Positions 1-64,000 of a DNA stretch of 64,000 nucleotides are shown here, one piece after another. The position numbers and the translations under genes are program-made. The notes under the pieces are model-generated. The model made no database searches and was not told where the DNA came from. It worked only from the letters and a program-made list of their open reading frames with translations. Location of the stretch: contig WYEQ01000014.1 in the NCBI GenBank assembly GCA_009904015.1, positions 1 to 64,000 of the forward strand. Reading direction: 5' to 3'. Origin of the DNA: Desulfurococcales archaeon (GTDB taxonomy: Archaea > Thermoproteota > Thermoprotei_A > Sulfolobales > Fervidicoccaceae). Within the stretch, counting starts at the first letter, position 1. The number at the start of each line of letters is the position of its first letter.

Positions 1-524
<524 letters not shown>

Positions 525-700
525 TACGGCCGCAGGCCCAGGGGGGAGCACCCTTGGGTGGTGCCCTTGGCTTCGTGCTTGTTGAGTGGATTCGCCTGTT
601 GCTTCTGCTTCTCGGCTGGCCTGTCTCGGACCCAAGCGCTTGGCTTGGGCCCTCACTAAGCGTCCAGCACCCTTGATGGGTGCCGGATTGTATTATGGAT
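525..700 (-). other. 16S rRNA leader region
   Basis: Between the rRNA promoter and the mature 16S end lies about 160 nt of GC-rich leader with several local inverted repeats, for example GCACC/GGTGC pairs around 549-567 and 667-684. Such leaders normally pair with sequence 3' of 16S to form the processing stem with a bulge-helix-bulge; the partner is outside the window. No gene is supported here. Confidence 0.6.
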
Positions 701-709
701 TACTAGTGG

Positions 710-717
710 TTTATAAG
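710..717 (-). promoter_or_regulatory. TATA box of the rRNA operon
   Basis: On the minus strand the sequence reads CTTATAAA, a near-ideal archaeal TATA box, preceded by an A-rich stretch that could serve as BRE. It predicts transcription start near 685-690 and a leader of about 160 nt before 16S. No second strong TATA element lies between it and the 16S start. Confidence 0.7.
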
Positions 718-769
718 ATTTATTCCCTGTTGTCTCCCCGGTCATTATTATTTTTGTGTGAAGCGCTGT

Positions 770-854
770 CCCCGAGGCTGGAGGCACGGTGCTCATTCTC
801 GGAGCGGTTTGGCTCCGCGTTGCCCGTGCGCCGCCGGGCGATTCAGCCTCGGGG
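770..854. ncRNA. candidate structured RNA with 11-bp closing stem
   Basis: An 85-nt, very GC-rich block is closed by a perfect 11-bp inverted repeat (CCCCGAGGCTG at 770-780, CAGCCTCGGGG at 844-854). Inside are GCACGG/CCGTGC and CGGAGC/GCTCCG pairs, or alternatively GCCCG/CGGGC. High GC noncoding islands in hyperthermophiles are usually stable RNAs. On the minus strand the closing stem is followed immediately by ACA (769-767), the position of an ACA box in H/ACA guide RNAs, but the internal loops are asymmetric and no clean K-turn is seen. Strand and class are therefore undecided. It sits between the aminopropyltransferase gene and the rRNA promoter. Confidence 0.45.
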
Positions 855-977
855 CCGGTCGTAAATGATGAACCAGCGCTTATCTAGGCTTTTTCCCGGG
901 GATCCAAGACTATCTATATGATAAAAAAGAGTTATAAGGGTTTCGCCAGAGTAGCATCGTTTATCAGCGGCGCTTCC

Positions 978-1904
978 CTATGCAACAGTATCGCTATCGG
1001 TGCTGGGGGGCAGCTGCCTCGCCAATAGCTTCTTGATGTGCTTTGGGAGGGAGAACATGCCCTGATGCGTTGATGCATCGTAGAACCTGAGGGAGGCGGG
1101 GGAATAAATGGAGTTCTTTATCCTCTCGTCAACCTCGGTGGCGGAGAGCCCTGATGCATCCACCGTCTCGCTCGCGAGGAGGAAGCCCCACAGCCCATTG
1201 AAGCTCTGGACATAAGTATAGTATGGAGAAACCTTTTTGAAAACCCTCCTGAGCGTCCAGTACAGCCTAGCATATATGTCGGGGTAAGTGGAGGGGCTTG
1301 TGGCCTGAGTCACGAAGACCCCTGAACTACCTATCAGCTTCTTAACGAGCTCGTAGAACTCAACAGTGTACAGCCTCTGCGCCGGGCCACCCTCAGCTGG
1401 GTCAACGAGATCAGCTATCACCACATCATACTGCTCGCCCCTGGCCACCGCTTCCTCAACGTACTTTCTTCCATCCATGTATACAAGAGTTACGCGCTGA
1501 TCAGCGAAGCACCCCTGATGCCACTCCTCAAGATATTTTTTCGATAGCTCCACAACGCCTGGATCAAGGTCAACCATAACCGCTCTCTCAACGCTCCTGT
1601 GCCTGAGAACCTCTCTAAGCGTGGCTCCCTCCCCGCCCCCCAGTACAAGAACTGACCTGGGGTTGCCGTGAGCGATCATGGCTGGGTGAACCAGGGCCTC
1701 GTGGTAAATGAACTCATCGCTAAGCGAGGACTGAACCCTACCATCAATGACGAGGCACTTCCCTATCCTAGCGAGCTCCAGGACGGCGACGTCCTGGTAA
1801 GGAGTCCTCTCCCATGCATAAACCCTGTTAATCCTCCTCATAACCCCCTCCTCGGGGGTTAACCACTCAATGAACCATGACCAGTTCTTGAAGTACACGT
1901 CCAA
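978..1904 (-). CDS. speE: polyamine aminopropyltransferase (spermidine/thermospermine synthase family)
   Basis: This 308-residue cytosolic enzyme transfers an aminopropyl group from decarboxylated S-adenosylmethionine to a polyamine acceptor. The Rossmann methyltransferase-like fold shows the GGGEGATLRE nucleotide-binding motif near residue 90, the DLDP acidic loop, and the active-site segment DLVDPAEGGPAQRLYT. The EGGP form of that segment resembles ACL5-type thermospermine synthases more than bacterial SpeE (typically DSTDPVGPA). Hyperthermophilic crenarchaea make long and branched polyamines, so the product may be thermospermine, or the acceptor may be agmatine; the sequence does not settle this. 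A SpeD-family decarboxylase lies at 62.2 kb. Full length for the family. Confidence 0.9.
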   Translation of the reverse strand: MDVYFKNWSWFIEWLTPEEGVMRRINRVYAWERTPYQDVAVLELARIGKCLVIDGRVQSSLSDEFIYHEALVHPAMIAHGNPRSVLVLGGGEGATLREVLRHRSVERAVMVDLDPGVVELSKKYLEEWHQGCFADQRVTLVYMDGRKYVEEAVARGEQYDVVIADLVDPAEGGPAQRLYTVEFYELVKKLIGSSGVFVTQATSPSTYPDIYARLYWTLRRVFKKVSPYYTYVQSFNGLWGFLLASETVDASGLSATEVDERIKNSIYSPASLRFYDASTHQGMFSLPKHIKKLLARQLPPSTDSDTVA

Positions 1905-1986
1905 CCACCACTATGCCTAGAGACCCAGCAAGTAGAGTATAAGCAAGCATCAATTATTAAAAGCTCACCTAGTGGCTAGATCGAGG

Positions 1987-2026
1987 AAAAAGAGCCTAGC
2001 GGAAACACCGCTTGACCAATTAGGCC
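1987..2026 (-). terminator. hairpin plus T-run downstream of the DUF998 gene
   Basis: On the minus strand an AGCGG/CCGCT hairpin (1998-2012), flanked by GGCCT/AGGC arms, is followed by a run of five T at 1991-1987. It lies after the DUF998 gene and before the aminopropyltransferase. Archaeal termination depends mainly on T-runs, so the hairpin may be incidental. Confidence 0.35.
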
Positions 2027-2060
2027 ATAAACTATCTGGTCCTCCTCCTCGCCTCCACAA

Positions 2061-2092
2061 GAACCCTCGCCATTCATGGCGGGGAGGAGGCC
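2061..2092 (+). repeat. IS-end hairpin relic (type 2)
   Basis: The segment with CCCTCGCCATTCATGGCGGGG folds into a hairpin and nearly matches, in inverse orientation, the sequence at 33764-33794. This hairpin type ends TnpB-containing IS200/IS605-like elements in archaea. It overlaps the 3' end of the DUF998 gene, whose TGA lies in the hairpin loop region. Confidence 0.6.
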
Positions 2093-2811
2093 AAATACAG
2101 CTCATCATCAGTCATTGATGCTTTCCTGTTCTTACATAAACCTATAAAAAAGCTAAACGCCCAGGGCAAAACAGCAATGACCGATACAATCTCGGGTATA
2201 GCCGCCCCCCTCGGCAAGTCGGCTCCAAAGTGGAGAGCCCACGCGACAGCCCCGACCACTAGCGAGGCTATGGGGAGAGGGCTCCTGAGCCTAAAAGCAA
2301 TGAGCACGAGCAACAAGCCGAGGGATGCAAACAGGAAAACTGAGACCGCGAAGTGAACGGCCCCATACACCTCGTCGAAGCCTCCCACGAGAACCATGCC
2401 CAAGCCTGATAGGAAAAAGCCGGGGAAGACTAGGCGCTCGCCGATGCATAATAGCATGCCGCTGCCCAGAACAAAAAGCGAGCCTCCAAGCATCAAGGCG
2501 CTGTTAAACACAACAGCCGTATCCCTGTGCCGAACAGCGTGGCCGAGATCGCTTAGAGCGTTGTTGGTCCAAGAGAACCAGTCAGCCAGGCCCACGGCGA
2601 GGAGAACTCCTCCGAGAGATAGGGCAAGGCCGAGCGAGAGAACATAGAAAGCTATCTTGCAGGAGCAGCCTGTGAGACCCATGTGCAAGGCACCAAAATA
2701 AATAATGAAGCCAACAACATAAAAAAGTAGGTTTACCAAGCTAACGCGAAGAAGACGAGCGGGTAGGCAGAAGGAATGACAAGCGATGCGAAGAGCGTAG
2801 AGGACCTCCAA
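2074..2811 (-). CDS. DUF998 family integral membrane protein
   Basis: The 245-residue product has six hydrophobic segments and the DUF998 hallmark NALSDLG after the second or third helix. The biochemical role of the family is unknown. The first 24 residues overlap the divergent flippase gene and are not hydrophobic like the rest, so a TTG start at 2739 (LVNLLFYVVGF) is a good alternative. The last residues (LASSPP, then TGA) are encoded by an IS-end hairpin, so the original C-terminus may have been altered by insertion of that element. Confidence 0.7.
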   Translation of the reverse strand: MEVLYALRIACHSFCLPARLLRVSLVNLLFYVVGFIIYFGALHMGLTGCSCKIAFYVLSLGLALSLGGVLLAVGLADWFSWTNNALSDLGHAVRHRDTAVVFNSALMLGGSLFVLGSGMLLCIGERLVFPGFFLSGLGMVLVGGFDEVYGAVHFAVSVFLFASLGLLLVLIAFRLRSPLPIASLVVGAVAWALHFGADLPRGAAIPEIVSVIAVLPWAFSFFIGLCKNRKASMTDDELYLASSPP

Positions 2812-4365
2812 GGCCTGGCCAGAGAAGGAATAATGGGAGCAACCGTTCTACTAACAACAAACATAGCCTCAACGGGCCTCGCAGCGATAAACTCGATACT
2901 AATTGCAAGAGCACTGGGCCCACACGGGTACGGCCAGTACACTCTAGCCCTCACGAGCACACAGATAATGCTTCTCGCAACGGGACTAGGCTTACCATCA
3001 GCTATAACGTACTACGCTTCGAAGCAGACAGCCACGAGGGACATGGCCGCGGCGGTAAAAACGCTGGAGAAAACGATGCTCATAACAATAGTGAACGCTG
3101 CGGCCGCAATGCTCCTGGGGGCATTCCTAGTCCCATTAATAATGAGGAGCTTGCTGGAAGCCGAGGAGGCAACGAGGGCGGCGCTTATAGCACTCCCAAC
3201 AGTGCTCATGATACCCGTCATCAATGTGTACACAAGCTTCTTCATAGGGGTGGGGAAAACAGAGTACTCGGGAGCAACAAACACAGCTAGAGAAGCTCTG
3301 AGACTAGCTGTGCTATCCGTCCTCACAGCAACAGCCGCACTAACGCTGAACAGAGCAACAAGCATCTATACAGCCACGTACACGGTGGCGACATGCATAG
3401 CAATATCATTAGCCACAAGGATAACCAGGAACGCTGGGGATAAACAAACGAAAGAAAAACCCCCGGGTGCAAGGGAGCTACTCGCCTACGGCTTCCCATT
3501 CTACGTCGCCGGAATCCTCGCGGGACTACTGGGAATATACCAGAACACGCTTATGGCGAGAAAAGCCAGCGAGGCTGAACTAGCCGGGCTGAGAGCATCA
3601 ATGAACATAATCACAGCGCTGAGCATCCTTTCATCCCCGATATACTCGATGGCCCTACCAATATTCAGCAAAACAACAAGCAAAGCAACGATACAAAAGA
3701 TACACAGGCTCGCGCAGGGTTTATCAGCGGCTCTCCTAATACCAATAACCCTGTACTTCATTGTTGAGTCTCAAGCTCTGCTAAGATTCTTCTACGGCGA
3801 GAAATACATTGTTTACCAGGACTACCTGGCTATCTTATCCCTCACAAACCTAACAGTCCTGCTGGGGTCAGGGCTTATCGGGGGAGCACTAGCGGGCACT
3901 GGGAAGCCCTGGAGAGCAAACAGCATAACCATAGCTGAGCTAGCATCATTCCTGGCGACATCAGCACTTCTATCAAAAACAATGGGCCCAATAGGAATCG
4001 TGGCGAGCGTAACGGTCAGCAGGTGGATAGCAAGCATATACGCCTACCTTCTCGCTAGGAAAACCATAGGTATATCGATAGACCCGGTCATAAACGCGAA
4101 AGTCGTGGCCGCAAGCTTAGCCTCAATCACAATAGTCGCTGCAACACACAAAGCAGTTCCCCAGAGCGCGCCTGCGGTCCTCACCCTAGCGGTAACGGGG
4201 GCAACGTTGCTAGCAACATACATACCCATAGTATCCGCGCTGAAGCCATTCAGAGACATCGAGGTCGACTTCCTATTATTATCAATAGAAGGTAAAGGCC
4301 CGGTCTACGCGATCGCGAAGACCCTATCCAGCATATACAAAAAAATCCCGAGAATAAAAAGATAG
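2776..4365 (+). CDS. MOP-superfamily flippase (Wzx/RfbX-like polysaccharide exporter)
   Basis: This 529-residue protein has about 12-14 hydrophobic helices and the general pattern of Wzx/MurJ/MATE-type MOP transporters, including an N-terminal segment with ARALGPHGYGQYTLAL, common in polysaccharide biosynthesis proteins. Such proteins flip lipid-linked oligosaccharides across the membrane; in archaea that would serve S-layer or surface protein glycosylation. Start ATG 2776 overlaps the divergent DUF998 gene. The Get3/ArsA-like gene follows after 14 nt and is probably cotranscribed. The substrate cannot be deduced. Confidence 0.82.
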   Translation: MTSDAKSVEDLQGLAREGIMGATVLLTTNIASTGLAAINSILIARALGPHGYGQYTLALTSTQIMLLATGLGLPSAITYYASKQTATRDMAAAVKTLEKTMLITIVNAAAAMLLGAFLVPLIMRSLLEAEEATRAALIALPTVLMIPVINVYTSFFIGVGKTEYSGATNTAREALRLAVLSVLTATAALTLNRATSIYTATYTVATCIAISLATRITRNAGDKQTKEKPPGARELLAYGFPFYVAGILAGLLGIYQNTLMARKASEAELAGLRASMNIITALSILSSPIYSMALPIFSKTTSKATIQKIHRLAQGLSAALLIPITLYFIVESQALLRFFYGEKYIVYQDYLAILSLTNLTVLLGSGLIGGALAGTGKPWRANSITIAELASFLATSALLSKTMGPIGIVASVTVSRWIASIYAYLLARKTIGISIDPVINAKVVAASLASITIVAATHKAVPQSAPAVLTLAVTGATLLATYIPIVSALKPFRDIEVDFLLLSIEGKGPVYAIAKTLSSIYKKIPRIKR

Positions 4366-4379
4366 CAACGTGAGAAGAA

Positions 4380-5156
4380 ATGCTCATCGGGGTCTTCGGC
4401 AAAGGAGGCGTGGGCAAAACAACAGTCTCGCTTGGCCTAGGCCTCCTTATAGGAAAAGCAACGATAATAACAACTGACCCGTACCCAGGCCTAAAAGAGC
4501 TGCTTCCAGACCCGCCTCCAGGTCTAAGGCTCGTTGAGATGAGCTACGAGGAGCTAAGAGAAGAGTGGAAAAAAGAGTTCGGCGCAGAAGCACTGAGCAT
4601 ATTCAAGGCCCTGGCTGAAGTAGACGAGGAGTTCATAGATTATCTATCAACAGCCCCAGGGCTAATAGAGCAGTACGCCGTATACAGAGTGATGAAGGTG
4701 GGGATGGCCAGCCCCAACGAGACGGTAATATGGGACACGCAGGGAGCCCCGGGCGTAATGAGCCTTATAAGAAGCGAGCTCGAGTTCTACGATCACCTGA
4801 GAAAAGCGCCTATATACTGGGTAAAAATAAAGAAGCTACTAACAAGAGACGTGGACTTAGAAAAAATCATTGAGCACTGGAAACAAATAGCACAAACAAC
4901 AATCAATTACCTCAGAAGAACAAAAACCATAGTGATAGTAAACCCAGACAAGCTAAGCATAAAAATAGGGAGAACACTGGCACAAGAGCTAAGCCAGTAC
5001 ACGGAATTCAAGGGATACATAATAAACAGGAGCAGCCAGGACAAAAATATCACGGCCCAGCTAAGCCCAATCCTATCGGTAATACCCGAATTAAACGAGC
5101 CAAGCCCACACGCGGTAACGAAATACCTCGTAGACATCACGAAGATCTTTGAATAA
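4380..5156 (+). CDS. Get3/ArsA-like P-loop ATPase
   Basis: The 258-residue protein begins with a deviant Walker A motif (GKGGVGKTT, residues 8-16), followed by a DPYPGLKE segment in the switch I position and VIWDTQGAPG at switch II. PGLIEQYAVYRVMKV resembles the helical region of ArsA/Get3. It is shorter than canonical Get3 (about 300-330 residues), and no CxxC zinc motif or second ATPase half is seen. Get3 relatives target tail-anchored membrane proteins; this may be a distant member with another client. It follows the flippase gene by 14 nt. Confidence 0.75.
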   Translation: MLIGVFGKGGVGKTTVSLGLGLLIGKATIITTDPYPGLKELLPDPPPGLRLVEMSYEELREEWKKEFGAEALSIFKALAEVDEEFIDYLSTAPGLIEQYAVYRVMKVGMASPNETVIWDTQGAPGVMSLIRSELEFYDHLRKAPIYWVKIKKLLTRDVDLEKIIEHWKQIAQTTINYLRRTKTIVIVNPDKLSIKIGRTLAQELSQYTEFKGYIINRSSQDKNITAQLSPILSVIPELNEPSPHAVTKYLVDITKIFE

Positions 5157-5253
5157 AAAACCAAGTTCTCTATACAAGAATCCTGCCAGAAAAAGCATTG
5201 TTGAACCTAAACAACACGACAAAGAAAAGTGATTAGTGGCGGCGGGGCCCGCG

Positions 5254-5436
5254 TGGTAGCGGGGGGTGGACTTTCACGGGGGCTTAGCCCCCGTTTTGAA
5301 CCACCGACCTCGGGGTCCCTCAGAGGGGTGCTCGCCGAGGCCGGCGAGCCCTCGTATGAGCTTCGCGGGGCGAGACTCGCTCCGTCCGAGCGGGTGCCCG
5401 CTCCTCCCGCGGGCTACCTGGCTGCCCTACCCCGCT
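5254..5436 (-). tRNA. initiator tRNA-Met (CAT) with three introns and encoded CCA
   Basis: Exons assemble into a 77-nt archaeal initiator tRNA: acceptor AGCGGGG/CCCCGCT with A1-U72, D-arm GGGC-AGCCAGGTA-GCCC, anticodon stem CGGGG/CCCCG with loop CTCATAA, T-arm GGTGG-TTCAAAT-CCACC, then ACCA. Intron 1 (5362-5405, 44 nt) splits the anticodon stem between positions 30 and 31. Intron 2 (5317-5354, 38 nt) is at the canonical 37/38 site. Intron 3 (5271-5294, 24 nt) lies in the T-loop at 59/60 and is mostly a CGGGGGC/GCCCCCG hairpin. The three consecutive G-C pairs next to the anticodon loop are the initiator signature. Leader GGCGGGG (5449-5443) and trailer CCCCGCC (5247-5241) can pair. The other tRNAs in the window do not encode CCA. 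Confidence 0.95.
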
Positions 5437-5592
5437 GTTTATCCCCGCCAAAAACTCTTTTTTGGTCTAAAGGTTAAAAAATCTGTCCTACGGGCCTTTT
5501 CCTCGATTTAAGAAAAACAAGCTTGAACTAAGATAGTGATTGTTATAAAAAGCTTAATATGTTATGGAGGAAATGTTTCTAGTTAAGCTTTC

Positions 5593-5874
5593 TTAAGCCT
5601 TCTCGACTGCTAGCTTAGCTTCGAGGAGCTTCTCTAGAATAGCCAGGAAAGGCTCGATTAGGGCTTGCTTATCTATCTGGAGCTCAGAGCTGCTATCCTC
5701 TATTGTTTTCTCAAGAGTTCTTTCTCCATCAAGAGTTGTCCAGACGTAATAAACCGCTGGAGGAAGCTCATAGACAGTGTTGTCGGGTAAGCCAACGTAG
5801 AAGTTATCCCCCTGCATGCCGAGGTCAACGCCTTGGCGCAGGTAAATCTTGTTCTTAACCTCTTCGTAGTTCAC
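5593..5874 (-). CDS. PqqD-like (RRE-type) small protein
   Basis: This 93-residue protein has the pattern of PqqD-type winged-helix peptide-binding domains: VYELPPAVYYVWTTLDGERT followed by helices ending in a leucine-rich segment. PqqD-like domains recognise leader peptides of RiPP precursors, but many archaeal members have no known partner and none is visible here. It follows the SSB gene by 2 nt and is surely cotranscribed, so a role linked to SSB or to nucleic acids is possible. The assignment rests on sequence pattern only. Confidence 0.55.
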   Translation of the reverse strand: MNYEEVKNKIYLRQGVDLGMQGDNFYVGLPDNTVYELPPAVYYVWTTLDGERTLEKTIEDSSSELQIDKQALIEPFLAILEKLLEAKLAVEKA

Positions 5875-5876
5875 GG

Positions 5877-6323
5877 CTACTCCCTCCTGCCTCTTCGACC
5901 ACCGCTTCTATCGCTGAACCTTCTGTAGCCGCCCCTGCGCTGCTGGAAACCCTGGCTCTCCGCCACGGGCTCCTCCTCAGGTATCTCCTCCTCCGGTGGC
6001 GCCATGCTGTCGTCGACCTTTTCCACTGTCGATTTGCTGCCAACGTTGAGCTGCACCTTGCCCTTGAATGAGGTTGTCCACGCGCCCTCTATTTTCACTA
6101 CATCGCCCTTCTCAACCGACCCTGCCTTCTCTCCCCAGAAAGTCGTCTTTATTCTCCCCGTATCGTCGCCCAGGTAAGCCTCGCTTATTGTGCGCGGACC
6201 CTTCTTGGTCTCAATGACCCTAGGCTCCTGCGCATCTATTACGCGAGCAGTGACGCTTACGTTCTGCTCTCCTTCTTTTAACTCAGAGATCTTTTTCTCA
6301 GAAGACCCATACGTTTTTTCCAA
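5877..6323 (-). CDS. ssb: crenarchaeal single-stranded DNA-binding protein (SSB)
   Basis: The 148-residue protein closely matches Sulfolobus SSB in layout: one OB fold (residues 15-105, with TISEAYLGDDTGRIKTTFWG and EGAWTTSFKGKVQLN), an acidic proline-rich linker (PPEEEIPEEEP) and a basic arginine/glycine tail. It binds single-stranded DNA during replication and repair, and the tail probably recruits partner proteins. Unlike most SSBs it has a tail ending in RRGRRE rather than an acidic tip. The gene leads a two-gene unit with the PqqD-like gene. Confidence 0.93.
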   Translation of the reverse strand: MEKTYGSSEKKISELKEGEQNVSVTARVIDAQEPRVIETKKGPRTISEAYLGDDTGRIKTTFWGEKAGSVEKGDVVKIEGAWTTSFKGKVQLNVGSKSTVEKVDDSMAPPEEEIPEEEPVAESQGFQQRRGGYRRFSDRSGGRRGRRE

Positions 6324-6392
6324 ATTAGATCATTCCATGCTATGAGTTATGTTGATACTGCTTTGTTTTCACCAAATAATAAAGATAACCGT

Positions 6393-6932
6393 TTAGATGA
6401 GACCTTCGTAGAGGCTCTCTTCGCGCTTAACGAACTCAACGCACTCCCTAGCCAAAGCCCCGCTCGAATAGATGGAATCAAGGGAATCGCATTTAGGGGG
6501 GAGAATAAAATAGCCCTTAAGGAAGCCTAAGACCTCGACGTGAAGGTTCAGGGCAGACCTTGAGTACACGAACCTAGCTGCAGAGTTAATCTTGCTGAGA
6601 GAATCAAGAATGGATGAGCAGACCCCCCTAACCCCCCTCTCGGTGCAACGAGGCCTAACGTAGCCCCTGTACAACAGCCATCTTTTGATAAAGAGCTCGT
6701 CTGGTACCAGTGGGACTACCCTTCTAGCGTAGGAAAGAGTATACCTAGCTACACCTGAGTAGAGGCTCCCGACAGGCAACCCAAGCCTGAGCAGCACAAC
6801 GCCTCTGAAGGAGGCCTCGAGACACTCGGCGTAGCCGCCCAGAAAATACACTATGTCAAGAGCCTCTAAGCAAGCTTTCCTCTCAGCGCCAAGACCAGTT
6901 GTTATAAGGAAGTAAAACACGCTGACCACCAT
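6393..6932 (-). CDS. THUMP-domain-like protein (Tan1-type, putative)
   Basis: The 179-residue product opens with FYFLITTGLGAERKACLEAL, the form seen at the start of THUMP modules of RNA modification proteins such as archaeal Tan1-like proteins. The rest has alternating hydrophobic strands and helices but no catalytic motif. THUMP domains bind the acceptor end of tRNA and deliver modification enzymes. A TmcA-type RNA acetyltransferase is encoded at 23.9-26.4 kb; eukaryotic Tan1 works with the related Kre33, but a link here is only inference. The start lies 3 nt after the nth stop. Confidence 0.5.
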   Translation of the reverse strand: MVVSVFYFLITTGLGAERKACLEALDIVYFLGGYAECLEASFRGVVLLRLGLPVGSLYSGVARYTLSYARRVVPLVPDELFIKRWLLYRGYVRPRCTERGVRGVCSSILDSLSKINSAARFVYSRSALNLHVEVLGFLKGYFILPPKCDSLDSIYSSGALARECVEFVKREESLYEGLI

Positions 6933-6935
6933 TAA

Positions 6936-7658
6936 TCATTGAGAGCTGGAGCCGGGCTCGTTGCTAGCCGCAGGACCATACTGACGAAGCGAGGCGTAGC
7001 TACAATGGTTACGGAAAGGACAGCTAGTACAATTGGGGTCCCTTGGCCTACACAAGCGTCTCCCCATATTAATTAGGAAAACATGAAGCTTGTACACGCT
7101 TGGTAAACCAACGCTTCGCGCGCAACTAAGCCAAAAATCGCTTGCTTCGCGATAAGAAACCTTTCTCCCAAGTATCCTGGATGTGATCCTCATGATGTGC
7201 CTGTCCACTGGAAAAACAGAGCTAGCTTCGCAGTAAACAGATAAGAACACATCAGCTGTTTTCTCGCCAACGCCGTGTATCCCGAGCAGAGCTTCGCGTG
7301 TCTTCCCCACATCTCTGCAGATGGAAACAACGAAGTCGGGGTTAGAGACGAAGAACCTGGCCAGCTCCCTGAGAGTTTTCACGCGCGAGGAGTACTGCCC
7401 AGCCACCCTAACCGCGTCCACCAGCTCCTCATCACTGCTCGACAAAACCCTTTGAGGAGAGGTCAACCCCATCTCCAAAAGATTCCTTAAAGCCCTTATA
7501 GCATTGGAGTCGCTGGTGTTCTGGGACAAGACGATGGAGACGAGAAGAACAAAGGGATCCCCACCAAAGTTCCTGAGGGCCCATATAACGGAGTACTCAT
7601 CATCTTTTGGCAAGAAAGAGCTTATAAGCCCGGGAAGAGCCTCACACAGCCCTCTCAA
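6936..7658 (-). CDS. nth: endonuclease III (DNA glycosylase/AP lyase)
   Basis: This HhH-GPD base-excision repair enzyme of 240 residues has the helix-hairpin-helix GIHGVGEKTAD with catalytic Lys133, the catalytic Asp152 in FPVDRH, and a [4Fe-4S] cluster motif C-x6-C-x2-C-x5-C at Cys203, 210, 213 and 219. It removes oxidised pyrimidines and cleaves the abasic strand. All key residues are present and the length is normal. It is followed directly by the THUMP-like gene. Confidence 0.93.
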   Translation of the reverse strand: MRGLCEALPGLISSFLPKDDEYSVIWALRNFGGDPFVLLVSIVLSQNTSDSNAIRALRNLLEMGLTSPQRVLSSSDEELVDAVRVAGQYSSRVKTLRELARFFVSNPDFVVSICRDVGKTREALLGIHGVGEKTADVFLSVYCEASSVFPVDRHIMRITSRILGRKVSYREASDFWLSCARSVGLPSVYKLHVFLINMGRRLCRPRDPNCTSCPFRNHCSYASLRQYGPAASNEPGSSSQ

Positions 7659-7687
7659 AACGCATCAACAAGACTTAAAAACAATGC

Positions 7688-7918
7688 CTACGAGGTGACC
7701 TCCCACATGGTGAAGGGGGTCCACATTATCCAGGCGGGGATCTTCTTCACCAGCTCGTAAGCCTCCTCCCATCCATTAAGGCCGAGCTCCCTGGCCAGAT
7801 CCTCAAGTGTCATCTCTGTGCTAACGTACCTCTTGAGAACTGTTAATAGTTTAGCATCGATGACGAGCTCCTTATCACCAATCTTAATCGAAGCTATACC
7901 TCTATCCTTCATAGCCAT
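7688..7918 (-). CDS. conserved small protein with HTH-like region
   Basis: A 76-residue protein I do not recognise by name. Residues 10-30 form short strands (IASIKIGDKELVIDAKLL), followed by STEMTLEDLARELGLNGWEEAYELVKK, which reads as a helix-turn-helix. The C-terminus is tryptophan-rich. It could be a DNA-binding or protein-docking protein. It lies 29 nt upstream of nth on the same strand. A start at the second methionine (7912) is possible. Confidence 0.55.
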   Translation of the reverse strand: MAMKDRGIASIKIGDKELVIDAKLLTVLKRYVSTEMTLEDLARELGLNGWEEAYELVKKIPAWIMWTPFTMWEVTS

Positions 7919-8017
7919 AGGTAACCACTATCAACCAAAATATCACTGCAGGGGTTATAAATCTAAGGCAAGGCCCAGGCAAACAGTCGGCTATTAGGGA
8001 AAACATTATAGCTAAAA

Positions 8018-8114
8018 TGGGGCCGCCGGGATTTGAACCCGGGACCACCAGCGCTCCGGTGGCTACGGGGAGCACCCCCAGGCTGGCATCCTAGCCAAGC
8101 TAGACGACGGCCCC
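8018..8114 (-). tRNA. tRNA-Pro (GGG) with one intron
   Basis: Acceptor stem GGGGCCG/CGGCCCC with A73, T-arm CCGGG-TTCAAAT-CCCGG and anticodon stem CCAGC/GCTGG are complete. The loop reads C-T-GGG-G, giving anticodon GGG, and an intron of about 22 nt (8054-8075) lies at the canonical 37/38 position. The intron boundary could shift by a base or two because of the G run. CCA is not encoded. Confidence 0.9.
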
Positions 8115-8179
8115 CTACGTAAAATGAAGAGTAGTTTAAGGTTATAAAAAAAGTTTTGATTCACGAATGGCCCTCCCCC

Positions 8180-8188
8180 TTTTAAATA
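8180..8188 (+). promoter_or_regulatory. TATA box of the cdvB-like gene
   Basis: TTTTAAATA lies 34-42 nt before the ATG, after a pyrimidine-rich stretch, predicting transcription start only about 10 nt before the start codon. The mRNA would have a very short leader. Confidence 0.55.
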
Positions 8189-8221
8189 CAATCAACAAAA
8201 GGGAATTGATAGGCGAAAAAA

Positions 8222-8887
8222 ATGGCATCAATAAACAAATTCGCCGGTAGATGGGCACCAGCAGACAATAAAGAAAACGTATGGGACAAGATAAAAGACA
8301 AAATATCACCCCCGCCCCCCGTTAGACACAGAGTCACGATGGCTCTATACAAACTAAAGGTACAGAAAAACAGGCTTGAATACACGCTTAACAAGCTACA
8401 GCAGAGAGGAAACGCGCTCTTTGAAAAAGTAGTTGATGCCCAAGTCAAGAAGGACCAAGCAAGAGCCATCATGTACGCAAGCGAGGTAGCCGAGGTCAGA
8501 AAAATAGCTAAGAGCATAATGAGCGCCATATACGCGCTCGAGAGAATAAGCCTAAGGCTAGAAACAGTAAGAGATGTGGGAGACTTAATAACAGCGCTAG
8601 GGCCGGTAGTATCGGTTGTCAAGGAGGTAAAGACGAGACTACTGGGAATAATGCCGGATGTCGCTTTCGAGCTAAGCGAGGTGGACGAGCTACTCCAGAC
8701 AGCAGTCTACGAGCTAGGAGAGTTCACAGGCATAAACATGAGCGAGATAGCGCCGAGCGACGAGGCAAAGAAAGTGCTGGAGGAAGCAGCAGCCATCGCG
8801 GAGCAGAGAATGAAGGAGCAGTTCCCAGAAATACCGATATCAAGCGACTCTCTCCCAGCACCACCAACAGCAGAATCAGCACATTAA
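8222..8887 (+). CDS. cdvB: CdvB-family ESCRT-III-like cell division protein
   Basis: The 221-residue protein matches crenarchaeal CdvB paralogues. It has a basic, helical N-terminal half (residues 35-110, with KLKVQKNRLEYTLNKLQQRG and KKDQARAIMYASEVAEVRKIAKSI), then an acidic second half, and a proline-containing tail. ESCRT-III proteins polymerise on the membrane and constrict the division site. The long winged-helix or MIM2 tail of classical CdvB is not obvious, so it may be a CdvB1/B2-type paralogue. CdvA and CdvC are not in the window; it appears to be transcribed alone. Confidence 0.87.
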   Translation: MASINKFAGRWAPADNKENVWDKIKDKISPPPPVRHRVTMALYKLKVQKNRLEYTLNKLQQRGNALFEKVVDAQVKKDQARAIMYASEVAEVRKIAKSIMSAIYALERISLRLETVRDVGDLITALGPVVSVVKEVKTRLLGIMPDVAFELSEVDELLQTAVYELGEFTGINMSEIAPSDEAKKVLEEAAAIAEQRMKEQFPEIPISSDSLPAPPTAESAH

Positions 8888-8975
8888 CAAGTACATAGAA
8901 GTAGAAACTCTCCTTTTTTAAACCAAGCTAATCAAACAATTATTTTTCCATAATTATTGAAATTGATTTCAATAA

Positions 8976-9020
8976 CTGACCTCCTCCCCGCCCTGAAGAG
9001 CGAGGCTTTCAGTTGTAATC
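8976..9020 (+). repeat. IS200/IS605 end relic (type 1 hairpin)
   Basis: CTGACCTCCTCCCCGCCCTGAAGAGCGAGGCTTTC matches the end hairpins at 49003, 16132 and 34541. It sits alone in the 200-nt gap between the convergent cdvB and dolichol-kinase-like genes, with no transposase remains. The rest of the gap shows nothing else. Confidence 0.65.
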
Positions 9021-9088
9021 AGAAGCCTGGTTCCTATCATCGAGAAAGCCTCAAAGCTTTTAACCATCATCATCAAAGGAAAAAAATG

Positions 9089-9748
9089 TTAATACTGCAT
9101 TATAAAACCAACGATAAGAATAATGGATGAGGCAATCGCTATTAGGAAGTTATCATCAAGGTTCTTGTACTCATACCTCTCAACGTAGCTCGCAACAGCA
9201 GCCGCGACCACGCCCGTCAGACCAGCGATCAAGTAGCCAATAGGCACGGAGACAATCAGCATGAACAAGTTCCCAATCCAATGCTTGCTTCTCCTCTTAA
9301 TCAACAAGTTCCTAGCCAATCCAGTCACACCATCACCAAAAGCAATGAGCAAGCCGGGAATAATCGAGATAAATAAGTTCTTCGTGACAAGCCATACAAC
9401 AAGCATGCTTACAGCCCATGCCACAGCGAAGTTTACCTCATACATGTTCTCCCTGAACTGGAACCAATCAAGAAGCCTCTGGCTCCTATGATGATAATAG
9501 AGATAAGCAGCGAGAGCCATACCAGCGATGAAGGGCAGAACAGGCGTGGAGAAGACGTAGGGAACGAACAACGTGGCCACTCCAGCCCCGAATATATGGA
9601 TAATCTTTCTGCTCACATAAGCCGCCCTATGCTCGTTGAACCCTCTCGACAACAGCCATTTATAAGGATACTTGGAGGCAATGACAACGAGGTAGACATA
9701 AAGAGATAGTGCGATCATCCACGCAATTTCACTTGAACTAACAGACAC
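9089..9748 (-). CDS. dolichol/phytol kinase-like membrane protein
   Basis: The 219-residue product has about six or seven hydrophobic helices and two motifs of the SEC59/VTE5 polyprenol kinase family: RKIIHIFGAG (residues 46-55) and FGDGVTGLARNLLIKRRSKHWIGNL. Family members phosphorylate polyprenols using CTP; in archaea the substrate may be dolichol for glycan carriers, or geranylgeraniol. The gene is followed upstream by enolase on the same strand, 16 nt away. Substrate is inferred from the family only. Confidence 0.75.
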   Translation of the reverse strand: MSVSSSEIAWMIALSLYVYLVVIASKYPYKWLLSRGFNEHRAAYVSRKIIHIFGAGVATLFVPYVFSTPVLPFIAGMALAAYLYYHHRSQRLLDWFQFRENMYEVNFAVAWAVSMLVVWLVTKNLFISIIPGLLIAFGDGVTGLARNLLIKRRSKHWIGNLFMLIVSVPIGYLIAGLTGVVAAAVASYVERYEYKNLDDNFLIAIASSIILIVGFIMQY

Positions 9749-9764
9749 TGTGACACACGTCCTT

Positions 9765-11039
9765 CTAAATCATGGTGAGGACTCTTCTTCCAGCGTATTC
9801 CAGCGAGTACTCCTCCTCTATATACAATAGCCTATTATATTTACTTGTCCTCTCCCCTCTTGCAGGGGCACCTGTTTTTATAAACTCGGATGAAAGCCCC
9901 ACCGCTAGGTCAGCGATGAACGGGTCCTCCGTGTCACCGCTTCTATGGCTAACCACCCTGAGGTTCCCGCATCCCAAGGCCATTTCCGCGAACTCTATAG
10001 CGTCAGTCAAAGTGCCGACCTGGTTAGGCTTGACTATGACCCCCCTTGTAGATTTTGATTTGCATCCAATAAGCAAACGCTCCTGGTTTGTGACGTATAG
10101 GTCATCACCCACAACGATAGTACTGCTCAGCATCCTCTGCAAAGCAGAGAAAGAATCGAAATCCCCCTCATGGAAGGGATCCTCAAGGTAAACGAGCTTG
10201 TAAGTAGATGCTAGCTCGCGGTAGTAATCCATGAGCTCGCCAGCAGTGAACTCCCTTCCATTAAGCCTGTAAAGAGCTTTTCTCTTATCAAAGAGGTTTG
10301 AGCCGGCCACGTCGAGCCCTAGGAAGAACTCCTTGCCAAGAGTGAAGCCCGCGGACTCAATTACTTTAGATAGTAGCCCAAGTGCATCTACGCTGGATTT
10401 CACCGGTGGAGAAAACCCGCCCTCGTCGCCTGCCATAACTGCGCTTTTACCAAACCTTGATACAAGCTCCTTCTTGAGAAGCTGAAACACCTTTACGGAT
10501 TCGATAAGAGCATCCCTAAAGGAGCTGAACCCTAAAGGAATAACTAGGAACTCCTGAATGTCCAGGAAACCTGCTCCGTGAAGACCACCATTAATGAAGT
10601 TGAGAAGGGGGACTGGAATACGTTTTCTTCGAGCACCACCAATGTACTCAAAGTACTCCATTCCAAGGGCGCTCGCCGCTGTCTTAGCAACAGCTATGCT
10701 AGTAGCAATAGCCGTGTTACCACCTATCTTTGAGAAGTTAGGCGTCCCGTCAAGCCCTCGTAGCAATGTATCCACCCTCCACTGACTCCTTACATCGACC
10801 CCAACAAGAGACTGCGCGACAAGAGTATTAACGAGCTCCACGGCTTTAGAGACACGCCTCGGGAAAGAATCATCAACGAGCTCATGAGCCTCCATGCTGC
10901 CTTTACTAGCTCCGCTCGGCGCATCCCCACAGTCAGTAACGAAATCCGTGGAAACGCACACCCTCAGCGTAAAGTTACCTCTCGAGTCCAGAACCTCTAA
11001 CCCCTTGACTCTCCTAATCGAAAAGACTTCGCTACTCAT
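9765..11039 (-). CDS. eno: enolase
   Basis: This cytosolic enzyme interconverts 2-phosphoglycerate and phosphoenolpyruvate. Family motifs are intact: N-terminal LEVLDSRGN, GDEGGFSP, the metal ligand region YLEDPF, the catalytic lysine in VIVKPNQVGT and the SHRSGDTED segment. The start at 11039 (MSSEVFSIRRVKG) fits the usual N-terminus; ATG/GTG codons up to 30 nt earlier would add an atypical hydrophobic leader. About 424 residues, normal length. It pairs metabolically with the archaeal phosphoglycerate mutase at 34.9 kb. Confidence 0.96.
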   Translation of the reverse strand: MSSEVFSIRRVKGLEVLDSRGNFTLRVCVSTDFVTDCGDAPSGASKGSMEAHELVDDSFPRRVSKAVELVNTLVAQSLVGVDVRSQWRVDTLLRGLDGTPNFSKIGGNTAIATSIAVAKTAASALGMEYFEYIGGARRKRIPVPLLNFINGGLHGAGFLDIQEFLVIPLGFSSFRDALIESVKVFQLLKKELVSRFGKSAVMAGDEGGFSPPVKSSVDALGLLSKVIESAGFTLGKEFFLGLDVAGSNLFDKRKALYRLNGREFTAGELMDYYRELASTYKLVYLEDPFHEGDFDSFSALQRMLSSTIVVGDDLYVTNQERLLIGCKSKSTRGVIVKPNQVGTLTDAIEFAEMALGCGNLRVVSHRSGDTEDPFIADLAVGLSSEFIKTGAPARGERTSKYNRLLYIEEEYSLEYAGRRVLTMI

Positions 11040-11126
11040 AACCATCAACAAAAAATATTGCCAAATCATCTATATTTTAATTTACAGCTACATAAAAAAG
11101 TACACCGAATTAATGAGTGAAGCAAC

Positions 11127-11780
11127 TTGAGGATACTCATTATTGGCGCGGGGTCAACGGGCAGCCACCTCGCAAAGCTACTATCGGGGAAAGGACACGA
11201 AGTAATAATCGTTGATACAAACGAGAACAAAATCGAAAATGTACAAAAAGAAGCAGACGTTCAAGCATACAAAAGGGACGCCACGGACGTATCGCTGTAC
11301 GAGGAGCTAGACCTAGAGACGATAGACGTCGTTGTAACGGTAACGGATAAAGACGAGGTCAACCTACTTGTGGCAACCCTAGCAAAGGAAAGCGGAGTCC
11401 CAAAAGTCATCGCAAGAGTAAAGTCACCGCAAATAGCCAAGCTACTACGGAAAATGGGCATAGAAGACGTGTTTAACCCTCCAACCCTCATCGCAAACTT
11501 GATATACAGCACAATTGAGGGGAAAAGAAGAATAGCGACGCTTCTCCCAGCGTTTCTAGGGGACTACGAGCTTGTATCACTGGTAATAAAGGAAGGGGAT
11601 AGCAGTGTTGGTAAAAGGCTTGGTGAAATAGAGGTTCCCGAACAAGCAAAGATAATAGCTATTTACGATGGAGAAAAAATAATAGAGCCTATACCACAAA
11701 TAGAGATGAAGCCAGGCCTACACATCATAGCGCTTGTGCACAAAGAAGCAGTGGACGAGCTACTTAGGAACTACCGGTGA
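11127..11780 (+). CDS. trkA: TrkA/KtrA-type potassium channel regulatory protein
   Basis: The 217-residue protein has an N-terminal RCK (TrkA-N) Rossmann domain with GAGSTGSHLA (residues 7-16), the VDTNENK acidic end of strand 2 and DVVVTVTDKDEVNLL, then a TrkA-C domain from about residue 140 (VGKRLGEIEVPE). It would sense nucleotides and gate K+ channels or transporters. The start is TTG. The next gene encodes a MscS-like channel and overlaps or abuts the stop, suggesting coregulated ion control. Confidence 0.88.
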   Translation: MRILIIGAGSTGSHLAKLLSGKGHEVIIVDTNENKIENVQKEADVQAYKRDATDVSLYEELDLETIDVVVTVTDKDEVNLLVATLAKESGVPKVIARVKSPQIAKLLRKMGIEDVFNPPTLIANLIYSTIEGKRRIATLLPAFLGDYELVSLVIKEGDSSVGKRLGEIEVPEQAKIIAIYDGEKIIEPIPQIEMKPGLHIIALVHKEAVDELLRNYR

Positions 11781-11785
11781 AGAAC

Positions 11786-12544
11786 ATGGAGCAATCTTTT
11801 CTCTACGTTTTAATAAAGGTCCTAGCCTCCATCATTATCTTCGCGGTCATAATCATAGGCCTAAACAGAGCCCTCTCAAGCCTAGAGAAAAAAGGAATCA
11901 TATCGTCAATAATTAAGAAAAGAATAGCTACAGTTACTGCTAGCATAATCGGTGTCCTAGTGTTATTAATTATTGTTTATGAGCTATCCTACCACGTGAT
12001 TTTCCTGTACCTGTTTTTAATTATATTCGCTGTATCAGTAGCATCCGCATACCCCATCCTCAACAACTTCTATGCGTACTACACGATTATGAATACGCGA
12101 CAAGTAATCAGCGGCGTGTACTTCAGTATTGGAAAAATAAGGGGAAGAGTAAAGAACGTTGGCTACCTATACACACAGCTACTTCTAGATGACGGCTCGT
12201 TGCTATACATACCTAACAACTACATGCTGAAAAAACCCTTCCGCATATACCGGGGATATGGAAAAATAAGAGCCAGGATAAACCTCATGGCTCAAGCCCC
12301 AGTCAACGTAGAGACAATAGCTAATAAAATCGAGGAAGAAATAAGAAGGAACTTCAGGCACTTATCGACAGACAGCGAAATAAGCGTTATAATCGATAAG
12401 GTAGAAGAATCAAACATAAGCTTCATAGTAGAGGTCGAGTATGTCTCAGGAGAGATAAGGGAGAAAATAGTGAATAATTTTATAGCGTCTATATATGACA
12501 GTCTATATGAGTACTCGCCAACAATCGAGATACTCAGGAAATAA
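11786..12544 (+). CDS. MscS-like mechanosensitive channel protein (putative)
   Basis: The 252-residue product has three to four N-terminal hydrophobic helices (to about residue 105) and a cytosolic part whose GRVKNVGYLYTQLLLDDGSLLYIPNNYMLKKPF fits the MscS beta domain, where a phrase ending in IPN is typical. The pore helix is not as glycine/alanine-rich as in classical MscS, so gating by tension is not certain. The start was chosen as ATG 11786 because GGTGA lies 6 nt upstream; GTG 11777 is the alternative. It sits between trkA and a zinc-ribbon gene. Confidence 0.68.
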   Translation: MEQSFLYVLIKVLASIIIFAVIIIGLNRALSSLEKKGIISSIIKKRIATVTASIIGVLVLLIIVYELSYHVIFLYLFLIIFAVSVASAYPILNNFYAYYTIMNTRQVISGVYFSIGKIRGRVKNVGYLYTQLLLDDGSLLYIPNNYMLKKPFRIYRGYGKIRARINLMAQAPVNVETIANKIEEEIRRNFRHLSTDSEISVIIDKVEESNISFIVEVEYVSGEIREKIVNNFIASIYDSLYEYSPTIEILRK

Positions 12545-12876
12545 TGAAGTGGTGCAAGGAAATGCCCAGGAAACAGGAGAAAAACATCAAGATTTGCCCA
12601 AGCTGTGGAACCATCGTCGAGAAGCCCGAGAAGACATGGCACTTGACAAGCCCCTTGCCCGACGCGCAGGGGAGAATAACGATAACCATTATGGCGAGCT
12701 TCACTTGCCCTAACTGCGGAGCGAAGTGGAAAGGAGTACTATCAAAGATAAAAGTAGGAGGACAAGAAGTGGAGATAGAAGGAGGAGCAAAGACAAGCAA
12801 GCTAGCCGACGAGGAAAAAACAGAGAGGCCAGGAGAAATAATTGAGCTCGATATAGATGATGTCATGAATGAATAG
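12544..12876 (+). CDS. small zinc-ribbon protein
   Basis: The 110-residue product has two CPxCG-type knuckles (CPSCGTIVEKP near residue 18 and CPNCGAKWKG near residue 57), forming one zinc ribbon, then an acidic C-terminal tail (IIELDIDDVMNE). I do not recognise a named family; such proteins in Desulfurococcales are usually of unknown function and may touch nucleic acids or transcription. Its ATG overlaps the TAA of the preceding gene (TAATG), so translation is coupled. A later start at residue 8 is possible. Confidence 0.65.
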   Translation: MKWCKEMPRKQEKNIKICPSCGTIVEKPEKTWHLTSPLPDAQGRITITIMASFTCPNCGAKWKGVLSKIKVGGQEVEIEGGAKTSKLADEEKTERPGEIIELDIDDVMNE

Positions 12877-12902
12877 TTTTTTAGTTAAACGGTGCGAATA
12901 TA

Positions 12903-13919
12903 ATGCAAAAAGAACTATCAATAATAAATGAGAAAATAGCTGGAATAGTAAAGGTAGACCACCAACTTGTAAACAGAAGCATTGGAACACTAAACGATAA
13001 CGTGGCTTTTATCAAGCTATCCCTAAACAACACCTTCTCGCCCAGAGCGCTAAAAGCATTTCTAGAAATACACTCGATACCTAGCAATCCCAAGTACGCC
13101 AAATGGAAGGTGTGGTTCAACTCGTTTCCAGTAACAAGAGAATACAAATCACACTACTCACTAACGATCAAGAATCAGCAACATAATATCTTCGTATTTG
13201 ATGTGACACCAATAATAAACAGAGACATCAAAAGGAAATCACATAAACTAGTCATAAAAAACATAGGCTCCACAGCTATTTATGTCGGGTACGTCTTACT
13301 AACAGTACAGCTTGAAGCGGAAAACGTGGAAACATACCATTACTACCAAGTGTTAACGAGTGAGTGCAGCTACAAATCTCCATGCGCATTGAGCATCCCG
13401 GAATGCACTGCGTACGCCAAGACTCAGTCGAGAATAAATGCTTATTATCAAAGCCCTCCTGTGGAGGTGTTCTTATCAACAAGCACGTGGAAAGAGAGAG
13501 CCCTTTTCCCCACAAGGATAGTTGATTTAGTTATCGAAGGATGTGTAGGAAACAGAATAGTTATAGCTCCAAATAGCCATGAGAACATGTACTTGCTGAG
13601 TGTACATAGCTATGCATCTAACTATGATAGGCCGCAGATAGATATTAAAGCAACAAGCACACATAAAGAGAGAGAAGTTGAGGTTGAGATTTCTGTACTT
13701 AACGAGGGGAAAGCGGATGCAAAAAACCTGATGATAGTAGGCATACTCTATGGAAACACTATTTATAATAAAAAACTACAAGCACTGAGGCCCGGAGATG
13801 TCTTTACCGATAAGATAACCGTGGAGAAGCCTAAAACCCCAGCAACAATAGCGATCAGAGCTGTTTGGAACGAGTACGGGGAAACTATTTTCAAGGAAAC
13901 AAAATTAAATATATCATAA
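12903..13919 (+). CDS. uncharacterised protein with C-terminal CARDB-like repeat
   Basis: This 338-residue protein has no recognised enzymatic motif. The N-terminal two thirds appears beta-rich, with a cysteine-containing stretch (CSYKSPCALSIPECTAYAK, near residues 155-175) that could bind a metal or form disulphides. The last 100 residues (EVEVEISVLNEGKADAKNLMIVGIL) fit a CARDB/immunoglobulin-like fold of surface proteins. No signal peptide is seen, so location is unclear. It follows the zinc-ribbon gene by 26 nt. Confidence 0.55.
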   Translation: MQKELSIINEKIAGIVKVDHQLVNRSIGTLNDNVAFIKLSLNNTFSPRALKAFLEIHSIPSNPKYAKWKVWFNSFPVTREYKSHYSLTIKNQQHNIFVFDVTPIINRDIKRKSHKLVIKNIGSTAIYVGYVLLTVQLEAENVETYHYYQVLTSECSYKSPCALSIPECTAYAKTQSRINAYYQSPPVEVFLSTSTWKERALFPTRIVDLVIEGCVGNRIVIAPNSHENMYLLSVHSYASNYDRPQIDIKATSTHKEREVEVEISVLNEGKADAKNLMIVGILYGNTIYNKKLQALRPGDVFTDKITVEKPKTPATIAIRAVWNEYGETIFKETKLNIS

Positions 13920-13944
13920 CAGCGTGAGCAACCTTTGCTGACTA

Positions 13945-14892
13945 TTATGGTTTTATTACTCCTATTTTCATAAGTAACTCACAGGTTTTACAGTACTCCC
14001 TGCCAGGGCTTGTGGGTTCCCTGCAGTTTTTACATTCATTAAGAAGAAGTGTGCTACCACTTCTTGATAGTAACCTCTGAGATACCACTTCATCGAAGCT
14101 GTTTAGAAGCCTAAGCATTATGCCTGGCTCTTCTTTCTCCATCATAATCATCCAGCGTCTAATCCTGGCCCTAACAGTGGGTTGATAAATGATGTAGGGA
14201 CACTCAACGCTCTGGAAGCGATAACCAGAATAGTACGCGTACGTCGCTGCCTCCCATTCATAAATCTTCCTTAAAGGCTTTATTCTCTTGACGAGCTTCT
14301 TGCTTGGCACAGGTGCCAGTGGATGCTGCCTTACAAGCCTTGATGTATCCCCCCTGAATATGTTTATGAGGAGAGTTTGTGCCTCATCATCTAGGTTATG
14401 AGCTGTGGCGGTCTTAGAAGCTCCAAGCTGACGAGCATAGTAATTAATAATCCTTCTTCTAATAATGCCGCAGAACGTGCACGCCGATATCCCCAATCTC
14501 TTCTTGTTGCCAAGATTAACTAGCTCGGAGAGAGAAAGACCAACTGCATCCTTAAAACTAACGACTATGTGCTCAACGCCTCTCTCCATTGTGGCCTTTT
14601 TCACGAAATCCAGCTCATCCTGCCTATTGTACCCAGGAATACCCTCAATGATTGTCAGGGCAATCAGCTTCGATGGGTCATGTAGCCGGGATAAAACGTC
14701 GAGGAGAACAAAACTATCTTTACCCCCGCTTATCCCCATCAACACCGTGTCGCTTGAGTCAAGCATATTAAAGCGATAGACCTCTTCTTTAACCCTGCTA
14801 ACCACGTTTTTCTTGAAACAGTTTTCACAAAGCCTAATACCCTGATGAGGAACATATACCTTGGCCTGGGCACCGCAATAATCACATCTCAA
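13945..14892 (-). CDS. ttuA: TtuA/NcsA (Ncs6) family tRNA 2-thiolation protein
   Basis: The 315-residue protein has an N-terminal zinc finger (CDYCG...LCENC), the PP-loop SGGKDSFVLLD that adenylates the target uridine, the FeS-coordinating CTFCG and VECPY cysteines, and a C-terminal zinc finger (CKNC...CKTC). It would insert sulfur into tRNA: position 54 (TtuA type) or wobble U34 (Ncs6 type). Thiolation at 54 stabilises tRNA in hyperthermophiles. A second paralogue is at 51123; the two probably divide these tasks, but which does which is not decidable here. Confidence 0.86.
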   Translation of the reverse strand: MRCDYCGAQAKVYVPHQGIRLCENCFKKNVVSRVKEEVYRFNMLDSSDTVLMGISGGKDSFVLLDVLSRLHDPSKLIALTIIEGIPGYNRQDELDFVKKATMERGVEHIVVSFKDAVGLSLSELVNLGNKKRLGISACTFCGIIRRRIINYYARQLGASKTATAHNLDDEAQTLLINIFRGDTSRLVRQHPLAPVPSKKLVKRIKPLRKIYEWEAATYAYYSGYRFQSVECPYIIYQPTVRARIRRWMIMMEKEEPGIMLRLLNSFDEVVSQRLLSRSGSTLLLNECKNCREPTSPGREYCKTCELLMKIGVIKP

Positions 14893-15034
14893 TTTTTAAG
14901 GCTCAGCCCCTCAAACCACTTTTGTTACCACACATTATTCTCGCTACTCAGGAGTTATAAACAAGCATTATAAACATTGTTTCAGGCCTTTCCACTGAAA
15001 TGAGAACGAAAAAAATTTGGTTACAAAGTTTGAG

Positions 15035-15125
<91 letters not shown>

Positions 15126-15248
15126 TCCATTTCTATTTATACGTGATAAGCACTTAAAAAACTAAAAGACAAAAAAGACGATTAAAACCAATATTTATTG
15201 AATGGCTCAATCTCCTAACAAGAATATGATAAAAAGCCCTCAACAGAG

Positions 15249-16064
15249 CTAGTAGTACTCGATTTTAATCCCTAACTCCTTAGCCTTAGCTAATATGACG
15301 TTCTCAGAGGCTCTGGAAACAGAGTTCTTCTCGATAAAAACCATGGAGGCGGGAGGCACTGACTTGGTTAAAGCTTGCTGTACAATGCCTTCATCAAGGT
15401 TCTTCAAAGCATATCTCGCTATTATGTGACTCACACAAATATTGCTTTCAATAACTCTTCTAGTCAGCCTAGCTGGATAGTGGTTCTCCCCAAAGCTAGC
15501 AACAACAACACAGCTCTGCTCACTTATTGATAAAAAATCGTTAAGAGCACCCATAACTGCCTCCCCGACGAGCCTATGCAAATCAACCCGCACCCACATC
15601 TCAGGGGTACTGCCAATCTCGATGAAACACAAAGGGTTATCAAGGTCGGTTGGTCCATGATGAGTTGCCTCGAGACCTACGTAAAAGCCTGTAATATCGC
15701 TCCCACTAACTTTTTTGAAGAGCATGGATAAAAGAAGTTTCATCAGTAGGGGGGTCGAGTATGAAAGCCTACGTGGAGAACCGCCTAAAGCCGCATCATT
15801 GCCTGGGTTACCTGCAGGATGAACAGTGAGTGAGGGTCTGCCAGACTCGCTGCTATGCTTAGACAAGACAACAATATGGGAATCTATGTTTATTCCCAGC
15901 GAATCAACATCATCTTGAGTTATTGTCAAGGGATTCTTACCTAGCTCGACTAGGCTGACTTTCCCTGATAACTCCCCGTATTCGTTAAGAAGATCCCGAA
16001 TAGCTACTGAGATTCCTCTCCCCGCAGGATCCTCCCGCCAATAAAGAAGAGCAACTTTCACCAT
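15249..16064 (-). CDS. dtdA: D-aminoacyl-tRNA deacylase (archaeal DTD2 type)
   Basis: The 271-residue protein hydrolyses D-amino acids from mischarged tRNA and probably also aldehyde-modified aminoacyl-tRNA. It has the archaeal/plant DTD2 (GEK1) features: LEATHHGPT and a late GENHYPARLT segment, which corresponds to the GGGHY element. Start ATG 16064 (MVKVALLYW) was chosen because the family begins at this point; an ATG 9 nt earlier would add three residues. It is a lone gene, downstream of an IS relic and upstream of tRNA-Thr. Confidence 0.9.
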   Translation of the reverse strand: MVKVALLYWREDPAGRGISVAIRDLLNEYGELSGKVSLVELGKNPLTITQDDVDSLGINIDSHIVVLSKHSSESGRPSLTVHPAGNPGNDAALGGSPRRLSYSTPLLMKLLLSMLFKKVSGSDITGFYVGLEATHHGPTDLDNPLCFIEIGSTPEMWVRVDLHRLVGEAVMGALNDFLSISEQSCVVVASFGENHYPARLTRRVIESNICVSHIIARYALKNLDEGIVQQALTKSVPPASMVFIEKNSVSRASENVILAKAKELGIKIEYY

Positions 16065-16131
16065 TAGAACCATCGTGATGTGTCTTTTTTATTTTAGTTA
16101 TTGTTTTAGTTGTTTAATCAGCATTTATTTA

Positions 16132-16204
16132 GTTGACCTCATCCCGCCCTAAAGGGCGTGGGCTCTCTTTAGGGGGTTCACATGTCCCCCCATCTATTCG
16201 GGGA
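16132..16204 (-). repeat. IS200/IS605 right-end relic (type 1)
   Basis: Read on the minus strand the segment contains CCGAATAGATGGGGGGAC, a diverged TnpB C-terminus coding region (DPNR-type end), then the hairpin CACGCCCTTTAGGGCGGG and GAGGTCAAC. It matches the relics at 49003-49086 and 58153-58228. It fills most of the 196-nt gap before the next gene and lies about 57 nt upstream of its start. Confidence 0.7.
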
Positions 16205-16260
16205 TACGTAATGTATATTAAAAATGAAGCTGGATAATCGATAAGAAATAGAGATGGAAT

Positions 16261-17223
16261 ATGTGCTTTGTTGAGGGGTGCCTTGTTAGGAAAAATAATG
16301 TAATATGGATAGTGAAGGGGGTTGAGCACCCGGCCGGATACCTGACGGTTTTCCCGAGATATGAAATCAAAGATAAGGAGACCGGTGAGGGAGCGATCCT
16401 CGTTGGGAAAATGGGGCTTAAAAACCCTGAGGAATACTACGAATTTCTATTAACGAAGCCGGGCTATGGCAAGCTTTTGTATAACAACTGTGCTGGTAGA
16501 GCAACTCCTTTGATCGGAATAAACGAGGTCGAGACATCTTATAATCCATTCAAGCCTTTAATATGCGAAGAAAAAAGAAGAAGTGAGCCCTGCCTCGTCT
16601 ACGAGTACCTTGCCTCAGCAATAGAGCATGGGGAGATAGGCCTCACTGGGAGCTCATACTTTATGTGGACCCCTAAAAGCGATATAGATATACTGATTTT
16701 CACGAAGCCAAGCAATGTTACGCAAGTACTGGAGGAAATAAAGGAGAAGACCAGCGAAATCAGCTGGGAAGAGGCACTGAGCATAATGACTACCAGGGAG
16801 TACCATATACCTAGCTTAACAACGCTAACAAGAATAAAAAGAAGCATCAATCAAAGAAAAGTCCTAGGCAACGTCGTTTTTATCAGAATACTCACTGTTA
16901 ATCCGTTCATATACAATGAGTGCCACTACAACGTATTGAAGGAAGGAGAAGCTTACTTACAAGGCTTAGTCCTCGATGAGAGAAGCGCTGTATACCCATA
17001 TACCTACAGAGTACGAGTGCTCAGCTCTGATATCCTTGAGAAAAACCAAGAAATAACCATAATTAGTGATAGAGGAAGATTCTCGGAGGCCGCCAAAAAA
17101 GGAGAAAAAGTTATCGTTAAAGGCGATTACGAGGCAAAGATATACTCGCCAAGACAAATAGAGCACCAGGTTTATCTCTGGGCTAAGCACCACTACATCG
17201 CGCCTATGGAACACGTTGAGTGA
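16261..17223 (+). CDS. nucleotidyltransferase-fold protein (archaeal, uncharacterised)
   Basis: The 320-residue protein has the motif LTGSSYFMWTPKSDIDILIF (near residues 129-148), the GS...SDIDI signature of DNA polymerase beta-like nucleotidyltransferases. A paralogue with VTGSLMMGIHNPSISDIDLVVY lies at the right edge of the window, with the same overall length and a similar C-terminal region. Substrate is unknown; the motif order argues against CCA-adding enzymes. An N-terminal region of about 100 residues is shared with the paralogue. The start is the first ATG after the IS relic. It leads a three-gene unit. Confidence 0.65.
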   Translation: MCFVEGCLVRKNNVIWIVKGVEHPAGYLTVFPRYEIKDKETGEGAILVGKMGLKNPEEYYEFLLTKPGYGKLLYNNCAGRATPLIGINEVETSYNPFKPLICEEKRRSEPCLVYEYLASAIEHGEIGLTGSSYFMWTPKSDIDILIFTKPSNVTQVLEEIKEKTSEISWEEALSIMTTREYHIPSLTTLTRIKRSINQRKVLGNVVFIRILTVNPFIYNECHYNVLKEGEAYLQGLVLDERSAVYPYTYRVRVLSSDILEKNQEITIISDRGRFSEAAKKGEKVIVKGDYEAKIYSPRQIEHQVYLWAKHHYIAPMEHVE

Positions 17224-17229
17224 CCACGG

Positions 17230-17880
17230 ATGAATTCGGAAAAAACAGCTCTAACAAGCCTAAAGTTTTTATCAATGACAAACGCCATATACGAAGGAAT
17301 AGTGGTCTACGAGATTAACAATGAAAAAGTAGCTGACTTCCTAGGTGTAAGATGCGAGCAGAATACATGCGTTGGAGTAGTATACTATCCGTCAAGAGCC
17401 TATTTCTTTCTGAAGGAAAAAAACAATCCAGTTATAAAAGGGTCACTTATATTTACTAATCACCCAGGAGACCTCCTGGATTTCTTTAAGAACAAAGAAT
17501 TGGCTCTCGAAAACAATAATAACTGTTACTCAACAAGAAACTCTTTTCTAACGATTAGCTATGAGGGAGAAGCCCGTTTATTGGATAACGAGAGACTGGA
17601 GGTCAGGCTAATTCTGACGCGAATATGCGAGCAAAGATGGGAGAATTGCCTGCCTCTGAACAGATTCACAAACTTGTTGTTAGAGCTTCTAGTCAACGTA
17701 ACAAAACAGAAGTACTACTGCTTAATCAACGATTATGAAAACTACGAGAAGCTTAAGAAAATAAATGAATACATAATCGAGGTAATGAATAGACACGCCA
17801 AGGAAAGCCAAGCGTTACGGACAATAATGATAGAAGCCGAAGAAATAAAAAATAAATGGTCCACCTGCAATGAGCAGTGA
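17230..17880 (+). CDS. DUF447-like protein (possible flavin-binding fold)
   Basis: The 216-residue product begins with YEGIVVYEINNEKVADFLGVR and contains GSLIFTNHPGDLLDFF, which follow the pattern of DUF447, a split-barrel FMN-binding-like family. In methylotrophs and methanogens DUF447 genes sit beside a CitG-like gene in the tetrahydromethanopterin biosynthesis cluster, as here: the CitG-like gene overlaps the end of this one. The match is by pattern and context and is not strong. Function in this organism, if any relation exists, would be in pterin cofactor or related synthesis. Confidence 0.45.
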   Translation: MNSEKTALTSLKFLSMTNAIYEGIVVYEINNEKVADFLGVRCEQNTCVGVVYYPSRAYFFLKEKNNPVIKGSLIFTNHPGDLLDFFKNKELALENNNNCYSTRNSFLTISYEGEARLLDNERLEVRLILTRICEQRWENCLPLNRFTNLLLELLVNVTKQKYYCLINDYENYEKLKKINEYIIEVMNRHAKESQALRTIMIEAEEIKNKWSTCNEQ

Positions 17881-17885
17881 TAAAA

Positions 17886-18713
17886 ATGTACGGAAAACCA
17901 CAACTAGCCGCTTCTCTATCAATCGCCTTTGAGGCAACAGGCTGGAAAGGAGCGGGGACGGTGTCAAGGAGCAGGGACCAACCAGACAAGACGCTCCAGG
18001 ACTTCATAGTTACATCAGTAGCTTTTCAAGAACTGCTCAGAAAATCATGTTTAACAAAAGAGTACATGTTGCTCGAGATATTGAGAGAAACCTACGCTAT
18101 AGCCAACAAGAACATTGCTTCAGGAGAAATATTTCTTCTATACATCAACGCGTATACAGCATGCACAATTAGTGATGTAGATACAATGGATAAGAATGCC
18201 CTTGAGGCAACAAAGCTTGCAGTAAAACAGGGGCTAAAAGACTACCTGCTCTTTCTATCTCTACATAAACCCTCTTTCTATGGTAGATTCACCCACTCTT
18301 TCTACGAAAAAATAAGTTCATCCAAGACCTTCACGGAGATAACCGCGTTGGCGAAAAACATACCGTTTGACCCGGTTATCACTGAAGCTACAACGACCTT
18401 TCCCTTCACAAGAACTCTGGCTAAGAAACTATACAGTAAGCTTGGATGCACACTGCCGAGTAGCGGTGACATAGACGCTATCTACAGGTCGTTATGTGAA
18501 AGATACATTGATTATCTAACTTACCGTAAATATGGACTAGAGAAGGCGGTTACCGCCAAGAAAAAATGCATCGCCGGTGAAGAGCCTGGTCACAGCCTAG
18601 GCTCAATAGCTGATTTGGTCGGCGTTGTTCTTTACTACTATCTAAACGAGTGCCTCGCTAGTCGTTATGGTACGCTACGAAGATTGGGTGACCTTTTCTC
18701 GGGACCCTTTTAA
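17886..18713 (+). CDS. CitG/MdcB-like (triphosphoribosyl-dephospho-CoA synthase family)
   Basis: The 275-residue helical protein has ATGWKGAGTVSRSRDQPDKTLQDF in the position of the usual ALLEVSAPKPGNVHRFRDF segment and NKNIASGEIFLLYINAYTA in place of NTNLGIILLLAPL. The family makes the citrate/malonate lyase cofactor in bacteria, but archaeal members near DUF447 genes are linked to pterin cofactor synthesis. KPGNV is degraded here (WKGAGTV), so the substrate may differ. ATG 17886 is preferred as GTGAT lies just upstream. The 3' end overlaps the convergent 18658 gene by 56 bp. Confidence 0.6.
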   Translation: MYGKPQLAASLSIAFEATGWKGAGTVSRSRDQPDKTLQDFIVTSVAFQELLRKSCLTKEYMLLEILRETYAIANKNIASGEIFLLYINAYTACTISDVDTMDKNALEATKLAVKQGLKDYLLFLSLHKPSFYGRFTHSFYEKISSSKTFTEITALAKNIPFDPVITEATTTFPFTRTLAKKLYSKLGCTLPSSGDIDAIYRSLCERYIDYLTYRKYGLEKAVTAKKKCIAGEEPGHSLGSIADLVGVVLYYYLNECLASRYGTLRRLGDLFSGPF

Positions 18714-19899
18714 GTATGTTCTTTTGTGCTAGAACCTCTAGTATCTTGAGCGCCATTTCATTTGATATACCATTAGATATCTCCCTGGGCTCCACGCATC
18801 CATCCTCGTAGAGAATCCTTGATATTTCCCTCGAAACGGCCTCCGCGACTTTTCCTTTAAGAAATGGGTAGTAGTACTCTATCAGACCCCTCACAACCCT
18901 CTCGTCAACAACGCTCTGACGACAAAAGCTATACACATCCATTGATGAGACGTGATCGCCTATTATGCGTAAGAATTTAGGGAGAGACTCTAAGTACAGT
19001 ATAAGCCTGGTTCTGGCTTGGTAGGGGTCATCCAGCTTCAGAATTATGTTTAAGCCGTCAAGCATGAAGCTCAGTGCTCTGCGGGCCTTAATGTTGAGTA
19101 AGCTCATCAACAAGCTCTGAGACCCCAGCGCGCGCTTCTCTATATAGACATCTATGTTCATAAGTCGGCCTGTTTCGACAGCAGCTTTCCATGAAACAAG
19201 ATACAGGATTTCTAGTAACAACGTGGTTAACAAATAATCAAGGTGAGACTCGCTGAATGAAAAATCCCTGGGGCCAACGGATGAAATTCTACTTAGATAG
19301 TTATCTAGAAGGGGGAGAGCCCCTCCTCTTTGTTCTTTGCTACCCCTAAGAAGAATTCTTAATGGGCATCTTGAAACGTAGTTGAATATACACTCCGTTG
19401 AGCCCATGTATCTGTAGCAACCAGTTCTTTTAGCATGAACGGAACAATCATTAATTCTATGAGGTAAAGTAGCCTCGAGGGACTTTAAAACCCTCAGGTA
19501 GTTAATCACTATTGAGTGAGAGTAAAGAAAAAGAAATGGAACACTATGCAGACCATCTTCTATTATATTAATTGTAGCTCTCCTAGAAGTAACAAAGTAG
19601 GATCCCCTCCTCACACCGACAAACAACTCGTAATTCCTGTTCATAAGGTCTATGGTTAAGCCCTGACGGCTCAGCTCCTCGTCACTAAAAGATGAATTAC
19701 CTGAGGCGATTTGCTCCTTAAATCGCATTACTAAATCATAGTAAGGCCCACTCTCAACAAATCTAATTTTCCTAACACTAGAACTGAGAACAAAGCCTCG
19801 AACACAAGAATTTTTCTCCAAGCAATCGCCAAGCTTGTTGAGAAAAGAGCCGATATTCTCGTAGGTCGGCCTGAGAAGAGGGAAAGCATCCATCAGCAT
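18658..19899 (-). CDS. uncharacterised 413-residue protein
   Basis: I do not recognise this protein. It is mostly helical, with a cysteine-rich stretch (CSVHAKRTGCYRYMGSTECIFNYVSRCP, near residues 150-180) that might bind metal or iron-sulfur, and an end resembling a winged helix (GISNEMALKILEVLAQKNILKRVPRKG). Arrangement is convergent with the CitG-like gene and overlaps it tail to tail by 56 bp, which is unusual in a genome that otherwise keeps convergent genes nearly abutting. No partner or operon mate is adjacent on its strand. Confidence 0.6.
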   Translation of the reverse strand: MLMDAFPLLRPTYENIGSFLNKLGDCLEKNSCVRGFVLSSSVRKIRFVESGPYYDLVMRFKEQIASGNSSFSDEELSRQGLTIDLMNRNYELFVGVRRGSYFVTSRRATINIIEDGLHSVPFLFLYSHSIVINYLRVLKSLEATLPHRINDCSVHAKRTGCYRYMGSTECIFNYVSRCPLRILLRGSKEQRGGALPLLDNYLSRISSVGPRDFSFSESHLDYLLTTLLLEILYLVSWKAAVETGRLMNIDVYIEKRALGSQSLLMSLLNIKARRALSFMLDGLNIILKLDDPYQARTRLILYLESLPKFLRIIGDHVSSMDVYSFCRQSVVDERVVRGLIEYYYPFLKGKVAEAVSREISRILYEDGCVEPREISNGISNEMALKILEVLAQKNILKRVPRKGHPIFVAYHND

Positions 19900-20053
19900 A
19901 CTGCGTGACTGACTGCTCAGCTCTAACCGCCCATTCGCTGTTTTTTATTACATTTATTTATTTGAAGAGTTCAGCTTTATAATAAATAATCCTTTGAATA
20001 ACACTTAATAACTTGGGGACAACGATAGGATTTAAACAAAAAAGGAGTTGCTT

Positions 20054-21700
20054 ATGCACTGGATAGAGAAGGTTGTAGAAGAGCTTGAGAATTACATAGC
20101 GACAACCAAGAACAAGACCAAACAGGACACCATAATCATTAACGGAGGCCTAAGCGTATCTGGATTGCAACATATAGGTAGGCTAAGAGGGGAAATAATA
20201 ATAAGCGAAACCGTGAGAAAGTTGCTTGAAAGAAAAGGATACAGAGTTAAGCAGTACCTAGTTCTATATACCCAAGACGCTTGGAAGGGGAAGGAATCAC
20301 AAGTCATGTCATTCGGAGACGAAAGAGAAGGAAGAAAATACGCAGGCTGGCCACTAATCAGGGTGCCAGACCCAAAGAAATGCCACGCAAACTGGGTTGA
20401 GCATTACTGGGAAGATTTTGGCGGCTACCTCGACAAATTCACTGATGGAAAAATAGAGGTAGTAACGACGACGGAACTTTACAAAACCAAACTAAAAGAC
20501 ATAGTAAAAGAAGCCATAAATAAGAAGGAGAAGCTTCGAATAACAATAAACAAGTATAGAGGAAGAAACCCGTATCCCGAGGAATGGATACCGTTCGAAC
20601 CAATATGCGATAAGTGCGGAAGGATAGATAAAGCGAAAGCCATCAAGTACTACCCCGACACAGAGGAGGTTGAGTACATATGCGAGAACTGTGGCCATAG
20701 AGGAAAAACATCGATAGCTAATGGTAAACTTAACTGGAGGATTGAATGGGCGTCAATATGGAAGGTCCTGAACATTGATTTCGAGCCCTTCGGTAAGGAC
20801 CACGCTACTCCGGGTGGAAGCCGTGATAGCTGCGTTGATTTATCAATAAACGTCTTCGAGACCAAGCCTCCCATGGGGCTAGCATACGAATGGGTATCAC
20901 TAAGAGTAAACGGCAAGGAATTTGATATGGGAAGCAGTGATTTCCTGGGCATAACCCCAAAGGATTGGTACCAGGTGGCTCACCCAGAGGTTCTGAGGTA
21001 TCTATACCTCAAGGAACACCCAAGAAGAAAAGTAGTAATTGACATGACGCTTATACCGAACTACTACGAGGAGTTCTACAGAGCAGAGAGTCTTTACTAC
21101 GACGCGATGAAGACTCATGGAAACCTGGAATCACTGCCTGAAAACGAATACGAAATAGCGAAGACATATGAGCTGAGCATGCTTGAGCCAATACCAAGCG
21201 AAAAGCCCATACAGCCCTCATACCTAACAATAGCACTGGCCGTACAGCTAGTGCCCACAGACAATCTCGCTGAAAACGTCGTGAAAAGACTGAAAAGCTC
21301 AAGGATCATCCCCCAGGAATTAAGACCATTCGACAAAAAGAGAATAACGGATATTGCGTGGAGGGCTAAGAACTGGGTTGAGAAATATGCATCGCCTCAG
21401 ATAAGGTTCACGCTTCTCCAGCAACTTAGCGAGGAGTTAAAGGCTAAGCTGATGTACCGCGATTTACTGCTCAGATTGGGAGAGGAGCTTCTAAAGCTGG
21501 GAGAAAACTGGAGCGAGGAATCAATTAAAGATGTCATGATAAAGGTTACACAAGGCCTTAAAGACGACGAGAAAAAAGCGTTTTACAAGGAGTTTTACAT
21601 AATAATAATAGGGAAGGAGTTCGGGCCTAGAGCAGCGCCACTGATAGAGATACTTGGACAGGATTTCGTGAAGAAAAGATTCATAGAAGACTTATCGTAA
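20054..21700 (+). CDS. lysS: class I lysyl-tRNA synthetase
   Basis: The 548-residue enzyme has the class I Rossmann core with SVSGLQHIGRLRGE (HIGR at residues 40-43), a zinc knuckle pair (CDKCGR...CENCGH) and an alpha-helical anticodon-binding cage domain. ATG 20054 is chosen because GGAG (20044-20047) lies 6 nt before it, too close for the TTG at 20048. The position of KMSKS is occupied by FDMGSSDF (residues 290-297), without either lysine. Normal class I LysRS length. No class II gene is in the window. Confidence 0.93.
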   Translation: MHWIEKVVEELENYIATTKNKTKQDTIIINGGLSVSGLQHIGRLRGEIIISETVRKLLERKGYRVKQYLVLYTQDAWKGKESQVMSFGDEREGRKYAGWPLIRVPDPKKCHANWVEHYWEDFGGYLDKFTDGKIEVVTTTELYKTKLKDIVKEAINKKEKLRITINKYRGRNPYPEEWIPFEPICDKCGRIDKAKAIKYYPDTEEVEYICENCGHRGKTSIANGKLNWRIEWASIWKVLNIDFEPFGKDHATPGGSRDSCVDLSINVFETKPPMGLAYEWVSLRVNGKEFDMGSSDFLGITPKDWYQVAHPEVLRYLYLKEHPRRKVVIDMTLIPNYYEEFYRAESLYYDAMKTHGNLESLPENEYEIAKTYELSMLEPIPSEKPIQPSYLTIALAVQLVPTDNLAENVVKRLKSSRIIPQELRPFDKKRITDIAWRAKNWVEKYASPQIRFTLLQQLSEELKAKLMYRDLLLRLGEELLKLGENWSEESIKDVMIKVTQGLKDDEKKAFYKEFYIIIIGKEFGPRAAPLIEILGQDFVKKRFIEDLS

Positions 21701-21713
21701 AGGTCAGACTCAG

Positions 21714-22724
21714 TCAAGCCAGGATAATTCTTGATAATTGACTAAGCAAGAAATCTTTCTCACCCAACAAGAGATGCAACAAAGCAAGAGGGACGCTAGG
21801 CGAAAACGGATAGCTGGCAAAAGCTTTACGCGAGGCCTTCATCACTTTTTCACTCATCTTTAAACCCGCTTCGTGGTCAAGCTCAAAAATGCTTTTCTGG
21901 CCTTCAACCACAAATCCATAGTAATCCAGAACTTTAACGTATAAGTTAACTAAAGTCTTCTCGTCGGGAGTCAAGCCAAGAAGCTCCAAGCCATAACAAC
22001 CAGTCCTGCCCAGCTTCTCGAAGAATTCAGGGAACCCGCCTCTAGCAAGAACATATGAAGATGCCGTTCTAAGCAAGTTTAGGTCTATGTAGGGACAGAC
22101 TATTTCGCGTGGACTTGGAGAGAAGGGGGAATCCGGCATTTTCTCCACTACTGTGTTAAGAGCCATGAAATAGTAGAAAACCTCGGCTGTCGCTAAATCG
22201 ATGTTCTCCTCGATTAAATCAGCCTTACCTAACAGGAAGTTCCTGTAGACAGGATCTTCAATGAGCTGTGCCAGCGTCATGAGCTCTTTCGTCGATGAAG
22301 CTTTAAGAGTCGCTTTACGCGAGCAAAGCTCCTCAACAGCTGAGGGGCTTATGGTTAAAAAAGCATTTTTGTAATACTCAAGCAACTGATAACACCTGTT
22401 TAAGTAAGCTCTGTATATATGGAATAACTCTTTAACAAATATGGGAAGCAGGGATACTTTTATGTAATAAGCATCGCTTTCAGGAACAAGACTCAATAGT
22501 ATATTTATTTCTTTCTTATAGAAACTCCTAATGGATAGGTCTATTATCCTTGGGTCAGAAGTAAAGGGTATATGGCTGGACAGCCTAGTGCCTCTCAAGC
22601 TATTTATGTAACTTTTCAGGTCACGGGCGGATTCTATCTCCTTAACCTTGTCCTGGCTTAGAAGTCTGGTTAACCAGCTATAAGCTTTAGGCAAAAACCA
22701 GGAATAACTGTAAGCCCTAATCAT
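21714..22724 (-). CDS. atpC: A/V-type ATP synthase subunit C (AC39 family)
   Basis: The 336-residue, almost entirely helical protein fits the AC39/subunit C family that connects the central stalk to the membrane ring. The family repeats of a helix after AR and the ExxN-type middle (RIIDLSIRSFYKKEINILLSLV) are visible. ATG 22724 overlaps the TGA of the preceding gene by 4 nt (ATGA), so longer alternatives starting up to 22757 were rejected. Together with the coiled-coil gene it forms the end of the tmcA operon, an unusual place for ATPase subunits. Confidence 0.7.
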   Translation of the reverse strand: MIRAYSYSWFLPKAYSWLTRLLSQDKVKEIESARDLKSYINSLRGTRLSSHIPFTSDPRIIDLSIRSFYKKEINILLSLVPESDAYYIKVSLLPIFVKELFHIYRAYLNRCYQLLEYYKNAFLTISPSAVEELCSRKATLKASSTKELMTLAQLIEDPVYRNFLLGKADLIEENIDLATAEVFYYFMALNTVVEKMPDSPFSPSPREIVCPYIDLNLLRTASSYVLARGGFPEFFEKLGRTGCYGLELLGLTPDEKTLVNLYVKVLDYYGFVVEGQKSIFELDHEAGLKMSEKVMKASRKAFASYPFSPSVPLALLHLLLGEKDFLLSQLSRIILA

Positions 22725-23059
22725 AATCCCAGTAACCTCAGCGCCTCTTTGAAGCACTCCTCAACGGCCTTATCCTCGTTTTTCTTTGCGAGCTCCAATA
22801 GCCTCTCCATCAAGGACTTTTTCTCGATAGCCTTGATTTCCTCTATTCTCTTTTTCTCCTCTATAACCTGCTTCATCAACTCGTCTTTTACGGCCTCAAC
22901 AAGTTGCTCTGCAAGCAGGGTTATCGCTCTTCCCTCTCTATCTCCAATCTCTATCAGCGTGCTGGAGCCTCTTCTAATGACATCTTTCTTTATTTCCTCT
23001 ACCTTTCTCTCAAAATCAACTAGTGCTTTTATCAGCTCAGCGGCCAACGAGGCGCTCAT
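22721..23059 (-). CDS. small coiled-coil ATPase stalk subunit (H/G-like)
   Basis: The 112-residue protein is highly charged with long amphipathic helices (DFERKVEEIKKDVIRRG, EEKKRIEEIKAIEKKSLMERLLEL), the profile of peripheral stalk subunit H (AhaH) of archaeal A-type ATPases. Sequence alone cannot exclude other coiled-coil proteins, but the 4-nt overlap with atpC makes the assignment likely. The stop of trmI lies 41 nt upstream. Start ATG 23059; a GTG at 23071 is possible. Confidence 0.6.
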   Translation of the reverse strand: MSASLAAELIKALVDFERKVEEIKKDVIRRGSSTLIEIGDREGRAITLLAEQLVEAVKDELMKQVIEEKKRIEEIKAIEKKSLMERLLELAKKNEDKAVEECFKEALRLLGL

Positions 23060-23100
23060 ACAGATAATCACTCTTGTAGAATAAATTCAATGATGCGATG

Positions 23101-23898
23101 CTATATAACTATTTTTCTCGCGAAGACAATATAGCCAGTATGAACAACTTGTACAGATATGGGTCTAATCGCGTCAGGGTTAACCTCGTATTCCCTATTC
23201 ATTATCTCAACTATTCTTATGAGGCCAAAACCGCTTGTTTTCAGAGACTTGGCTACTCTAACAACCTGATTTACTGTCGGCACAAAGATGACCAGCTTTC
23301 CGCCCGGGGCCAGGGCCTTCCACGCGTGATCGAGCACCCCCCAAGGATCAGGGACATCTAGGAACCCCGCTGAAGCATCAGCTACGGGAATACCGTTCTT
23401 TATGTCATGGTTGAAAAGCACAACGTTCTGCTCACACCCAGTTAATCTGACATTCTGCATTGTTACTTCAAGAGCTTTTGGATTAATATCAAAGCCATAT
23501 ACAATTCCTCCGGGAGCTACACGGCAGGCTAACAGCATAGTCAGAAAACCTGAGCCAACGCCCGCCTCGAAAACCTTGTCACCGCTCCTAACACCCGCAT
23601 ACTCTACTATGTAAGCTGAGTCCTTCGGGTATATGACCTGCGTGATTCTTTCACAATAATTGAGCTGAAGGTCAAATAATGTTGGCTTAAAAATAGCGAC
23701 TGTATGCCCAGCCGTAGTTTTGATTATTGAGCCTTGCGGCTTACCAATTACGTCATTGTGCCTGACAACACCATACTTCGTCATTGTTTCCTTGTTTTTT
23801 TCCAGCTTGAATACTCTGGTCTCGCCGTCGGGGAGCTCGATAAGAACAAAATCCCCTGGCTCAAAAACCGTAATGCCAGACACTTCATCCCCCTCCAA
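23101..23898 (-). CDS. trmI: tRNA (adenine-N1)-methyltransferase TrmI
   Basis: This 265-residue Rossmann methyltransferase matches the Trm61/TrmI family: an N-terminal beta-barrel region to about residue 80 (FEPGDFVLIELPDG), VFEAGVGSGFLTMLLA as SAM motif I, DINPKALE, and the loop FLDVPDPWGVLDHAWKALAPGG, where DVPDPW is typical of the family. In archaea it forms m1A57/58 in the T-loop, important for heat stability of tRNA. It overlaps the end of tmcA by 14 nt, so the two tRNA modification genes are cotranscribed. Confidence 0.93.
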   Translation of the reverse strand: MEGDEVSGITVFEPGDFVLIELPDGETRVFKLEKNKETMTKYGVVRHNDVIGKPQGSIIKTTAGHTVAIFKPTLFDLQLNYCERITQVIYPKDSAYIVEYAGVRSGDKVFEAGVGSGFLTMLLACRVAPGGIVYGFDINPKALEVTMQNVRLTGCEQNVVLFNHDIKNGIPVADASAGFLDVPDPWGVLDHAWKALAPGGKLVIFVPTVNQVVRVAKSLKTSGFGLIRIVEIMNREYEVNPDAIRPISVQVVHTGYIVFARKIVI

Positions 23899-26431
23899 GC
23901 TGATTGAGGTAAAGGCCTATCTCTGAGCCAATGTCCTTGTTAAACAAAAACAACAAGAACTTACTGGCTACCTCCTTGAGCATAAGCATTGCCTTTGTAT
24001 CACCGATTGACAGCTCCTTGGATACCGACTCCCAGTCCCTGCCCTGCAGAACCTTGGCTATAAGAAGTTTTTCTTCAAGCTCAGATAACCTGAAGTTAAG
24101 GTAATCTCTATGCATAAAATAGTAACAAGCAAGCTTATACATAACGTCGGATACAGCCTCGTAAGTCATGGGTCCATAAGAGTATATCCATAGCCTATCA
24201 ACATTAATCGGATTCATCTCAAGAGGCCGTGGATTAGTGCTGTTTATGCTTGTTAATAACACGTATGCAACATCAAGCTCCAAATCACGGTAAGTGTCTC
24301 TTAGAGAGTATATTAGCTTTTCAAGGAAGACAGAGGCGCCTATACCTATTATTTTTCTAGCTGTCTCCGATAACGGGTAAATGACAAGAAGGGTGTACTC
24401 ACCGCTGACAGGGTTTCTATCGGGGCTCATGTGTATTGGAACAAAACCGTTTTTTAACCAGAACTTAAGAAGCTTGCTGTTCACGCCGAAACCACTTCCC
24501 ACCCAGTCAAGCCCCTTGATCCTAGCCTCATTAATCAGCTGCTTCAACAAGAAGCTACCTATACCCATGCTTTGTACCTTGGGGTGCGTCGCTATCCTGA
24601 CTATTCTGTAACCGACGGTTTTGCCGGCCTCCCATAATCTAAGATGCTTAAGAATCCTATCAGGAATTATGTTCCCGGGGACCTTGTTTCCCCTTAGAAG
24701 CGAGTAAATAGTGTTTTCGTCGAGCCCGCCCTCAACAGCTATTTGCAGAGCTCCTACGATTTTTCCTGTAGAAGTCCTCGCTGACCTAACTAGGTGATGG
24801 GGAGCATCAGCGAGCAAGCCTAGATCATCTGGCTGGTTTCTATAATGAGCTAAAACGTAGATTCCGAAAAGCTCGCGTAAGTCTTTTTCTTTTTTATCTG
24901 TAAACAGCTCTTCCGGGGAAACCTCTTCGTATTGTAAGTAGCCTTCTCTAATCGCTTTTATATCATTTTCATCCAGCTCTGCTGGCTCAGCATTAAGAAG
25001 CAAAGCTCTGTATAGCCATGACTCTATTGGGTCTCCCTCCCCGTACCTGATAGGCGTTTCCATGTGGTATTCCCTGAGGAATACGTCGCTTCTGTTTCTT
25101 AGTTCTCCTAGAAACCTTATCGAGAACCCTCTACCAGCTCCCTCATAACCATGTATTGTTGCAGTAAATATGACTTTGTCGTGAGACTCGAATATTCTGT
25201 GAAGCTGCGGCACATGGATACCTGAAGCTTCATCGACAGCTACTATATCCCCGTTAATCCGTGGTATATCAAGAGGCCTCCAGTACTCAATGCTGAACTT
25301 GTCCGTCTTAACCTCAACCACGTATCCCTCCTTTCTGAATACCTTGAGCTCAATTCCCAGCGCTTCAGCCGCCTTAATAGCTAAGCTAAATAGGCTAGCC
25401 ACGTTGCCTGGCTCCGGTGCAGTTAGGAGTATTCGGACCTTGTTTCTGAACTTTGAATAATGAATAGCTAAGCCAACCAGCGCTATCCCGAGTGCACATG
25501 ACTTCCCCCTACCCCTATCGGCCGTCACAACTAGAGCAATCTTCTTAGCCTTGAAAGGCTTAGCGAAAAGCTCCTCTACTAGTTTCAAAAACTCAACTTG
25601 GTCTTGCGTTAAAGCCAGTTTGTAAATCTCCTCTGGAAAAACTGTCTCCTTTGGAATCACTATGTTTCTGCTACTTGTCTCGAGAGGTCTAGCTACTTTG
25701 CCTGCATATATAACTTTTTTCCTGACAACATCATATATAACCACGTTATCAGCGCTGGTCATCGTGAATTTAAACCACCTGATAAACACATGTCTAGGCT
25801 CATTGAAACCGGGCACCAAAAGCTTTTGTTTAAAGATAGTTAGCTTTGAGTCCCATGACGACCACTCAGGCACAAGCAAGACTATTAGCCCTCCTCCTCT
25901 GACGATCTCCACTAGCCTACCAATATCATTCGGCTTAAGATCATCGTTTAGGTCTAGGACGAGGACATCGAAGGTTGTTCCTAGATATCTATCCGTTTTT
26001 TCATAAACATCGATTACTCTATTCACGCCTTCCTTTTTTCCTGTAGTTTTCTTCATGTACAACCTGAATGTTTCTTTCCTTATCCTGGAAGAATCAAACT
26101 CATCGTGATACATGTATAGAACTGAGACCTCGCCGCCCCTCTCCTTGCTAATAAACCTGCTGATGCTTGATACTATAACCCCCGCTAGTAATCCCTGGAG
26201 CTCAGGAGAGCCGCCGCTGAGCACAATCATTTGTCTATAGTTGTTCTTCAGGCACTTCGCTTGTCTACTTTTAATTCTCCTAACAAGGTTAATCTCCTCC
26301 TTGCCTAGCATTTCCTTGGAAGACTCTATAGCGCTGACAGCAATGTTTTCTATCTCTTCCCTTGATAATCGTAGATGCTGAGACTCTTGGACGATACCTA
26401 TGGATTCTCCAGGCTCCTCAGAACTAGACAT
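23885..26431 (-). CDS. tmcA: RNA cytidine acetyltransferase TmcA/Kre33-like
   Basis: The 848-residue enzyme forms N4-acetylcytidine with acetyl-CoA and ATP. It has a long N-terminal domain, an RNA helicase-like ATPase module with ADRGRGKS as P-loop (about residue 300), DEASGIHVPQL as Walker B (about 395), then a GNAT acetyltransferase domain with RIATHPKVQSMGIGSFLLKQL, and a C-terminal RNA-binding region. Hyperthermophilic archaea acetylate both tRNA and rRNA, which raises heat resistance. ATG 26431 (MSSSEEPGES) is preferred over the extension to 26461. It heads the tmcA-trmI-atpH-atpC unit. Confidence 0.93.
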   Translation of the reverse strand: MSSSEEPGESIGIVQESQHLRLSREEIENIAVSAIESSKEMLGKEEINLVRRIKSRQAKCLKNNYRQMIVLSGGSPELQGLLAGVIVSSISRFISKERGGEVSVLYMYHDEFDSSRIRKETFRLYMKKTTGKKEGVNRVIDVYEKTDRYLGTTFDVLVLDLNDDLKPNDIGRLVEIVRGGGLIVLLVPEWSSWDSKLTIFKQKLLVPGFNEPRHVFIRWFKFTMTSADNVVIYDVVRKKVIYAGKVARPLETSSRNIVIPKETVFPEEIYKLALTQDQVEFLKLVEELFAKPFKAKKIALVVTADRGRGKSCALGIALVGLAIHYSKFRNKVRILLTAPEPGNVASLFSLAIKAAEALGIELKVFRKEGYVVEVKTDKFSIEYWRPLDIPRINGDIVAVDEASGIHVPQLHRIFESHDKVIFTATIHGYEGAGRGFSIRFLGELRNRSDVFLREYHMETPIRYGEGDPIESWLYRALLLNAEPAELDENDIKAIREGYLQYEEVSPEELFTDKKEKDLRELFGIYVLAHYRNQPDDLGLLADAPHHLVRSARTSTGKIVGALQIAVEGGLDENTIYSLLRGNKVPGNIIPDRILKHLRLWEAGKTVGYRIVRIATHPKVQSMGIGSFLLKQLINEARIKGLDWVGSGFGVNSKLLKFWLKNGFVPIHMSPDRNPVSGEYTLLVIYPLSETARKIIGIGASVFLEKLIYSLRDTYRDLELDVAYVLLTSINSTNPRPLEMNPINVDRLWIYSYGPMTYEAVSDVMYKLACYYFMHRDYLNFRLSELEEKLLIAKVLQGRDWESVSKELSIGDTKAMLMLKEVASKFLLFLFNKDIGSEIGLYLNQLGGG

Positions 26432-26597
26432 GCAAAACCACGCCGACAATATATGTTTCACAAAGAATATTATTGCATTGCTGTTATTATCTTTCAGCCC
26501 TCGTTTGTAATTAATAATTTAAATAGCAAAATTTTTTGCTGCATTCTCGAGAATTGATAAGCTTATAAAGTCAACCGGAGACATAGAATATAAAGAG

Positions 26598-26963
26598 GTG
26601 AACAAGACGCCCCTAAACATCGGGACACCGGAGATACTAATTATATTGCTAATAGCCCTGATTTTGCTAGGCCCATCAAAGCTACCTCAGCTAGCAAGAT
26701 CGCTTGGAGAAGCAGTAAAAGAGTTCAGGAAAGCCAGCAGCGGGTTAACAGAGGAAGTTAGACAAGCAACACAGCCAATAAGAACAGAGCAACCACTAAT
26801 CCCAGCACAAGCCCAGAAAGAAAAAGAGATTGATTATGAAATCATAAAGAAACTGGCTCAGAAGTTAGAGATAACTACTGAGGGCAAAAGCGAGGAGGAA
26901 CTAGTAAAAGAAATAATAAGTAAGGCAAAAGAGAAAGGTCTGCTGGAAGAAAAACAACAGTAA
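26598..26963 (+). CDS. tatA: twin-arginine translocase subunit TatA
   Basis: The 121-residue protein has the TatA design: one short hydrophobic helix (GTPEILIILLIALILLG), the FG/GP hinge (LLGPSKLPQLARSLGEA) and an amphipathic helix (VKEFRKASSG), followed by a charged tail that is longer than usual. GTG start, with GAGGT immediately before it. TatA oligomers form the pore or membrane-weakening patch for export of folded proteins. tatC follows 47-57 nt later on the same strand. Confidence 0.92.
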   Translation: MNKTPLNIGTPEILIILLIALILLGPSKLPQLARSLGEAVKEFRKASSGLTEEVRQATQPIRTEQPLIPAQAQKEKEIDYEIIKKLAQKLEITTEGKSEEELVKEIISKAKEKGLLEEKQQ

Positions 26964-27019
26964 TTTTTTAGACTGCGAGCAATACTTCTAGCGGAGAGAT
27001 TAAAGCTTAAGTGAGCATA

Positions 27020-27868
27020 ATGAAGAAAGAAGGCAAAAAAACGTTCAGGAGACCCAGAAGCCCCGATGAGGAACTTCCACTTGAAGCACACCTAGAGGAG
27101 CTGGCGGAAAGACTAAAAAAATCACTGATCGTGTTCGCCATAGTATTCGTTATTATAACTTTCGTACCAATCAATCTGGAGTACTCATACGTACCCCTCG
27201 TGGCAGAGGCATCAAGAGCACTCGTATCATACGTTGTGCCTCAAACCGTTACTTGGATGGGAAAAACTTATAACGTGACTATTCTTTACACAGGAGCATT
27301 CGAGGGATTCAGCGTCCTCCTGTACACAAGCCTCCTGTTTACCTTGATTATAACTGCCCCCTACATAGGTTATCAGGTCTACGCTTTTATTGAGCCAGCT
27401 TTGTACCCCCATGAAAAAAAGTTCTTGAAAAGCGGCATTTACGCTGGCGTGGGCTTGTTCGTCTTTGGAGTGGCACTAGGATACTTCGTTTTAGCGCCGA
27501 TAACCCTTAGGATAATGCTTTTGCTTCAAGCAGTACCACTGCCTCCGGGGAGCGTCATTGTCGGCTTGACGATGAATAATCTTCTGAGCTTCATTATAAA
27601 ATTGTCATTGACTACTGGCATTGCTTTTCTTTTCCCATTGGTTATATACTACCTCATAGTGTTCGGCGTGGTTGATGCTAGCAAGTTTGAAGGGTTCAAC
27701 GCGAGGCTTGCTTTCGTTATTATAATGGCGGCCGCTGCAATTATAACGCCTGACCCAAGCGGTGTAACCATGCTTATACTAGCTGTCCCGTACTACATTT
27801 TGTTCATGCTTGGCGTCAAGCTAGCAAAAAGAACCGTTAGAAAGAAAAAGATGACTAGGCCTTCCTAA
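27020..27868 (+). CDS. tatC: twin-arginine translocase subunit TatC
   Basis: The 282-residue membrane protein has six hydrophobic helices and family signatures: ELPLEAHLEELAERLKKSL before helix 1, the FEGFSVLLYTSLLF segment, YQVYAFIEPALYPHEKKF and NARLAFVIIMAAAAIITP. It recognises twin-arginine signal peptides. ATG 27020 is chosen because GTGAG lies just before it; GTG 27011 would add three residues. The C-terminal end overlaps the convergent nfeD gene by 14 nt. Confidence 0.93.
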   Translation: MKKEGKKTFRRPRSPDEELPLEAHLEELAERLKKSLIVFAIVFVIITFVPINLEYSYVPLVAEASRALVSYVVPQTVTWMGKTYNVTILYTGAFEGFSVLLYTSLLFTLIITAPYIGYQVYAFIEPALYPHEKKFLKSGIYAGVGLFVFGVALGYFVLAPITLRIMLLLQAVPLPPGSVIVGLTMNNLLSFIIKLSLTTGIAFLFPLVIYYLIVFGVVDASKFEGFNARLAFVIIMAAAAIITPDPSGVTMLILAVPYYILFMLGVKLAKRTVRKKKMTRPS

Positions 27869-29183
27869 CCCTTAGTTTATGGCCCTCCTTAGCAACAACA
27901 ATTATCGCTTCATCCTTCTTTATCTCCTCATCAGAAACCGCCAACCAATACTCACCCTCCACTATTACAAAGCCCTCCTTGTTTGGCCCGATATCATCTA
28001 ATGCTCTTCCCTTCTTGCCGACAATGGTCCAAATTATAGGCTCCTTTCTCCTCACCTTTAACACCTTATAAACAGCCACGCCGGCGAGAAATCCCAAGAT
28101 CCCCCCACTAATGTATGCTGAATACAAGAACTTCGTGGCGTACTCTTTGCTTATGCTATAACCACCTCCGGCTGGCGATAGGGCTATTCCTAAGACCAAC
28201 ATGATGATGCCGGTGATGCCTAATACACCGAACCCTGGGGTCACCAGCTCAATTATCAATAACGTGCTACCAACTAAAATAAGTGCTAGGGAAGTATAGT
28301 TAATATTGAAACCGGACCCAAGCAACCCTAGAAACAGCAGAAGAAGCCCGATAGGCACAGAATGATAATTGCCCGATAAGAGGCTGAATAACGTGATTAT
28401 GAGCCCAAAAGTCATTAGCAAGCTCGAGATTATGGGGTCAGACAAAAACCCCGTGGCTCTAACCCTAAAGGATGGCTGATAATAGATAATCTCGAAGCGG
28501 CTTGTATCTATCACGAATGTCTTGTTCGTGTAGGGGAGCGTCACTGTTCTTCCATTAAGCTGTCTAAGCAAATCGTTTATGTCTTTCGCTACGATATCTA
28601 TTACCCCTAGCTCAAGAGCCTCGTGAGCACCTAGATTAAGGTTCTCCGTAACGAACCTTTTTATGACGCTTACATTTCTGTTCTTAACGCCGGCGTGCTC
28701 ATCCAGGACCTTGAGGATGGGGTTTATAATCTTTGTGTCATTGACTGGCTGGTAAGTCCCAGTCGCCGGGTTATACTCGATTGGTTGCATAGAGCCAATT
28801 ATTGTCCCTGGCTGCATAGCAGCTATGTGAGTGCAAACTAGGATAAGAGTGCCGGCGCTCTCAGCCCACTTGTCTATCACGAATCCTACTACAGGTACTC
28901 TTGAGTCATCAATCATGTAGACGATGTTTAAAGCTGAATCAAGCAACCCTCCAGGCGTGTTGAGGGTTAAAACCAGGATGGCATTCATGCTTTCGGCGTA
29001 CTGTATGCTCAGCTTCACGTACTCCTCAGTGTGAACCCCTATGACCCCCTCGATGCTTGCCACCACCACTTTTTGACCAATAGTTTCCGGAGACCCCTCC
29101 TGGGCATGAACCTGACTAGCAATTGGAAGAACTAAGCCTAGAATCAAAAGAAAAAGAAAGATTATCCTTAAGCCTTCATGCAT
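27855..29183 (-). CDS. nfeD: NfeD-like membrane serine protease (stomatin operon partner)
   Basis: The 442-residue protein starts with a signal peptide (MHEGLRIIFLFLLILGLVLP), followed by a ClpP-class protease domain (residues 35-230) with NTPGGLL and the catalytic serine in KWAESAGTLIL, then four hydrophobic helices and a C-terminal OB-fold (NfeD-C: GKKGRALDDIGPNKEGFVIVEGEYW). Archaeal homologues cleave the C-terminus of the paired stomatin. The stomatin gene lies 46 nt upstream on the same strand. Confidence 0.92.
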   Translation of the reverse strand: MHEGLRIIFLFLLILGLVLPIASQVHAQEGSPETIGQKVVVASIEGVIGVHTEEYVKLSIQYAESMNAILVLTLNTPGGLLDSALNIVYMIDDSRVPVVGFVIDKWAESAGTLILVCTHIAAMQPGTIIGSMQPIEYNPATGTYQPVNDTKIINPILKVLDEHAGVKNRNVSVIKRFVTENLNLGAHEALELGVIDIVAKDINDLLRQLNGRTVTLPYTNKTFVIDTSRFEIIYYQPSFRVRATGFLSDPIISSLLMTFGLIITLFSLLSGNYHSVPIGLLLLFLGLLGSGFNINYTSLALILVGSTLLIIELVTPGFGVLGITGIIMLVLGIALSPAGGGYSISKEYATKFLYSAYISGGILGFLAGVAVYKVLKVRRKEPIIWTIVGKKGRALDDIGPNKEGFVIVEGEYWLAVSDEEIKKDEAIIVVAKEGHKLRVRKA

Positions 29184-29229
29184 GGTTAGTCTACTCAGAT
29201 TATATTTAGGTTAAAACAAATAATTTTGT

Positions 29230-30063
29230 TTATCCTGATTTAAACGATGATTCCTCGCTTGATGTAGAGCTCTGAGGCTTTCCCTTAGCTATTCCAATGA
29301 GTGTTCCTAGTTGCTGAGCGCCAGACTCGCTTGTCACCACTATTAGGTTCTTCTCCCTTGCAACCTCTATTAGGGTTTGCAACTCTCTTAGCCTAATAGC
29401 TACTGGGTGCTGCTCATAGAAGCTAGCTGCCTCGGCCATAATGGATGCGGCCTGCCTCTCACCCTCCGCCTCTATTATTCTCGCTCTCCTGAATCTCTCT
29501 GCCTCAGCTTGCTTAGCCATAGCTCTCAGCATTGATTCGGGCAACTTAACTTCCTTTAATGTCACAGCCGTGACCTTTATTCCCCAGGGATCGGTGAGCT
29601 CGTCGAGTATTTGCTGGAGCTTTTTGTTTATTTCTTCTCTTTTGGTTAGAAGATCATCGAGCTCGACTTGCCCAACAACATCTCTAAGCGTGGTCATGGC
29701 GAGCATGAGGACAGCGTAAGAGTAGTTCTCGACAGCGACTATAGCTTTGACTGGGTCAAACACCTTGTAGTAAATTACGGCATCTACCTCAACGGTGACG
29801 TTGTCCTTGGTTATTATTTTCTGGACGGGGACATCCACTGCAACTATTCTGAGGTCCACCTTGATTAGCCTATCAACAAAGGGTATAATGATAAATAGGC
29901 CGGGCCCCTTTGCCCCGAGGAGCCTGCCAAGCCTGAATATAACTGCTCTCTCATACTCCCTCACTACTTTAAGCATCATTGATAATAGTATCACCAGTAC
30001 TATTAACAGGAATATCAAGCCTGGGAGCCAGGAGGGAAGGAATACCTGCTCTAACATAGCCAT
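29230..30063 (-). CDS. stomatin/slipin family membrane protein
   Basis: The 277-residue protein has one N-terminal hydrophobic helix (LPGLIFLLIVLVILLSMML) and an SPFH/band 7 domain (EYERAVIFRLGRLLGAKGPGL through SESG), with a coiled region of the type EAERFRRARIIEAEGERQAA. It scaffolds membrane domains and is the substrate of the neighbouring NfeD protease. ATG 30063 has GGTG 6 nt upstream. Promoter sequences precede it in the 73-nt gap shared with the divergent 30140 gene. Confidence 0.93.
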   Translation of the reverse strand: MAMLEQVFLPSWLPGLIFLLIVLVILLSMMLKVVREYERAVIFRLGRLLGAKGPGLFIIIPFVDRLIKVDLRIVAVDVPVQKIITKDNVTVEVDAVIYYKVFDPVKAIVAVENYSYAVLMLAMTTLRDVVGQVELDDLLTKREEINKKLQQILDELTDPWGIKVTAVTLKEVKLPESMLRAMAKQAEAERFRRARIIEAEGERQAASIMAEAASFYEQHPVAIRLRELQTLIEVAREKNLIVVTSESGAQQLGTLIGIAKGKPQSSTSSEESSFKSG

Positions 30064-30139
30064 CAATTACACCTACAGTTTATTAATTAGTTAAACGCAT
30101 ATATATAATTGAATTACAAGCTAAGAAGGAGCAACCTAC

Positions 30140-30415
30140 ATGTCAGAAAAACAAATGAAAGATGAGCTAATAAGCCTAATAGACCTTAACAAGGAGACAT
30201 GGATAAAAGCTGCGTTCTTTAGCGATGAAACAGTTGAGAAAATCATGGAGATCCTATATAGCCGCTGGGAAGCCAACAATGAGGAGGGAATCCCCCTTGA
30301 CTACGCGTATAAGGAGGAGCTGGAGATACTGCTGAACATAGCTAGAAAGTACGTAAAGCTAAGCCCCGATGAGGCAAGAAGCATTGTCATAAAAAGAATT
30401 TATAGCGAAGAGTAG
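30140..30415 (+). CDS. uncharacterised small helical protein
   Basis: The 91-residue product is acidic and wholly helical by pattern (KDELISLIDLNKETWIKAAF, DYAYKEELEILLNIARKYVKLS). No family is recognised. It has a plausible ribosome-binding site (AGGAGC) 9 nt before the ATG and codon use like its neighbours, so it is likely real. It is divergent from the stomatin gene and convergent with the winged-helix gene at 30440. Confidence 0.55.
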   Translation: MSEKQMKDELISLIDLNKETWIKAAFFSDETVEKIMEILYSRWEANNEEGIPLDYAYKEELEILLNIARKYVKLSPDEARSIVIKRIYSEE

Positions 30416-30439
30416 ATTAGTTCTGTTTATGCGAGTTCA

Positions 30440-31096
30440 TTACTGAATAGCTTTTACTCTCTCTAGGATTCCTTCCAGCGGCTTAGCTGATATAACGATT
30501 AATCTGTCCTGGAAGGCGGGGGAGATAACGTCTTTAAACATATCGACGAGGTCCGTTATGAATATGCCTTTAACGCTGGTATCGGCAAGAGATAAGTAGA
30601 GGTTCAGCAACGCTATTTTGGTTTCAACCTCTGTTCTATTAACCGCTATTTGCAAAAGGTACTTTTTCTCTCCCTTCGATAAGAAGCCGTCAACAAGTAT
30701 AGGCACCTCCAGCCTACCTATAACCGTGAAGTCCCACTCAACTGTCCAACCCTCATCCTTTAGCTTATTTAGTTGCTCAATAACGAAGCTCTCCTCATCT
30801 GTTCTCCTAGCTCCATAGAATACTCTGTTAATGTTCTCCAAACTAACGTATGCGAGCATGCCGTTTGGTCCCAGCCTGATAATCTTCTCCTTCCTGTACT
30901 CCAGCTCCTCAAGAGCTTTTGCTTTTATCAATACGTCGAGGTACTTGGCTAGCATTTTTGAGTTTAGGTTGGTTCTGTACATAAGGTGTGTTTTCTTGAT
31001 GCCCCTCTCTCCTGCCGCAACAACTGCCCGGACAATTTCATAGAATATTTCCACATCACTTCGGTACTTCCTAGATAAGTACTCTCCCTCACTCAT
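30440..31096 (-). CDS. winged-helix DNA-binding protein with unknown C-terminal domain
   Basis: The 218-residue protein has an N-terminal winged helix (residues 10-85: VAAGERGIKKTHLMYRTNLNSKMLAKYLDVLIKAKALEEL), similar in layout to the HTH_45 family and to the 41406 gene, followed by about 125 residues of mixed alpha/beta structure that might bind a ligand. A perfect 15-bp palindrome lies 14 nt before the start codon, within the predicted transcription start region, which suggests autoregulation. ATG 31096 is chosen because of the GAGGG upstream; ATG 31102 is an alternative. Confidence 0.7.
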   Translation of the reverse strand: MSEGEYLSRKYRSDVEIFYEIVRAVVAAGERGIKKTHLMYRTNLNSKMLAKYLDVLIKAKALEELEYRKEKIIRLGPNGMLAYVSLENINRVFYGARRTDEESFVIEQLNKLKDEGWTVEWDFTVIGRLEVPILVDGFLSKGEKKYLLQIAVNRTEVETKIALLNLYLSLADTSVKGIFITDLVDMFKDVISPAFQDRLIVISAKPLEGILERVKAIQ

Positions 31097-31109
31097 GGCC
31101 ATCCCTCTT

Positions 31110-31124
31110 TGTAAATTGTTTACA
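31110..31124. promoter_or_regulatory. perfect palindrome TGTAAATTGTTTACA, probable operator
   Basis: The 6-3-6 palindrome lies between the minus-strand TATA box (31132-31140) and the start of the winged-helix gene, roughly at the predicted transcription start. A dimeric regulator bound here would block initiation. TGTAAA/TTTACA half-sites also flank the TATA box of the ABC transporter at 56223-56248. Confidence 0.55.
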
Positions 31125-31131
31125 TATTAGA

Positions 31132-31140
31132 TTTATAAAA
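31132..31140 (-). promoter_or_regulatory. TATA box of the winged-helix gene
   Basis: TTTTATAAA on the minus strand lies about 36 nt before the start codon at 31096, with the palindrome between them. Confidence 0.55.
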
Positions 31141-31170
31141 CGCACTACTGAATAAATATGTGATTAGGCA

Positions 31171-31179
31171 TTTATAAAA
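31171..31179 (+). promoter_or_regulatory. TATA box of gdhA
   Basis: TTTATAAAA on the plus strand predicts a transcription start near 31203 and a leader of about 55 nt. It is a strong archaeal consensus match. Confidence 0.6.
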
Positions 31180-31259
31180 CTTCATTTTGATTAAACAAAC
31201 ACAGGATAAATAGAAAAACAAATAATTGTTGTCTAAAATAAACTTCAATAGTGAAAAAC

Positions 31260-32513
31260 ATGTCAAGTGAAATTATACAAGCTGAAACCTTCCTTAAGAG
31301 AGCAGTTGAAAAGCTGGGGCTAAGCCAGGAAGTGTACGAGTTGCTGAAAACCCCTGAAAGAGTAATACAAGTAAAGATTCCAGTAAGAACTAATGATGGA
31401 AAAGTAAGAACCTTTGTCGGTTGGAGAAGCCAGCATAACAGTGCACTTGGGCCTTACAAAGGAGGTATTCGTTACCACCCAGACGTAACAATGGATGAAG
31501 TAATCGCCTTATCAATGATAATGACCTGGAAAAACGCTCTCGCAGGGCTACCATACGGAGGAGGTAAAGGAGGAGTAAAGGTTAACCCAAAAGAGCTGAG
31601 TAAGCAAGAATTGGAACAGTTAACCAGACAGTATGTAAGAGGGATCGCCAGATACATAGGACCTGACATAGATATACCGGCCCCCGATGTATACACTGAC
31701 CCCCAGGTTATGGCATGGATACTGGATGAGTTTGTTAACTTAAAAATGGGGGACATCCAGTTCGGGGTAGTCACAGGCAAGCCAACGCTACTTGGAGGGC
31801 TAGACACAAGGGTAAAGGCGACGGGGCTAGGTGTGGCCTTGGTAACAAAGCTTGCAGCAGAAAAGGTTCTCGGGCAACTCGAGGGCTCAACGGTAATTGT
31901 GCATGGATTCGGAAACGTTGGTCAATACGCAGCGAGGATTCTCAGCTCGTGGGGAACAAAAATAGTCGGTGTAGCTGACTCCAAGTCAGCAGTGTACAAC
32001 AAAAATGGTATAGATGTAGAAAAGCTGGCTGAGATAAAGAAAAAGACGGACAACGTGGGTGATTACCCCGAGGGAACAAAGCTCTCGAACCCTGATGATG
32101 TTCTAAAAATGAACGCTGATATAATTATTCCAGCCTCAATCGCCGATGTAATAAACAAGCAAAACGCTAGCGAGATAAAAGCCAAAATAATTGTGGAGGG
32201 AGCTAACAGCCCAACAACAGTGGAGGCCGAGGACCTGTTAACCAGGAAAGGAGTAGTAATAATTCCCGACATACTCGCTAACAGCGGAGGAGTAATAACG
32301 AGCCACATAGAGTGGGTAAACAACAGGATGGGCATGTGGCTCAAGGAACAAGAAGCTGAGCAAAGACTAACCGAGAAAATGACCGAGAACTTCAAAGCTG
32401 TATGGAGCTACTGGGAGAACAAGCTTTCCAGACAGGGCTCTGTAAGGCTCGCCGCCTACATGATAGCCGTAGAAAGAGTAGTTAATGCAATGAAGCTCAG
32501 AGGACAGATATAA
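31260..32513 (+). CDS. gdhA: glutamate dehydrogenase
   Basis: The 417-residue hexameric enzyme interconverts glutamate and 2-oxoglutarate with NAD(P). Motifs include GWRSQHNSALGPYKGGIRYHP with the substrate-binding lysine, PYGGGKGGVKV with the catalytic lysine, the PAPDVYTD aspartate and the dinucleotide fold VHGFGNVGQYAA. The residue after the second strand of the fold is part of VADSKSAV, the aspartate favouring NAD. ATG 31260 has GTGAA just before it. A strong promoter and single-gene arrangement agree with the abundance of this enzyme in hyperthermophiles. Confidence 0.96.
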   Translation: MSSEIIQAETFLKRAVEKLGLSQEVYELLKTPERVIQVKIPVRTNDGKVRTFVGWRSQHNSALGPYKGGIRYHPDVTMDEVIALSMIMTWKNALAGLPYGGGKGGVKVNPKELSKQELEQLTRQYVRGIARYIGPDIDIPAPDVYTDPQVMAWILDEFVNLKMGDIQFGVVTGKPTLLGGLDTRVKATGLGVALVTKLAAEKVLGQLEGSTVIVHGFGNVGQYAARILSSWGTKIVGVADSKSAVYNKNGIDVEKLAEIKKKTDNVGDYPEGTKLSNPDDVLKMNADIIIPASIADVINKQNASEIKAKIIVEGANSPTTVEAEDLLTRKGVVIIPDILANSGGVITSHIEWVNNRMGMWLKEQEAEQRLTEKMTENFKAVWSYWENKLSRQGSVRLAAYMIAVERVVNAMKLRGQI

Positions 32514-32517
32514 CTCT

Positions 32518-33684
32518 TCATGGCTTAAGTATTTTGCTTAAAACTCTTTTTCTCACTTCGCTTAAGTCCTCCTCTTTATACAGTATCTTCCCATTCTCAA
32601 CAAGCTTTTCCAACAGTGGCCTAGGAGTCGATGCATCAGGGCATCTAGGCTGCTCATCAAAACGAGTCACGATAGCTGTTCCATCGATACACTCGTAGAC
32701 CATTCTAGCTCCAGGTAGCTTTCCTCTCTTTGTTCTAGGCACCCATCTCCCATTCTCGTAGACCTCTACAATATCCATGCTTATGTCAACGCTTTTCGGC
32801 ATAGCTATGGCTGTACCCACACCGAATCCATCCACAACGTCTCTAAGCTCTAGAATCTCCTTTTCATCTATTCCTCCACTCACAAATATCTTCACGTGTT
32901 TATAGCCATGGATATCTAGAGTCCATCTAACCTCCTCCACTATTTTCCTCATATTACCTCTCCTGGATGACGGGGTATCAAGCCTCACCCCGTACAGCCT
33001 ATCACCTAGAAGCTTGGCTGCCATGAGGGCTTCCTCTCTCTCATCAAAGAAAGTATCAGCCAGGATTATTCGAGGAACCTTGGGGTCAACATGCTTATCG
33101 AAGGCTAGCCAAGCTCTTTTCTGGTCGCCGAAAACGATCATTAGAGAATGAGGCATTGTTCCTGTCGGCTCAATTTTATTATACTTCTTCGATAAAACAC
33201 CGCTGATCCCGTCAACTCCTCCTATAAATGCCGCTCTATCAGCCACAGCCTGTAGCAATGGATGAATACTCCTCAAGCCGAAAAACAACACTGTTTTCTC
33301 ACCTGCGGCTCTCTTAATCCTAGCTGCTTTGGTAGCGATGCTGGAGTAATGCCTGAGGATACCGAGAATAGCCGTCTCGTAAGTCACAAAGGAGGAGTAA
33401 GGCCCCTCAATAATCATTATAGGCCATCTATCCTTAACCACGCTTCCCTCCCTAACGCCATACACGTTTACAGGTTTTCCCTCCAATAGATGAATTGCCT
33501 CTTGAACACCCGCAATAACAGCGAAGTCGTATTCCTCTGGCAGACCATACACGTGAAACTCCGCCCTAACCTGGACATCGGTTAGGCCTTCCTTTTCCAA
33601 AATCTCCTTTGTCCTAACAAAGTAGATGTCAGTTGCGAGTCCATTAAGTATTTCTTCCTCATCGGGGAAAAGAATCTTCTTCAA
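32518..33684 (-). CDS. pncB: nicotinate phosphoribosyltransferase
   Basis: The 388-residue enzyme attaches nicotinate to phosphoribosyl pyrophosphate in NAD salvage. Visible family elements are [23 protein letters not shown], the phosphate-binding GLRSIHP stretch with its catalytic histidine, [22 protein letters not shown] and the C-terminal [20 protein letters not shown]. Full length. It is convergent with gdhA (4 nt between stops). Together with Nnr it covers NAD recycling and repair in this window. Confidence 0.93.
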
Positions 33685-33754
33685 ACAATATTCAACCCCT
33701 AATCTTTATTCATAGGTTATTATATTCAAATTCAAAAAATAAAGCTATGAGTTC

Positions 33755-34005
33755 CATGCTGACAGCTCCCCCGCCATGAATGGCGAGGGTTCTGCACCCA
33801 CAGGCTACCTCTCATTCTCTTCGGGTGCCCCTCACGGGTGTGGCATCATGATTTCAGGCCCCGCCATCAGCTCCGGGAAAGCGCGGGCTCATGGCCAGCT
33901 AAGCCCGCTCGCACTCAACTCCGAAGAATAAATATTGGAGCCTAGAGTATACTAGTTTTTGATATATAAAAACGCATCTCCGCCCTTTCAGGGCGAAGCC
34001 TCCAA
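33755..34005. mobile_element. decayed TnpB-type IS relic (type 2 right end and left-end hairpin)
   Basis: The left edge GCTGACAGCTCCCCCGCCATGAATGGCGAGGG is the type 2 IS end hairpin also seen at 2061-2092. The right edge (CTCCGCCCTTTCAGGGCGAAGCCTCC, 33978-34003) is a second hairpin with the type 1 core. In between, on the minus strand, remains with stop codons encode PVGAEPSPFMAGEL-like C-terminal tails of TnpB proteins. This is an internally deleted, non-autonomous element filling the pncB to 34026 gap. Confidence 0.6.
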
Positions 34006-34025
34006 AAGAAAGGTGATGCTGTTCG

Positions 34026-34433
34026 TTGCAGTTCGTAGTTGAGAAAACACGGAGTAGGACAGGACTTCACAAGAGAACGAGAAGACTGTTTATAATATCA
34101 AGAAACGGCGCGATAAGGGAATACTGGCCTTCAAAAACAACGAGTGTGAAGGGGACCTATGTAAAGGGTGAGGCATACAAAGTTGATTTCCCCATGATAA
34201 GCGAAAACGAATGCGTCGTGTACCTAGACTTCGTGTTGAATATAAAAAAGAGAGTAAAAGGAAAAATACTCGTCTACGACCACAAGGGAGAACTTAAACT
34301 AACTCTAAACTACGATAAGCTTAAGCTGAGGAGAAGCCGCGGGGATAGATCTTATTTTTGGCCAGTTAAAATCCTTATTGAAAAACTGAATATACCTGTA
34401 AAGAGAATTAATTTGATGACAGGAGTTGATTAG
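34026..34433 (+). CDS. uncharacterised basic protein
   Basis: The 135-residue basic protein (many Arg/Lys; KTRSRTGLHKRTRRLFII) is not recognised. It may be RNA-binding given its charge. Start TTG 34026 lies just after the IS relic, and its upstream region, including promoter, may have come from the element. Flanked on both sides by IS end sequences, so the gene may sit inside a larger former element. Coding status is moderately supported by length and composition only. Confidence 0.4.
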   Translation: MQFVVEKTRSRTGLHKRTRRLFIISRNGAIREYWPSKTTSVKGTYVKGEAYKVDFPMISENECVVYLDFVLNIKKRVKGKILVYDHKGELKLTLNYDKLKLRRSRGDRSYFWPVKILIEKLNIPVKRINLMTGVD

Positions 34434-34540
34434 TTATCGTTAAGCGTGAGGATGACCGGTATTTAGCGGGCTGACTATAGAGGGATGAAGACTTCACGGA
34501 CCGGGGGACTCCGTTCTAGTTTCAAGATGTAGGTATTGAG

Positions 34541-34590
34541 CGGTTGACCTTTATTTCCCGCCCTGAAGAGGGTTATGCTTTCCATCGTAA
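34541..34590 (+). repeat. IS200/IS605 end relic (type 1 hairpin)
   Basis: GGTTGACCTTTATTTCCCGCCCTGAAGAGGGTTATGCTTTCC keeps the TGACC edge and CCGCCCTGAAG hairpin of the type 1 ends at 8976 and 49003, but with mutations. The rest of the gap 34434-34617 shows a possible but poor C/D-box pattern and nothing else. Confidence 0.5.
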
Positions 34591-34617
34591 AACTATTGTT
34601 CGGAGGGTATTACTTTT

Positions 34618-34875
34618 TTATAGTATAGATACTTTTTCCTCGCTAACAACAATTTCTCCATTGCACTCGCGTATAACCATGTGGAGATTCAGTGGGACTG
34701 GTCCTAACGGCATAACGATTTTTCCTAGGACCTCTAGATAAAGGTGGCTACTAGTCTCGTGGCTCTTTGTCTCTTTAAGGCTTCCCTTATCTACTTCGTA
34801 AACGCTTAGGCTTATCCTTGTTTTTTGATTCTCGTTTTTAATCCAAGCTAGACAGAGATTCCCCATTTGCTTCAC
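34618..34875 (-). CDS. uncharacterised small protein, cotranscribed with apgM
   Basis: An 85-residue protein of alternating hydrophobic and charged residues, probably a small beta-rich fold (RISLSVYEVDKGSLKE, HLYLEVLGKIVMPLGPVPLNLHMVIRE). I do not recognise it. Its ATG overlaps the stop of apgM by 4 nt, a strong sign that it is real and translationally coupled. It is the last gene of the pina-nnr-apgM unit. Confidence 0.6.
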   Translation of the reverse strand: MKQMGNLCLAWIKNENQKTRISLSVYEVDKGSLKETKSHETSSHLYLEVLGKIVMPLGPVPLNLHMVIRECNGEIVVSEEKVSIL

Positions 34876-36140
34876 CCAGTTATTACTTTTTTTATGGTTT
34901 CTATCAACAAAGTTCCATGAGGAATTAAGCCCAGGCTACCCTTACAGCAGCTGTTCTCACCGAATTTCCCGAGCATATCGCCATTTAAATCTTTATGGTA
35001 AATACCTATTGGTACTGGGTCCGCTGTATGTGACTTAGCGCTACATGGAGTCGCGTGGTCAGATAGCACAACAACGGCTATTTCTCCCCCAGAGGCATGC
35101 ATCAACAATGGCTGTAGGTACATCTCGTCGATTTTCTCGATTATCCTCGCCTTTTTTGCACAGTCACCATCATGACCTGGCTCGTCAGGTCCCTTTATAT
35201 GAATGTAAACGAAGTCGTACTTATCAATTAATCTTAGAGTAAGGCTGAGCCTCTCAGCCAGCGCCTGTTCCGTTGGCGGGTTGCTCGGAGATAAAACATA
35301 TGCATCTAGCCCGCAGGCCCTCGATATGCCTATCTCAACTGGCATATCAACGATTGAGGCTCCCCTAAGCCCATGTTTACTAAAGAAGCTCGGGAAACTC
35401 GGCTTAGAGCCCCCTGCATCTCGGAGTAAAATGAAGTTTGCTTTCAGTTTGCCCTCAGCCTCCCTCTTCTTGTTTATCTCGTGGCTTTCCAGTATTCTGC
35501 TTGATTTCTCCAAGAACTCGTTCACCAGTTCACATGTATATCTCGCTTCACTGCCATCCTCCAAAGGCTCGCATCCCGATACATATGGAGAGTACTTATC
35601 AAGAGCAACCGAGAAGAGGCCCTCCCGCCTATAGGCTGGGTCGACGTTAGAGACTCTGGGTGACAGCTTCTTTGTATAGGAGCCTAATACCACAACAGCC
35701 CTGTATCCAACCGTATGGAAAACCCTAGCGTACGCATTACCGTTATCCAGAAGCATAAAGCTAATGGGCTCCATCAGCTTCTTAGCCTCTTCGTCGCTTA
35801 GGTTACGTCCAACCCTTCTATCAATGATCCTCCTGGTTGACAAATCAACTGTAGCTAAGTTTCCCCTGAATACAACCTCTCTTCCCTCTACTAGCTCGTA
35901 GCCTATGCCTAAAGCCTCTATCGGGCCTCTTCCTGGGTATAAATGCTCTGGATAACCAAGTATAGACATTACAGCTACATCGCTTTCGGGGGCTTTTCCC
36001 TCCCCTATTGGGTAGAAGCAGCCGTTCCTGCCTTTGTTAGCTATCATGTCGAGCCCCGGGGTATTCGCAATTAGGTAAGCTGTTTCTTTCTCCTGTATAG
36101 ACCCGGCTGCTCCGTCTAGCACTACATAAACTACCTTCAT
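34872..36140 (-). CDS. apgM: 2,3-bisphosphoglycerate-independent phosphoglycerate mutase (archaeal type)
   Basis: The 422-residue metalloenzyme of the alkaline phosphatase superfamily interconverts 3- and 2-phosphoglycerate. It has the family elements VVLDGAAG at the N-terminus, KAPESDVAVMSILGYPE with the nucleophilic serine, GRGPIEALGIG, KGPDEPGHDGD and VVLSDHATPCSAKSHTADPVP with metal ligands. It works directly with enolase (9.8 kb). The gene lies between nnr and a small unknown gene, with overlap on the downstream side. Confidence 0.92.
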   Translation of the reverse strand: MKVVYVVLDGAAGSIQEKETAYLIANTPGLDMIANKGRNGCFYPIGEGKAPESDVAVMSILGYPEHLYPGRGPIEALGIGYELVEGREVVFRGNLATVDLSTRRIIDRRVGRNLSDEEAKKLMEPISFMLLDNGNAYARVFHTVGYRAVVVLGSYTKKLSPRVSNVDPAYRREGLFSVALDKYSPYVSGCEPLEDGSEARYTCELVNEFLEKSSRILESHEINKKREAEGKLKANFILLRDAGGSKPSFPSFFSKHGLRGASIVDMPVEIGISRACGLDAYVLSPSNPPTEQALAERLSLTLRLIDKYDFVYIHIKGPDEPGHDGDCAKKARIIEKIDEMYLQPLLMHASGGEIAVVVLSDHATPCSAKSHTADPVPIGIYHKDLNGDMLGKFGENSCCKGSLGLIPHGTLLIETIKKVITG

Positions 36141-36152
36141 TTCTGAACAACC

Positions 36153-37685
36153 TCAAATCAAGCTTTTAATTGCCAGTGGTATATAGTCGATGAGGTCTCT
36201 TGAATCAAAAAACTCCCCTCTCTCCTTGTAAAGCAAATCTCCAGCTACACCATTAATGTAAGCTGCAAGAAAAGATGCCTCGAACAAATCGCTTGTCCGC
36301 TTAGTAAAAGCAGCTATAATCCCGGTTAACACATCGCCTGTTCCACCAGTGCTCATTCCCGGATTACCCGTCTTGTTCTTCATGCACAAATCAGCCTTGC
36401 ATATGTAGTCTACTGGTCCTTTCACCAGAACAACTCCACCCAGCTTTCCGGCCAGCGCTTTTGCCTTCAGCTCTGTGTCCCCCTCAAGGCTTAAGCCATA
36501 GGATTGCAACAGCCTATCGAACTCGCCTCTATGAGGAGTCACGACGGCGTTTTCACCGACGCTTAGCTTAAGCTCGGATAAGCACTTGAGCGCATCAGCA
36601 TCTATTATTAAGAATGGCCTCCCCACATCTCTCCACTTCTGCATGAATGCCTCGAAGAAAGCAAGAGTATCCTCATTGAATGACATGCCAGGACCAATAA
36701 CAACTGCGTCAGCTCTACTTACAGGAACCCATGCCTTATCGAGCTCCCTCCAGTCAAGGTATTCCTTCCCTAGAGGAACGGTTATTAAGGAAGGAGAGTA
36801 TGAAGAAACAACGCTTCGTATAACCTCGGGTACAACAACGTGAACTAAATCAGCCCCTGCCTTCAGGGCTGCCAGCCCACTTAGGGCCGGTGCGCCAACA
36901 TAATCAACGCTACCACCAATAACAACTATCCTCCCCCCATCACCTTTCTTTGCATCGGGAGGCTTCATGCGGAGAAGGTTCTTCACATGACCAGGGCCAA
37001 CGAACTCCTCCGCAGCTACTGGTATCCCGATATTACACACTCTAACCTGGCCGCAGTAATCAGGTGCTAGGAAGTAAGCTTTCTTCAGAAAATGAATAGC
37101 AACGGTGTAATCAGCCTTGACCAGCGGGTAACCAACAATGCCTTTATCCGGGTCAAGGCCGCTTGGAATATCTATAGATACCTTTAATGCGCTACGTACG
37201 GAGTTAACTTTCTCAATGACATCCGCGACATGCTCGGGGAGCGGGTACCTAACGCCAGTTCCGAAGATAGCGTCAATTATAACTGACGCATCGCTGAGCT
37301 CAACAAGAAGTTTCTGGGCATCTGTTTTTGTAAACACCCTTGCTACGCTTCCGTTATCCTTTATCCATAAATCATAATTCACAGCTGTATCGGGGTGAGT
37401 GAAGAAGGAGGGATCGAAAAGAAGAGCTACAATCACTTTGGCTCCATAAGCCTTCAGGTACCTTGCCGCTACTAAACCATCACCAGCGTTTCCTCCTCTC
37501 CCAGCGAGCACCACGACTTTTTCGTCACGAATCCCCTTCTCCCGGCTACTCAGCAACTCTATAACTAAGTCGGCTACGCATCTCCCCGCTGACTCCATCA
37601 TCTTCGAGGATGTAAGACCAAGAGAAAAAGCGTTCTCCTCGATAGCTCTTATGTATCTTGACTCATAAACCGTGGCTAAAGGCAT
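36153..37685 (-). CDS. nnr: bifunctional NAD(P)H-hydrate repair enzyme Nnr
   Basis: The 510-residue fusion has an N-terminal epimerase (NnrE/YjeF_N, residues 1-215; AGRGGNAGDGLVAARYL) and a C-terminal ADP-dependent dehydratase (NnrD, ribokinase-like; AVVIGPGMS and the anion hole NPGMSTGGTGDVLTGIIAAF with catalytic aspartate). It repairs heat-damaged NAD(P)H, a clear need in a hyperthermophile. ATG 37685 is chosen over TTG 37709 because the pina stop and GGAGTGAT lie just before it. Cotranscribed with pina. Confidence 0.93.
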   Translation of the reverse strand: MPLATVYESRYIRAIEENAFSLGLTSSKMMESAGRCVADLVIELLSSREKGIRDEKVVVLAGRGGNAGDGLVAARYLKAYGAKVIVALLFDPSFFTHPDTAVNYDLWIKDNGSVARVFTKTDAQKLLVELSDASVIIDAIFGTGVRYPLPEHVADVIEKVNSVRSALKVSIDIPSGLDPDKGIVGYPLVKADYTVAIHFLKKAYFLAPDYCGQVRVCNIGIPVAAEEFVGPGHVKNLLRMKPPDAKKGDGGRIVVIGGSVDYVGAPALSGLAALKAGADLVHVVVPEVIRSVVSSYSPSLITVPLGKEYLDWRELDKAWVPVSRADAVVIGPGMSFNEDTLAFFEAFMQKWRDVGRPFLIIDADALKCLSELKLSVGENAVVTPHRGEFDRLLQSYGLSLEGDTELKAKALAGKLGGVVLVKGPVDYICKADLCMKNKTGNPGMSTGGTGDVLTGIIAAFTKRTSDLFEASFLAAYINGVAGDLLYKERGEFFDSRDLIDYIPLAIKSLI

Positions 37686-37695
37686 AATTACGTCA

Positions 37696-39252
37696 TCACT
37701 CCATCTCAAATTTTAGTTCATATCCATACTTCTCAGCCAGCTTTCTCAGCCTTCTCGCTCTCTTTGTAATCAGCCTAGCAACGTCTCTTGGAACCTTGAC
37801 CAGTATTTGGTTAGAGCCTATAAACTCTATTTCCCCGTTGGGGATAAGGGACTCCAGCTGGGATTTAAGCCTTGTATCTACTCTTTTCTTCTCCTTCTTC
37901 ACTGGTATAACCACTGTTTGCTCGCCGAAGGTGTATATCTCGTACTCCAGCTCCTCCGTGATGAAGTCCCTGACCTCGACGACGGGTCTTGAAAGCTCGG
38001 CTTCCTTAAGCCCCGTTGGCAACTTGACAGTTATGCCTACCTCATAGACCTTGGACACTCTTCCTTTATCAATGAAAATAACGGTATCAATGATGCTGGG
38101 AATCATGCCGAGCTCCACTCTACCGATGAATCGCTGGATAGCATCTATAGGACTCGTGGCGTGCAGCACCCCTACCATCCCAATGCCAGCTAAGCGAAGG
38201 TCCACGTATAATCTGAAGTCATCATCCCCTCTTAGTTCATCAAAGAAGGTGTAATCAGGCCTGCTGAGGAGAAGGATGTCATGGAGCTCATCTTTCTCAG
38301 CGAAGTTCTTGCTGTACTGCACAACTTCTGGTGGTAGAACCATGTCCCTCGGGCTTTCTATCGTTTTTACCACCTTCCCCTTCTTCGCGTAGTGTTCAGC
38401 TAGTGCCTGCGCGAAGGTGGTTTTGCCCATCCCTGGAGCCCCAGCTATCAGTATTCCCTCCGCTTTTTCCTCGAGCCTTTTAATCAGCTTCTCGGGGAGA
38501 TTATAGTCAGACAAGCTAAGCTTGACTAGCGGTCTAACAGCCGTTATTTCCCATCTACTACTAAGTGGAGGCCTTGAAATAACAATTCTGTATCTACCCA
38601 GTTGCACGATGGTGCTTCCCATCCTATCTATTTCGATGAACGCATCCTTCCTCGCCCTAGCCTCGCTTATTATCTCCTCAACAATAGACTCAATCTCCTC
38701 CTGCCTCAGAGGCTCCTGCCTAACAATAGTGAATTGCCACTCCCCAGGCCTGCCAACCTTGGCGAATGGGGGGATCCCCTCAATCAGGTGGACACTCATA
38801 GTGTTGTCCCCGAAGAACTCCTCCAACTTCAGCCTGGGAGGCTTCTCCTTCTTTATTCTCAGCACCTTAAGTCCCATTGACTCAGCAATTGTTGCTAACA
38901 CATCACTGCTGGTAATCAGAGTAGCATCGTTCTCCCTGGTTAGCTCAATAACAGCCTCGCTTAGCTCGGAGGCAACATCCTCGAGATGTGCTGACTTGAT
39001 AGGCGTTATTACTATTTGGATGCCTCTTTTGGAAGCCTCCTTTGTCGCTCTCCTTATCTCCTCTAAGGCGGCAATAGCTGATGCCTTACCTTCATTGCTA
39101 AGCCTCAACAAATAGTCTATAATCAAGCCGTGTAGATAAATAATGGAGTTTCCGGGCAACTTTCCATTTATTATTAGCTGCGTGATAGCGCCCTGCGAAA
39201 TAGTATCCACATCGCAGGTGTAGACTTCTCTACCTGGTAATAACTGCATCAT
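37696..39252 (-). CDS. pina: PINA: PIN-domain, VirB11-like ATPase, KH protein
   Basis: The 518-residue protein has an N-terminal PIN domain (to about residue 140), a RecA/VirB11-type ATPase with AGAPGMGKTTFAQALAE (Walker A) and FFDELRGDDDF (Walker B), and a KH domain at the C-terminus (GSNQILVKVPRDVARLITKRARRLRKLAEKYG). The Sulfolobus homologue is a hexameric ATPase that moves Holliday junctions and interacts with Hjc, which is encoded 2.7 kb away at 41924. It is the first gene of a minus-strand unit with nnr, apgM and a small gene. Confidence 0.9.
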   Translation of the reverse strand: MMQLLPGREVYTCDVDTISQGAITQLIINGKLPGNSIIYLHGLIIDYLLRLSNEGKASAIAALEEIRRATKEASKRGIQIVITPIKSAHLEDVASELSEAVIELTRENDATLITSSDVLATIAESMGLKVLRIKKEKPPRLKLEEFFGDNTMSVHLIEGIPPFAKVGRPGEWQFTIVRQEPLRQEEIESIVEEIISEARARKDAFIEIDRMGSTIVQLGRYRIVISRPPLSSRWEITAVRPLVKLSLSDYNLPEKLIKRLEEKAEGILIAGAPGMGKTTFAQALAEHYAKKGKVVKTIESPRDMVLPPEVVQYSKNFAEKDELHDILLLSRPDYTFFDELRGDDDFRLYVDLRLAGIGMVGVLHATSPIDAIQRFIGRVELGMIPSIIDTVIFIDKGRVSKVYEVGITVKLPTGLKEAELSRPVVEVRDFITEELEYEIYTFGEQTVVIPVKKEKKRVDTRLKSQLESLIPNGEIEFIGSNQILVKVPRDVARLITKRARRLRKLAEKYGYELKFEME

Positions 39253-39385
39253 TGATAAACGAACCTAAATGATATCTCTCAAGCAAGGATAAAAAACATA
39301 TTACAAGACGGCAAAGAGGAACAGTAAGAAAAAATAAATAGCGAGGAGGTCAAAAAACCACTAGACATTAATAAGGGATTCAGAA

Positions 39386-40051
39386 ATGAAATGGGAGGTT
39401 TTCGCTCAGCCAAGCTACACAGCGTTGAAAGTGGAGCTAGACCCAGGCGAAGAGATAATTGCTGAGCCCGGAGCATACCTGATGAACAAAGGCGAGCTCC
39501 AAGTAGACACCTCGACCATGGGGGTCCTCAGTGCATTTAAAAGAGCTTTTCTCGGCGGAGAATCATTCTTCCTAAACAAGTTCAGGGCAGTGACTAAGAG
39601 CGAGCTTTGGCTTGTCCCGTCTTATCCGGGCGATATAAGGTACATTCAACTATCCCCAGCAACCAGGTTTTATGTTCAAGACGGGGCTTTTCTAGCGATG
39701 CATGGCAACATAAAAATCGACGTCGCGTGGAGAGGCGTGAGAGGTCTCTTAGCGCAGGGGGAAATCTTCTGGTTAAAGCTGGAGGGAGCAGGCGGAGTAT
39801 GGGTTTCATCCTACGGCGCGATAGTAGAGAAGGAAGTAGGGATAAACGAGGTTTTTAGAGTAGACAATAATCATCTGGTAGCCATGACGGATATGAGATG
39901 GAAAATAACAAAGCTAGGGGGCCTAAAAACATTTTTCCTTGGAGGAGAAGGGCTAATAGTTGAGGTCGAGGGCCCCGGCAAAATATACATACAGACCAGG
40001 TCGCTACCAATGCTTGCTAAGCTAATAGCTGATTTAATCCCGAAAAGGTAA
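39386..40051 (+). CDS. AIM24/TIGR00266 family protein
   Basis: The 221-residue beta-rich protein has the family start WEVFAQPSYTALKVELDPGEEIIAEPGAYL and the GEGLIVEVEGPGKIYIQTRSL end. TIGR00266/AIM24 proteins adopt a trimeric tubby-like barrel; a biochemical role is not established. In archaea they are often near membrane or lipid genes, and here a UbiA-type lipid enzyme follows after 8 nt, so cotranscription is likely. Confidence 0.85.
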   Translation: MKWEVFAQPSYTALKVELDPGEEIIAEPGAYLMNKGELQVDTSTMGVLSAFKRAFLGGESFFLNKFRAVTKSELWLVPSYPGDIRYIQLSPATRFYVQDGAFLAMHGNIKIDVAWRGVRGLLAQGEIFWLKLEGAGGVWVSSYGAIVEKEVGINEVFRVDNNHLVAMTDMRWKITKLGGLKTFFLGGEGLIVEVEGPGKIYIQTRSLPMLAKLIADLIPKR

Positions 40052-40059
40052 ACAATACC

Positions 40060-40905
40060 TTGAGCCTAAAAGACTACTTATCCCTAATCAGGATACAGAA
40101 CTCCATGATGATGGGCATAGCAGTCATAGTTGGAAGCGTTATCGCTGGTGGAACAAGCGTTTTCCACGCAAACTTGTATGCTTTGATCCTCGGGTTCTCC
40201 ACTGGGTTCTTCTTAACAGCAGCATCGATGGCTCTAAACGATATCTACGACATCGAGATTGATAAGATAAACGCTCCCCAAAGACCCCTCCCATCAGGGA
40301 GAATAAGTATCAGGGATGCCTGGGCGATTTTCATTGTCCTCTCGGCAATCGGGCTTTTCTCAAGCTTGTTCATATCAAAGCTGAGCTTCGCCATCGCTTT
40401 TGCCTCCTGGGCTTTATCCACATTGTATAATGCTAGACTAAAAAGAACGGGGCTCCCAGGAAACATGATCGTTAGCTACAATGTCATGATACCAATTCTT
40501 TTTGGGGCAGCAATAATTAATCAGCTCAGCTACAGGATAGCGATATTCTCGGTAATGATATTTTTGGCATGCCTTGGTAGAGAGATTGTTAAGGGAATAG
40601 CTGATGTTGAGGGCGATAAACAAAAAGGCATTAAAACCCTCGCAGTCATGAAAGGTGAGAGAAAAGCAGCTATAGTCGCATCACTCCTGGTTCTTACGGC
40701 TGTAGGGCTGTCCCCGGTCCCATATCTAAGTGGAATAGCTAGTGCCTACTACTTAATCACCGTGGCCATCACTGATTTATTGTTTATTTATAGCGTAGTT
40801 ATAATAATGAGAGCGCAGGACAAAGGCTCAGCCCTCAAATCAAAGAAGATAATGTTGCTAGCAATGGCTCTTGGGTTACTGGCTTTTCTTGTATCAAATA
40901 TCTAG
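40060..40905 (+). CDS. digeranylgeranylglyceryl phosphate synthase (UbiA family)
   Basis: The 281-residue membrane prenyltransferase adds the second geranylgeranyl chain to form archaeal membrane lipid. The NDIYDIEIDKINAPQRPLPSGRIS motif supplies the first aspartate cluster and LGREIVKGIADVEGDKQKGIKTLAV the second; the NAPQRPLPSG phrasing is typical of DGGGP synthases rather than quinone or heme prenyltransferases. Eight hydrophobic helices. TTG start close after the AIM24-like gene. Confidence 0.88.
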   Translation: MSLKDYLSLIRIQNSMMMGIAVIVGSVIAGGTSVFHANLYALILGFSTGFFLTAASMALNDIYDIEIDKINAPQRPLPSGRISIRDAWAIFIVLSAIGLFSSLFISKLSFAIAFASWALSTLYNARLKRTGLPGNMIVSYNVMIPILFGAAIINQLSYRIAIFSVMIFLACLGREIVKGIADVEGDKQKGIKTLAVMKGERKAAIVASLLVLTAVGLSPVPYLSGIASAYYLITVAITDLLFIYSVVIIMRAQDKGSALKSKKIMLLAMALGLLAFLVSNI

Positions 40906-40990
40906 GGCTGCTTTTTCATCATTAATTCTCAACCGGCAACACATCTTAAAAACCCATTGCTAACAAGCATCTCCATAGGTGCTATAACCA

Positions 40991-41383
40991 GTGATTTCAA
41001 TTAACCTAGAAGCGCTCCTGCCTTTACACACAAGATGCGATGTGGTGCTCGACTACGGCGAAGCGCTGAACTACGAATCACTGGATATCTTATTATCTAT
41101 AGTGGAGGCAAAAAAGACGCTCACCCTAGACTACGGGCTAAGCATATGCGAGGAATCAACCCACGCAATAAGCTTCAGCCACACGCCGAAAAGCAACGAT
41201 GAGAAAAAAATAGTTGTTAATGGAGTAGAAATACCCCTCAATGAAACAATAACAACGGAGGACCTCGTTAAGCTTATAATTGATATCTATGAGTACTCGA
41301 TTAATAGTATTGAAGGATATAGTCTACCCGTTAAAATAAATAATGACAATGTGTTCGGTAGCGCTGCACTGGCCACTACGTGA
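40991..41383 (+). CDS. uncharacterised 130-residue protein
   Basis: I do not recognise this protein. It has VVNGVEIPLNETITTEDLVKLIIDIYEYSIN in the second half, a strand-turn then helix, and three cysteines. GTG start 40991. The gene ends 23 nt before the convergent winged-helix gene. Composition resembles coding sequence, but no family evidence supports it. Confidence 0.5.
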   Translation: MISINLEALLPLHTRCDVVLDYGEALNYESLDILLSIVEAKKTLTLDYGLSICEESTHAISFSHTPKSNDEKKIVVNGVEIPLNETITTEDLVKLIIDIYEYSINSIEGYSLPVKINNDNVFGSAALATT

Positions 41384-41405
41384 TAAGACTGTATAGATTT
41401 AAAGC

Positions 41406-41735
41406 CTATTTTACTTGAATCTTGGTTTTCTTAACGATCTCCTTCAAGGCTTTCCATTGCTCATGGAACCTGCGACCCTGCTCAGTCGCGTAGATTTTTC
41501 CCGTTTTATCGTCATATGTGACTAAACCATCCTTCAACATGATTTCGAGGTATCTCTCGAAAACCCTGTAGTCCAGAAGAGACCTGTAGGCAAGCTGAGT
41601 CTTCCTTATCCCATCAGGAGGTATATTAGCGATAATTTCACTCATTATATCAAAAGCCCCACGCTTTCTTCGCTCCGGCAAGTCCTCATCATATGAACTC
41701 ATGGTTTTTCTCTCTGTCGGCGCGCTAATCGGCAT
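41406..41735 (-). CDS. winged-helix transcriptional regulator (HTH_45-like)
   Basis: The 109-residue protein is a single winged helix: IIANIPPDGIRKTQLAYRSLLDYRVFERYLEIMLKDGLVTYDDKTGKIYATEQGRRF, the pattern of crenarchaeal HTH_45 regulators. Its target is unknown. The ATG at 41735 has GGTGT 4 nt upstream. The 188-nt region upstream contains an AT-rich promoter (ATATACAGGTTTATATTTAAA region, 41785-41808) and the hairpin at 41854. Confidence 0.75.
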   Translation of the reverse strand: MPISAPTERKTMSSYDEDLPERRKRGAFDIMSEIIANIPPDGIRKTQLAYRSLLDYRVFERYLEIMLKDGLVTYDDKTGKIYATEQGRRFHEQWKALKEIVKKTKIQVK

Positions 41736-41853
41736 TTTTACACCGTACTTGATGGATGTTTATCAACGTTTTATTAAGTAACCTTATATACAGGTTTATA
41801 TTTAAATCTTTTTCACAATAATTTTTTTAGTAAAATTGTTACAAATAAGAACA

Positions 41854-41899
41854 GTTATGGCTAAGTGCAATCCGGTGTCGACCGTAGCTTTGTCATAAC
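41854..41899. other. imperfect hairpin in the 188-nt gap upstream of the regulator
   Basis: GTTATG (41854-41859) and CATAAC (41894-41899) close a structure that also has GCTA/TAGC and CGGT/ACCG pairs with bulges between. It lies between hjc and the winged-helix gene. It could be a regulatory RNA element or an H/ACA-like piece, but it is short and no box motif is convincing. Confidence 0.25.
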
Positions 41900-41923
41900 A
41901 TTTGTACCGATTCCAAGAAGGGG

Positions 41924-42379
41924 TTAGAGGTAGTTTTCTAGTTTTTTGGATTTATCGCTCATAGACTTCAATGTATTTATGTCGTAGAACCTACTCATGT
42001 CCTCCAGGGTTACCTTATAGTACCCCCCCTCCGTTTGCTTAAGGCTGGTTACTGGGACAAACCTCCAGCTGTACTCGCGGTTCACGTACAAAGCTACGAG
42101 GGGGACAGCGTTTGTCCCAGCTCTCCTAGCCCACTCGACAAGCTTATCTATCTTGTCTTTCTCTATATAGATAGCCTTGCCTTTTCTTCTCGTCTTGACC
42201 TCCATTACGAATATAACGTTATTTCTAGCTGCAATTATGTCTGGCTGAATGCTTCTCCTCACCTTCGCTCCGCTCGCCGGAGCCCGTATGCAGGCGAAGC
42301 CCTCTTCCCACAGCTTCCTTACAAGCTCTCTCTCTTTCTGGAACCCCCTTACCCTTGATTTACGATGAGCCTCGGACAA
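41924..42379 (-). CDS. hjc: Holliday junction resolvase Hjc
   Basis: The 151-residue nuclease has the archaeal Hjc fold with catalytic residues in GFQKERELVRKL (Glu), QPDIIAARNN (Asp) and FVMEVKTRRKG (Glu-x-Lys), and a serine-bearing loop (PASGAKVRRS). It cuts four-way junctions symmetrically. The C-terminal extension of about 30 residues (DINTLKSMSDKSKKLENYL) may be a partner-binding tail. Hjc interacts with PINA in Sulfolobus; both genes lie close together here. It follows the DUF59 gene after 48 nt on the same strand. Confidence 0.94.
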   Translation of the reverse strand: MSEAHRKSRVRGFQKERELVRKLWEEGFACIRAPASGAKVRRSIQPDIIAARNNVIFVMEVKTRRKGKAIYIEKDKIDKLVEWARRAGTNAVPLVALYVNREYSWRFVPVTSLKQTEGGYYKVTLEDMSRFYDINTLKSMSDKSKKLENYL

Positions 42380-42427
42380 GCAGATTCACGCATATAAAAG
42401 TTGAGCTGAGGATGATAAAAACCTATT

Positions 42428-42799
42428 TCAGCTCTGCTGAGAAGCCCTCTTAATCATATCCTCAACGACATCGTAGCCGTAAATAGCCTTTAGCTGTTCA
42501 CGCCCCTCAGGAGTTATCATGGTTGGGCTCCACGGAGGGTCAAGAGTTACCTCGACCACCACATCCTTCGCCTCGGGCACGGCGCTTTTAACCATGTACT
42601 CAACAGCGTATGCTATTGTCGAGGTAACAGGGCAGAACGGGGATGTAACGCCCATGAGTATTTTGATAACCAGCTCGTTGTTGTTTGTCTCATCAATTTT
42701 GACGTCGTAGACTAGCCCCAAGTCATAAACGTTTATTGGTATCTCTGGGTCGTAGACCTCCCTGAGCGCCTTGATTACCCTTTGCTTGATTTCCTCCAT
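42428..42799 (-). CDS. MIP18/DUF59 family iron-sulfur assembly protein
   Basis: The 123-residue protein has the MIP18 pattern: VYDPEIPINVYDLGLVYDVKI, a TSPFCPVTSTIAYAVE segment with a conserved cysteine, and a C-terminal LDPPWSPTMITPEGREQL. Members (SufT, PaaD, MIP18) help transfer iron-sulfur clusters to target proteins. It lies in a minus-strand run between a small membrane protein and hjc. Endonuclease III and TtuA are possible cluster-containing clients. Confidence 0.88.
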   Translation of the reverse strand: MEEIKQRVIKALREVYDPEIPINVYDLGLVYDVKIDETNNNELVIKILMGVTSPFCPVTSTIAYAVEYMVKSAVPEAKDVVVEVTLDPPWSPTMITPEGREQLKAIYGYDVVEDMIKRASQQS

Positions 42800-42825
42800 T
42801 TCTCCATGCCTCTATTAACATTTGT

Positions 42826-43050
42826 TTATACAGCCCTTTTAACGCTTGGTTTATATTTCCTTCTGAGAATGTAGACGCTGATATAAGGTGTCGATACAAT
42901 TAGTGATAAAGAGAATATAAGAAGGATTTTCTCGATGTTTGAGCCAAGGTCCAGGTAATAAATGAGAACAAGAATTACCCCTGCAACAGCGAAGAACGGT
43001 AACTGGTAAAGGAAGAACTCAGCCAGTATTTCTCTTGGTGATTTCCTCAT
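42826..43050 (-). CDS. small two-helix membrane protein
   Basis: The 74-residue product has two hydrophobic helices (YQLPFFAVAGVILVLIYYL and KILLIFSLSLIVSTPYISVYIL) with basic ends. Function unknown. It overlaps the 3' end of the CinA-like gene by 32 nt and is likely translated from the same mRNA. The hydrophobic pattern in a short frame within an operon supports a real gene. Confidence 0.6.
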   Translation of the reverse strand: MRKSPREILAEFFLYQLPFFAVAGVILVLIYYLDLGSNIEKILLIFSLSLIVSTPYISVYILRRKYKPSVKRAV

Positions 43051-43828
43051 TAATACTCTCCAACAGCTTTTTCTTTATGGATTCGAGAAGCATCCCGGCC
43101 CTTGCAACATCGTTTGTGTGTGTTGAGAGCTGCACCTGAATGATGGACTCACCTTTATCGCTTAGTCTTGGATGAGTCTTTATATAGACTGAGGGGTTCT
43201 CTTTAGCTACTCTCTCAATTATCTTAGCTATGCTTGACTCGGTTAGCCCCCTGAACTCAATGAAGTCTTCCAAGTACTCAAGACCTGTTAGCCCTTTCAG
43301 CATGGGCTCCACCTCACCCTCAAACATCGGTTGAAGCTCTCGTGGAGGCCCAGGCAACGATACGATAAGAGTCTTGTTATGCGTGCAGAAGTAGAAACCA
43401 GGCGCTGTTCCGACCCTGTTGTAAATGGGGCGGGCTCCTCTAGGAAGCATGGCTTGCTTAACTCTAGCTTCATTGAGCTCCTCGCCCCTAGCTCTATGTG
43501 CCTCTCTCACCATGGCGAGGGCCTGCTCGTTTAAAGCTAGATCAACACCGAGCGCCTTAGCTACGAAGAGGCTGGTTGAGTCATCATAGGTAGGGCCCAG
43601 GCCTCCTGTTGTTATTATTAAGCCGTATTTATTCAGGCCTCTCCTCATCTCCTCAACGACGTCTTCCTCGTCATCCCTAACAACAATAATTCTTTTTACC
43701 TGAAATCCCAAGTATGTGAGCTTCCTAGCTAGCCAGGAGCCATTCGTGTTAATAGTTACACCCAGCGTGAGCTCCGTGCCTATGTTGAGTATTAAGACAT
43801 CTGTGTTTTTCAGCTCACACTCAATCAT
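43019..43828 (-). CDS. CinA-like (MoCF_biosynth) protein
   Basis: The 269-residue protein has the N-terminal CinA/MoaB fold: VLILNIGTELTLGVTINTNGSWLARKLTYLG and TTGGLGPTYDDST, then a region with SLPGPPRELQPMFEGEVEP. This is the COG1058 part, without the C-terminal deamidase. Bacterial homologues hydrolyse ADP-ribose; the archaeal role is not established. ATG 43828 has GAGG 4 nt upstream. The gene lies between glyA and a small membrane protein. Confidence 0.85.
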   Translation of the reverse strand: MIECELKNTDVLILNIGTELTLGVTINTNGSWLARKLTYLGFQVKRIIVVRDDEEDVVEEMRRGLNKYGLIITTGGLGPTYDDSTSLFVAKALGVDLALNEQALAMVREAHRARGEELNEARVKQAMLPRGARPIYNRVGTAPGFYFCTHNKTLIVSLPGPPRELQPMFEGEVEPMLKGLTGLEYLEDFIEFRGLTESSIAKIIERVAKENPSVYIKTHPRLSDKGESIIQVQLSTHTNDVARAGMLLESIKKKLLESINEEITKRNTG

Positions 43829-43846
43829 GAGGCCTCGACCCACGGC

Positions 43847-45130
43847 CTACTCAAGCAACCTTAAAGCATCGCTAACGACATCATCTGGGAAGGTGTACAT
43901 CACCTTGGTGTAACTCTTTCTGAACTCGGACACCTCGTTAGCTACTACACGTGGTTCTTTTTTATCAATTAGTACTTTTTTAATAAACATGGCTATATCG
44001 AGCATCTCTGACTCCCTCATCCCGAACCTCGTCATCTCCTGGACACCCAGCCTCAAGCCGCTTGGGTCGTTAACCTTCTCGGGAGGATCCTTTGGCAACA
44101 AGTTTTTGTTAACAATGATGTTGGCTTCCTCGAGTAGCTTAGCGCACTTGTCCCCTCCTCCCAGATTCTCGACGTCCAGCAGGACCTGGTGACTACGCGT
44201 GTATCCCAAGTGCTCACCAACCACGTCGAACCCGAGCTCAGCTAGAGATTCAGCGAGTTTCCTGGCATTTCTAACTATCTGGTCAGCGTACTGCTCACCG
44301 TAAGCCTCCATCTCAAGCGCTGTGACTAGCGTGGCGGGTATTCTGTGTAGGTGGTGATTGCTAAGGAAGTAGGGGAAAATGGTCTTTGACACCTGCTTGT
44401 AAAGCTCATTGTCGGTAAACGCTATTATGCCTCCCTGTGGACCGGGGAACGTCTTATGCGTGCTGGCCGTCATTGCGTGTGCCCCGAGGGATAGCGGGTT
44501 AGGCCATCTCTTACCAACTATCAGTCCAAGGACATGAGCAGCATCATAAACGAGCTTTATTCCATGAGAATTAGCTACCTCGGCGAGCTCCTTTACTGGA
44601 TGCGGAAAAAGGTAAACGCTCCCTCCGAGCACAATGAAGGCTGGCTTCTCGGACTCTATCAGCTTTAGCGCTTTATCAACATCAACGTTCATCCTCTCCT
44701 CGTCATAGGGCATGTAAACCTGAACCATCCCGAGGGCCCCTAGAGTCCCGAATTTAGTGTGACTAACGTGGCTCCCAGCCTGCACAGGCGCGATAAGTGC
44801 TTTATCGCCTGGCTGACCAAGAACCCTGAAGACCGCTGCGTTAGCGATGGTCCCGCTGATGGGCCTGGTCTCAACAAGGCTCGTTCCAAGGAGCTCGCCC
44901 ATCTTCTCGGCTAGCATTATCTCGAGCTCATCGATGAATTTTGTTCCCTGATAATACCTTTTCTTCGGCTTACCCTCCGCGTATCTATACATGAAATCGC
45001 TCATGTAAACGGCCTCTGCGAGAGGGCTCATCACGTTCTCGCTGGCTATGAGATTAAGGGTTTGTTTCCTCCACCTGTTAGCGTTACCTGTCAGCTCAAC
45101 AACTTTTCTTAGGTAAGACCAGTTACTCAA
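43847..45130 (-). CDS. glyA: serine hydroxymethyltransferase
   Basis: The 427-residue PLP enzyme interconverts serine and glycine using a pterin one-carbon carrier. Motifs: [11 protein letters not shown] at the N-terminus, [22 protein letters not shown] and the PLP lysine in [17 protein letters not shown] 45130 is preferred because GGTGG lies 6 nt upstream and the protein then begins at the usual point; the longer reading from 45238 would add a non-homologous leader overlapping the upstream gene. Archaeal versions use tetrahydromethanopterin-type cofactors, which fits the DUF447/CitG-like pair. Confidence 0.94.
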
Positions 45131-45227
45131 ACATTTCCACCAAATAACGATTACTCCCATTTCTATTATACATTTTTTCCTATACTTAAAACAAGCAGCG
45201 AAAGTAGAGTTATCAGGTACAAACAGT

Positions 45228-45677
45228 TCAGGAAACACAGTCGTTTTCGGGCAGACCGCCCTGATAGATAGGCTTACCCTGGCTCGTTGGTGGAGCTAGC
45301 CAATCAATAACCTTCATGGGGTCAGGATACTGGATTTTCACCACAACTGCTCCCAATGGGCTCTCCCTAATATCATCCACCAAGCTGACTCTCCCGACAA
45401 CCAGTGCTTGCTTATGAATCATAAATATAATCGTGTCTCCCTTAACCCCGCTCCTCAGCCGCTTGCGGGTAGCGTCGAGAATTCTTTCCCTCCTCAAGGA
45501 TGAGAAAAGCTTTGATAAGCTACTCAGACATCTAGCCTTAGCTATCACGACTTTCTCTACTCCTGACTCCTCGATTGTAACCTCGTCGGGATCCATGATT
45601 TTGTTGATGAGCTCCAATATTTTTCCTTCATCCTCGGTTTTTCTTAGAGGTACCTCAACAATAACTCTCCACTGCAT
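45228..45677 (-). CDS. UPF0201 family protein (predicted RNA-binding)
   Basis: The 149-residue protein has the family pattern [24 protein letters not shown] and the C-terminal [27 protein letters not shown], where KQA and ESPLG are hallmarks. UPF0201 relates structurally to ribosomal protein L5-like RNA-binding folds; no reaction is known. It overlaps the UPF0200 gene by 34 nt, and in some archaea the two are one fused protein, supporting a joint function. Confidence 0.85.
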
Positions 45678-46240
45678 TCTACTTGTTCCTCCAGCAGTTC
45701 TTTGGTCTGCGTATATAATTTCTCTATTGGCCCCTCGTTAATCAGTATGTAATTAGATATAGCTGCCAGTAGGGGAAGACCGAACATGATTTCCTCCTTA
45801 TCCCTCGAGAGAAAATCATCCCAGCTGGAGGGATCCCCCTCCCTCCGCCTAGCCAAAAGTCTTTTAAACCTTGTTAATGGGCTTGAATGCACGTATACCA
45901 GAACATGACATCCCGGGACATTCTTGACGATAACCTCGACCTCATGTATGCTTCTAAGCCCATCTATGACTAGTGGAGGTTTTATGTTGTTTCTGCGTAT
46001 ATGTTCAACTAATAAGATAGCAACGCCCGCTGGACCCAGCTCTCTTCTTATCATTTTAGCCTCCATCATCATTGTATCCTTGCTAATAGAAACCCCTTTT
46101 TCCAACAGCCTTTGCCTAACCACGTCCCCCATAACAATTTTGAAGAACCCATTCCTAGCTAGGTAATCGGAGAAGGCTGTCTTGCCTGAACCGGGTAGCC
46201 CCGCTACCATAACCACCAAGTTCTCCGTGTTTTCTTTCAT
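45644..46240 (-). CDS. UPF0200 family P-loop kinase (dephospho-CoA kinase-like)
   Basis: The 198-residue P-loop NTPase has VMVAGLPGSGKTAFSDYLA, a DVVRQRLLEKG substrate region and a LVIDGLRSIHEVEVI segment as in adenylate kinase- or dephospho-CoA kinase-like proteins. Archaeal CoA synthesis uses an unrelated GTP-dependent enzyme, so the substrate is uncertain. ATG 46240 has GGGGAT 8 nt upstream; a TTG at 46246 is possible. It overlaps the UPF0201 gene. Confidence 0.82.
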   Translation of the reverse strand: MKENTENLVVMVAGLPGSGKTAFSDYLARNGFFKIVMGDVVRQRLLEKGVSISKDTMMMEAKMIRRELGPAGVAILLVEHIRRNNIKPPLVIDGLRSIHEVEVIVKNVPGCHVLVYVHSSPLTRFKRLLARRREGDPSSWDDFLSRDKEEIMFGLPLLAAISNYILINEGPIEKLYTQTKELLEEQVECSGELLLRYL

Positions 46241-46333
46241 AGGCAATTATCCCCACACAGAGCCTCGGAATATACAAAGGATTTTATTAAGCAAAACCAT
46301 AATTATCCTTTGCAGAGACGAGAGGGTTACTGC

Positions 46334-46900
46334 ATGAGCATAAGAACGTTTATAAGCGTTGATATAGAGGACCCAAATGTTCTGTCAAAGATAAAGCTAG
46401 TGAAGAACAGCTTATCATCGCTTGGGGCAGACCTAAAGCTAGTTGAGGATGAAAACCTTCACTTAACACTAGTCTTCATAGGAGAAGTGCCCGAGCCTCA
46501 AATCACAGTAATAAAACACGCGTTGCAGAAGGTTAAGCACAAGCCATTCAGGATTCACCTCTACGGCGCAGGATGCTTCCCCACATGCAATAGACCACGA
46601 GTACTATGGATAGGCACCAAGGAAGGAAGCGAGGAAATGACTCAGCTCTACAAGAAAATAACAAGCTCTCTCAGAAAAGAGAAAATAAGCTTCGAGGAAG
46701 AAAAAGATTACACACCTCATCTCACCATAGCACGCGTAAGAAGCAATAAAAACATAGGTAAAATAGCTAAGCTTCTCGAGGCCCTAATCGATGAGGATTT
46801 CGGGTGGATTGAGGTAAAGGAATTCAGGCTTAAGAAAAGCACCCTAACCCCAAAGGGACCAATATATGAGACTCTTGCTTCATTTAGCTTATCCGAGTAA
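46334..46900 (+). CDS. thpR: RNA 2',3'-cyclic phosphodiesterase (LigT/ThpR)
   Basis: The 188-residue 2H phosphoesterase has its two HxT/Sx motifs: LHLTLVFIG (about residue 40) and PHLTIARV (about residue 130). It opens 2',3'-cyclic phosphates, such as those left by the tRNA splicing endonuclease, so it fits an organism with many tRNA introns. ATG 46334 is chosen because the frame begins as in homologues (MSIRTFISVDIEDPNV). The CCA enzyme gene follows after 11 nt. Confidence 0.92.
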   Translation: MSIRTFISVDIEDPNVLSKIKLVKNSLSSLGADLKLVEDENLHLTLVFIGEVPEPQITVIKHALQKVKHKPFRIHLYGAGCFPTCNRPRVLWIGTKEGSEEMTQLYKKITSSLRKEKISFEEEKDYTPHLTIARVRSNKNIGKIAKLLEALIDEDFGWIEVKEFRLKKSTLTPKGPIYETLASFSLSE

Positions 46901-46911
46901 GCGTGAGCACA

Positions 46912-48330
46912 ATGAATACCGAGGCACAAGAAGTTGAAAAGAAGGTGCTGGAAAAAATAAAGCCCTCAAGAAGCGATGAGGAAACCCTGAAGAGCATAGC
47001 GAATCTAGTAGTAAATGAGCTGGATAAGTTCAAGCAACAAACAAGTATTGATATGAAAATAAGCGTTGAGGGGAGCTTCGCGAAGGGTACATGGCTGAAA
47101 ACAGACCCTGAGCTAGACGTGTTCATAATTCTGCCCAACAACTATAATAAAGAATTCATAAAAAACGAGCTCTACCCAAAGCTCAGGGCATGGCTAAATG
47201 ATTACTCCCCAATAGAACAGTACAGCGAGCATCCATACCTCACGCTACAAATACATGGTGTAAAGGTCGATATCGTACCATCAATCGAATCTCTTCCAGG
47301 CGCAAAAATACTCACTGCAGTTGACAGGACGCATCTACATACAGAATACGTGAAGCGAAAAACCGATGAGAGACTTAGAGATGAGATAAGATTAGCCAAG
47401 GCATTCGCAAGGGGGATCGGCGTCTATGGAGCCGAAATAAAGATAAAAGGCTTCTCCGGCTACCTTCTCGAGCTACTAACCATATACTACGGTGGCTTCA
47501 GGCGACTTCTTGAGGCAGCTGCCTACGAATGGATACCTGGAAAAATATACATCGATATCGAGAGGGTCTCGGACCCGCTGCAGGCCAAGCAGGCCTTTGG
47601 CAACCCCCCAATGATAGTTATAGACCCAACGGACCCAAAAAGAAACGTGGCTGCCGCCGTCTCAATAGAAAAGCTATCAGAGTTCATAATGGCTGCTTGC
47701 TTATACCTCAGTAATCCAAAGGAGGAGTTCTTCTTCCCTAAGCCTTTACATCCAGTTGAGAAAAAAAGGCTTCTGGGACTTGCAGAGACTTTCTTCGAAA
47801 ATGTCGTTTTTGTGGAGCTTAGACACAAGGCCAGGCTCCCGCCAGATACTCTATGGGGAGAGCTACAAAGAGCACTCTCAATAATGAAGAATATACTGGA
47901 GAAAAATGAGTTTGAGGTCTACCGTTGCGACGCGTGGAGCGACGAGAAGGAACAATCAATCCTGGCGTGCTTGCTATCAACGCCTATTAAAACGAAATAC
48001 AGGCTAATCAAGGGTCCACCAATAAAAGAAAGAGAGCACAGCATAAGATTCATTGAGAAGTACCTTCACTCGCCTTTCCTAGGCCCATGGATAGTGGGTG
48101 ATAGGCTCTACGCTATAAACGTGAGAAAAGAAGTACTAGCCACATCACTTATAGAGGACCATCTAAGAGAAATACTTGTATCAGATTTAACTGATTCAAC
48201 AGCAAAAGTCAGCCTCCTCAGCTGGAGACCGGAAATAATAGAAGACGAGGAAATAGGCGAGTGGATTCTAAGCTTTCTTCTAGGAAAGCCAAAATGGCTG
48301 TGGGCACTCCTGGATTACCAGAAGGTATAG
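46912..48330 (+). CDS. cca: CCA-adding enzyme (archaeal class I)
   Basis: The 472-residue tRNA nucleotidyltransferase has the catalytic motif EGSFAKGTWLKTDPELDVFIILP with the DxD pair, the KAFARGIGVYGAEIKIKGFSGYLLELL helical segment and a C-terminal tail domain. It adds CCA to tRNAs; three of four tRNA genes in this window lack encoded CCA. GTGAG just before the ATG at 46912 favours this start over GTG 46903. Operon: thpR-cca-kinase. Confidence 0.94.
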   Translation: MNTEAQEVEKKVLEKIKPSRSDEETLKSIANLVVNELDKFKQQTSIDMKISVEGSFAKGTWLKTDPELDVFIILPNNYNKEFIKNELYPKLRAWLNDYSPIEQYSEHPYLTLQIHGVKVDIVPSIESLPGAKILTAVDRTHLHTEYVKRKTDERLRDEIRLAKAFARGIGVYGAEIKIKGFSGYLLELLTIYYGGFRRLLEAAAYEWIPGKIYIDIERVSDPLQAKQAFGNPPMIVIDPTDPKRNVAAAVSIEKLSEFIMAACLYLSNPKEEFFFPKPLHPVEKKRLLGLAETFFENVVFVELRHKARLPPDTLWGELQRALSIMKNILEKNEFEVYRCDAWSDEKEQSILACLLSTPIKTKYRLIKGPPIKEREHSIRFIEKYLHSPFLGPWIVGDRLYAINVRKEVLATSLIEDHLREILVSDLTDSTAKVSLLSWRPEIIEDEEIGEWILSFLLGKPKWLWALLDYQKV

Positions 48331-48332
48331 CT

Positions 48333-49007
48333 ATGGAGAAGTTCTGTTATCCTTCACACATGATTGAAAAAAGACCAGATGAGTGTTATGACATATACCG
48401 TAGTATCCTACTTGTTACCGGAGACCCGCGCTCCTTAGTCATGATTGATAAAGGAACAGACTCCATTGTTTTTCTTGACGAGGATTCGAAACGAGTATTT
48501 AAAGTAAAAAGACTGGACGCGACAAAGTTTCTATCAAACGAAGGATACGTTCTCTTGAACATCGGTTACTCCTCGCCTCTTAAGATAGCTCCCAAGGTAT
48601 ACGCCTTCAATAAGTATGTCGTTGTGATGGAGTACGTTGAAGGAACAAAATTCGAGAGCCTTCCTGAACTAGGCTTAAGCCAAAACGAGCTGAAAAGAAT
48701 ACTTTGTAGAATAATTAGGAAGGCAATGTTGCTTGATGAGCTAATGGTAAACCACGGCCAGCTAAGTAGAGCTTACAGGCACATAATAATCAGAACTAAT
48801 GACCATGAGCCTATATTCATTGATTTCGGGGATTCCACAATAACACGTAAGCCGCAGAACCTCACATCTGTATGGTCATTTCTTCATAACAAAGGTTTAC
48901 TCAGAGTCATCAGTGAAGAAATAGATAGCCTAGATTTTGCTAGGTCCCTCAAGAAAAAAGAAGAAACAGCGATTAAAGCTTTAAAAGAACATTGCGTTTC
49001 ATGCTGA
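48333..49007 (+). CDS. small RIO/Bud32-like protein kinase (COG2112 type)
   Basis: The 224-residue protein has a compact kinase core: DKGTDSIVFLDEDSKRVFKVKR with the ATP-binding lysine, VVVMEYVEGTKFE, NHGQLSRAYRHIII in the catalytic loop position and PIFIDFGDST as DFG. Archaeal members of this group are uncharacterised. ATG 48333 follows the CCA enzyme stop by 2 nt. The last residues (HCVSC) and the stop codon lie in or at the edge of an IS end, so the original C-terminus may be changed. Confidence 0.82.
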   Translation: MEKFCYPSHMIEKRPDECYDIYRSILLVTGDPRSLVMIDKGTDSIVFLDEDSKRVFKVKRLDATKFLSNEGYVLLNIGYSSPLKIAPKVYAFNKYVVVMEYVEGTKFESLPELGLSQNELKRILCRIIRKAMLLDELMVNHGQLSRAYRHIIIRTNDHEPIFIDFGDSTITRKPQNLTSVWSFLHNKGLLRVISEEIDSLDFARSLKKKEETAIKALKEHCVSC

Positions 49008-49285
49008 CCTCCTCCACGCCCTGTAGAGCGTGGGCTTTACTTTGGGCGGTTCACCGGTTCTCCTCATCTATTCGGATTTACATCTTTCATTTGGGGGGCA
49101 GTCGGTGTGGCCAGAGACCCACAATCACTGCTTGTATGGGTGGCTCCGCTCCCCGCATCCACGTGCTTAGGGGCAACCACGGCTTACGATTAACTCATCA
49201 TCAAGGAGTAATTAAAATGAGAAAGTTTATAAGCCTTTTATATTTCATCCCAGCCTTAAAAGACGAGGCTTTCATTTGTATAAGG
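49003..49285 (-). mobile_element. internally deleted IS200/IS605-type relic with both ends
   Basis: Read on the minus strand: a left-end hairpin (AAATGAAAGCCTCGTCTTTT, near 49276-49257), about 130 nt without identity, then a remnant of the TnpB C-terminus encoding SLATPTAPQMKDVNPNR with TGA at 49066-49064, and the right-end hairpin CACGCTCTACAGGGCGTG followed by GAGGAGGTCAGCATG. It is a non-autonomous derivative of the same family as the relic at 57895-58228. It abuts the kinase gene. The plus-strand frame through here is not a gene. Confidence 0.75.
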
Positions 49286-49287
49286 TC

Positions 49288-49590
49288 TTAGTGGGATAAC
49301 TCGCTGATCGATTTCTGGACATATCCTGGTATTAGGGAAACCTTTGTCATAACGTAGTAGCCATCACCGATGCGCATTGGTAAAAGGTTCTTTTTCTTCG
49401 CTACCCCCACGCTCGTTATCAATATGTTTTCTTGGGAAGGCCTTGACAGCCTGCTTTTACATTTGGGGCATGTGTAGCCGTATTTGCTTAAAACCTCCGT
49501 TATCGAGGGAACACCTATGAAGTCTTGGCCAACGTGCTCAAGATAATGAAGAACGAACCCACAATTACTGCATCTGTATACGAGTGGCAT
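49288..49590 (-). CDS. zinc-ribbon protein of unknown function
   Basis: The 100-residue protein has two CxxC knuckles (CSNCGF at residue 7, CPKCKSRL at residue 40), a zinc ribbon, and a basic C-terminal half (GVAKKKNLLPMRIGDGYY). GAGGT lies 7 nt before the ATG. The promoter region, shared with the divergent operon at 49866, has GGTAATACC palindromes. Function unknown; nucleic-acid binding is possible. Confidence 0.6.
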   Translation of the reverse strand: MPLVYRCSNCGFVLHYLEHVGQDFIGVPSITEVLSKYGYTCPKCKSRLSRPSQENILITSVGVAKKKNLLPMRIGDGYYVMTKVSLIPGYVQKSISELSH

Positions 49591-49632
49591 TCAGATTACC
49601 TCGTTATAATAAGTAGGGATCGAAAAGATTTA

Positions 49633-49653
49633 GGTAATACCGCAGGTATTACC
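49633..49653. promoter_or_regulatory. perfect palindrome GGTAATACC-GCA-GGTATTACC
   Basis: This 9-3-9 palindrome lies 43 nt upstream of the divergent zinc-ribbon gene. Further partial sites, GTGTTAC at 49654-49660 and GTATTACC at 49669-49676, follow at once, giving a cluster typical of a dimeric repressor or activator binding cooperatively. Confidence 0.6.
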
Positions 49654-49732
49654 GTGTTACAAAATAATGTATTACCATCATATGAATGTCGATTAAACAC
49701 ATGCATTCATTGAGTATTGGGGAGAAATCATT

Positions 49733-49749
49733 GGTAATACAGTGTTATC
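49733..49749. promoter_or_regulatory. second copy of the palindrome, next to the TATA box
   Basis: GGTAATAC-A-GTGTTATC is an imperfect copy of the site at 49633. It ends 1 nt before the TATA box of the 49866 operon, the BRE position, where a bound protein would interfere with or assist TFB. Confidence 0.55.
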
Positions 49750-49750
49750 T

Positions 49751-49760
49751 TTTTTATATA
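49751..49760 (+). promoter_or_regulatory. TATA box of the 49866 operon
   Basis: TTTTTATATA predicts transcription start near 49785 and a leader of about 80 nt. The region between 49591 and 49865 is otherwise very AT-rich and has no gene. Confidence 0.5.
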
Positions 49761-49865
49761 ATCATCCAATGGCTTTAATCAGTGCAACTGTACCAAGAGA
49801 TACATTGCTATTAATCCATATTATTACTACATTTTATTTTAGTAATAAAAACCAAGTGGCCGAGT

Positions 49866-51101
49866 ATGACGACGATATCCAAGCTCTCTAGTATATGGGG
49901 GCTGTACTGGCTTGGCTACCTTACCTCATGGAATACAGGAGCCCTTAGAAGGGAGCCCACGGATAAGCACCGCTGCTGCGTTCATACACCAACGCAACAC
50001 GTTGTCTGGGTTGCTTGTAATGATGATGTTTGCGTGGACTATGGTAGGCCTTATAGGTATTCCTACTGGAAAATTTTTTCACACGTAGAGCCAGTTAACC
50101 AGGCGTTACATGCCAGAAGCCTATCACCCTATTTTTCTAGAAGCCTGAGTGCAAGTATAGTTGGAGACAAATGCATACTCGAGGTTGAGGAGGCAAAAGG
50201 TTTCGGATACGAATTTACGTACAGAAAGGTGATATTAGACCAAGAAAGAAGCATAGACCAAGCTGCCGAATTATCTTTCGGTCGGATATTTTTATCTGAG
50301 AACAGATTTTCCCTGGAAGACGACCAAGTAGTTCTTGAAATAGAATCTAGAAATAACAGGCGCGTTATAGAGAATGGTTCTGCCGTTGTTTTTCCAGAGA
50401 TCAATGGCAGAAGCATTGTTTTTGATAAAAAAGAGCAAACAATAATAATTAAGGGACCACGAAGAGTTAGTATTGAATTCAAGCATATCCCGAGGAGATG
50501 GGGGTGGCTTCAGCCATTCGCTCTCGTATGGGACTACATAGAAGACAAAGACCGAGTATACGCACAGTACATTGAAGTATATGTTGGCAACAGCAAGTAC
50601 GTATTCATGAGTAGAAACCCCATAAAAGCCTTGTATGAAGGCGATGATGAGAAACTGGAGGTTTATACTGGAGGAGAAATAAGAATAATGAGGAGAGATG
50701 CAAAAGACCTAACAAGCATAGGTTACTGGGCCTCTATGAACCTTGATAAATCAATTGCACCGGAACTACCTACATTAAGATTATCTCCGAGCATCATCGT
50801 ACCCTATTTAGTAAAGCTTCAGAAAATCACTGAAGATGTGTGGAGGCTTGTACTAGGGCTCTCAAATCCAACATCAATAAACACCAGTGTTTCGGTATTG
50901 GTTGACAAACCATACTTCCTAGAGAGCATCGCGATTGATAATGAAAATGTCCAGCTGGATAAGCTTAACTACTTGGAGCTGTTTTTCCCAAGCTATAGTG
51001 CTCAGACAATAGAAATGAAGCTGAAAAGAAAGAAGGAAAAAATGCTTCTCGAGAAACTAAGAATCCACAACAAGGAGGATATTGAAAAGCCCTTTGGATA
51101 A
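49866..51101 (+). CDS. uncharacterised 411-residue protein
   Basis: I do not recognise this protein. It is beta-rich and tryptophan/tyrosine-rich, without transmembrane segments; the first 60 residues contain several cysteines (HRCCVHTPTQHVVWVACNDDVCVDYG) that could bind a metal. The layout resembles a beta-sandwich carbohydrate-active protein but no catalytic motif is evident. It leads a three-gene operon with a TtuA/NcsA paralogue and a DUF763 gene, behind duplicated GGTAATACC operators, which suggests a regulated joint function. Confidence 0.6.
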   Translation: MTTISKLSSIWGLYWLGYLTSWNTGALRREPTDKHRCCVHTPTQHVVWVACNDDVCVDYGRPYRYSYWKIFSHVEPVNQALHARSLSPYFSRSLSASIVGDKCILEVEEAKGFGYEFTYRKVILDQERSIDQAAELSFGRIFLSENRFSLEDDQVVLEIESRNNRRVIENGSAVVFPEINGRSIVFDKKEQTIIIKGPRRVSIEFKHIPRRWGWLQPFALVWDYIEDKDRVYAQYIEVYVGNSKYVFMSRNPIKALYEGDDEKLEVYTGGEIRIMRRDAKDLTSIGYWASMNLDKSIAPELPTLRLSPSIIVPYLVKLQKITEDVWRLVLGLSNPTSINTSVSVLVDKPYFLESIAIDNENVQLDKLNYLELFFPSYSAQTIEMKLKRKKEKMLLEKLRIHNKEDIEKPFG

Positions 51102-51122
51102 TCTAACTGGTGAAGATGAAGC

Positions 51123-52112
51123 ATGAGCGTGCTGGCACCGGGTACAAGAAAATCTTGCTACAAGTGTGGAAGGGAAGCTGAGGTAATGGTTAGGTACGCG
51201 AGGCTCTACTTATGCCGCGAGCACTACATCGAATACATAGAAGAAAGGATAATGAAAACCATAGAGAAATACGGATTGCTCAGTGGCGTTAAGAGGCTTC
51301 TAATTGCTCTCTCAGGCGGTAAGGACAGCTTGAGTTTAGCTTATGTTCTATCAAGAAACAAGGAAAAAATAGGCCTCACCGAAATAATAGGCCTCCACAT
51401 TGACCTGGGAATAAACGGTTACTCAGAGGAATCTAGAGAATCTGTTGAAAAAGCTTGTTCAGAGCTAGGCATGAAATGCTTTATTCTATCATTAAAGGAC
51501 CTTCTAGGCTTATCATTGCCTGAAATAATCAGGAAAAGCAATAGGCCTCCCTGCAGCGTATGTGGGTTGATTAAGAGGTACATTATTAACGCTGCCTCCA
51601 TTGAACTTGGTGTCGACGCGGTCGCTATGGGTCACCACATGGATGATATCTTGCTGTTTTATCTCAGAAACTTTCTTTTAGGGGTAAAATCTGATTATCT
51701 CAAGCTAGGCCCGGTCATCGAGGCAAAAGACACCATAGTGGCTAAGAAACTAAGGCCTTTGTACGAGGTGTACGAAGAGGACTTATCCCTCTACGCGAAA
51801 CTAAGAGGCATTAAAACAGTTGGTACCGAATGTCCATTCAAACACAATGACCACATTGAAAAAGCAATAAAAGAGATGCTGGATAAGCTGGAAAACCACG
51901 CCCCCGGCTACAAGTTGTCCTTGTTAAGGAGAATAACGTCTTCGGAGAAACGCGAGGCTCTTCTCTCACAAGAAGTATTTACGTGTAAATATTGTGGCTC
52001 GCCCACGAACAATAAGGACAACATCTGTGCTCTCTGTAAGCTAACACAAAACGTCTTCGGCGAACCAAGAGGCCTTTACCTGAAACAAAAACTAAAAGAA
52101 TTTCTACATTGA
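51123..52112 (+). CDS. TtuA/NcsA family sulfurtransferase, second paralogue
   Basis: The 329-residue protein keeps the N-terminal zinc finger (CYKCGREA...CREH, last ligand His), the PP-loop ALSGGKDSLSLAY, the FeS cysteines CSVCG and TECPF, and the C-terminal CKYCG...CALC finger. It differs in having His in the first finger and PPCSVC before the cluster. It likely thiolates a different tRNA position from the paralogue at 13945. The upstream gene ends 21 nt before it. Confidence 0.83.
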   Translation: MSVLAPGTRKSCYKCGREAEVMVRYARLYLCREHYIEYIEERIMKTIEKYGLLSGVKRLLIALSGGKDSLSLAYVLSRNKEKIGLTEIIGLHIDLGINGYSEESRESVEKACSELGMKCFILSLKDLLGLSLPEIIRKSNRPPCSVCGLIKRYIINAASIELGVDAVAMGHHMDDILLFYLRNFLLGVKSDYLKLGPVIEAKDTIVAKKLRPLYEVYEEDLSLYAKLRGIKTVGTECPFKHNDHIEKAIKEMLDKLENHAPGYKLSLLRRITSSEKREALLSQEVFTCKYCGSPTNNKDNICALCKLTQNVFGEPRGLYLKQKLKEFLH

Positions 52113-52154
52113 AGCATTGCTCATCTTGGTTTTTTCGTAGCTCACTTTGCTTCC

Positions 52155-53435
52155 TTGTCAAGTCATCAGCAAAAATATGAAAAATATATTGCTGGGGTAA
52201 ACAAAATATCATTAATAGAGGCATCGTTTTTGATAATCCAGGGATACGCTGAGCTTCCACTACATGAAGGGAAAGTGCCAGCTTATCTCTTCGAGAAAAT
52301 GCTTATGCTAGGTTCTCTTATAGCCAACTACATAATCGAGGTATATGGCCCCGACGAGCTTTTATCCAGGCTCTCTGACCCAGTCTGGTTCCAGGGGTTC
52401 AACAACGTTATAGGAATGGACTGGAATAGCAGTGGGTCTACAACTGTTGTTCTATATGTACTTAAAAGAGCGTTTCCACAAAGTAACTTCAATGATACTG
52501 GCTTAGCCGTTGTTGGAGGAAAAGGAAAAGATGCTATAAAGACTCCCAGGGAAGTCGAGGAGCTCAGGGGAGATATCGATAAGGAATCAATAATTAGAGC
52601 CAGTAGGCTTAGCGCCAAGATTGATGGAGTAGCGTTACAAGATGACTACCAGCTATATATTCATGGACTAGTACTATCTTCGAGCAATAAGCTACTGGTA
52701 ATCCAGCAAGGCATGAACCCTAATAATAAGCTGGCTAGAAGATACCACTTGTTGATAAATGACCCACACGCCATTACGGCTGAGAGGGATCCCCACACCG
52801 CTGTAGCGTCTATTAGTATTGCTCCGGCACTGAACCTCGTTGACCGGGGCTCGCTTGATGCTAGAAGAGCTATACTCGATATTCTGGTGTCTTCTTCGCA
52901 GGAGTCTCTTTATAGAGACATCCTTACCGTTAATAGGGTCTTGAGGGGCGTTAAGGGAATTGATGAGTTTTTGGGAAAAACAAGCGTACTTACCATAAAG
53001 AATATCGATAAGTCCCGCTGCCCCTCATACTACAGGGCAATAACTGATTTCGAGAGAGTAGCCAAGGCAGCTGCTGAGCTAAAGAAGGAATCGCCGAACA
53101 ACTTTGATGAACTTCTACTCACAAGAGGAGCAGGTCCTGAGACAGTGAGGGCCCTGGCCCTCGTCTCACACTTGATATATGGATATGAACCGTCATTCAG
53201 GGACCCAACAACGCATCCAATAGATCCATTCATCTATGCCTACGCGCATGGAGGCAAAGACAGGATGCCATACAAAATAAACGTGAGGAGAATAGAGGAG
53301 ACCATAGAGTTCTTCCAGGATGTTTTAAACAACATTAAGGCTGGCAACAAGGAGAAGGAAGAAATAGCGAAGAATCTAGCTAACATGGTTAATAGATTGA
53401 TAATAAAGGGGATCATACCTAAGATCGAGAAATAA
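52155..53435 (+). CDS. DUF763 family protein
   Basis: The 426-residue protein has the DUF763 signatures: GYAELPLHEGKVPAYLFEKM, SDPVWFQGFNNVIGMDWNSSGSTTVVLYVLKRA and RGAGPETVRALALVSHLIYGYEPSFRDP, the last a helix-hairpin-helix phrase. The family is archaeal with scattered bacteria; function is unknown, but the HhH-like region suggests nucleic-acid binding, and some authors place it with DNA repair. TTG start 42 nt after the TtuA-like gene. Confidence 0.85.
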   Translation: MSSHQQKYEKYIAGVNKISLIEASFLIIQGYAELPLHEGKVPAYLFEKMLMLGSLIANYIIEVYGPDELLSRLSDPVWFQGFNNVIGMDWNSSGSTTVVLYVLKRAFPQSNFNDTGLAVVGGKGKDAIKTPREVEELRGDIDKESIIRASRLSAKIDGVALQDDYQLYIHGLVLSSSNKLLVIQQGMNPNNKLARRYHLLINDPHAITAERDPHTAVASISIAPALNLVDRGSLDARRAILDILVSSSQESLYRDILTVNRVLRGVKGIDEFLGKTSVLTIKNIDKSRCPSYYRAITDFERVAKAAAELKKESPNNFDELLLTRGAGPETVRALALVSHLIYGYEPSFRDPTTHPIDPFIYAYAHGGKDRMPYKINVRRIEETIEFFQDVLNNIKAGNKEKEEIAKNLANMVNRLIIKGIIPKIEK

Positions 53436-53476
53436 CAAGAAAACGAGCTTCCTCGGCATACCTTGAGTGATATTTA

Positions 53477-54487
53477 TCAAGTTTTCAGGGGAACGGCGTT
53501 CAGTACCTTTATTCTTACCTTGTCTCCAACATTTATGCTCATGGATGTATTCTTTGCGACAATTACTCCGTCGCCTATATCAACTATTACTCTCTCCATC
53601 CCATGAATAATGGCCTTGTGGAGCACTTTCCCTTCAATTTTTCCGTGCTCGTCAACCAAGGCATCCCTCGAGGATATGTATATCTTGCTTGCGCTCATCG
53701 CTTCATTCGTGAAGACTTGGTTGAGGGGAACTTTGAATCCATTTATCACTGCGTATGAAAAATCATCATTAATGAACACCTCAGCTCTCAGCACGCTTCC
53801 GAGCCACGCAAGCGCCTCAGGCTCTATGGATAAAGGGTCTAAGAGGCTGGGAGGACCACTGTAAGATATTCTCCCCGACCATAAGTACACTATCTTGTCA
53901 GCTTTCCTGAATGCCCAGTCTAGGTCGTGAGTAACCATTACGAGGGTGAGGCCAAGCTCCTTGGCTAACCTGAGGGCCTCCTCGCTTATGCTTACTCTAA
54001 CATTGTAATCCAAATTCGACTCCATTTCATCAAGCAGGAGAGGATTGCCATTACAGACAAGTGCTCTCGCGATGGCTACTCTCTTAGCCTCACCACCGCT
54101 TAGCTGTGATGGATATCTGCTTGATAAATGCTCGATGGACAGCCTCTTCATAATCCATCTTACTTTTTCTGCTACAGCATCATTGTCTATTTTTCTTACC
54201 TTAAGGCAGAAAGCGACGTTGTCCCACACCTTCATGTGCATGAACAAAGCGCTTTTTTGTGGAACATACAACACGTTTCGTTTATAAGCTGGTAAGCTAT
54301 TCACTCTGTTTTCATTAAAATACACATCACCGTTATGAGGAGCAAGCCCCGCTATGACCTTTAAAAGCGTTGTCTTGCCTGAGCCGTTGGGGCCAATGAC
54401 TATTGATGCCTCACCGGGCAGGAAATCAACCGAGACGTCTCGAAGAGCGAAATTGCTCACGTTTCTAAGCGAAACCTTTACCACCAT
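53477..54487 (-). CDS. ABC transporter ATP-binding subunit with TOBE-like domain
   Basis: The 336-residue ATPase has Walker A GPNGSGKTT, signature LSGGEAKRVAIARAL, Walker B PLLLDEM (Met-Glu in place of the usual Asp-Glu pair plus Pro), and the D-loop SNLD, then an H-loop VTHD. The C-terminal third resembles the TOBE/OB regulatory domain of MalK/ModC-type ATPases (IEGKVLHKAIIHGMERVIVDIGDGVIVA). GTG 54493 is an alternative start. With the permease and binding protein it forms a NitT/TauT-type importer. Confidence 0.85.
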   Translation of the reverse strand: MVVKVSLRNVSNFALRDVSVDFLPGEASIVIGPNGSGKTTLLKVIAGLAPHNGDVYFNENRVNSLPAYKRNVLYVPQKSALFMHMKVWDNVAFCLKVRKIDNDAVAEKVRWIMKRLSIEHLSSRYPSQLSGGEAKRVAIARALVCNGNPLLLDEMESNLDYNVRVSISEEALRLAKELGLTLVMVTHDLDWAFRKADKIVYLWSGRISYSGPPSLLDPLSIEPEALAWLGSVLRAEVFINDDFSYAVINGFKVPLNQVFTNEAMSASKIYISSRDALVDEHGKIEGKVLHKAIIHGMERVIVDIGDGVIVAKNTSMSINVGDKVRIKVLNAVPLKT

Positions 54488-55232
54488 GCTCACCTAGCCA
54501 ATTAGTTACAACCTTCTTCTCCAAGCTGTCCACAAGCTCAATAATAGCTATCATAACCAATGAAAACACCATTATCGTGGAGAGAACGTGTCGAACATCA
54601 ATAACCAAGGAATACATAAGTAACAGGTGGCCAAGCCCAGATGAGAGGGCCACCATCTCAACCACGATGGTTGTTTTCCACACCATGATTATCTCTGTCT
54701 TTATAATTGGAAAAAGCTTTAGCAAAGACACGGGGAGAACTATCCTCCTCAAGACTTCCCATGGAGATGCCCCGAGGGTAAACGCTACCTCTACTTGGTC
54801 TTGGTCGATCGTCCTGCTCGCGTTTATCATGCCATAAAGAATAGGTGGAAAGCTACACATGAAGACAGCTGTTATGGGAAGCTTGAACGAGTCCAGCCCT
54901 ACCCACAGAATCAAGAGGGGGATCCATGCGACGGATGGGATAACGAAGAAGATGGTTGCTATTGGCTGGACGTAGTCAGATAGCCTTAAACCAACGAAGA
55001 AGAGCCCAAGCAATATGCCCGTTATTGTCCCAATAACGAATCCGAATGTCGCTCTGACCAGGGTTAACCATAGGTTATCCAAAACGCTATATAGGTATTC
55101 TGGGTCCATGAACGAGGAGGCTACGCGGCTGAATGGTGGAAATAAATATGCAGGATACGCATTAGAGCGCCCGATGGCTTCCCAAACAGCAATAAAGAAA
55201 ATGAAGGAGACTAGGATCTTCTTGAGCTTCAA
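54465..55232 (-). CDS. ABC transporter permease (SsuC/TauC family)
   Basis: The 255-residue permease has six hydrophobic helices and the EAA loop ASRTIDQDQVEVAFTLGASPWEVLRRIVLPVSLLKLFP, with the G typical of binding-protein-dependent importers. This family handles nitrate, sulfonates, taurine, thiamine precursors or similar. The gene starts right at the stop of the binding-protein gene, and overlaps the ATPase by about 23 nt, so the three are one unit. Confidence 0.88.
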   Translation of the reverse strand: MKLKKILVSFIFFIAVWEAIGRSNAYPAYLFPPFSRVASSFMDPEYLYSVLDNLWLTLVRATFGFVIGTITGILLGLFFVGLRLSDYVQPIATIFFVIPSVAWIPLLILWVGLDSFKLPITAVFMCSFPPILYGMINASRTIDQDQVEVAFTLGASPWEVLRRIVLPVSLLKLFPIIKTEIIMVWKTTIVVEMVALSSGLGHLLLMYSLVIDVRHVLSTIMVFSLVMIAIIELVDSLEKKVVTNWLGEHGGKGFA

Positions 55233-56171
55233 CTAGCCTTGCACCCTCGCCACAAGAGATTGCGCATCGTAGTGGTTCTTGATAACTTGCTTTGAGTAAG
55301 CGAAATCTATGTAGCTCTGTATTTGATGTATATCGATGGTCGTGTTCCACTGTATGCTTTGAATAGCCTTCTGTGCTACGCTTATGCTTACTCCTAGTTG
55401 AGAGGCGGTGGCCGCTATAGCTCTTGATGGGTCTCTCTCTATTTCATGAACCTTTTCCTCAACTATTTTTAACACTGTTTTAACAACCTCTGGATTGCCC
55501 TCAAGGTAGTCGGCCCTAACGAATATGTAGCTCCCTGGCATATCAGGCCACGCCTCACTGCTCTCTAGAAGTATTCTTAGGCCATTGGATTCGGCTACCT
55601 CGGGGTATGGCTTTGGCAGTATAGCTACTTTTATTGAGCCACTAGTCAATCCCGCGAGAATTTCCTGCGGAGGCATGGACTTAATCTCAGAGAACTTAAT
55701 ATTATATTTATCCTGGATGAGAAGGGCGAGGAAGTACGACTGTGTGCCCGGGCCTGGCGTGTATATGGGTTTGCCGTTTAGGTCCTCCAAGCTACGTATC
55801 TCGGTAGGGTTAACAACCAGCGCAAAGCCACCATCATGAATCTTGCCCACGATCTTCACTGGTATGCCTTGGTCTATCATAATCAATATAGGGCCTAGGC
55901 ACGCTTGGCCCATAACGATGTCTCCCCTAGCAACTGCAGCCGCTAGCTCCATCCCCGTCTTGAACTTCATTACCTTAGTGACGTTTATGCCATTCTTTTC
56001 GAAAGAATCATCTTCGAGGAGCTCCCAGAAAGGGGTAGCATGGGCATTGAACTCCACGCCGAGCGATACGTTTCCTTTGAAAGAGGGCTTCTCCAGGAAG
56101 TACATCGATGTGACTACAATGATTAGTGCAACAACCATAATTATGAACAGAGTCCTACTGGATGCTTTCAT
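55233..56171 (-). CDS. ABC transporter substrate-binding protein (NMT1/TauA-like)
   Basis: The 312-residue protein has an N-terminal membrane anchor (LFIIMVVALIIVVTSMYFL), then the NMT1/THI5-like fold: VSLGVEFNAHATPFWELLEDDSFEKNGINV, GDIVMGQACLGPILIMIDQGIPVKIVGKIHDGG and LNGKPIYTPGPGTQSYFLALLI. Such proteins bind small anions, sulfonates or pyrimidine precursors. It is the first gene of the importer operon. The ligand cannot be told from the sequence. Confidence 0.86.
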   Translation of the reverse strand: MKASSRTLFIIMVVALIIVVTSMYFLEKPSFKGNVSLGVEFNAHATPFWELLEDDSFEKNGINVTKVMKFKTGMELAAAVARGDIVMGQACLGPILIMIDQGIPVKIVGKIHDGGFALVVNPTEIRSLEDLNGKPIYTPGPGTQSYFLALLIQDKYNIKFSEIKSMPPQEILAGLTSGSIKVAILPKPYPEVAESNGLRILLESSEAWPDMPGSYIFVRADYLEGNPEVVKTVLKIVEEKVHEIERDPSRAIAATASQLGVSISVAQKAIQSIQWNTTIDIHQIQSYIDFAYSKQVIKNHYDAQSLVARVQG

Positions 56172-56222
56172 TCAAACCAGCCCTCGTAGTTAAGCGTCTT
56201 TTGTTTTAAGTAAATTATATTA

Positions 56223-56248
56223 TTTACATTTATATAAGTTGATGTAAA
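56223..56248. promoter_or_regulatory. inverted repeat TTTACAT-N12-ATGTAAA around the transporter TATA box
   Basis: The half-sites flank TTATATAAG (56230-56238), whose minus-strand form CTTATATAA is the TATA box of the binding-protein gene. Binding here would close the promoter. The half-sites match the palindrome upstream of the winged-helix gene at 31110. The remaining gap to 56333 has the TATA-like TTTTTAAAT near 56295-56303 for the divergent ModD-like gene. Confidence 0.5.
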
Positions 56249-56332
56249 CTAATTTGTTAACACTAAATCAACATTAAAATTTGGTACTGGTATATTTTTA
56301 AATGTACTGTGACTATTCGGGAGTGAAAAAAT

Positions 56333-57178
56333 ATGGGCATAATCATCAGCAACTCTGTTCTCGAGAGAATTCTGAGGGAAGATGTGCATTATATCGATTT
56401 AACTACTTACTCCTTGGGCATAGACGACTTGATGAGCGTAGCTAGAGTTTATTTTAGAGAGCCGGGAATAGCTGCTTGCATAGAGGAAGCAGCGAGAATA
56501 TATGAGCTAGCGGGAGCGCGGGCTGAGCCTCTCGTCAGAAGCGGTGAAGAGGTGAAGAGAAACCAGCTTGTCCTGGAGGCAAGGGGGAAAGCCTCATCAC
56601 TTCACTTGGCATGGAGAGCTTCGCAGACCATGCTATCATACATGAGCGGGGTCGCGACATATACTCATATGATGATTGGTAAGGCAAGAAGGATCAATCC
56701 AAGTGTGGTTATAGCGACAACAAGGCAGACTCCTCCGGGAGCAAGGGAGCTCTACTTCAAGGCAGTGATTTCCGGCGGAGGAGTTATCCATAGGCAGTCC
56801 CTCTCTGATTCTATACTGATATTCAATAATCATCTTGTCTTCTTTGAGGAACCAAGGGTGAAGAATGCTGTTCAGATGGCTGTTTCCCGATCGGGGGGGA
56901 GAGGTGTGGGCGTTGAGGTTAGCTCGCTGGATGAGGCTATCGATGCCCTAAGCGCTGGTGCTTACTACATCCAGTTCGATAGAGCGGAGCCAGAGAGCCT
57001 GTCCCTATGGGTTAAAGAGCTGAGAAAGCGCTTCCCACAAGCCATCATAGGAGTAGCGGGGGGCATAATGCTTGAAAACGTTGAAAAGTACGCATCAACG
57101 GGGGTGGACTTAATCGTTACATCCGCACCGTATAGGAGCAGGCCAGTAGACATAACAACGAAAATGGAGAAGGCCTAG
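56333..57178 (+). CDS. modD: ModD-like quinolinate phosphoribosyltransferase family protein
   Basis: The 281-residue protein has the type II phosphoribosyltransferase fold of NadC/ModD: an N-terminal EDVHYIDLTTYSLG, the barrel region ASSLHLAWRASQTMLSYMSGVATYTHMM, ATTRQTPPGARELYFKA with the PRPP site, and GVAGGIMLENVEKYASTGVDLIVTSAPY. Lysine and arginine positions resemble NadC, but overall this matches ModD proteins found next to molybdate-type transporters. It is divergent from the NitT/TauT-type importer and shares the regulatory region. True substrate is unknown. Confidence 0.75.
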   Translation: MGIIISNSVLERILREDVHYIDLTTYSLGIDDLMSVARVYFREPGIAACIEEAARIYELAGARAEPLVRSGEEVKRNQLVLEARGKASSLHLAWRASQTMLSYMSGVATYTHMMIGKARRINPSVVIATTRQTPPGARELYFKAVISGGGVIHRQSLSDSILIFNNHLVFFEEPRVKNAVQMAVSRSGGRGVGVEVSSLDEAIDALSAGAYYIQFDRAEPESLSLWVKELRKRFPQAIIGVAGGIMLENVEKYASTGVDLIVTSAPYRSRPVDITTKMEKA

Positions 57179-57281
57179 AAAGATTGACTTATACCGCAAG
57201 CACTAATAAAACAAGCTACGTTTTATACGATGGTATTAAATACATGCTTTATGTTTTTTTGAATATGAGGTGATAGTTGCG

Positions 57282-57791
57282 TTGAAGAAAATTCTATTTA
57301 TCGTGGGATCGGAATTCGAGGACCTAGAGCTATTCGCTCCTATGTACAGGCTGGTGGAGGAGGAACACGTTGTGGTCGTAGCCTCGCCGCCTGGAGGTGT
57401 GGTCACAGGCAAGCATGGCTACTCCATAAGCACTGTTAAATTAAGCGATGTAAGACCAAGCGAATATGATGCACTCGTGCTACCAGGCGGAAGAGGGCCA
57501 GAGAGAGTAAGGGTTCAAGCAAGAGAAGAAGCCGTGAGAGTAATAAGAGAAATCATGGACACGGGGAAGCCCGTAGCAGCTATATGCCATGGTCCACAGT
57601 TACTGATATCTGCCGATAGAGTAAGGGGACGGAGGCTAACAAGCTACCCGGGCATAGCTGAGGATATCATTAACGCTGGGGGAACGTGGGTTGATCAGCC
57701 AGTGGTCGTGGATAAGAACCTTGTGACCTCTCGGATACCTGATGATATACCTTACATGATGAGGGAGTTCATCAAGCTTCTCAGGATATAG
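57282..57791 (+). CDS. pfpI: DJ-1/PfpI family protein
   Basis: The 169-residue protein has the glutamine amidotransferase-like fold with the nucleophile elbow AAICHGPQLLIS, the Glu of the triad in GSEFEDLEL and the closing GGTWVDQPVVVDKNLVTSRIPDD. Relatives are described as intracellular proteases or glyoxalase/deglycase-type enzymes that repair glycated molecules, a plausible need at high temperature. TTG 57282 is chosen because GAGGTGAT lies 9 nt before it; GTG 57270 is an alternative. Confidence 0.92.
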   Translation: MKKILFIVGSEFEDLELFAPMYRLVEEEHVVVVASPPGGVVTGKHGYSISTVKLSDVRPSEYDALVLPGGRGPERVRVQAREEAVRVIREIMDTGKPVAAICHGPQLLISADRVRGRRLTSYPGIAEDIINAGGTWVDQPVVVDKNLVTSRIPDDIPYMMREFIKLLRI

Positions 57792-57894
57792 ATATCGAGA
57801 TACTGAGCTCCTAAAAAACATCAGCCTTCATAGGTTGACACAAACCAAACTTTTTTGCCCTACGGGACATAGAGTTGGGCTAATTATTCTAAGC

Positions 57895-58228
57895 TATAGA
57901 AAACTGGAATATTGAATTGACTGGCAACGCGAGAAACAAGGAGTATGGCTAATCATCGTTGAACCAAGAGGGACATCATCAATATGCGCGAAATGCATTG
58001 CGAAATGAAAGAGCCCGGATATAGAGTGCTCAAGTGCCCCCAGATACGGGTTCTAGGCTGATAAAAATGCTGTGGCAGTAATGAACATCGAGATGAAGGC
58101 CCTATTCATGATGGAGGGGAAATCTCTAGCCGCCCAACTGCCCCTCAAATGACAGATGTAGACCCGAACAGACGAGGGGAACCAGCGAACCGCCTAAAAT
58201 AATACCCTCACTCTTCAGGGGGTCAGCC
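57895..58228 (+). pseudogene. tnpB pseudogene fragment with right end of an IS200/IS605-type element
   Basis: The sequence encodes the C-terminal third of TnpB: VEPRGTSSICAKC (first zinc knuckle), a frameshifted stretch with KEPGYRVLKCP (second knuckle), ADKNAVAVMNIEMKALFMMEGKSLAA (third RuvC segment) and, after another shift, TAPQMTDVDPNRRGEPANRLK with TAA at 58200-58202. In-frame stops include TGA after LEY and TAG after YGF. It ends with the right-end hairpin CCCTCACTCTTCAGGGGG and GTCAGC. No tnpA is present. The 57792-57894 stretch before it has no gene. Confidence 0.85.
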
Positions 58229-58265
58229 TTAAACTAAAAAACTAACTTAAACACAAGCCGAGAAG

Positions 58266-58340
58266 TGGGCCCGCGGGGATTTGAACCCCGGACCCCCGGC
58301 TCCGAAGGCCGGTGCCCTATCCTGGCTGGGCTACGGGCCC
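58266..58340 (-). tRNA. tRNA-Arg (TCG)
   Basis: The 75-nt gene has acceptor GGGCCCG/CGGGCCC with A73, D-arm GCCC/GGGC, anticodon stem CCGGC/GCCGG with loop CTTCGGA and T-arm CCGGG-type pairing. No intron, no encoded CCA. G1 (58340) is also the last base of the TAG stop codon of the DUF1611 gene, so the tRNA begins inside that mRNA. Confidence 0.96.
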
Positions 58341-59431
58341 TAATTACTTGATTCTTTGTCTCCCAATATTTCCTTTATTATGTCATTAACTCCGTTTCTG
58401 AGGGGATCCACGGCTGGTATTTGGAGAACGCGTTTGTAGTGGTCTATTGTTTTCTGTGCTTCCTGGATTGACATCTTTGATGTGTTCAGGGTTATGCCCG
58501 CTAGCTTTGCGTTTTGGTATGGATTCAGTGCTTTTAGGTAGAGCAGCTCGTGCTCTGGGGGCGGAACGACTAGGGGCTTGGCTGCGTGGTGGAATGAGGC
58601 TCTGTAAACCCTTGTTGGGTCATGGGCAATTACTATGTGTGTTGGCGAGGCTCCGCGAAGGATTCCCAGGGATACGTGGCCATATGCCTCATGAGTTATG
58701 GCTGCCTGCCCCTCAATAACAGCTGCTCTGCACCCCTCATCGTATAGCTCGATGAGCACCTTCTCTAGAGCTCCTGCCACGAAGTCGCTTGGAACAGCGT
58801 CGAGAACAAGGCCTTTGGCACCCAACATTAGCATTGTCTGGCCAGTCCCAACCATACATGCGTTGTTTCTGGCTTTGGATAGCTCTTGGTAAATAGTGTA
58901 TGTAGCAATGTTCTTACCCGCCTCGCAGTCTGTGCCGGCGATAAGAACCCTTATCATGTCCTTAAGCATGAGGACGCTTCCATCCCAAACCCTGAAGTAG
59001 CTCTTATTCGGCTTCCTGACATCCACGAGCTTTACGCCATGCCTGCTGGCAAGCTCAGCTAAGTAGGTATCATCGGATAAAAACTGGTGAAGACCACTGT
59101 ATATGTCTAGGCCCCCCTTGATAGCATCAATAACAAATTTCCTCCAAGCATCTGGGAGCTTGCCTCCAACAGGCGCAGCCCCGATTAGCAAAGCCTCCGC
59201 TCCAAGCCTAATCGCCTCATCGATGCTGGATATTATTGGGATCTCTCTTCTCCCAATCCCTAGGACCTCGCCAGCATCCCTTCCAGAATGGCGAGAGTCA
59301 ATCACGCCTACCAAGTCCCAGAGAAGACCGCCATTGAAAATCACTAGGTCATGAGCTGTCTTTCCCATCTCCTCGCCAAATGCACCTTCAGCCAGAACAG
59401 CCGCTTTTCTCCTCCCTTGATGATAAATCAT
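58340..59431 (-). CDS. DUF1611 family NAD-binding P-loop protein
   Basis: The 363-residue protein has a Rossmann-like N-terminus (AAVLAEGAFGEEMGKTAHDLVIF) and a dethiobiotin-synthetase-like P-loop domain (VLIAGTDCEAGKNIATYTIYQELSKARNNACMVGTGQTMLMLGAKG). DUF1611 includes DgcN, which functions in D-glutamate catabolism with DgcA in marine bacteria; an archaeal role is not established. ATG 59431 fits the family start; an ATG at 59458 would add nine residues. The TAG stop overlaps tRNA-Arg by one base. Confidence 0.83.
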   Translation of the reverse strand: MIYHQGRRKAAVLAEGAFGEEMGKTAHDLVIFNGGLLWDLVGVIDSRHSGRDAGEVLGIGRREIPIISSIDEAIRLGAEALLIGAAPVGGKLPDAWRKFVIDAIKGGLDIYSGLHQFLSDDTYLAELASRHGVKLVDVRKPNKSYFRVWDGSVLMLKDMIRVLIAGTDCEAGKNIATYTIYQELSKARNNACMVGTGQTMLMLGAKGLVLDAVPSDFVAGALEKVLIELYDEGCRAAVIEGQAAITHEAYGHVSLGILRGASPTHIVIAHDPTRVYRASFHHAAKPLVVPPPEHELLYLKALNPYQNAKLAGITLNTSKMSIQEAQKTIDHYKRVLQIPAVDPLRNGVNDIIKEILGDKESSN

Positions 59432-59534
59432 TGGCAAGCCTCTTTTCGCCTCTAGCACAATAATTATAATTTATGTCTTCGGGAAACAGAATATAACTTA
59501 GTTGTTCCACCCAGGATTAGAGCTGAGAAGCGCT

Positions 59535-60506
59535 CTAGACCAGCTCCTCAAGCACTGTTAGCTGAATTCTCCCAGCGGAGAACCCGAACATCTCCTTGAT
59601 TATAAGCACGCTTAGCTGAGGAGGAATTATGCCTAGATTGGTGATGAAGGCCGTGATAAGCTCGGGCGGCGTGAAATCGAATGCCGGGTTAAGAACCTCC
59701 ACCCCAAGCCTCCTCAGCTCATCAGCTAGGCCTCCCGGATATATATCCAGGACTTCGCTAGCTGAACGGAATTCTATAACTACCTCTCCTCCCTCCAGGC
59801 TCGCTGGGCTGAACTTGATGAACTCGGCCGCGGAGTAGAAAGGTATCCCGGCCTCCCATGCGGCCAGGGCAAGATGGCTTGTGCCAACCTTGTTTACGAG
59901 GTACCCATCACTCGTTATGGTATCAGCGCCCACAATCACTATGTTAGCATTCTTAATGAAGTGCCTCACCGCTGAGTCAGGAACATGTGTGACCTTCACG
60001 CCATTCTTCGCTATCTCCCTGAGCGTTATCCTCCCCTGGAATAGCGGTCGCGTCTCCGTGTTTATGACCTCAACTCTCTTGCCTTCCCTGAAAGCCTGCA
60101 GTATTATATCAACAACGGCTGTGCTGTGACAATGAGTGAAAACAACGTACTCGTCCTGTATAAGCTTGGAGCCATACTCCATTATTCTCCTGTGAGACTC
60201 ATCAACCATTCTGATAAACTCATCACTAGACCTAATAGCCGTCTCCCTGGCCTCGCTTACAGACGAGCTCAACGTCCTGTTCAGTACATAGTAAACAGCG
60301 TTGGGCAAGGACACAGCCGTTGGCCTTGTCTGCAAAAGTAGGTTCGCGACCTTTGTTATATATGGCTTAAAGCCGCTGGCATCCCCAGAGTATCTCTCCG
60401 CTGCAATCCTTAATGCTTGTGCGGCTGATTTAGCGATTAGGCTTGCCCCTCTAATCCTCATGGTTTTTATTCCATCAGCTATTTCCAATACTTCCTTTGG
60501 AATCAT
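59535..60506 (-). CDS. ribose-1,5-bisphosphate isomerase
   Basis: The 323-residue eIF2B-related isomerase converts ribose 1,5-bisphosphate to ribulose 1,5-bisphosphate in the archaeal AMP/nucleoside degradation pathway that leads to RubisCO. Catalytic Cys126 in FTHCHSTA and Asp195 in VGADTI are present, at the same spacing (69 residues) as Cys133/Asp202 in the characterised Thermococcus enzyme. RubisCO and AMP phosphorylase are not in the window. It overlaps the upstream eIF2B-like gene by 4 nt. Confidence 0.9.
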   Translation of the reverse strand: MIPKEVLEIADGIKTMRIRGASLIAKSAAQALRIAAERYSGDASGFKPYITKVANLLLQTRPTAVSLPNAVYYVLNRTLSSSVSEARETAIRSSDEFIRMVDESHRRIMEYGSKLIQDEYVVFTHCHSTAVVDIILQAFREGKRVEVINTETRPLFQGRITLREIAKNGVKVTHVPDSAVRHFIKNANIVIVGADTITSDGYLVNKVGTSHLALAAWEAGIPFYSAAEFIKFSPASLEGGEVVIEFRSASEVLDIYPGGLADELRRLGVEVLNPAFDFTPPELITAFITNLGIIPPQLSVLIIKEMFGFSAGRIQLTVLEELV

Positions 60507-61444
60507 CTCGCTTTTTCCTCCAACAACGAGAGTACTTGGTGTATACTCATAGTTCTCAGTTCTTCTCTGCCACTAAGAGATTCCCAGATAATCAGTGGTA
60601 CTCCGGCCGGGCTTGTAACTCCTTTCTCCGTTATAATGGCATCTATGTACTGCGGTCTGGTAACATCCATTAGTGGCGCCTTCACAAGTACATTTGGGTA
60701 TAAGAGGTCCTTGGGGAAACCGAGCAGGTCTAGGCTTGCCTCGGGAATTCTGATTAGCTCTCCATAAACAGTCTCGAAGCTAAACTTGTAGGTCCCAGCC
60801 AGAACAATCATCCTCTTCCTCCTATGATAAGAAGCAAGAGCGATCATGCTGGTTCCAATCTTGTTGACCAGCGCTCCATTAGCTGTTATGGCCTCGGCTC
60901 CAACCACGACGAGGCTAACCTTATCGAGGAAGTAGTTCACTGCGCTATCGGTTATCAACGTTGTCTTTAAGCCACGCTCGCTGAGAGCCATGGCTGTATG
61001 TAGCCCTTCTCCCCCAGGCCTAGACTCGGTGACGAAGACTTGTTTTATCTTTCCTTTCTCATGTGCAAGGCTAAGAGTCTTAATAACGGTTGTGCTGTAA
61101 CTATGAGTTAGAACCACGCTGTCATCGGGTATCCTGCGGGAAGCAAGCTGAGCTAGTTCATCAACGCTTCGACGAGAATAATCTACCTCCTCGTCGATTA
61201 GCTTCAATAAATCATGCAGAGCCTCATCAAAAGAGCGGTCTCTCAGCTCCAAGGCCCTTATCGCAAGCTTCTTTATAGTGTTGACCAGAAGAGCGGATGT
61301 TGGTCTCTCCTCGTAGAATCTTCGTGCAAGGGAAGCGAGATTAGCGTATAGCTCTTTCATGCTTTTTGTCTGAGACAAGCTTTTCTTCATGTAATCAAGG
61401 AAGACCATGGCTGCCTCTGTAGCGCCTGTCCACTGAGCCGTCAT
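60503..61444 (-). CDS. eIF2B alpha/delta-like protein
   Basis: The 313-residue protein is a paralogue of the downstream isomerase (eIF2B/MtnA/R15P isomerase superfamily), but the catalytic Cys is Ser115 (THSYSTT) and the Asp is Glu184 (VGAEAI), as in eukaryotic eIF2B alpha (HSYS, GAE). It is therefore probably not an isomerase; it may bind nucleotide phosphates or act with aIF2. Its stop overlaps the start of the isomerase gene by 4 nt, so the two are coupled. Confidence 0.8.
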   Translation of the reverse strand: MTAQWTGATEAAMVFLDYMKKSLSQTKSMKELYANLASLARRFYEERPTSALLVNTIKKLAIRALELRDRSFDEALHDLLKLIDEEVDYSRRSVDELAQLASRRIPDDSVVLTHSYSTTVIKTLSLAHEKGKIKQVFVTESRPGGEGLHTAMALSERGLKTTLITDSAVNYFLDKVSLVVVGAEAITANGALVNKIGTSMIALASYHRRKRMIVLAGTYKFSFETVYGELIRIPEASLDLLGFPKDLLYPNVLVKAPLMDVTRPQYIDAIITEKGVTSPAGVPLIIWESLSGREELRTMSIHQVLSLLEEKAR

Positions 61445-61487
61445 AAATCAAACACCTTCTTTTTTCATTATTTATTGTTAACAAAAC

Positions 61488-62168
61488 TTAATATTGATTA
61501 GTCCCTTTCCTCCTAGCCCACATCCATGGGGGGATCCATCCAACAAGCACATACGCGAAGGCCAGTGATAACAGCAGGTAGAAGAACCATGTTATCTCGT
61601 CGTAAGGCATGAAGGCTAGTATTAGAGGGACTACTAGTCTTATTTGCCAGAACGTCCCCTTATTGGTGCTTTGGCCTGGCTCTCCGAGCCTCTTCGCGTA
61701 ATTGATAGGCAGAAGGGTTGGCACGAGCAACAATAACATAACTGCCGGGGGGATCACGAGCTTTGATAAATAGCTCGATATAATGACCAAAGTGTGGATG
61801 TTTAATGGGAGACCCGTGAACCAAGTCGAGCTTGGCTTGACCTCCGCTATTCTCCAGTAAGAAACTGTTATGAGCACCGCTCCATATATAATGGATAGGA
61901 TGCTGCCCGGTGTAAGCTTCAAGTAAATAATTACGGGAACTATTACCTGGTACAGCCTATCGAACAACCTGTCCAGGAGAGCCCCCTTATCACTCGTGGC
62001 ATTAAGCTTTCTTGCAAGATACCCGTCCAGAACATCGAGCGACAAGGCGAGGAAAACCAGGCGAATCGCGAGCAAATCTTGACCCAGGCCAATCAGAAGA
62101 ATAGCTATTGAGGCTACAAACCCCATGGTGAGGGTAACAAGGTTGGGGAGAAATTTCTTAGTTAACAT
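61488..62168 (-). CDS. CDP-alcohol phosphatidyltransferase family membrane protein
   Basis: The 226-residue membrane protein has about six hydrophobic helices and the catalytic motif D-x2-DG-x2-AR-x8-G-x3-D-x3-D (DVLDGYLARKLNATSDKGALLDRLFDR). It transfers a phosphoalcohol from a CDP-activated lipid, such as archaetidylserine, glycerol phosphate or inositol phosphate synthesis. Which headgroup it adds is not clear. The gene is alone, 43 nt upstream of the eIF2B-like gene on the same strand. Confidence 0.88.
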   Translation of the reverse strand: MLTKKFLPNLVTLTMGFVASIAILLIGLGQDLLAIRLVFLALSLDVLDGYLARKLNATSDKGALLDRLFDRLYQVIVPVIIYLKLTPGSILSIIYGAVLITVSYWRIAEVKPSSTWFTGLPLNIHTLVIISSYLSKLVIPPAVMLLLLVPTLLPINYAKRLGEPGQSTNKGTFWQIRLVVPLILAFMPYDEITWFFYLLLSLAFAYVLVGWIPPWMWARRKGTNQY

Positions 62169-62207
62169 GAGAAAAAACCTTTCATGAGTTTATTTGAGAA
62201 ATAAAAA

Positions 62208-62606
62208 CTATACTAAGCTCCTATCAGCATACCCCTTAACCACGTACTTAGCTTCGAGCTTATCAACGATGTAATCGAAGGCCTTCTCTGGCTGGCTGGC
62301 CTCACCGCATGCATATACATCTATTGTAGCGAAACCGTACTCAGGCCATGTATGAATAGATATGTGGCTCTCAACTATTACTCCAATAACGGTTACGCCT
62401 GGATTAAGCTTCCATGACTTTACGTCTAGCAACGTCATGTTGCCTACTTTGGCTGCTTCAATAACTAGGTTTGTTAGGAAGGCCTCGTCCATCAGCTTAT
62501 CTGGATTACACTCCATAGCGCTCCCATACACATGCTTGCCAAACACTCTGTAGTTCCTGGCGCTCTTCTCCTCGATAGTGATGAATGGAGCTTTTACCTC
62601 CATCAT
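62208..62606 (-). CDS. speD: AdoMet decarboxylase-family pyruvoyl enzyme, likely arginine decarboxylase
   Basis: The 132-residue proenzyme cleaves itself at Glu79-Ser80 (VES-HISIHTWPEYGFATIDVYACG) to generate a pyruvoyl group. Crenarchaeal genomes have two such proteins, an S-adenosylmethionine decarboxylase and an arginine decarboxylase. The C-terminal YADRS end, and the SQPEKAFDYIVDKLEAKYVV region, resemble the arginine enzyme, which makes agmatine. ATG 62606 follows a GGGGGGT site; 62618 is an alternative. Its promoter overlaps that of the divergent cdd gene. Links with the aminopropyltransferase at 0.98 kb. Confidence 0.85.
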   Translation of the reverse strand: MMEVKAPFITIEEKSARNYRVFGKHVYGSAMECNPDKLMDEAFLTNLVIEAAKVGNMTLLDVKSWKLNPGVTVIGVIVESHISIHTWPEYGFATIDVYACGEASQPEKAFDYIVDKLEAKYVVKGYADRSLV

Positions 62607-62618
62607 AGAACCCCCCAT

Positions 62619-62648
62619 TTAAATACCCATCCCCTAGATTTTAAAAAT
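62619..62648. promoter_or_regulatory. overlapping divergent TATA boxes of speD and cdd
   Basis: ATTTAAATAC (62619-62628) is placed to serve cdd on the plus strand, and TTTTTAAAATC (minus reading of about 62638-62648) to serve speD. Transcripts would start near 62650 (plus) and 62615 (minus), so the two promoters face each other in only 55 nt and may interfere. Confidence 0.45.
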
Positions 62649-62660
62649 ATCGGTGGTAAA

Positions 62661-63050
62661 ATGCAAGAGCTCATCGAGCTAGCAAAGAAAGCGCTGGCTA
62701 ACTCGTACTCACCGTACTCAAACTTCAGGGTTGCAAGTGCTGTGAAAACAAAGTCCGGTAAAACGTACACTGGGGTGAACATAGAGAACAGTAGCTATGG
62801 GCTAACCATATGCGCTGAGAGGGTAGCTGTATCAAAGGCTGTATCTGAGGGAGACAGGGATATAGAAACCGTGGTCGTCTACACGGATACCGACGAACCT
62901 ACTCCACCCTGCGGCGCATGCAGGCAGTTCATAGCTGAGTTTAACAGGGAAGCAAACATAATTATCGCTTGGAGAAAAGGAGTAAAGCAGGTGAACCTAA
63001 AAGACCTATTACCACTAGCTTTTACAGGCGAGAAGCTAGGGAAAACGTGA
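62661..63050 (+). CDS. cdd: cytidine deaminase
   Basis: The 129-residue zinc enzyme deaminates (deoxy)cytidine to (deoxy)uridine. Zinc ligands and catalytic Glu are in TICAERVAVSKAV (C-x-E) and PPCGACRQF (C-x2-C). ATG 62661 has GGTGGT 4 nt upstream and begins as in family members; the open frame extending upstream to 62532 is not coding. The next gene follows after 1 nt. Confidence 0.94.
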   Translation: MQELIELAKKALANSYSPYSNFRVASAVKTKSGKTYTGVNIENSSYGLTICAERVAVSKAVSEGDRDIETVVVYTDTDEPTPPCGACRQFIAEFNREANIIIAWRKGVKQVNLKDLLPLAFTGEKLGKT

Positions 63051-63051
63051 A

Positions 63052-64000
63052 ATGAACCGAGCAGTTATTCTTGACCACGACTATGTGGTTGACAAGTACC
63101 TAAACGTCTACCAGGTTGTAGGGGGATCCATAAACGAATGGATAATTCCTGTTATCCATAAGTACAGGGTTAGCAGGGAGAAGGTTTTCCTCGGTGGAAG
63201 AGGATTCGGTTTAGCGAGGCTCTTCGAAAAGTACACGCCGCGTGTAGCTAGTATAAGCAAGAAGAAAATTTTCCTCAGCTTCATCAAGGCGAGCCAGCCT
63301 TTCATCACGCCCATAGAGATTAAGGAGTACTTCTCGCCCCGAATAGCCGTATCGCGCTTAATAAGAAGAGCTGGTGATGCCCTCGAGAAGAAAGCCGTTG
63401 AGCTAATCTCAATGCTCATTGATGCAGGAATAAGTATGTCCGAGCTAGGAGTAACCGGTAGCTTAATGATGGGTATTCATAACCCAAGTATAAGTGATAT
63501 AGACCTTGTTGTCTATGATTGCCGGCTGGTCGATGAGATAAAGCAGGCAGGGATACTCACCCCGTTTAGTAATGGTCTACGCAGGAAATGGGCTGAGCAA
63601 CAGTCAAGGAGGCTCGGCATCCCCATATCCATCGCTGAGAGGCTGTACAACCCCTGCAGAAGAGCTCTGTTCAAGGGAACACAAGTATCCGTGATACCTG
63701 TCTCCCGCAGACCAGGCTGGCTCAGCGTACCGGACCTCTCAAGAGCCACTTATCTCGGAGACCTTGAGGCGATTGTTAAGCTGGACATAAATGATTGCAA
63801 TTACATGTACTATCCCCATGTTTTCCGAGGCGAGGTTATAGCTAGCAACAGGAAAATAAGCGAAAAAAGAAATGCAACTATAGTTAGTTATGAAAGCTTA
63901 TACTCATTTATAAGCACCGAAACCAAGCTCGCGAAAGCAAGAGGCGTGAGCTACTTGCTCGACAATACCGTAGTTACAGTGATTGGAGGAAGAGAAACAA
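63052..64000 (+). CDS. nucleotidyltransferase-fold protein (partial, runs off the window)
   Basis: The open frame starts at ATG 63052 and has no stop by 64000 (316 codons). VTGSLMMGIHNPSISDIDLVVYD (near residue 132) is the nucleotidyltransferase signature GS...SDIDL. The N-terminal 130 residues contain TPRVASISKKKIFLSFI and IEIKEYFSPR, and the region after the motif resembles the paralogue at 16261. It is probably cotranscribed with cdd. Function unknown; the 3' end is missing. Confidence 0.65.
   Translation, partial: MNRAVILDHDYVVDKYLNVYQVVGGSINEWIIPVIHKYRVSREKVFLGGRGFGLARLFEKYTPRVASISKKKIFLSFIKASQPFITPIEIKEYFSPRIAVSRLIRRAGDALEKKAVELISMLIDAGISMSELGVTGSLMMGIHNPSISDIDLVVYDCRLVDEIKQAGILTPFSNGLRRKWAEQQSRRLGIPISIAERLYNPCRRALFKGTQVSVIPVSRRPGWLSVPDLSRATYLGDLEAIVKLDINDCNYMYYPHVFRGEVIASNRKISEKRNATIVSYESLYSFISTETKLAKARGVSYLLDNTVVTVIGGRET

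What the first reader, a model, noticed from the sequence alone, without database searches (positions are those of the whole stretch)
770..854. Unannotated GC-rich stem-structured RNA candidate beside the rRNA promoter
An 85-nt island with a perfect 11-bp closing stem and internal helices stands out in composition from its flanks. On the minus strand ACA follows the stem directly, as in H/ACA guides, but the internal architecture is not a clean H/ACA. It lies just upstream of the rRNA operon promoter and downstream of the aminopropyltransferase gene. It may be a new small RNA class or a regulatory structure for rRNA transcription.
Basis: partly seen in the sequence, partly recalled or inferred. 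Interest (0 to 1): 0.6.

Follow-up and report, generated by a model that had tools for sequence, protein, structure and literature searches.

The report
Pseudouridine guide RNA beside 16S gene
The stem is the gene of a small guide RNA that most likely tells the cell's pseudouridine-making enzyme which uridine to change in 16S ribosomal RNA, and in two distant groups of archaea this guide gene sits right in front of the 16S gene that it serves.

Summary
On the minus strand, window 767-854 is an H/ACA guide sRNA and a diverged homologue of Pab19 (Rfam RF02794), neither a new RNA class nor an rRNA promoter element. Rfam finds it end to end (33.4 bits, E 5.5e-4) but below the family's gathering score of 55. 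A covariance model built only from relatives in turn finds Thermococcus Pab19 (E 9e-9 to 5e-7). Lower, GA and apical stems covary strongly. The guide arms match 16S GGAGG-U-GCAUG-GCCGUCG, by my numbering the Pab19 site S1017. The striking part is position: of 182 Thermoproteota copies with a 16S 5' end found, 180 lie 84-849 nt upstream of 16S on the same strand, as do 50 of 50 Thermococci genomes examined (132-140 nt). One such case, Tko-19 of T. kodakarensis, is in print as lying in the rRNA leader. The RNA was not found in families f11 and f7 and is unlinked in one small phylum. No transcript or pseudouridine was shown here. In this genome a TATA-like box lies between sRNA and 16S, so co-transcription is unproven.

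The parts
767..854 (-). H/ACA guide sRNA core (Pab19 homologue), lower stem to ACA
   Evidence: Rfam RF02794 hit 767-873, 33.4 bits, E 5.5e-4, below gathering 55; own model R1 67.2 bits, E 1.1e-11, the only match with E below 1 in 64 kb (the window copy is one of the 20 training rows)
846..854 (-). lower stem, 5' strand CCCCGAGGC
   Evidence: covaries with 770-778
830..845 (-). 5' guide loop; CGGCGGC at 830-836 pairs with 16S GCCGUCG (one G.U)
   Evidence: coordinates; present in 105 of 105 order copies, hits of a model that itself contains it
820..829 (-). GA stem 5' strand (GCACGG GC) and non-bulged K-turn strand AA
   Evidence: sequence; stem pairs covary across 68 sequences (helix 3)
798..819 (-). 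apical stem and loop CGCGGAGC-CAAACC-GCUCCGAG
784..797 (-). K-turn bulge AAU, GA, and GA stem 3' strand
   Evidence: sequence; RNAfold gives the same stem
779..784 (-). 3' guide CCUCCA; CCUCC pairs with 16S GGAGG
   Evidence: coordinates; CCUCC at this place in 74 of 105 order copies and CUCC in 99 of 105
770..778 (-). lower stem, 3' strand GCCUCGGGG
767..769 (-). ACA box, 14 nt from the GA stem
   Evidence: ANA in 104 of 105 order copies
761..768 (-). possible outer stem strand CAGCGCUU, pairs with 874-881 (tentative)
   Evidence: fold; outer stems in relatives not clearly above control
874..881 (-). possible outer stem strand AAGCGCUG (tentative)
929..937 (-). TATA-like box upstream of the sRNA (TTATAACTC)
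   Evidence: motif only
709..717 (-). TATA-like box of the rRNA operon (CTTATAAAC)
   Evidence: motif only
1..524 (-). 5' part of 16S rRNA, the likely target molecule (cut by the contig end)
   Evidence: RF01959, 455.9 bits

Best explanation
Window 767-854(-) encodes a single-hairpin H/ACA guide sRNA, homologous to Pab19 of Pyrococcus. Inferred mechanism: L7Ae binds the K-turn, and Cbf5-Nop10-Gar1 bind the stem and ACA. The loop arms CGGCGGC (5') and CCUCC (3') clamp 16S rRNA at GGAGG-U-GCAUG-GCCGUCG, and Cbf5 turns the U (P. abyssi S1017 by my numbering, about E. coli 1052) into pseudouridine. Placing the gene directly before, and in many lineages apparently inside, the 16S leader would supply guide in step with its substrate. 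Shown here: homology, stem covariation, complementarity (to 16S of relatives), synteny. Inferred: transcription, protein binding, modification, any advantage of the location. My split: H/ACA guide 0.93; 16S as substrate 0.85; that exact U 0.65.
For: Full-length RF02794 match, E 5.5e-4. A Thermoproteota-only model finds Thermococcus Pab19, E 9e-9 to 5e-7. Covariation: A1, 20 rows, 11 of 14 pairs changed on both sides, score 0.547 against 0.188 shuffled, 0 of 500; A2, 68 rows, score 0.618 against 0.173, 0 of 500, slid versions at most 0.114 (A2 was fitted to the model). ANA box in 104 of 105; at least a 7-bp complement to GCCGUCG in 105 of 105, 9 bp in 78 (the model that found them contains this motif). 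The tandem GGAGG/GCCG(U/C)C target occurs at this 16S site in 7 of 7 rRNA operons, 0.09-0.27 expected per shuffled operon. Thermococci 16S reads GCCGCCGUC and the guide GACGGCGGC (9 of 9 Watson-Crick); Thermoproteota 16S reads GCCGUCGCC and most guides GGCGGCGGC (9 of 9, one G.U). Linkage: 180 of 182 Thermoproteota copies, 50 of 50 Thermococci genomes. Literature: Pab19-S1017 (PMC4652768); P. abyssi m1Psi938 = E. coli 966 (PMC7005279), which puts S1017 at GGAGG[U] in Pyrococcus-like loci.
Against: The Rfam gathering score is not met (33.4 of 55). Five nt (GCAUG), not one, lie between the target U and the 5' duplex, unlike the canonical U-N spacing (recalled rule). In this window the 5' duplex is 7 bp with one G.U, not 9 (f1). 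The K-turn tandem reads AA/GA, not GA/GA. Two genomes (L255, L257) have C at the proposed U yet keep the guide. Four of 7 operons hold one more strict tandem match, elsewhere. The own 16S past nt 524 is missing from the assembly, so own-genome pairing is inferred from relatives. No expression data.
Confidence: 0.8

Rival explanations
1. An H/ACA guide whose main or second target is the 16S U at E. coli 966 (UUGGAG-U-CAACGCCGGG, the m1acp3Psi position), clamped by CUCCA and CCCGGCG.
For: It recurs in the top list of the target scan in 5 of 7 genomes. In G090 and G171 a 16S change to CGCCAGG meets a guide change to CCUGGCG.
Against: G084, G018, G046 and G054 carry 16S changes without a matching guide change. 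Other families have ACCCCG or similar with no compensating guide. Thermococci Pab19 lacks CCCGGCG. The unpaired stretch UCAA is not canonical.
Confidence: 0.12
2. The element acts mainly as part of the pre-rRNA: a leader hairpin needed for folding, processing or transcription of the 16S precursor, with guide activity secondary or lost.
For: Extreme positional conservation beside 16S. No TATA-like box between it and 16S in 20 of 20 f2 copies. In two genomes the target U is C but the RNA is kept.
Against: In 22 of 26 f9 and 4 of 5 f1 copies (this window included) a TATA-like box lies between, so it would be outside the leader. One copy is inverted relative to 16S (G064). The RNA is kept without a 16S within about 1.5 kb downstream in 5 of 5 genomes of another phylum. 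The guide arms and the ANA box are among its most conserved bases.
Confidence: 0.1
3. A new non-H/ACA small RNA class, a box C/D RNA, or a transcription-regulating or terminator structure on either strand.
For: The plus strand also folds well (z -3.93), and a stretch ATGATGA just outside the core, plus strand, resembles a box C by eye.
Against: Homology and covariation fit minus-strand H/ACA. No box D (CUGA) seen near the C-like motif, by inspection only. Of the copies with a 16S 5' end on the same contig, all but G064 read in the 16S direction.
Confidence: 0.03

Closest known systems
Pab19 H/ACA sRNA of Pyrococcus/Thermococcus (Rfam RF02794)
   Same: Single K-turn hairpin, 9-bp lower stem, ACA or ATA, large 5' guide loop with CGGCGGC, 3' guide with CUCC, position upstream of 16S on the same strand.
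   Different: Below the Rfam gathering score; no conserved 5' extra hairpin; in this window a TATA-like box lies between it and 16S; 7-bp rather than 9-bp 5' duplex.
Tko-19 of Thermococcus kodakarensis (PMC4247193, section 13 read)
   Same: A snoRNA-like gene immediately upstream of, and likely within the leader of, the 16S-tRNAAla-23S operon. That Tko-19 is the Pab19 orthologue is my inference from position and name.
   Different: Another phylum; the paper has dRNA-seq data, here there is no expression evidence.
Pyrobaculum H/ACA-like sRNAs sR201-sR210 (PMC4652768, section 16 read)
   Same: K-turn hairpin guides of Thermoproteota.
   Different: Most lack a lower stem; this one has a full 9-bp stem and an ACA directly after it.

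Membership tests
H/ACA guide RNA (class) | lower stem followed directly by ANA box | tested here: met
   CCCCGAGGC/GCCUCGGGG then ACA; ANA in 104 of 105 order copies
H/ACA guide RNA (class) | 14-15 nt between GA stem and ACA | tested here: met
   14 nt, CUCCAGCCUCGGGG (rule read in PMC4652768)
H/ACA guide RNA (class) | 10-layer GA stem | tested here: inconclusive
   GCACGG + GC + AA/GA gives 10 layers with one bulged A; RNAfold pairs only 8
H/ACA guide RNA (class) | K-turn for L7Ae | tested here: inconclusive
   bulge AAU and GA present, but the other strand reads AA instead of GA; most relatives have GA
H/ACA guide RNA (class) | internal-loop arms complementary to rRNA on both sides of a U | tested here: met
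   CCUCC and CGGCGGC to GGAGG-U-GCAUG-GCCGUCG, with a 5-nt gap after the U; 16S of relatives, not of the own genome
H/ACA guide RNA (class) | binds Cbf5/Nop10/Gar1/L7Ae and directs pseudouridylation | not testable with these tools
   needs biochemistry
Pab19 (Rfam RF02794) | Rfam gathering score 55 bits | tested here: not met
   33.4 bits; 0 of 98 relatives reach it, Thermococci do (69 of 101)
Pab19 (Rfam RF02794) | homology over the full model length | tested here: met
   model positions 1-102, E 5.5e-4; reciprocal R1 hit
Pab19 (Rfam RF02794) | target 16S S1017 | tested here: inconclusive
   the homologous 16S site fits; modification not shown; the numbering is derived by me

The most novel reading that the evidence does not exclude
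A guide RNA for 16S has been held in front of its own substrate since before the split of Thermococci and Thermoproteota. Embedded in the 5' leader in many lineages, it would act in cis on the nascent 16S (one guide per substrate, modification before excision), so that modification, leader processing and rRNA dosage are coupled. Separate promoters, as in this window, would be a derived escape from that arrangement.
Probability: 0.25. Interest if true: 0.78.

Novelty: new member of a known kind. Interest (0 to 1): 0.52.

Why it matters
It annotates a guide RNA across a phylum where the public model misses it (0 of 98 relatives over the Rfam cut-off). It turns a single remark on T. kodakarensis into a conserved rule across two phyla: the guide for a 16S site is encoded just in front of 16S. 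That makes a clear question testable: does a leader-embedded guide modify its own nascent rRNA in cis? It also gives natural tests: lineages with a TATA-like box in between, an inverted copy, an unlinked copy, an apparent loss (f11), and genomes whose target U is C.

Tried and rejected
New class or transcription regulator: rejected after the Pab19 match and the covariation. Box C/D: a C-like motif on the plus strand, no box D by eye. U966 as the main target: first favoured from the scan, dropped after relatives without compensation. Outer 8-bp stem (874-881/761-768) as a conserved processing stem: f1 5 of 5 with score 7 or more against 42% of mismatched controls, other families not clearly above control, so left tentative. 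Divergent copy beside 16S in f11/f7: 12 stretches (10 f11, 2 f7) searched with filters off, best 10.6 bits, E 2.2. Own-genome 16S/23S for direct pairing: none returned; since 524 nt of 16S are in the window, that family search misses fragments, so absence of the rest is likely but not proven. Second weak H/ACA-like hit in the window at 5245-5347: E 0.2-0.9, not followed beyond. TATA-like boxes were found by a plain regular expression without shuffle control, so promoter statements are weak.

Counts and rows dropped. R1 order search: 105 copies in 104 of 214 genomes; 12 copies had no 16S 5' end by the pattern, 5 of these (f5) were found with a looser pattern, 7 stay unknown. Outside the order: 89 copies in 88 genomes (of 300 drawn); 63 linked by listed places (the 16S list was cut by the tool), 7 more, 14 more, 5 unknown (4 short stretches without 16S, G518 not fetched). 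tallies loci, some genomes more than once. A1 used 20 of the 29 loci (those with insertions and near-duplicates left out). A2 used 68 sources chosen by me for spread. One search used 53 loci, leaving out loci from genomes already in it. The 7 operons are related to each other and not independent.

Full report
What is there. On the minus strand of window 767-854 lies an RNA of this form: CCCCGAGGC (lower stem, 846-854), a 16-nt loop UGAAUCGCCCGGCGGC (830-845), a GA stem and K-turn-like bulge, an apical hairpin, CUCCA (779-783), GCCUCGGGG (lower stem, 770-778) and ACA (767-769). It folds much better than shuffled sequence (z -4.95, 0 of 200). The plus strand folds well too (z -3.93), so strand was judged by homology.

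Identity. Rfam at its gathering thresholds shows only 16S and a tRNA in the first 12 kb. At relaxed threshold a single family appears for 520-1000: RF02794, Pab19, an H/ACA RNA, aligned over model positions 1-102, 33.4 bits, E 5.5e-4, gathering score 55. The same family searched in 98 relatives gave matches at E 1 or better in 34 and none over the cut-off; at least one of the 30 loci fetched (L031) looks like a chance hit in coding sequence. A model (R1) built from 20 sequences of the order finds the window copy as the only match with E below 1 in 64 kb, and finds Thermococcus Pab19 with E 9e-9 to 5e-7 although no Thermococcus sequence went into it.

Covariation. In A1 (20 sequences) the lower stem has 6 of 8 pairs changed on both sides and 98.8% of cells paired; the whole named structure scores 0.547 against 0.188 in shuffles, 0 of 500 reaching it, and 0.025-0.117 when slid. 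In A2 (68 sequences incl. Thermococci; fitted to the model, so leaning towards it) the score is 0.618 against 0.173, and the GA stem is supported as well.

Guide and target. PMC4652768 (Toffano-Nioche et al. 2015; abstract, passages and sections 10 and 16 read) names the pairing Pab19-S1017; the primary paper is not held and was not seen. P. abyssi m1Psi938 equals E. coli 966 (PMC7005279, passage). In Pyrococcus-like loci that U lies at offset 928 from TTCCGG and GAGGAGG[U] at 1007; 938 + 79 = 1017, so S1017 is the U of GAGGAGG[U]GCAUGGCCGCCGUC. The Thermococci guide GACGGCGGC pairs 9 of 9 with GCCGCCGUC. Thermoproteota 16S has GCCGUCGCC there, and 78 of 105 order copies can pair 9 of 9 (one G.U); all 105 pair at least 7. 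The window copy pairs 7 (CGGCGGC with GCCGUCG) plus CCUCC with GGAGG. Because hits were gathered with a model that contains these motifs, their conservation is partly built in; stem covariation and the linkage are not. A strict tandem complement occurs at this 16S site in 7 of 7 operons (0.09-0.27 expected per shuffled operon), with one further strict site elsewhere in 4 of 7. Against: the spacing U-GCAUG-duplex is not the canonical U-N, and two genomes (L255, L257) carry C for that U. Three genomes have C at the nearby U (GCA[U], about E. coli 1056), so that U is not universal either. The 966 site was tested and is the weaker candidate.

Linkage. In the order, R1 matches 104 of 214 genomes, 105 copies. 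A 16S 5' end was found for 93 of them by pattern and for 98 with a looser pattern; 96 of these 98 lie upstream of 16S on the same strand. Distances in nt: f2 125-153, f5 127-134, f3 141-175, f9 174-431, f6 183-445, f1 213-321, f8 285-849, f10 110 and 175, f4 203. Exceptions: G064 (opposite strand) and G116 (another contig). Outside the order, 84 of 84 copies with a 16S end found lie 84-189 nt upstream, same strand. Thermococci: RF02794 matches 70 of 101 genomes of the class, and 50 of 50 genomes examined have it 132-140 nt upstream of 16S. In the small phylum of G216, 5 of 5 genomes have the RNA but none shows 16S within about 1.5 kb downstream. No R1 match in f11 (31 genomes in the list, 15 with 16S found) or f7 (5 genomes, 2 with 16S found), and none beside 16S with filters off (12 stretches).

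Leader or own promoter. In f2 a TATA-like box lies within 90 nt upstream of the sRNA in 19 of 20 copies and none between sRNA and 16S in 20 of 20, so there the sRNA is probably in the pre-rRNA leader. In f9 (22 of 26) and f1 (4 of 5, with this window) a TATA-like box lies between; f6 is mixed (15 of 32). In this window: TTATAACTC at 929-937 upstream of the sRNA and CTTATAAAC at 709-717 before 16S. These are motif calls without a shuffle control.

What is known and what is not. For T. kodakarensis the 2014 transcriptome paper (PMC4247193, section 13 read) states that a snoRNA called Tko-19 lies immediately upstream of, and likely within the leader of, the 16S operon. Searches of the held library listed no paper that I could see reporting this linkage in Thermoproteota, or its conservation; I read abstracts in listings and passages of the likeliest papers only. 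Among reviews, PMC8339473 (section 4 read) and PMC3608112 (passages) do not mention it where I read. The library lacks most subscription papers, so this is not proof of novelty.

Verdict. An ordinary kind of RNA, newly placed: a diverged Pab19-type H/ACA guide. The conserved seat in front of its own substrate is the part a specialist would find surprising.

Noticed in passing
window 5190-5560: GC-rich intergenic stretch with weak H/ACA-like matches (PyrR207 5261-5322(+) E 0.21; Pab19 5245-5347(-) E 0.91); could be another guide RNA or chance.
   Followed up: partly
window 8018-8114(-): tRNA gene of 97 nt for which ARAGORN gives a four-base anticodon 'gggg' and no amino acid; perhaps an intron-bearing tRNA.
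   Followed up: no
L255 and L257 (16S of G341 and G454): 16S reads GAGGAGGCGCAUGG: the proposed target U is C, yet the guide RNA upstream is kept.
   Followed up: partly
L149 (G064): sRNA sits beside 16S but on the opposite strand, the only such copy seen.
   Followed up: no
L019, L025, L027, L032 (f6): The 3' side reads CCUCCAGCCUCCAGCC or similar in three of these, as if the 3' guide had been duplicated; all four have inserts between apical hairpin and 3' guide.
   Followed up: no
L112 and L125 (G054): Two sRNA+16S pairs in one assembly, one f9-like and one f3-like: a second operon or contamination.
   Followed up: no
window 731-743(-) and L030 downstream of the sRNA: GACCGGGGAGACA is shared by this genome and G002 between the sRNA and the rRNA TATA-like box, meaning unknown.
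   Followed up: no

Follow-up and report, generated by a model that had tools for sequence, protein, structure and literature searches.

Introns excised at bulge-helix-bulge (BHB) motifs are known from archaeal tRNA genes at positions 30/31, 37/38 and 59/60, with up to three introns in one gene (PMC4090602, PMC8450103, PMC4033280, PMC3218864). Their length is given as 11-175 nt (PMC2738675), and the mechanism by which they are gained or transposed in archaea has been described as unknown (PMC4090602). Among the closest described systems are the multi-intron tRNAs of Pyrobaculum and Thermofilum (Thermoproteales), in which as many as three BHB introns interrupt one tRNA, not only at the canonical site but also at non-canonical ones, 30/31 and 59/60 among them (PMC4090602, PMC8450103, PMC3218864). 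The permuted initiator tRNA of Thermofilum pendens and the split initiator tRNA of Nanoarchaeum equitans are disrupted at 59/60 and 37/38 (PMC3218864). Archaeal rRNA, finally, contains BHB introns that encode LAGLIDADG proteins such as I-DmoI and I-Tsp061I, along with short forms at the same sites that lack the endonuclease (PMC4496867, PMC2738675).

The locus described here is an initiator tRNA-Met gene with three introns, found in a 64,000-nt stretch of a Desulfurococcales archaeon genome (contig WYEQ01000014.1), which we refer to as the window. A three-intron initiator gene is by itself of a known kind, as multi-intron archaeal tRNAs have already been reported. It differs from the multi-intron tRNAs of the Thermoproteales, however, in belonging to a different order and in being an initiator; moreover, introns at the same sites in its relatives exceed the range of 11-175 nt and encode endonuclease-like proteins, and one relative apparently has four introns. 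Compared with the archaeal rRNA introns, the host of these elements is a tRNA gene, and one group of proteins, at site 30/31, is encoded antisense to it.

A three-intron initiator tRNA-Met gene

The gene spans 183 nt (5436..5254, minus strand), starting with AGCGGGGTAGGGCAGCC and ending with CCCCGCTACCA (Table 1). A first-pass annotation had placed it at the same location, leaving unstated the strand, which is the minus strand. Removal of the introns leaves a 77-nt tRNA with CCA that folds into a 7/4/5/5 cloverleaf and carries the features of archaeal initiator tRNA-Met: a CAU anticodon, an A1-U72 pair, a GGG/CCC anticodon stem, and a match to the initiators of relatives. The 74-nt spliced body has the same sequence, at 74/74 nt, as nine initiator genes without introns in relatives (L012/L127, L013, L024, L025, L067/L093, L094, L100, L140, and L141), and the same body is obtained from six intron-containing initiator genes spliced in silico, the window gene among them. 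Because of this identity, the exon boundaries do not depend on folding alone. In contrast to the initiators of T. pendens and N. equitans, the gene is neither permuted nor split: its introns lie in cis, and its exons follow one another in normal order on one strand within the 183 nt.

Table 1. Positions in the window of the initiator tRNA-Met gene, its introns and its flanking elements.
Feature	Position	Strand	Description	Basis
TATA-like box	5474..5481	-	TTTTTTAA; -45 to -38	Coincides with AT peak of 112 aligned upstream regions
Outer helix, 5' strand	5443..5449	-	GGCGGGG; 6 nt before tRNA; probable transcription start	Conserved, co-varying
Exon 1	5406..5436	-	tRNA positions 1-30: acceptor 5' strand, D arm, four anticodon-stem bases	Identity with intronless relatives
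Intron 1	5362..5405	-	44 nt, site 30/31	Relaxed BHB, bulges GG^A and AA^G; AGR...CGCGAA ends
Exon 2	5355..5361	-	Positions 31-37, including CAU anticodon	Comparison with relatives
Intron 2	5317..5354	-	38 nt, canonical site 37/38	Complete BHB
Exon 3	5295..5316	-	Positions 38-59	Comparison with relatives
Intron 3	5271..5294	-	24 nt, site 59/60, T loop	Complete BHB
Exon 4	5254..5270	-	Positions 60-76, CCA encoded	Sequence and identity with relatives
Outer helix, 3' strand	5241..5247	-	CCCCGCC	Pair probabilities 0.99-1.0; covariation
GCCA	5237..5240	-	Right after outer helix	NCCA conservation

All three junction pairs form a 4-bp Watson-Crick central helix (4/4) between 3-nt bulges. The motif of the 37/38 intron has CTCA/TGAG as its central helix, a 5-bp intron helix (GAGGG/CCCTC), and the 5-bp anticodon stem as exon helix, which is continuous only once the 30/31 intron has been removed. 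The 59/60 intron is flanked by a TTCA/TGAA central helix, a 7-bp intron helix (CGGGGGC/GCCCCCG), and an exon helix of 5 bp formed by the T stem. The 30/31 intron has a CGCG/CGCG central helix and a 2-bp intron helix that resumes past one bulged A, without an exon helix. Shuffled versions of the gene yielded complete BHB motifs at a rate of 0.005 per gene. The first-pass annotation had called an initiator tRNA interrupted at these three sites, with intron lengths of 44, 38 and 24 nt, and both the identity and the introns were upheld by the initiator features, the 74/74 identity and the motifs. Its expectation of a BHB structure at every junction held in full for 37/38 and 59/60, whereas the 30/31 junction falls short of a full hBHBh' motif.

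Two splicing-endonuclease genes (PF01974) of unequal size, encoding 192 and 163 aa, are present in the genome, and from this gene number an (alpha-beta)2 enzyme that accepts relaxed motifs is to be expected. Such a crenarchaeal-type subunit pair would cut the three BHB motifs, after which the exons would be ligated. The 30/31 intron would presumably leave first, which would complete the 37/38 motif with its exon helix, and the T-loop intron would be removed independently. The minimum-energy fold of the whole unspliced precursor at 37 °C did not show the cloverleaf, which may reflect either a limit of such predictions or sequential splicing.

Only one initiator copy was found in the 1.33-Mb assembly, both with a head pattern that allowed 3 mismatches and with a T-arm pattern that allowed 1; a separate elongator-type Met tRNA gene and an ordinary RNase P RNA are also present. 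Neither an ARAGORN run nor an Rfam search reported the initiator gene, as had been anticipated for simple searches, and the second intact initiator gene that would have cast doubt on this one was not found in the 92%-complete assembly. At a relaxed threshold, Rfam gave weak H/ACA-like matches on the GC-rich block, all of them far below threshold. That the block is instead a spacer or a different structured RNA, the tRNA being a construct of our parsing, is hardly credible in view of the 74/74 identity with intronless genes and of intron sites common to relatives. The incompleteness of the assembly leaves some room for an intact initiator gene in an unassembled part of the genome, in which case the locus would be a decaying, unexpressed copy. 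With a perfectly conserved mature sequence, three motifs that form, a fitting promoter position and no other copy found, we regard this as very improbable. The window gene is probably a functional initiator tRNA-Met gene and the only one in the genome.

Elsewhere in the window, ARAGORN reported a tRNA with an unassigned anticodon (8018-8114), which resembles tRNA-Pro(GGG) with a 37/38 intron.

Recurring intron sites and their endonuclease genes

The relatives examined comprised 59 genomes of the same family and order and 101 DNA stretches from a collection scan. The loci of the scan carry the names Desulfurococcales, Acidilobaceae, Ignisphaera, Pyrodictiaceae and Sulfolobales; their order is not Thermoproteales, and we take it to be the one that GTDB calls Sulfolobales. 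Among 118 distinct complete initiator genes, 72 had no intron, 31 had one, 7 had two, 7 had three, and 1 had four. The introns thus show the patchy occurrence at fixed sites that is expected of mobile introns, with 46 genes interrupted at the same few positions: 14 at 30/31, 33 at 37/38, 8 at 39/40 and 15 at 59/60, counts that do not represent frequencies for the order because genes whose first exon is uninterrupted were more readily picked up by the pattern scan. Whether short or long, all 14 introns at 30/31 start with AGR and end with CGCGAA; their 4-bp central helix is identical in 13/14 as parsed, and the remaining one (L086) also ends with CGCGAA.

Several arrangements among these genes stood out. 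The initiator gene of L105 has four apparent introns (31, 25, 29 and 187 nt), against a reported maximum of three for archaeal tRNAs. An intron at 39/40 was in all eight cases (L101, L090, L105, L142, L144, L146, L151 and L173) accompanied by one at 37/38, and in 7/8 the end of the 37/38 intron provides the pairing partner for the 3-bp junction helix of the 39/40 intron, which suggests that the latter is spliced first. Insertions of 139-242 nt at 37/38 in L050, L074 and L124 contain the outer-helix partner (see below) near their start and a TATA-like sequence further on, and may therefore be adjacent split halves instead of introns.

Long introns (0.7-1.6 kb) were found at three of the sites: 4 at 30/31 (1289-1575 nt), 7 at 37/38 (1052-1616 nt), and 5 at 59/60 (712-785 nt). 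All contained a complete or broken homing-endonuclease ORF, except for one of 1616 nt at 37/38 in L098, which carries an ATPase_2/DUF234 gene. It is the one long intron from the window's own family that was read end to end, and it has no endonuclease. The proteins encoded at 30/31 are ~360-380 aa long and antisense to the tRNA, while those at 37/38 (311-391 aa) and 59/60 (~218 aa) are encoded in sense; L142 and L172 have an intact 59/60 protein, and in L115 and L162 it is broken. Proteins from one site are more alike than proteins across sites, giving a separate group for each site.

The 59/60 protein matched Pfam LAGLIDADG_3 (E 8.6e-14), and the 30/31 and 37/38 proteins gave LAGLIDADG matches below the cut-off only. 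PDB sequence searches with the endonuclease profiles returned nothing significant, but the predicted folds did match. For the 30/31 and 37/38 proteins, structures were predicted with a mean pLDDT of 84 and 85; the best PDB match of the former was I-Tsp061I (E 3.5e-4), a partial match with a TM of 0.29 over the query, and that of the latter I-DmoI (E 3.6e-5). Endonuclease genes are thus found inside the introns of relatives at all three sites, whereas the window's own introns (24-44 nt) contain no endonuclease sequence and no trace of a coding region. In L172 (genome G008), exon 1 of the initiator lies on the opposite strand from the rest, around a 30/31-type endonuclease gene at the start of the contig, which is either an inversion or a misassembly.

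Because the long introns of relatives at the same sites encode LAGLIDADG-like proteins, the introns of the window are plausibly mobile introns without an endonuclease. A direct comparison is offered by L142 and L173, two near-identical loci whose 37/38 proteins agree at 95.8% and which have the leader and the first part of the trailer in common: their 59/60 introns have the same ends, but one measures 778 nt with an endonuclease and the other 33 nt without. This pair, the shared ends of the 30/31 introns and the parallel with the rRNA introns lead us to read the window's introns as endonuclease-less forms. The sites 30/31, 37/38 and 59/60 would then be places where mobile introns with LAGLIDADG homing endonucleases, presumably active in homing, have inserted repeatedly, and the 44-, 38- and 24-nt introns would descend from such elements by loss of the endonuclease. 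Against such a descent, for which the argument is one of analogy, stand the window's introns themselves, which have kept no endonuclease sequence, and the long intron of L098 with its ATPase gene.

The three-intron initiator could also be genuine while its short introns were copied between tRNA genes, with endonucleases invading some of them later. Transposition of small BHB introns between tRNA genes has been proposed for Thermoproteales (PMC4090602), and it would fit the clear excess of short over long introns at each of the sites, as well as the window's introns being free of endonuclease remnants. A separate endonuclease group at each site would not be expected from such copying, nor would near-identical loci that differ in the presence of an endonuclease within an intron with the same ends, and we consider this course of events rather unlikely. 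Descent from mobile introns remains the reading that we follow here.

An outer helix around the initiator tRNA

In archaeal pre-rRNA, leader and trailer form processing stems, long-range helices that close the precursor RNA. The window gene is enclosed by a helix that differs from these in being only 7 bp long, in having no BHB, in its NCCA end, and in starting at the predicted transcription start. Pairing between leader and trailer had been pointed out in the first-pass annotation and proved well founded, since the 7 bp pair with a probability of 0.99-1.0 and co-vary across the order. In most initiator genes, the helix is positioned exactly 6 nt before the tRNA. Among 106 genes, the trailer contained the exact complement of the gene's own leader in 48/60 of those with the commonest leader and in 31/46 of those with other leaders; when the other leaders were compared with trailers of genes with a different leader, an exact complement was found in 199/4656 cases (4%). 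Co-varying helix types include GGGGCCG/CGGCCCC, GGGGGGC/GCCCCCC, GGAGGGT/ACCCTCC, GGTAGGG/CCCTACC and GGCGGAG/CTCCGCC. The helix is followed by RCCA in 61/79 genes and by TCCA in 3 more, and its partner strand is absent in some lineages of the order. Across 112 upstream regions of initiator genes, an AT peak lies at -45 to -39, which points to transcription starting close to the first G of the outer helix; in the window, transcription probably starts at 5449, where the helix begins.

Thirty initiator genes from other orders had no conserved outer helix, and AT-rich 7-bp chance matches occurred in 3 of the 30; the helix was accordingly rejected as a phylum-wide feature. It was likewise rejected as a trait of A1-U72 tRNAs, as six intact A1-U72 tRNA-Gln genes of the same order lack it. 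The other tRNAs of the genome have AT-rich leaders, with two GC-rich exceptions, namely the tail of a split tRNA-Gln and a leader hairpin of tRNA-Tyr. A GGGGGG leader near the isoleucine/methionine tRNA of the genome was considered as an instance of the same helix and dismissed, since it is the trans-pairing tail of the split tRNA-Gln. Because the helix is missing from the other tRNAs of the genome, the intact tRNA-Gln genes and the 30 initiators of other orders, it is thus, as far as tested, specific to initiator genes of this order. By closing both ends of the precursor, it would protect the precursor or guide the processing of its ends, a role that we offer as a guess.

Several tRNA loci with unusual flanks or separated halves were observed alongside. 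The tRNA-Tyr gene (L208, contig C35 of the same genome; C1 start) has its GC-rich leader hairpin unlike other elongator tRNAs. The tRNA-Gln(UUG) of the genome is apparently trans-split at 37/38 (L203 and L292; contig C2 near 16125, minus strand, and 12699, plus strand), with a 5' and a 3' half on opposite strands, ~3.4 kb apart, that carry 16-bp complementary tails. Split tRNA-Gln genes seemingly occur in several relatives as well (L286, L287, L288, L298 and L300; 3' halves L253-L255, L258, L270, L271 and L276). In genome G018, the initiator itself is split at 37/38 over two contigs (L174 and L220) with 14-bp complementary tails, and the outer-helix partner GCCCCCCACCA comes after its 5' half. 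In two genomes of the same family (L177 in G006 and L178 in G004), the initiator 5' half stops at 30/31. Behind it come a tail resembling an intron, a run of T and then unrelated genes. These initiators are apparently split, but no convincing 3' half turned up when G004 and G006 were searched for one.

Implications for intron gain and initiator maturation

Taken as a whole, we consider it likely that the window holds a functional, sole initiator gene spliced at BHB motifs, with short, endonuclease-less introns at sites recurrently used by mobile introns, and with an outer helix that serves protection or processing. We lean, with some reserve, towards the wider proposal that three distinct LAGLIDADG groups target the initiator gene of this order for homing, at three sites, that loss of the endonuclease gives rise to the short introns, and that the order-wide outer helix with its NCCA end is a new processing or protection element. 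A literature search covering papers outside subscription access found no report of endonuclease genes inside archaeal tRNA introns, which does not prove novelty. In the literature searched, initiator introns that recur at three sites with endonuclease genes in relatives appear unreported, as does the outer helix.

Since the gene is essential and apparently single-copy, every cell of the lineage would need three splicing events to start translation. The findings suggest that mobile introns have settled repeatedly in the initiator tRNA. If true, the endonuclease genes inside initiator introns would provide a mechanism for the gain of archaeal tRNA introns that is testable in vitro, and the outer helix would be a new, easily mutated candidate element of initiator tRNA maturation.

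Follow-up and report, generated by a model that had tools for sequence, protein, structure and literature searches.

A DUF1611 stop codon shares one base with the only tRNA-Arg(UCG) gene of a Desulfurococcales archaeon: a mild case of tight gene packing

In mitochondrial genomes, tRNA genes punctuate the transcripts: the 5' end of a tRNA completes a stop codon or borders on it, and RNase P cuts at the junction. In bacteria, the tRNA-Sec gene (selC) is found nested in or overlapping selB, an arrangement in which RNase P cleavage would give a nonstop mRNA (Mukai 2021, PMC8124441). The 644 internal start sites of the archaeon Thermococcus kodakarensis include 194 close to the 3' end of an ORF; 90 internal sites serve the gene that follows, and a tRNA-mRNA co-transcript has been reported in which the tRNA occupies the 5'-UTR (PMC4247193). 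The literature searched, outside which most subscription papers fall, yielded no direct report of an archaeal overlap between a stop codon and a tRNA.

The window, a stretch of 64,000 nucleotides, comes from a metagenomic assembly (37 contigs, 1.33 Mb) that is the one source of the junction described here. The organism belongs to an order that includes the Pyrodictiaceae, and its family (f1) has small genomes, one complete member comprising 1,319,206 bases. On the reverse strand, a gene for a DUF1611 (DgcN-like) protein (58340..59437) is followed head-to-tail by the only tRNA-Arg(UCG) gene (58265..58340). The junction reads ...GGA GAC AAA GAA TCA AGT AAT TAG/GGCCCG..., the final G of the TAG stop (58342-58340) lying at 58340 and doubling as G1 of the tRNA. 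Both ARAGORN and Rfam RF00005 (67.3 bits, anticodon TCG) place G1 at 58340, and the 7-bp acceptor stem GGGCCCG/CGGGCCC makes any other placing impossible. Base 58340 is thus common to the coding sequence and the mature tRNA, a 1-nt overlap of same-strand protein and tRNA genes, bearing out the preliminary description on the shared G. On the downstream side of the tRNA, a decayed fragment on the opposite strand (57876-58167, +) resembles the zinc-finger end of an IS605-type TnpB/OrfB, judged by eye from its translation.

The reading frame of the protein gene, which the preliminary description had flagged as possibly misassigned, is certain. Its product matches DUF1611_N (E 3e-31) and DUF1611 (E 7e-57) in Pfam, is closest to DgcN, though at 212.8 bits against an equivalog cut-off of 480, and has Pyrodictiaceae relatives at 54-67% identity. 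Intact relatives, 55-65% identical, end 2-5 residues after an 'IL/IV' motif, compared with 7 residues in this protein; termination at nearly the same residue indicates that the frame is right and that the stop lies near its normal place. The start is probably TTG at 59437 rather than the ATG at 59431, giving an N-terminus MPMIYH comparable to the MPMxYH of relatives.

Compared with the systems above, the locus resembles selB/selC in that a protein ORF and a same-strand tRNA share bases and an RNase P cut would yield a nonstop mRNA, but the bacterial overlap extends up to the whole tRNA and recurs in many genomes, whereas here it amounts to 1 nt in one genome. The mitochondrial likeness lies in a stop codon completed or bordered by a tRNA 5' end with the RNase P site at the junction; mitochondrial transcription, however, is polycistronic and polyadenylation completes the stops, features that would be hypothetical at the present locus. 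In T. kodakarensis, BRE/TATA elements in upstream coding sequence drive the next gene, with starts mapped there by dRNA-seq as against a weak candidate site at this locus.

Within its own genome the arrangement is not exceptional. The assembly holds 40-odd tRNA genes, nearly all single-copy, including five Arg isoacceptors, with tRNA-Arg(UCG) present once. By ORF-based distances, a same-strand stop lies no more than 100 nt upstream of, or overlaps, 16 of 43 tRNAs, and within 10 nt of two: tRNA-Arg(UCG) and tRNA-Arg(CCG), the latter 4 nt after thiI. Against these frequencies, a single 1-nt overlap is unremarkable as a chance draw. Elsewhere in the window, 15035-15125 (-) reads as tRNA-Arg(TCG) if introns are disallowed and as tRNA-Thr(CGT) if they are allowed, an 18-nt intron then following the anticodon; 8018-8114 (-) holds a tRNA of 97 nt whose anticodon is called as four bases (gggg) and which is probably a tRNA-Pro(GGG) with an intron; and an archaeal 16S rRNA, incomplete at the contig end, occupies 1-524 (-).

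The junction was seen in its own genome alone, the genus being represented by one genome in the comparison. Across 40 genomes searched, DUF1611 occurred only here and in three genomes of family f8, with no tRNA next to it in the relatives fetched; conversely, tRNA-Arg(UCG), read in five other f1 genomes, has no gene abutting it there. The conservation across related genomes that marks selB/selC was therefore not found for this overlap, and its absence from relatives makes a conserved regulatory role unlikely. In two Pyrodictiaceae genomes (L042:1598-3073, -, and L036, the latter assigned from a near-identical protein tail only), the arginyl-tRNA synthetase gene is followed after 23-38 nt by tRNA-Arg(UCG), and the two are possibly co-transcribed.

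Since the two genes share base 58340, no promoter fits between them, as had been claimed, and transcription of the tRNA would start inside the coding sequence or rely on read-through followed by RNase P cleavage; these two options were correctly identified earlier. An expectation-maximisation motif derived from 39 other tRNA upstream regions recovered a classical BRE/TATA promoter, AAAAcTTATAAAaC, which in most cases begins 43-36 nt ahead of G1. Upstream BRE/TATA promoters serve archaeal tRNA genes, and the motif before most tRNAs of this genome agrees with the earlier statement that eukaryotic-type internal boxes are not used. Within the DUF1611 coding sequence, the best site in the -46 to -33 start range is a degenerate BRE/TATA-like stretch, AAAGGAAATATTGG (58363..58376, -; 36-23 nt before G1), containing a TATA-like AAATATT at the canonical distance and representing a possible weak promoter. 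Under this small model it scores 3.7 bits (3.0 leave-one-out), near the bottom among the tRNAs of the genome. Against a background of ~395 kb of the same genome, 14-22% of the 351 coding 3' ends score as high or higher, so that the last 60 nt of the gene hold no TATA box beyond chance. Composition is unusual: AT content over the last 45 nt is 73%, a value reached by only 3.7% of coding 3' ends and resembling tRNA upstream regions (mean 72%). The TATA also overlaps the end of the upstream gene at several other tRNAs here (e.g. Ala-CGC, Leu-GAG and Tyr), and upstream stops fall at -35 to -46 for several; together with the internal starts of T. kodakarensis, this indicates that a promoter within a coding 3' end is not unusual. 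A structured leader was rejected: the 161-nt stretch folds no better than shuffles (z 0.24), and the tRNA keeps its acceptor, anticodon and T stems in the fold.

The explanation preferred here, held with modest confidence, is ordinary tight packing with mixed expression. The junction would have arisen within its own lineage, probably by a single rearrangement, as its absence from relatives suggests. Transcription of the tRNA would proceed mainly from the weak TATA within the last ~12 DUF1611 codons, starting a few bases from G1, while read-through of the DUF1611 transcript and trimming by RNase P, whose RNA gene is present in the genome, would contribute some tRNA. RNase P would set the tRNA 5' end, and cutting a read-through transcript would remove the stop of that mRNA copy, leaving an end in UA, a loss presumably tolerated rather than used. 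Demand is compatible with such an economy: CGA, the codon read by this tRNA, occurs 1.9 times per 1000 codons, compared with 26.3 for AGA and 20.3 for AGG. Promoter score increases with codon demand across the tRNAs (Spearman 0.45, p 0.005, leave-one-out), a correlation that loses strength when the three CGN-Arg tRNAs are left out (p 0.06). Because CGA is very rare, a weak or borrowed promoter may be tolerable for tRNA-Arg(UCG), the rarity being measured and its sufficiency surmised.

A possible, though less probable, alternative is that the tRNA lacks a dedicated promoter and depends on RNase P to release it from the DUF1611 mRNA, each tRNA costing one mRNA its stop (UA/G). Archaea use Pelota for stalled ribosomes, and the damage could be limited if the mRNA were translated before cutting or if Pelota rescued the ribosomes; besides the RNase P RNA, the genome encodes two Pelota-family proteins, scoring below the curated cut-off. 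The exosome of Sulfolobus (S. solfataricus) adds A-rich tails (PMC7667871), and such a tail on the cut DUF1611 mRNA could restore UAA by chance. Sole dependence on read-through accords with the lack of a promoter that reaches statistical significance in the coding 3' end, with the low demand for this tRNA and with the T. kodakarensis co-transcript, whose tRNA lies in the 5'-UTR. The weak TATA at the correct distance, the unusually AT-rich tail and the lack of conservation argue against it.

Overlaps in relatives bear on a broader proposal. Directly upstream of tRNA-Arg(CCG), thiI (Pfam ThiI, THUMP) is found in four f1 genera (g1, g3, g4 and g5), with a gap of 4 nt in g1 and 34 nt in g4, an order absent from the f1 genus g2 and from 24 thiI loci of other families; the thiI locus of the present genome lies outside the window (L158, C23:142113-143416). 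The thiI frame of G002 (L161, G002:C1:1117764-1119013, -) stops 15 nt inside the tRNA, and those of G004 (L163), G006 (L160) and G007 (L162/L189) stop 10 nt in, on U8-A9-G10. In all four genomes an [ED]LC motif is retained in the ThiI tail two codons before the tRNA, which makes it appear that the frame is genuinely in use as far as the tRNA. This parallels Dyella and Luteibacter, whose selB stop lies inside the tRNA. ThiI thiolates tRNA position 8, so the stop in three of these genomes includes the very base that the enzyme modifies, and a regulatory role for this overlap can be offered as speculation. Additionally, in two Pyrodictiaceae genomes the frame of a DUF434/DUF5616 gene (L197:133-948, -, and L200:143-892, -) extends into tRNA-Arg(UCU), by 15 and 10 nt. 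Overlapping ORFs before tRNA-Arg at L205 and L227, which look like chance ORFs by eye, and a truncated transporter fragment at L217 were set aside. Tight packing or overlap at tRNA-Arg genes recurs across the order, in a tRNA survey weighted to tRNA-Arg beyond the present genome and G002; the recurrence arises partly because the tRNA 5' end offers stop triplets (UAG at positions 8-10, or TA plus G1). That tRNA maturation in f1 destroys the stop of the neighbouring mRNA, making tRNA and protein alternative products, with thiI/tRNA-Arg(CCG) as a feedback loop and DUF1611/tRNA-Arg(UCG) as its young relative, is considered improbable.

Misassembly, in which a metagenomic contig misjoined DUF1611 at a tRNA-Arg sequence common to several loci, is very unlikely: the genome is split into 37 contigs and, over 74 bases, another four tRNA-Arg genes match this one at 95-97% identity, yet anticodon UCG occurs once and the junction, at the tRNA 5' flank, sits within a contig of 98.6 kb and has ordinary genes to either side. 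Least credible is a regulatory switch making tRNA maturation and DUF1611 synthesis alternatives, for which the geometry, the analogous selB/tRNA-Sec proposal (PMC8124441) and the thiI overlap common to several f1 genomes can be cited, against the occurrence of this junction in one genome only and no known link between DUF1611 and tRNA-Arg.

The overlap of DUF1611 with tRNA-Arg(UCG) is thus genuine, and a mild instance of tight packing. The locus illustrates how tightly archaeal tRNA genes may pack against an upstream protein gene; it also suggests that a weak or borrowed promoter may be enough for a tRNA reading a rare codon. The thiI stop inside tRNA-Arg(CCG) in related genomes, kept in two genera, makes it testable whether RNase P leaves archaeal mRNAs without a stop.
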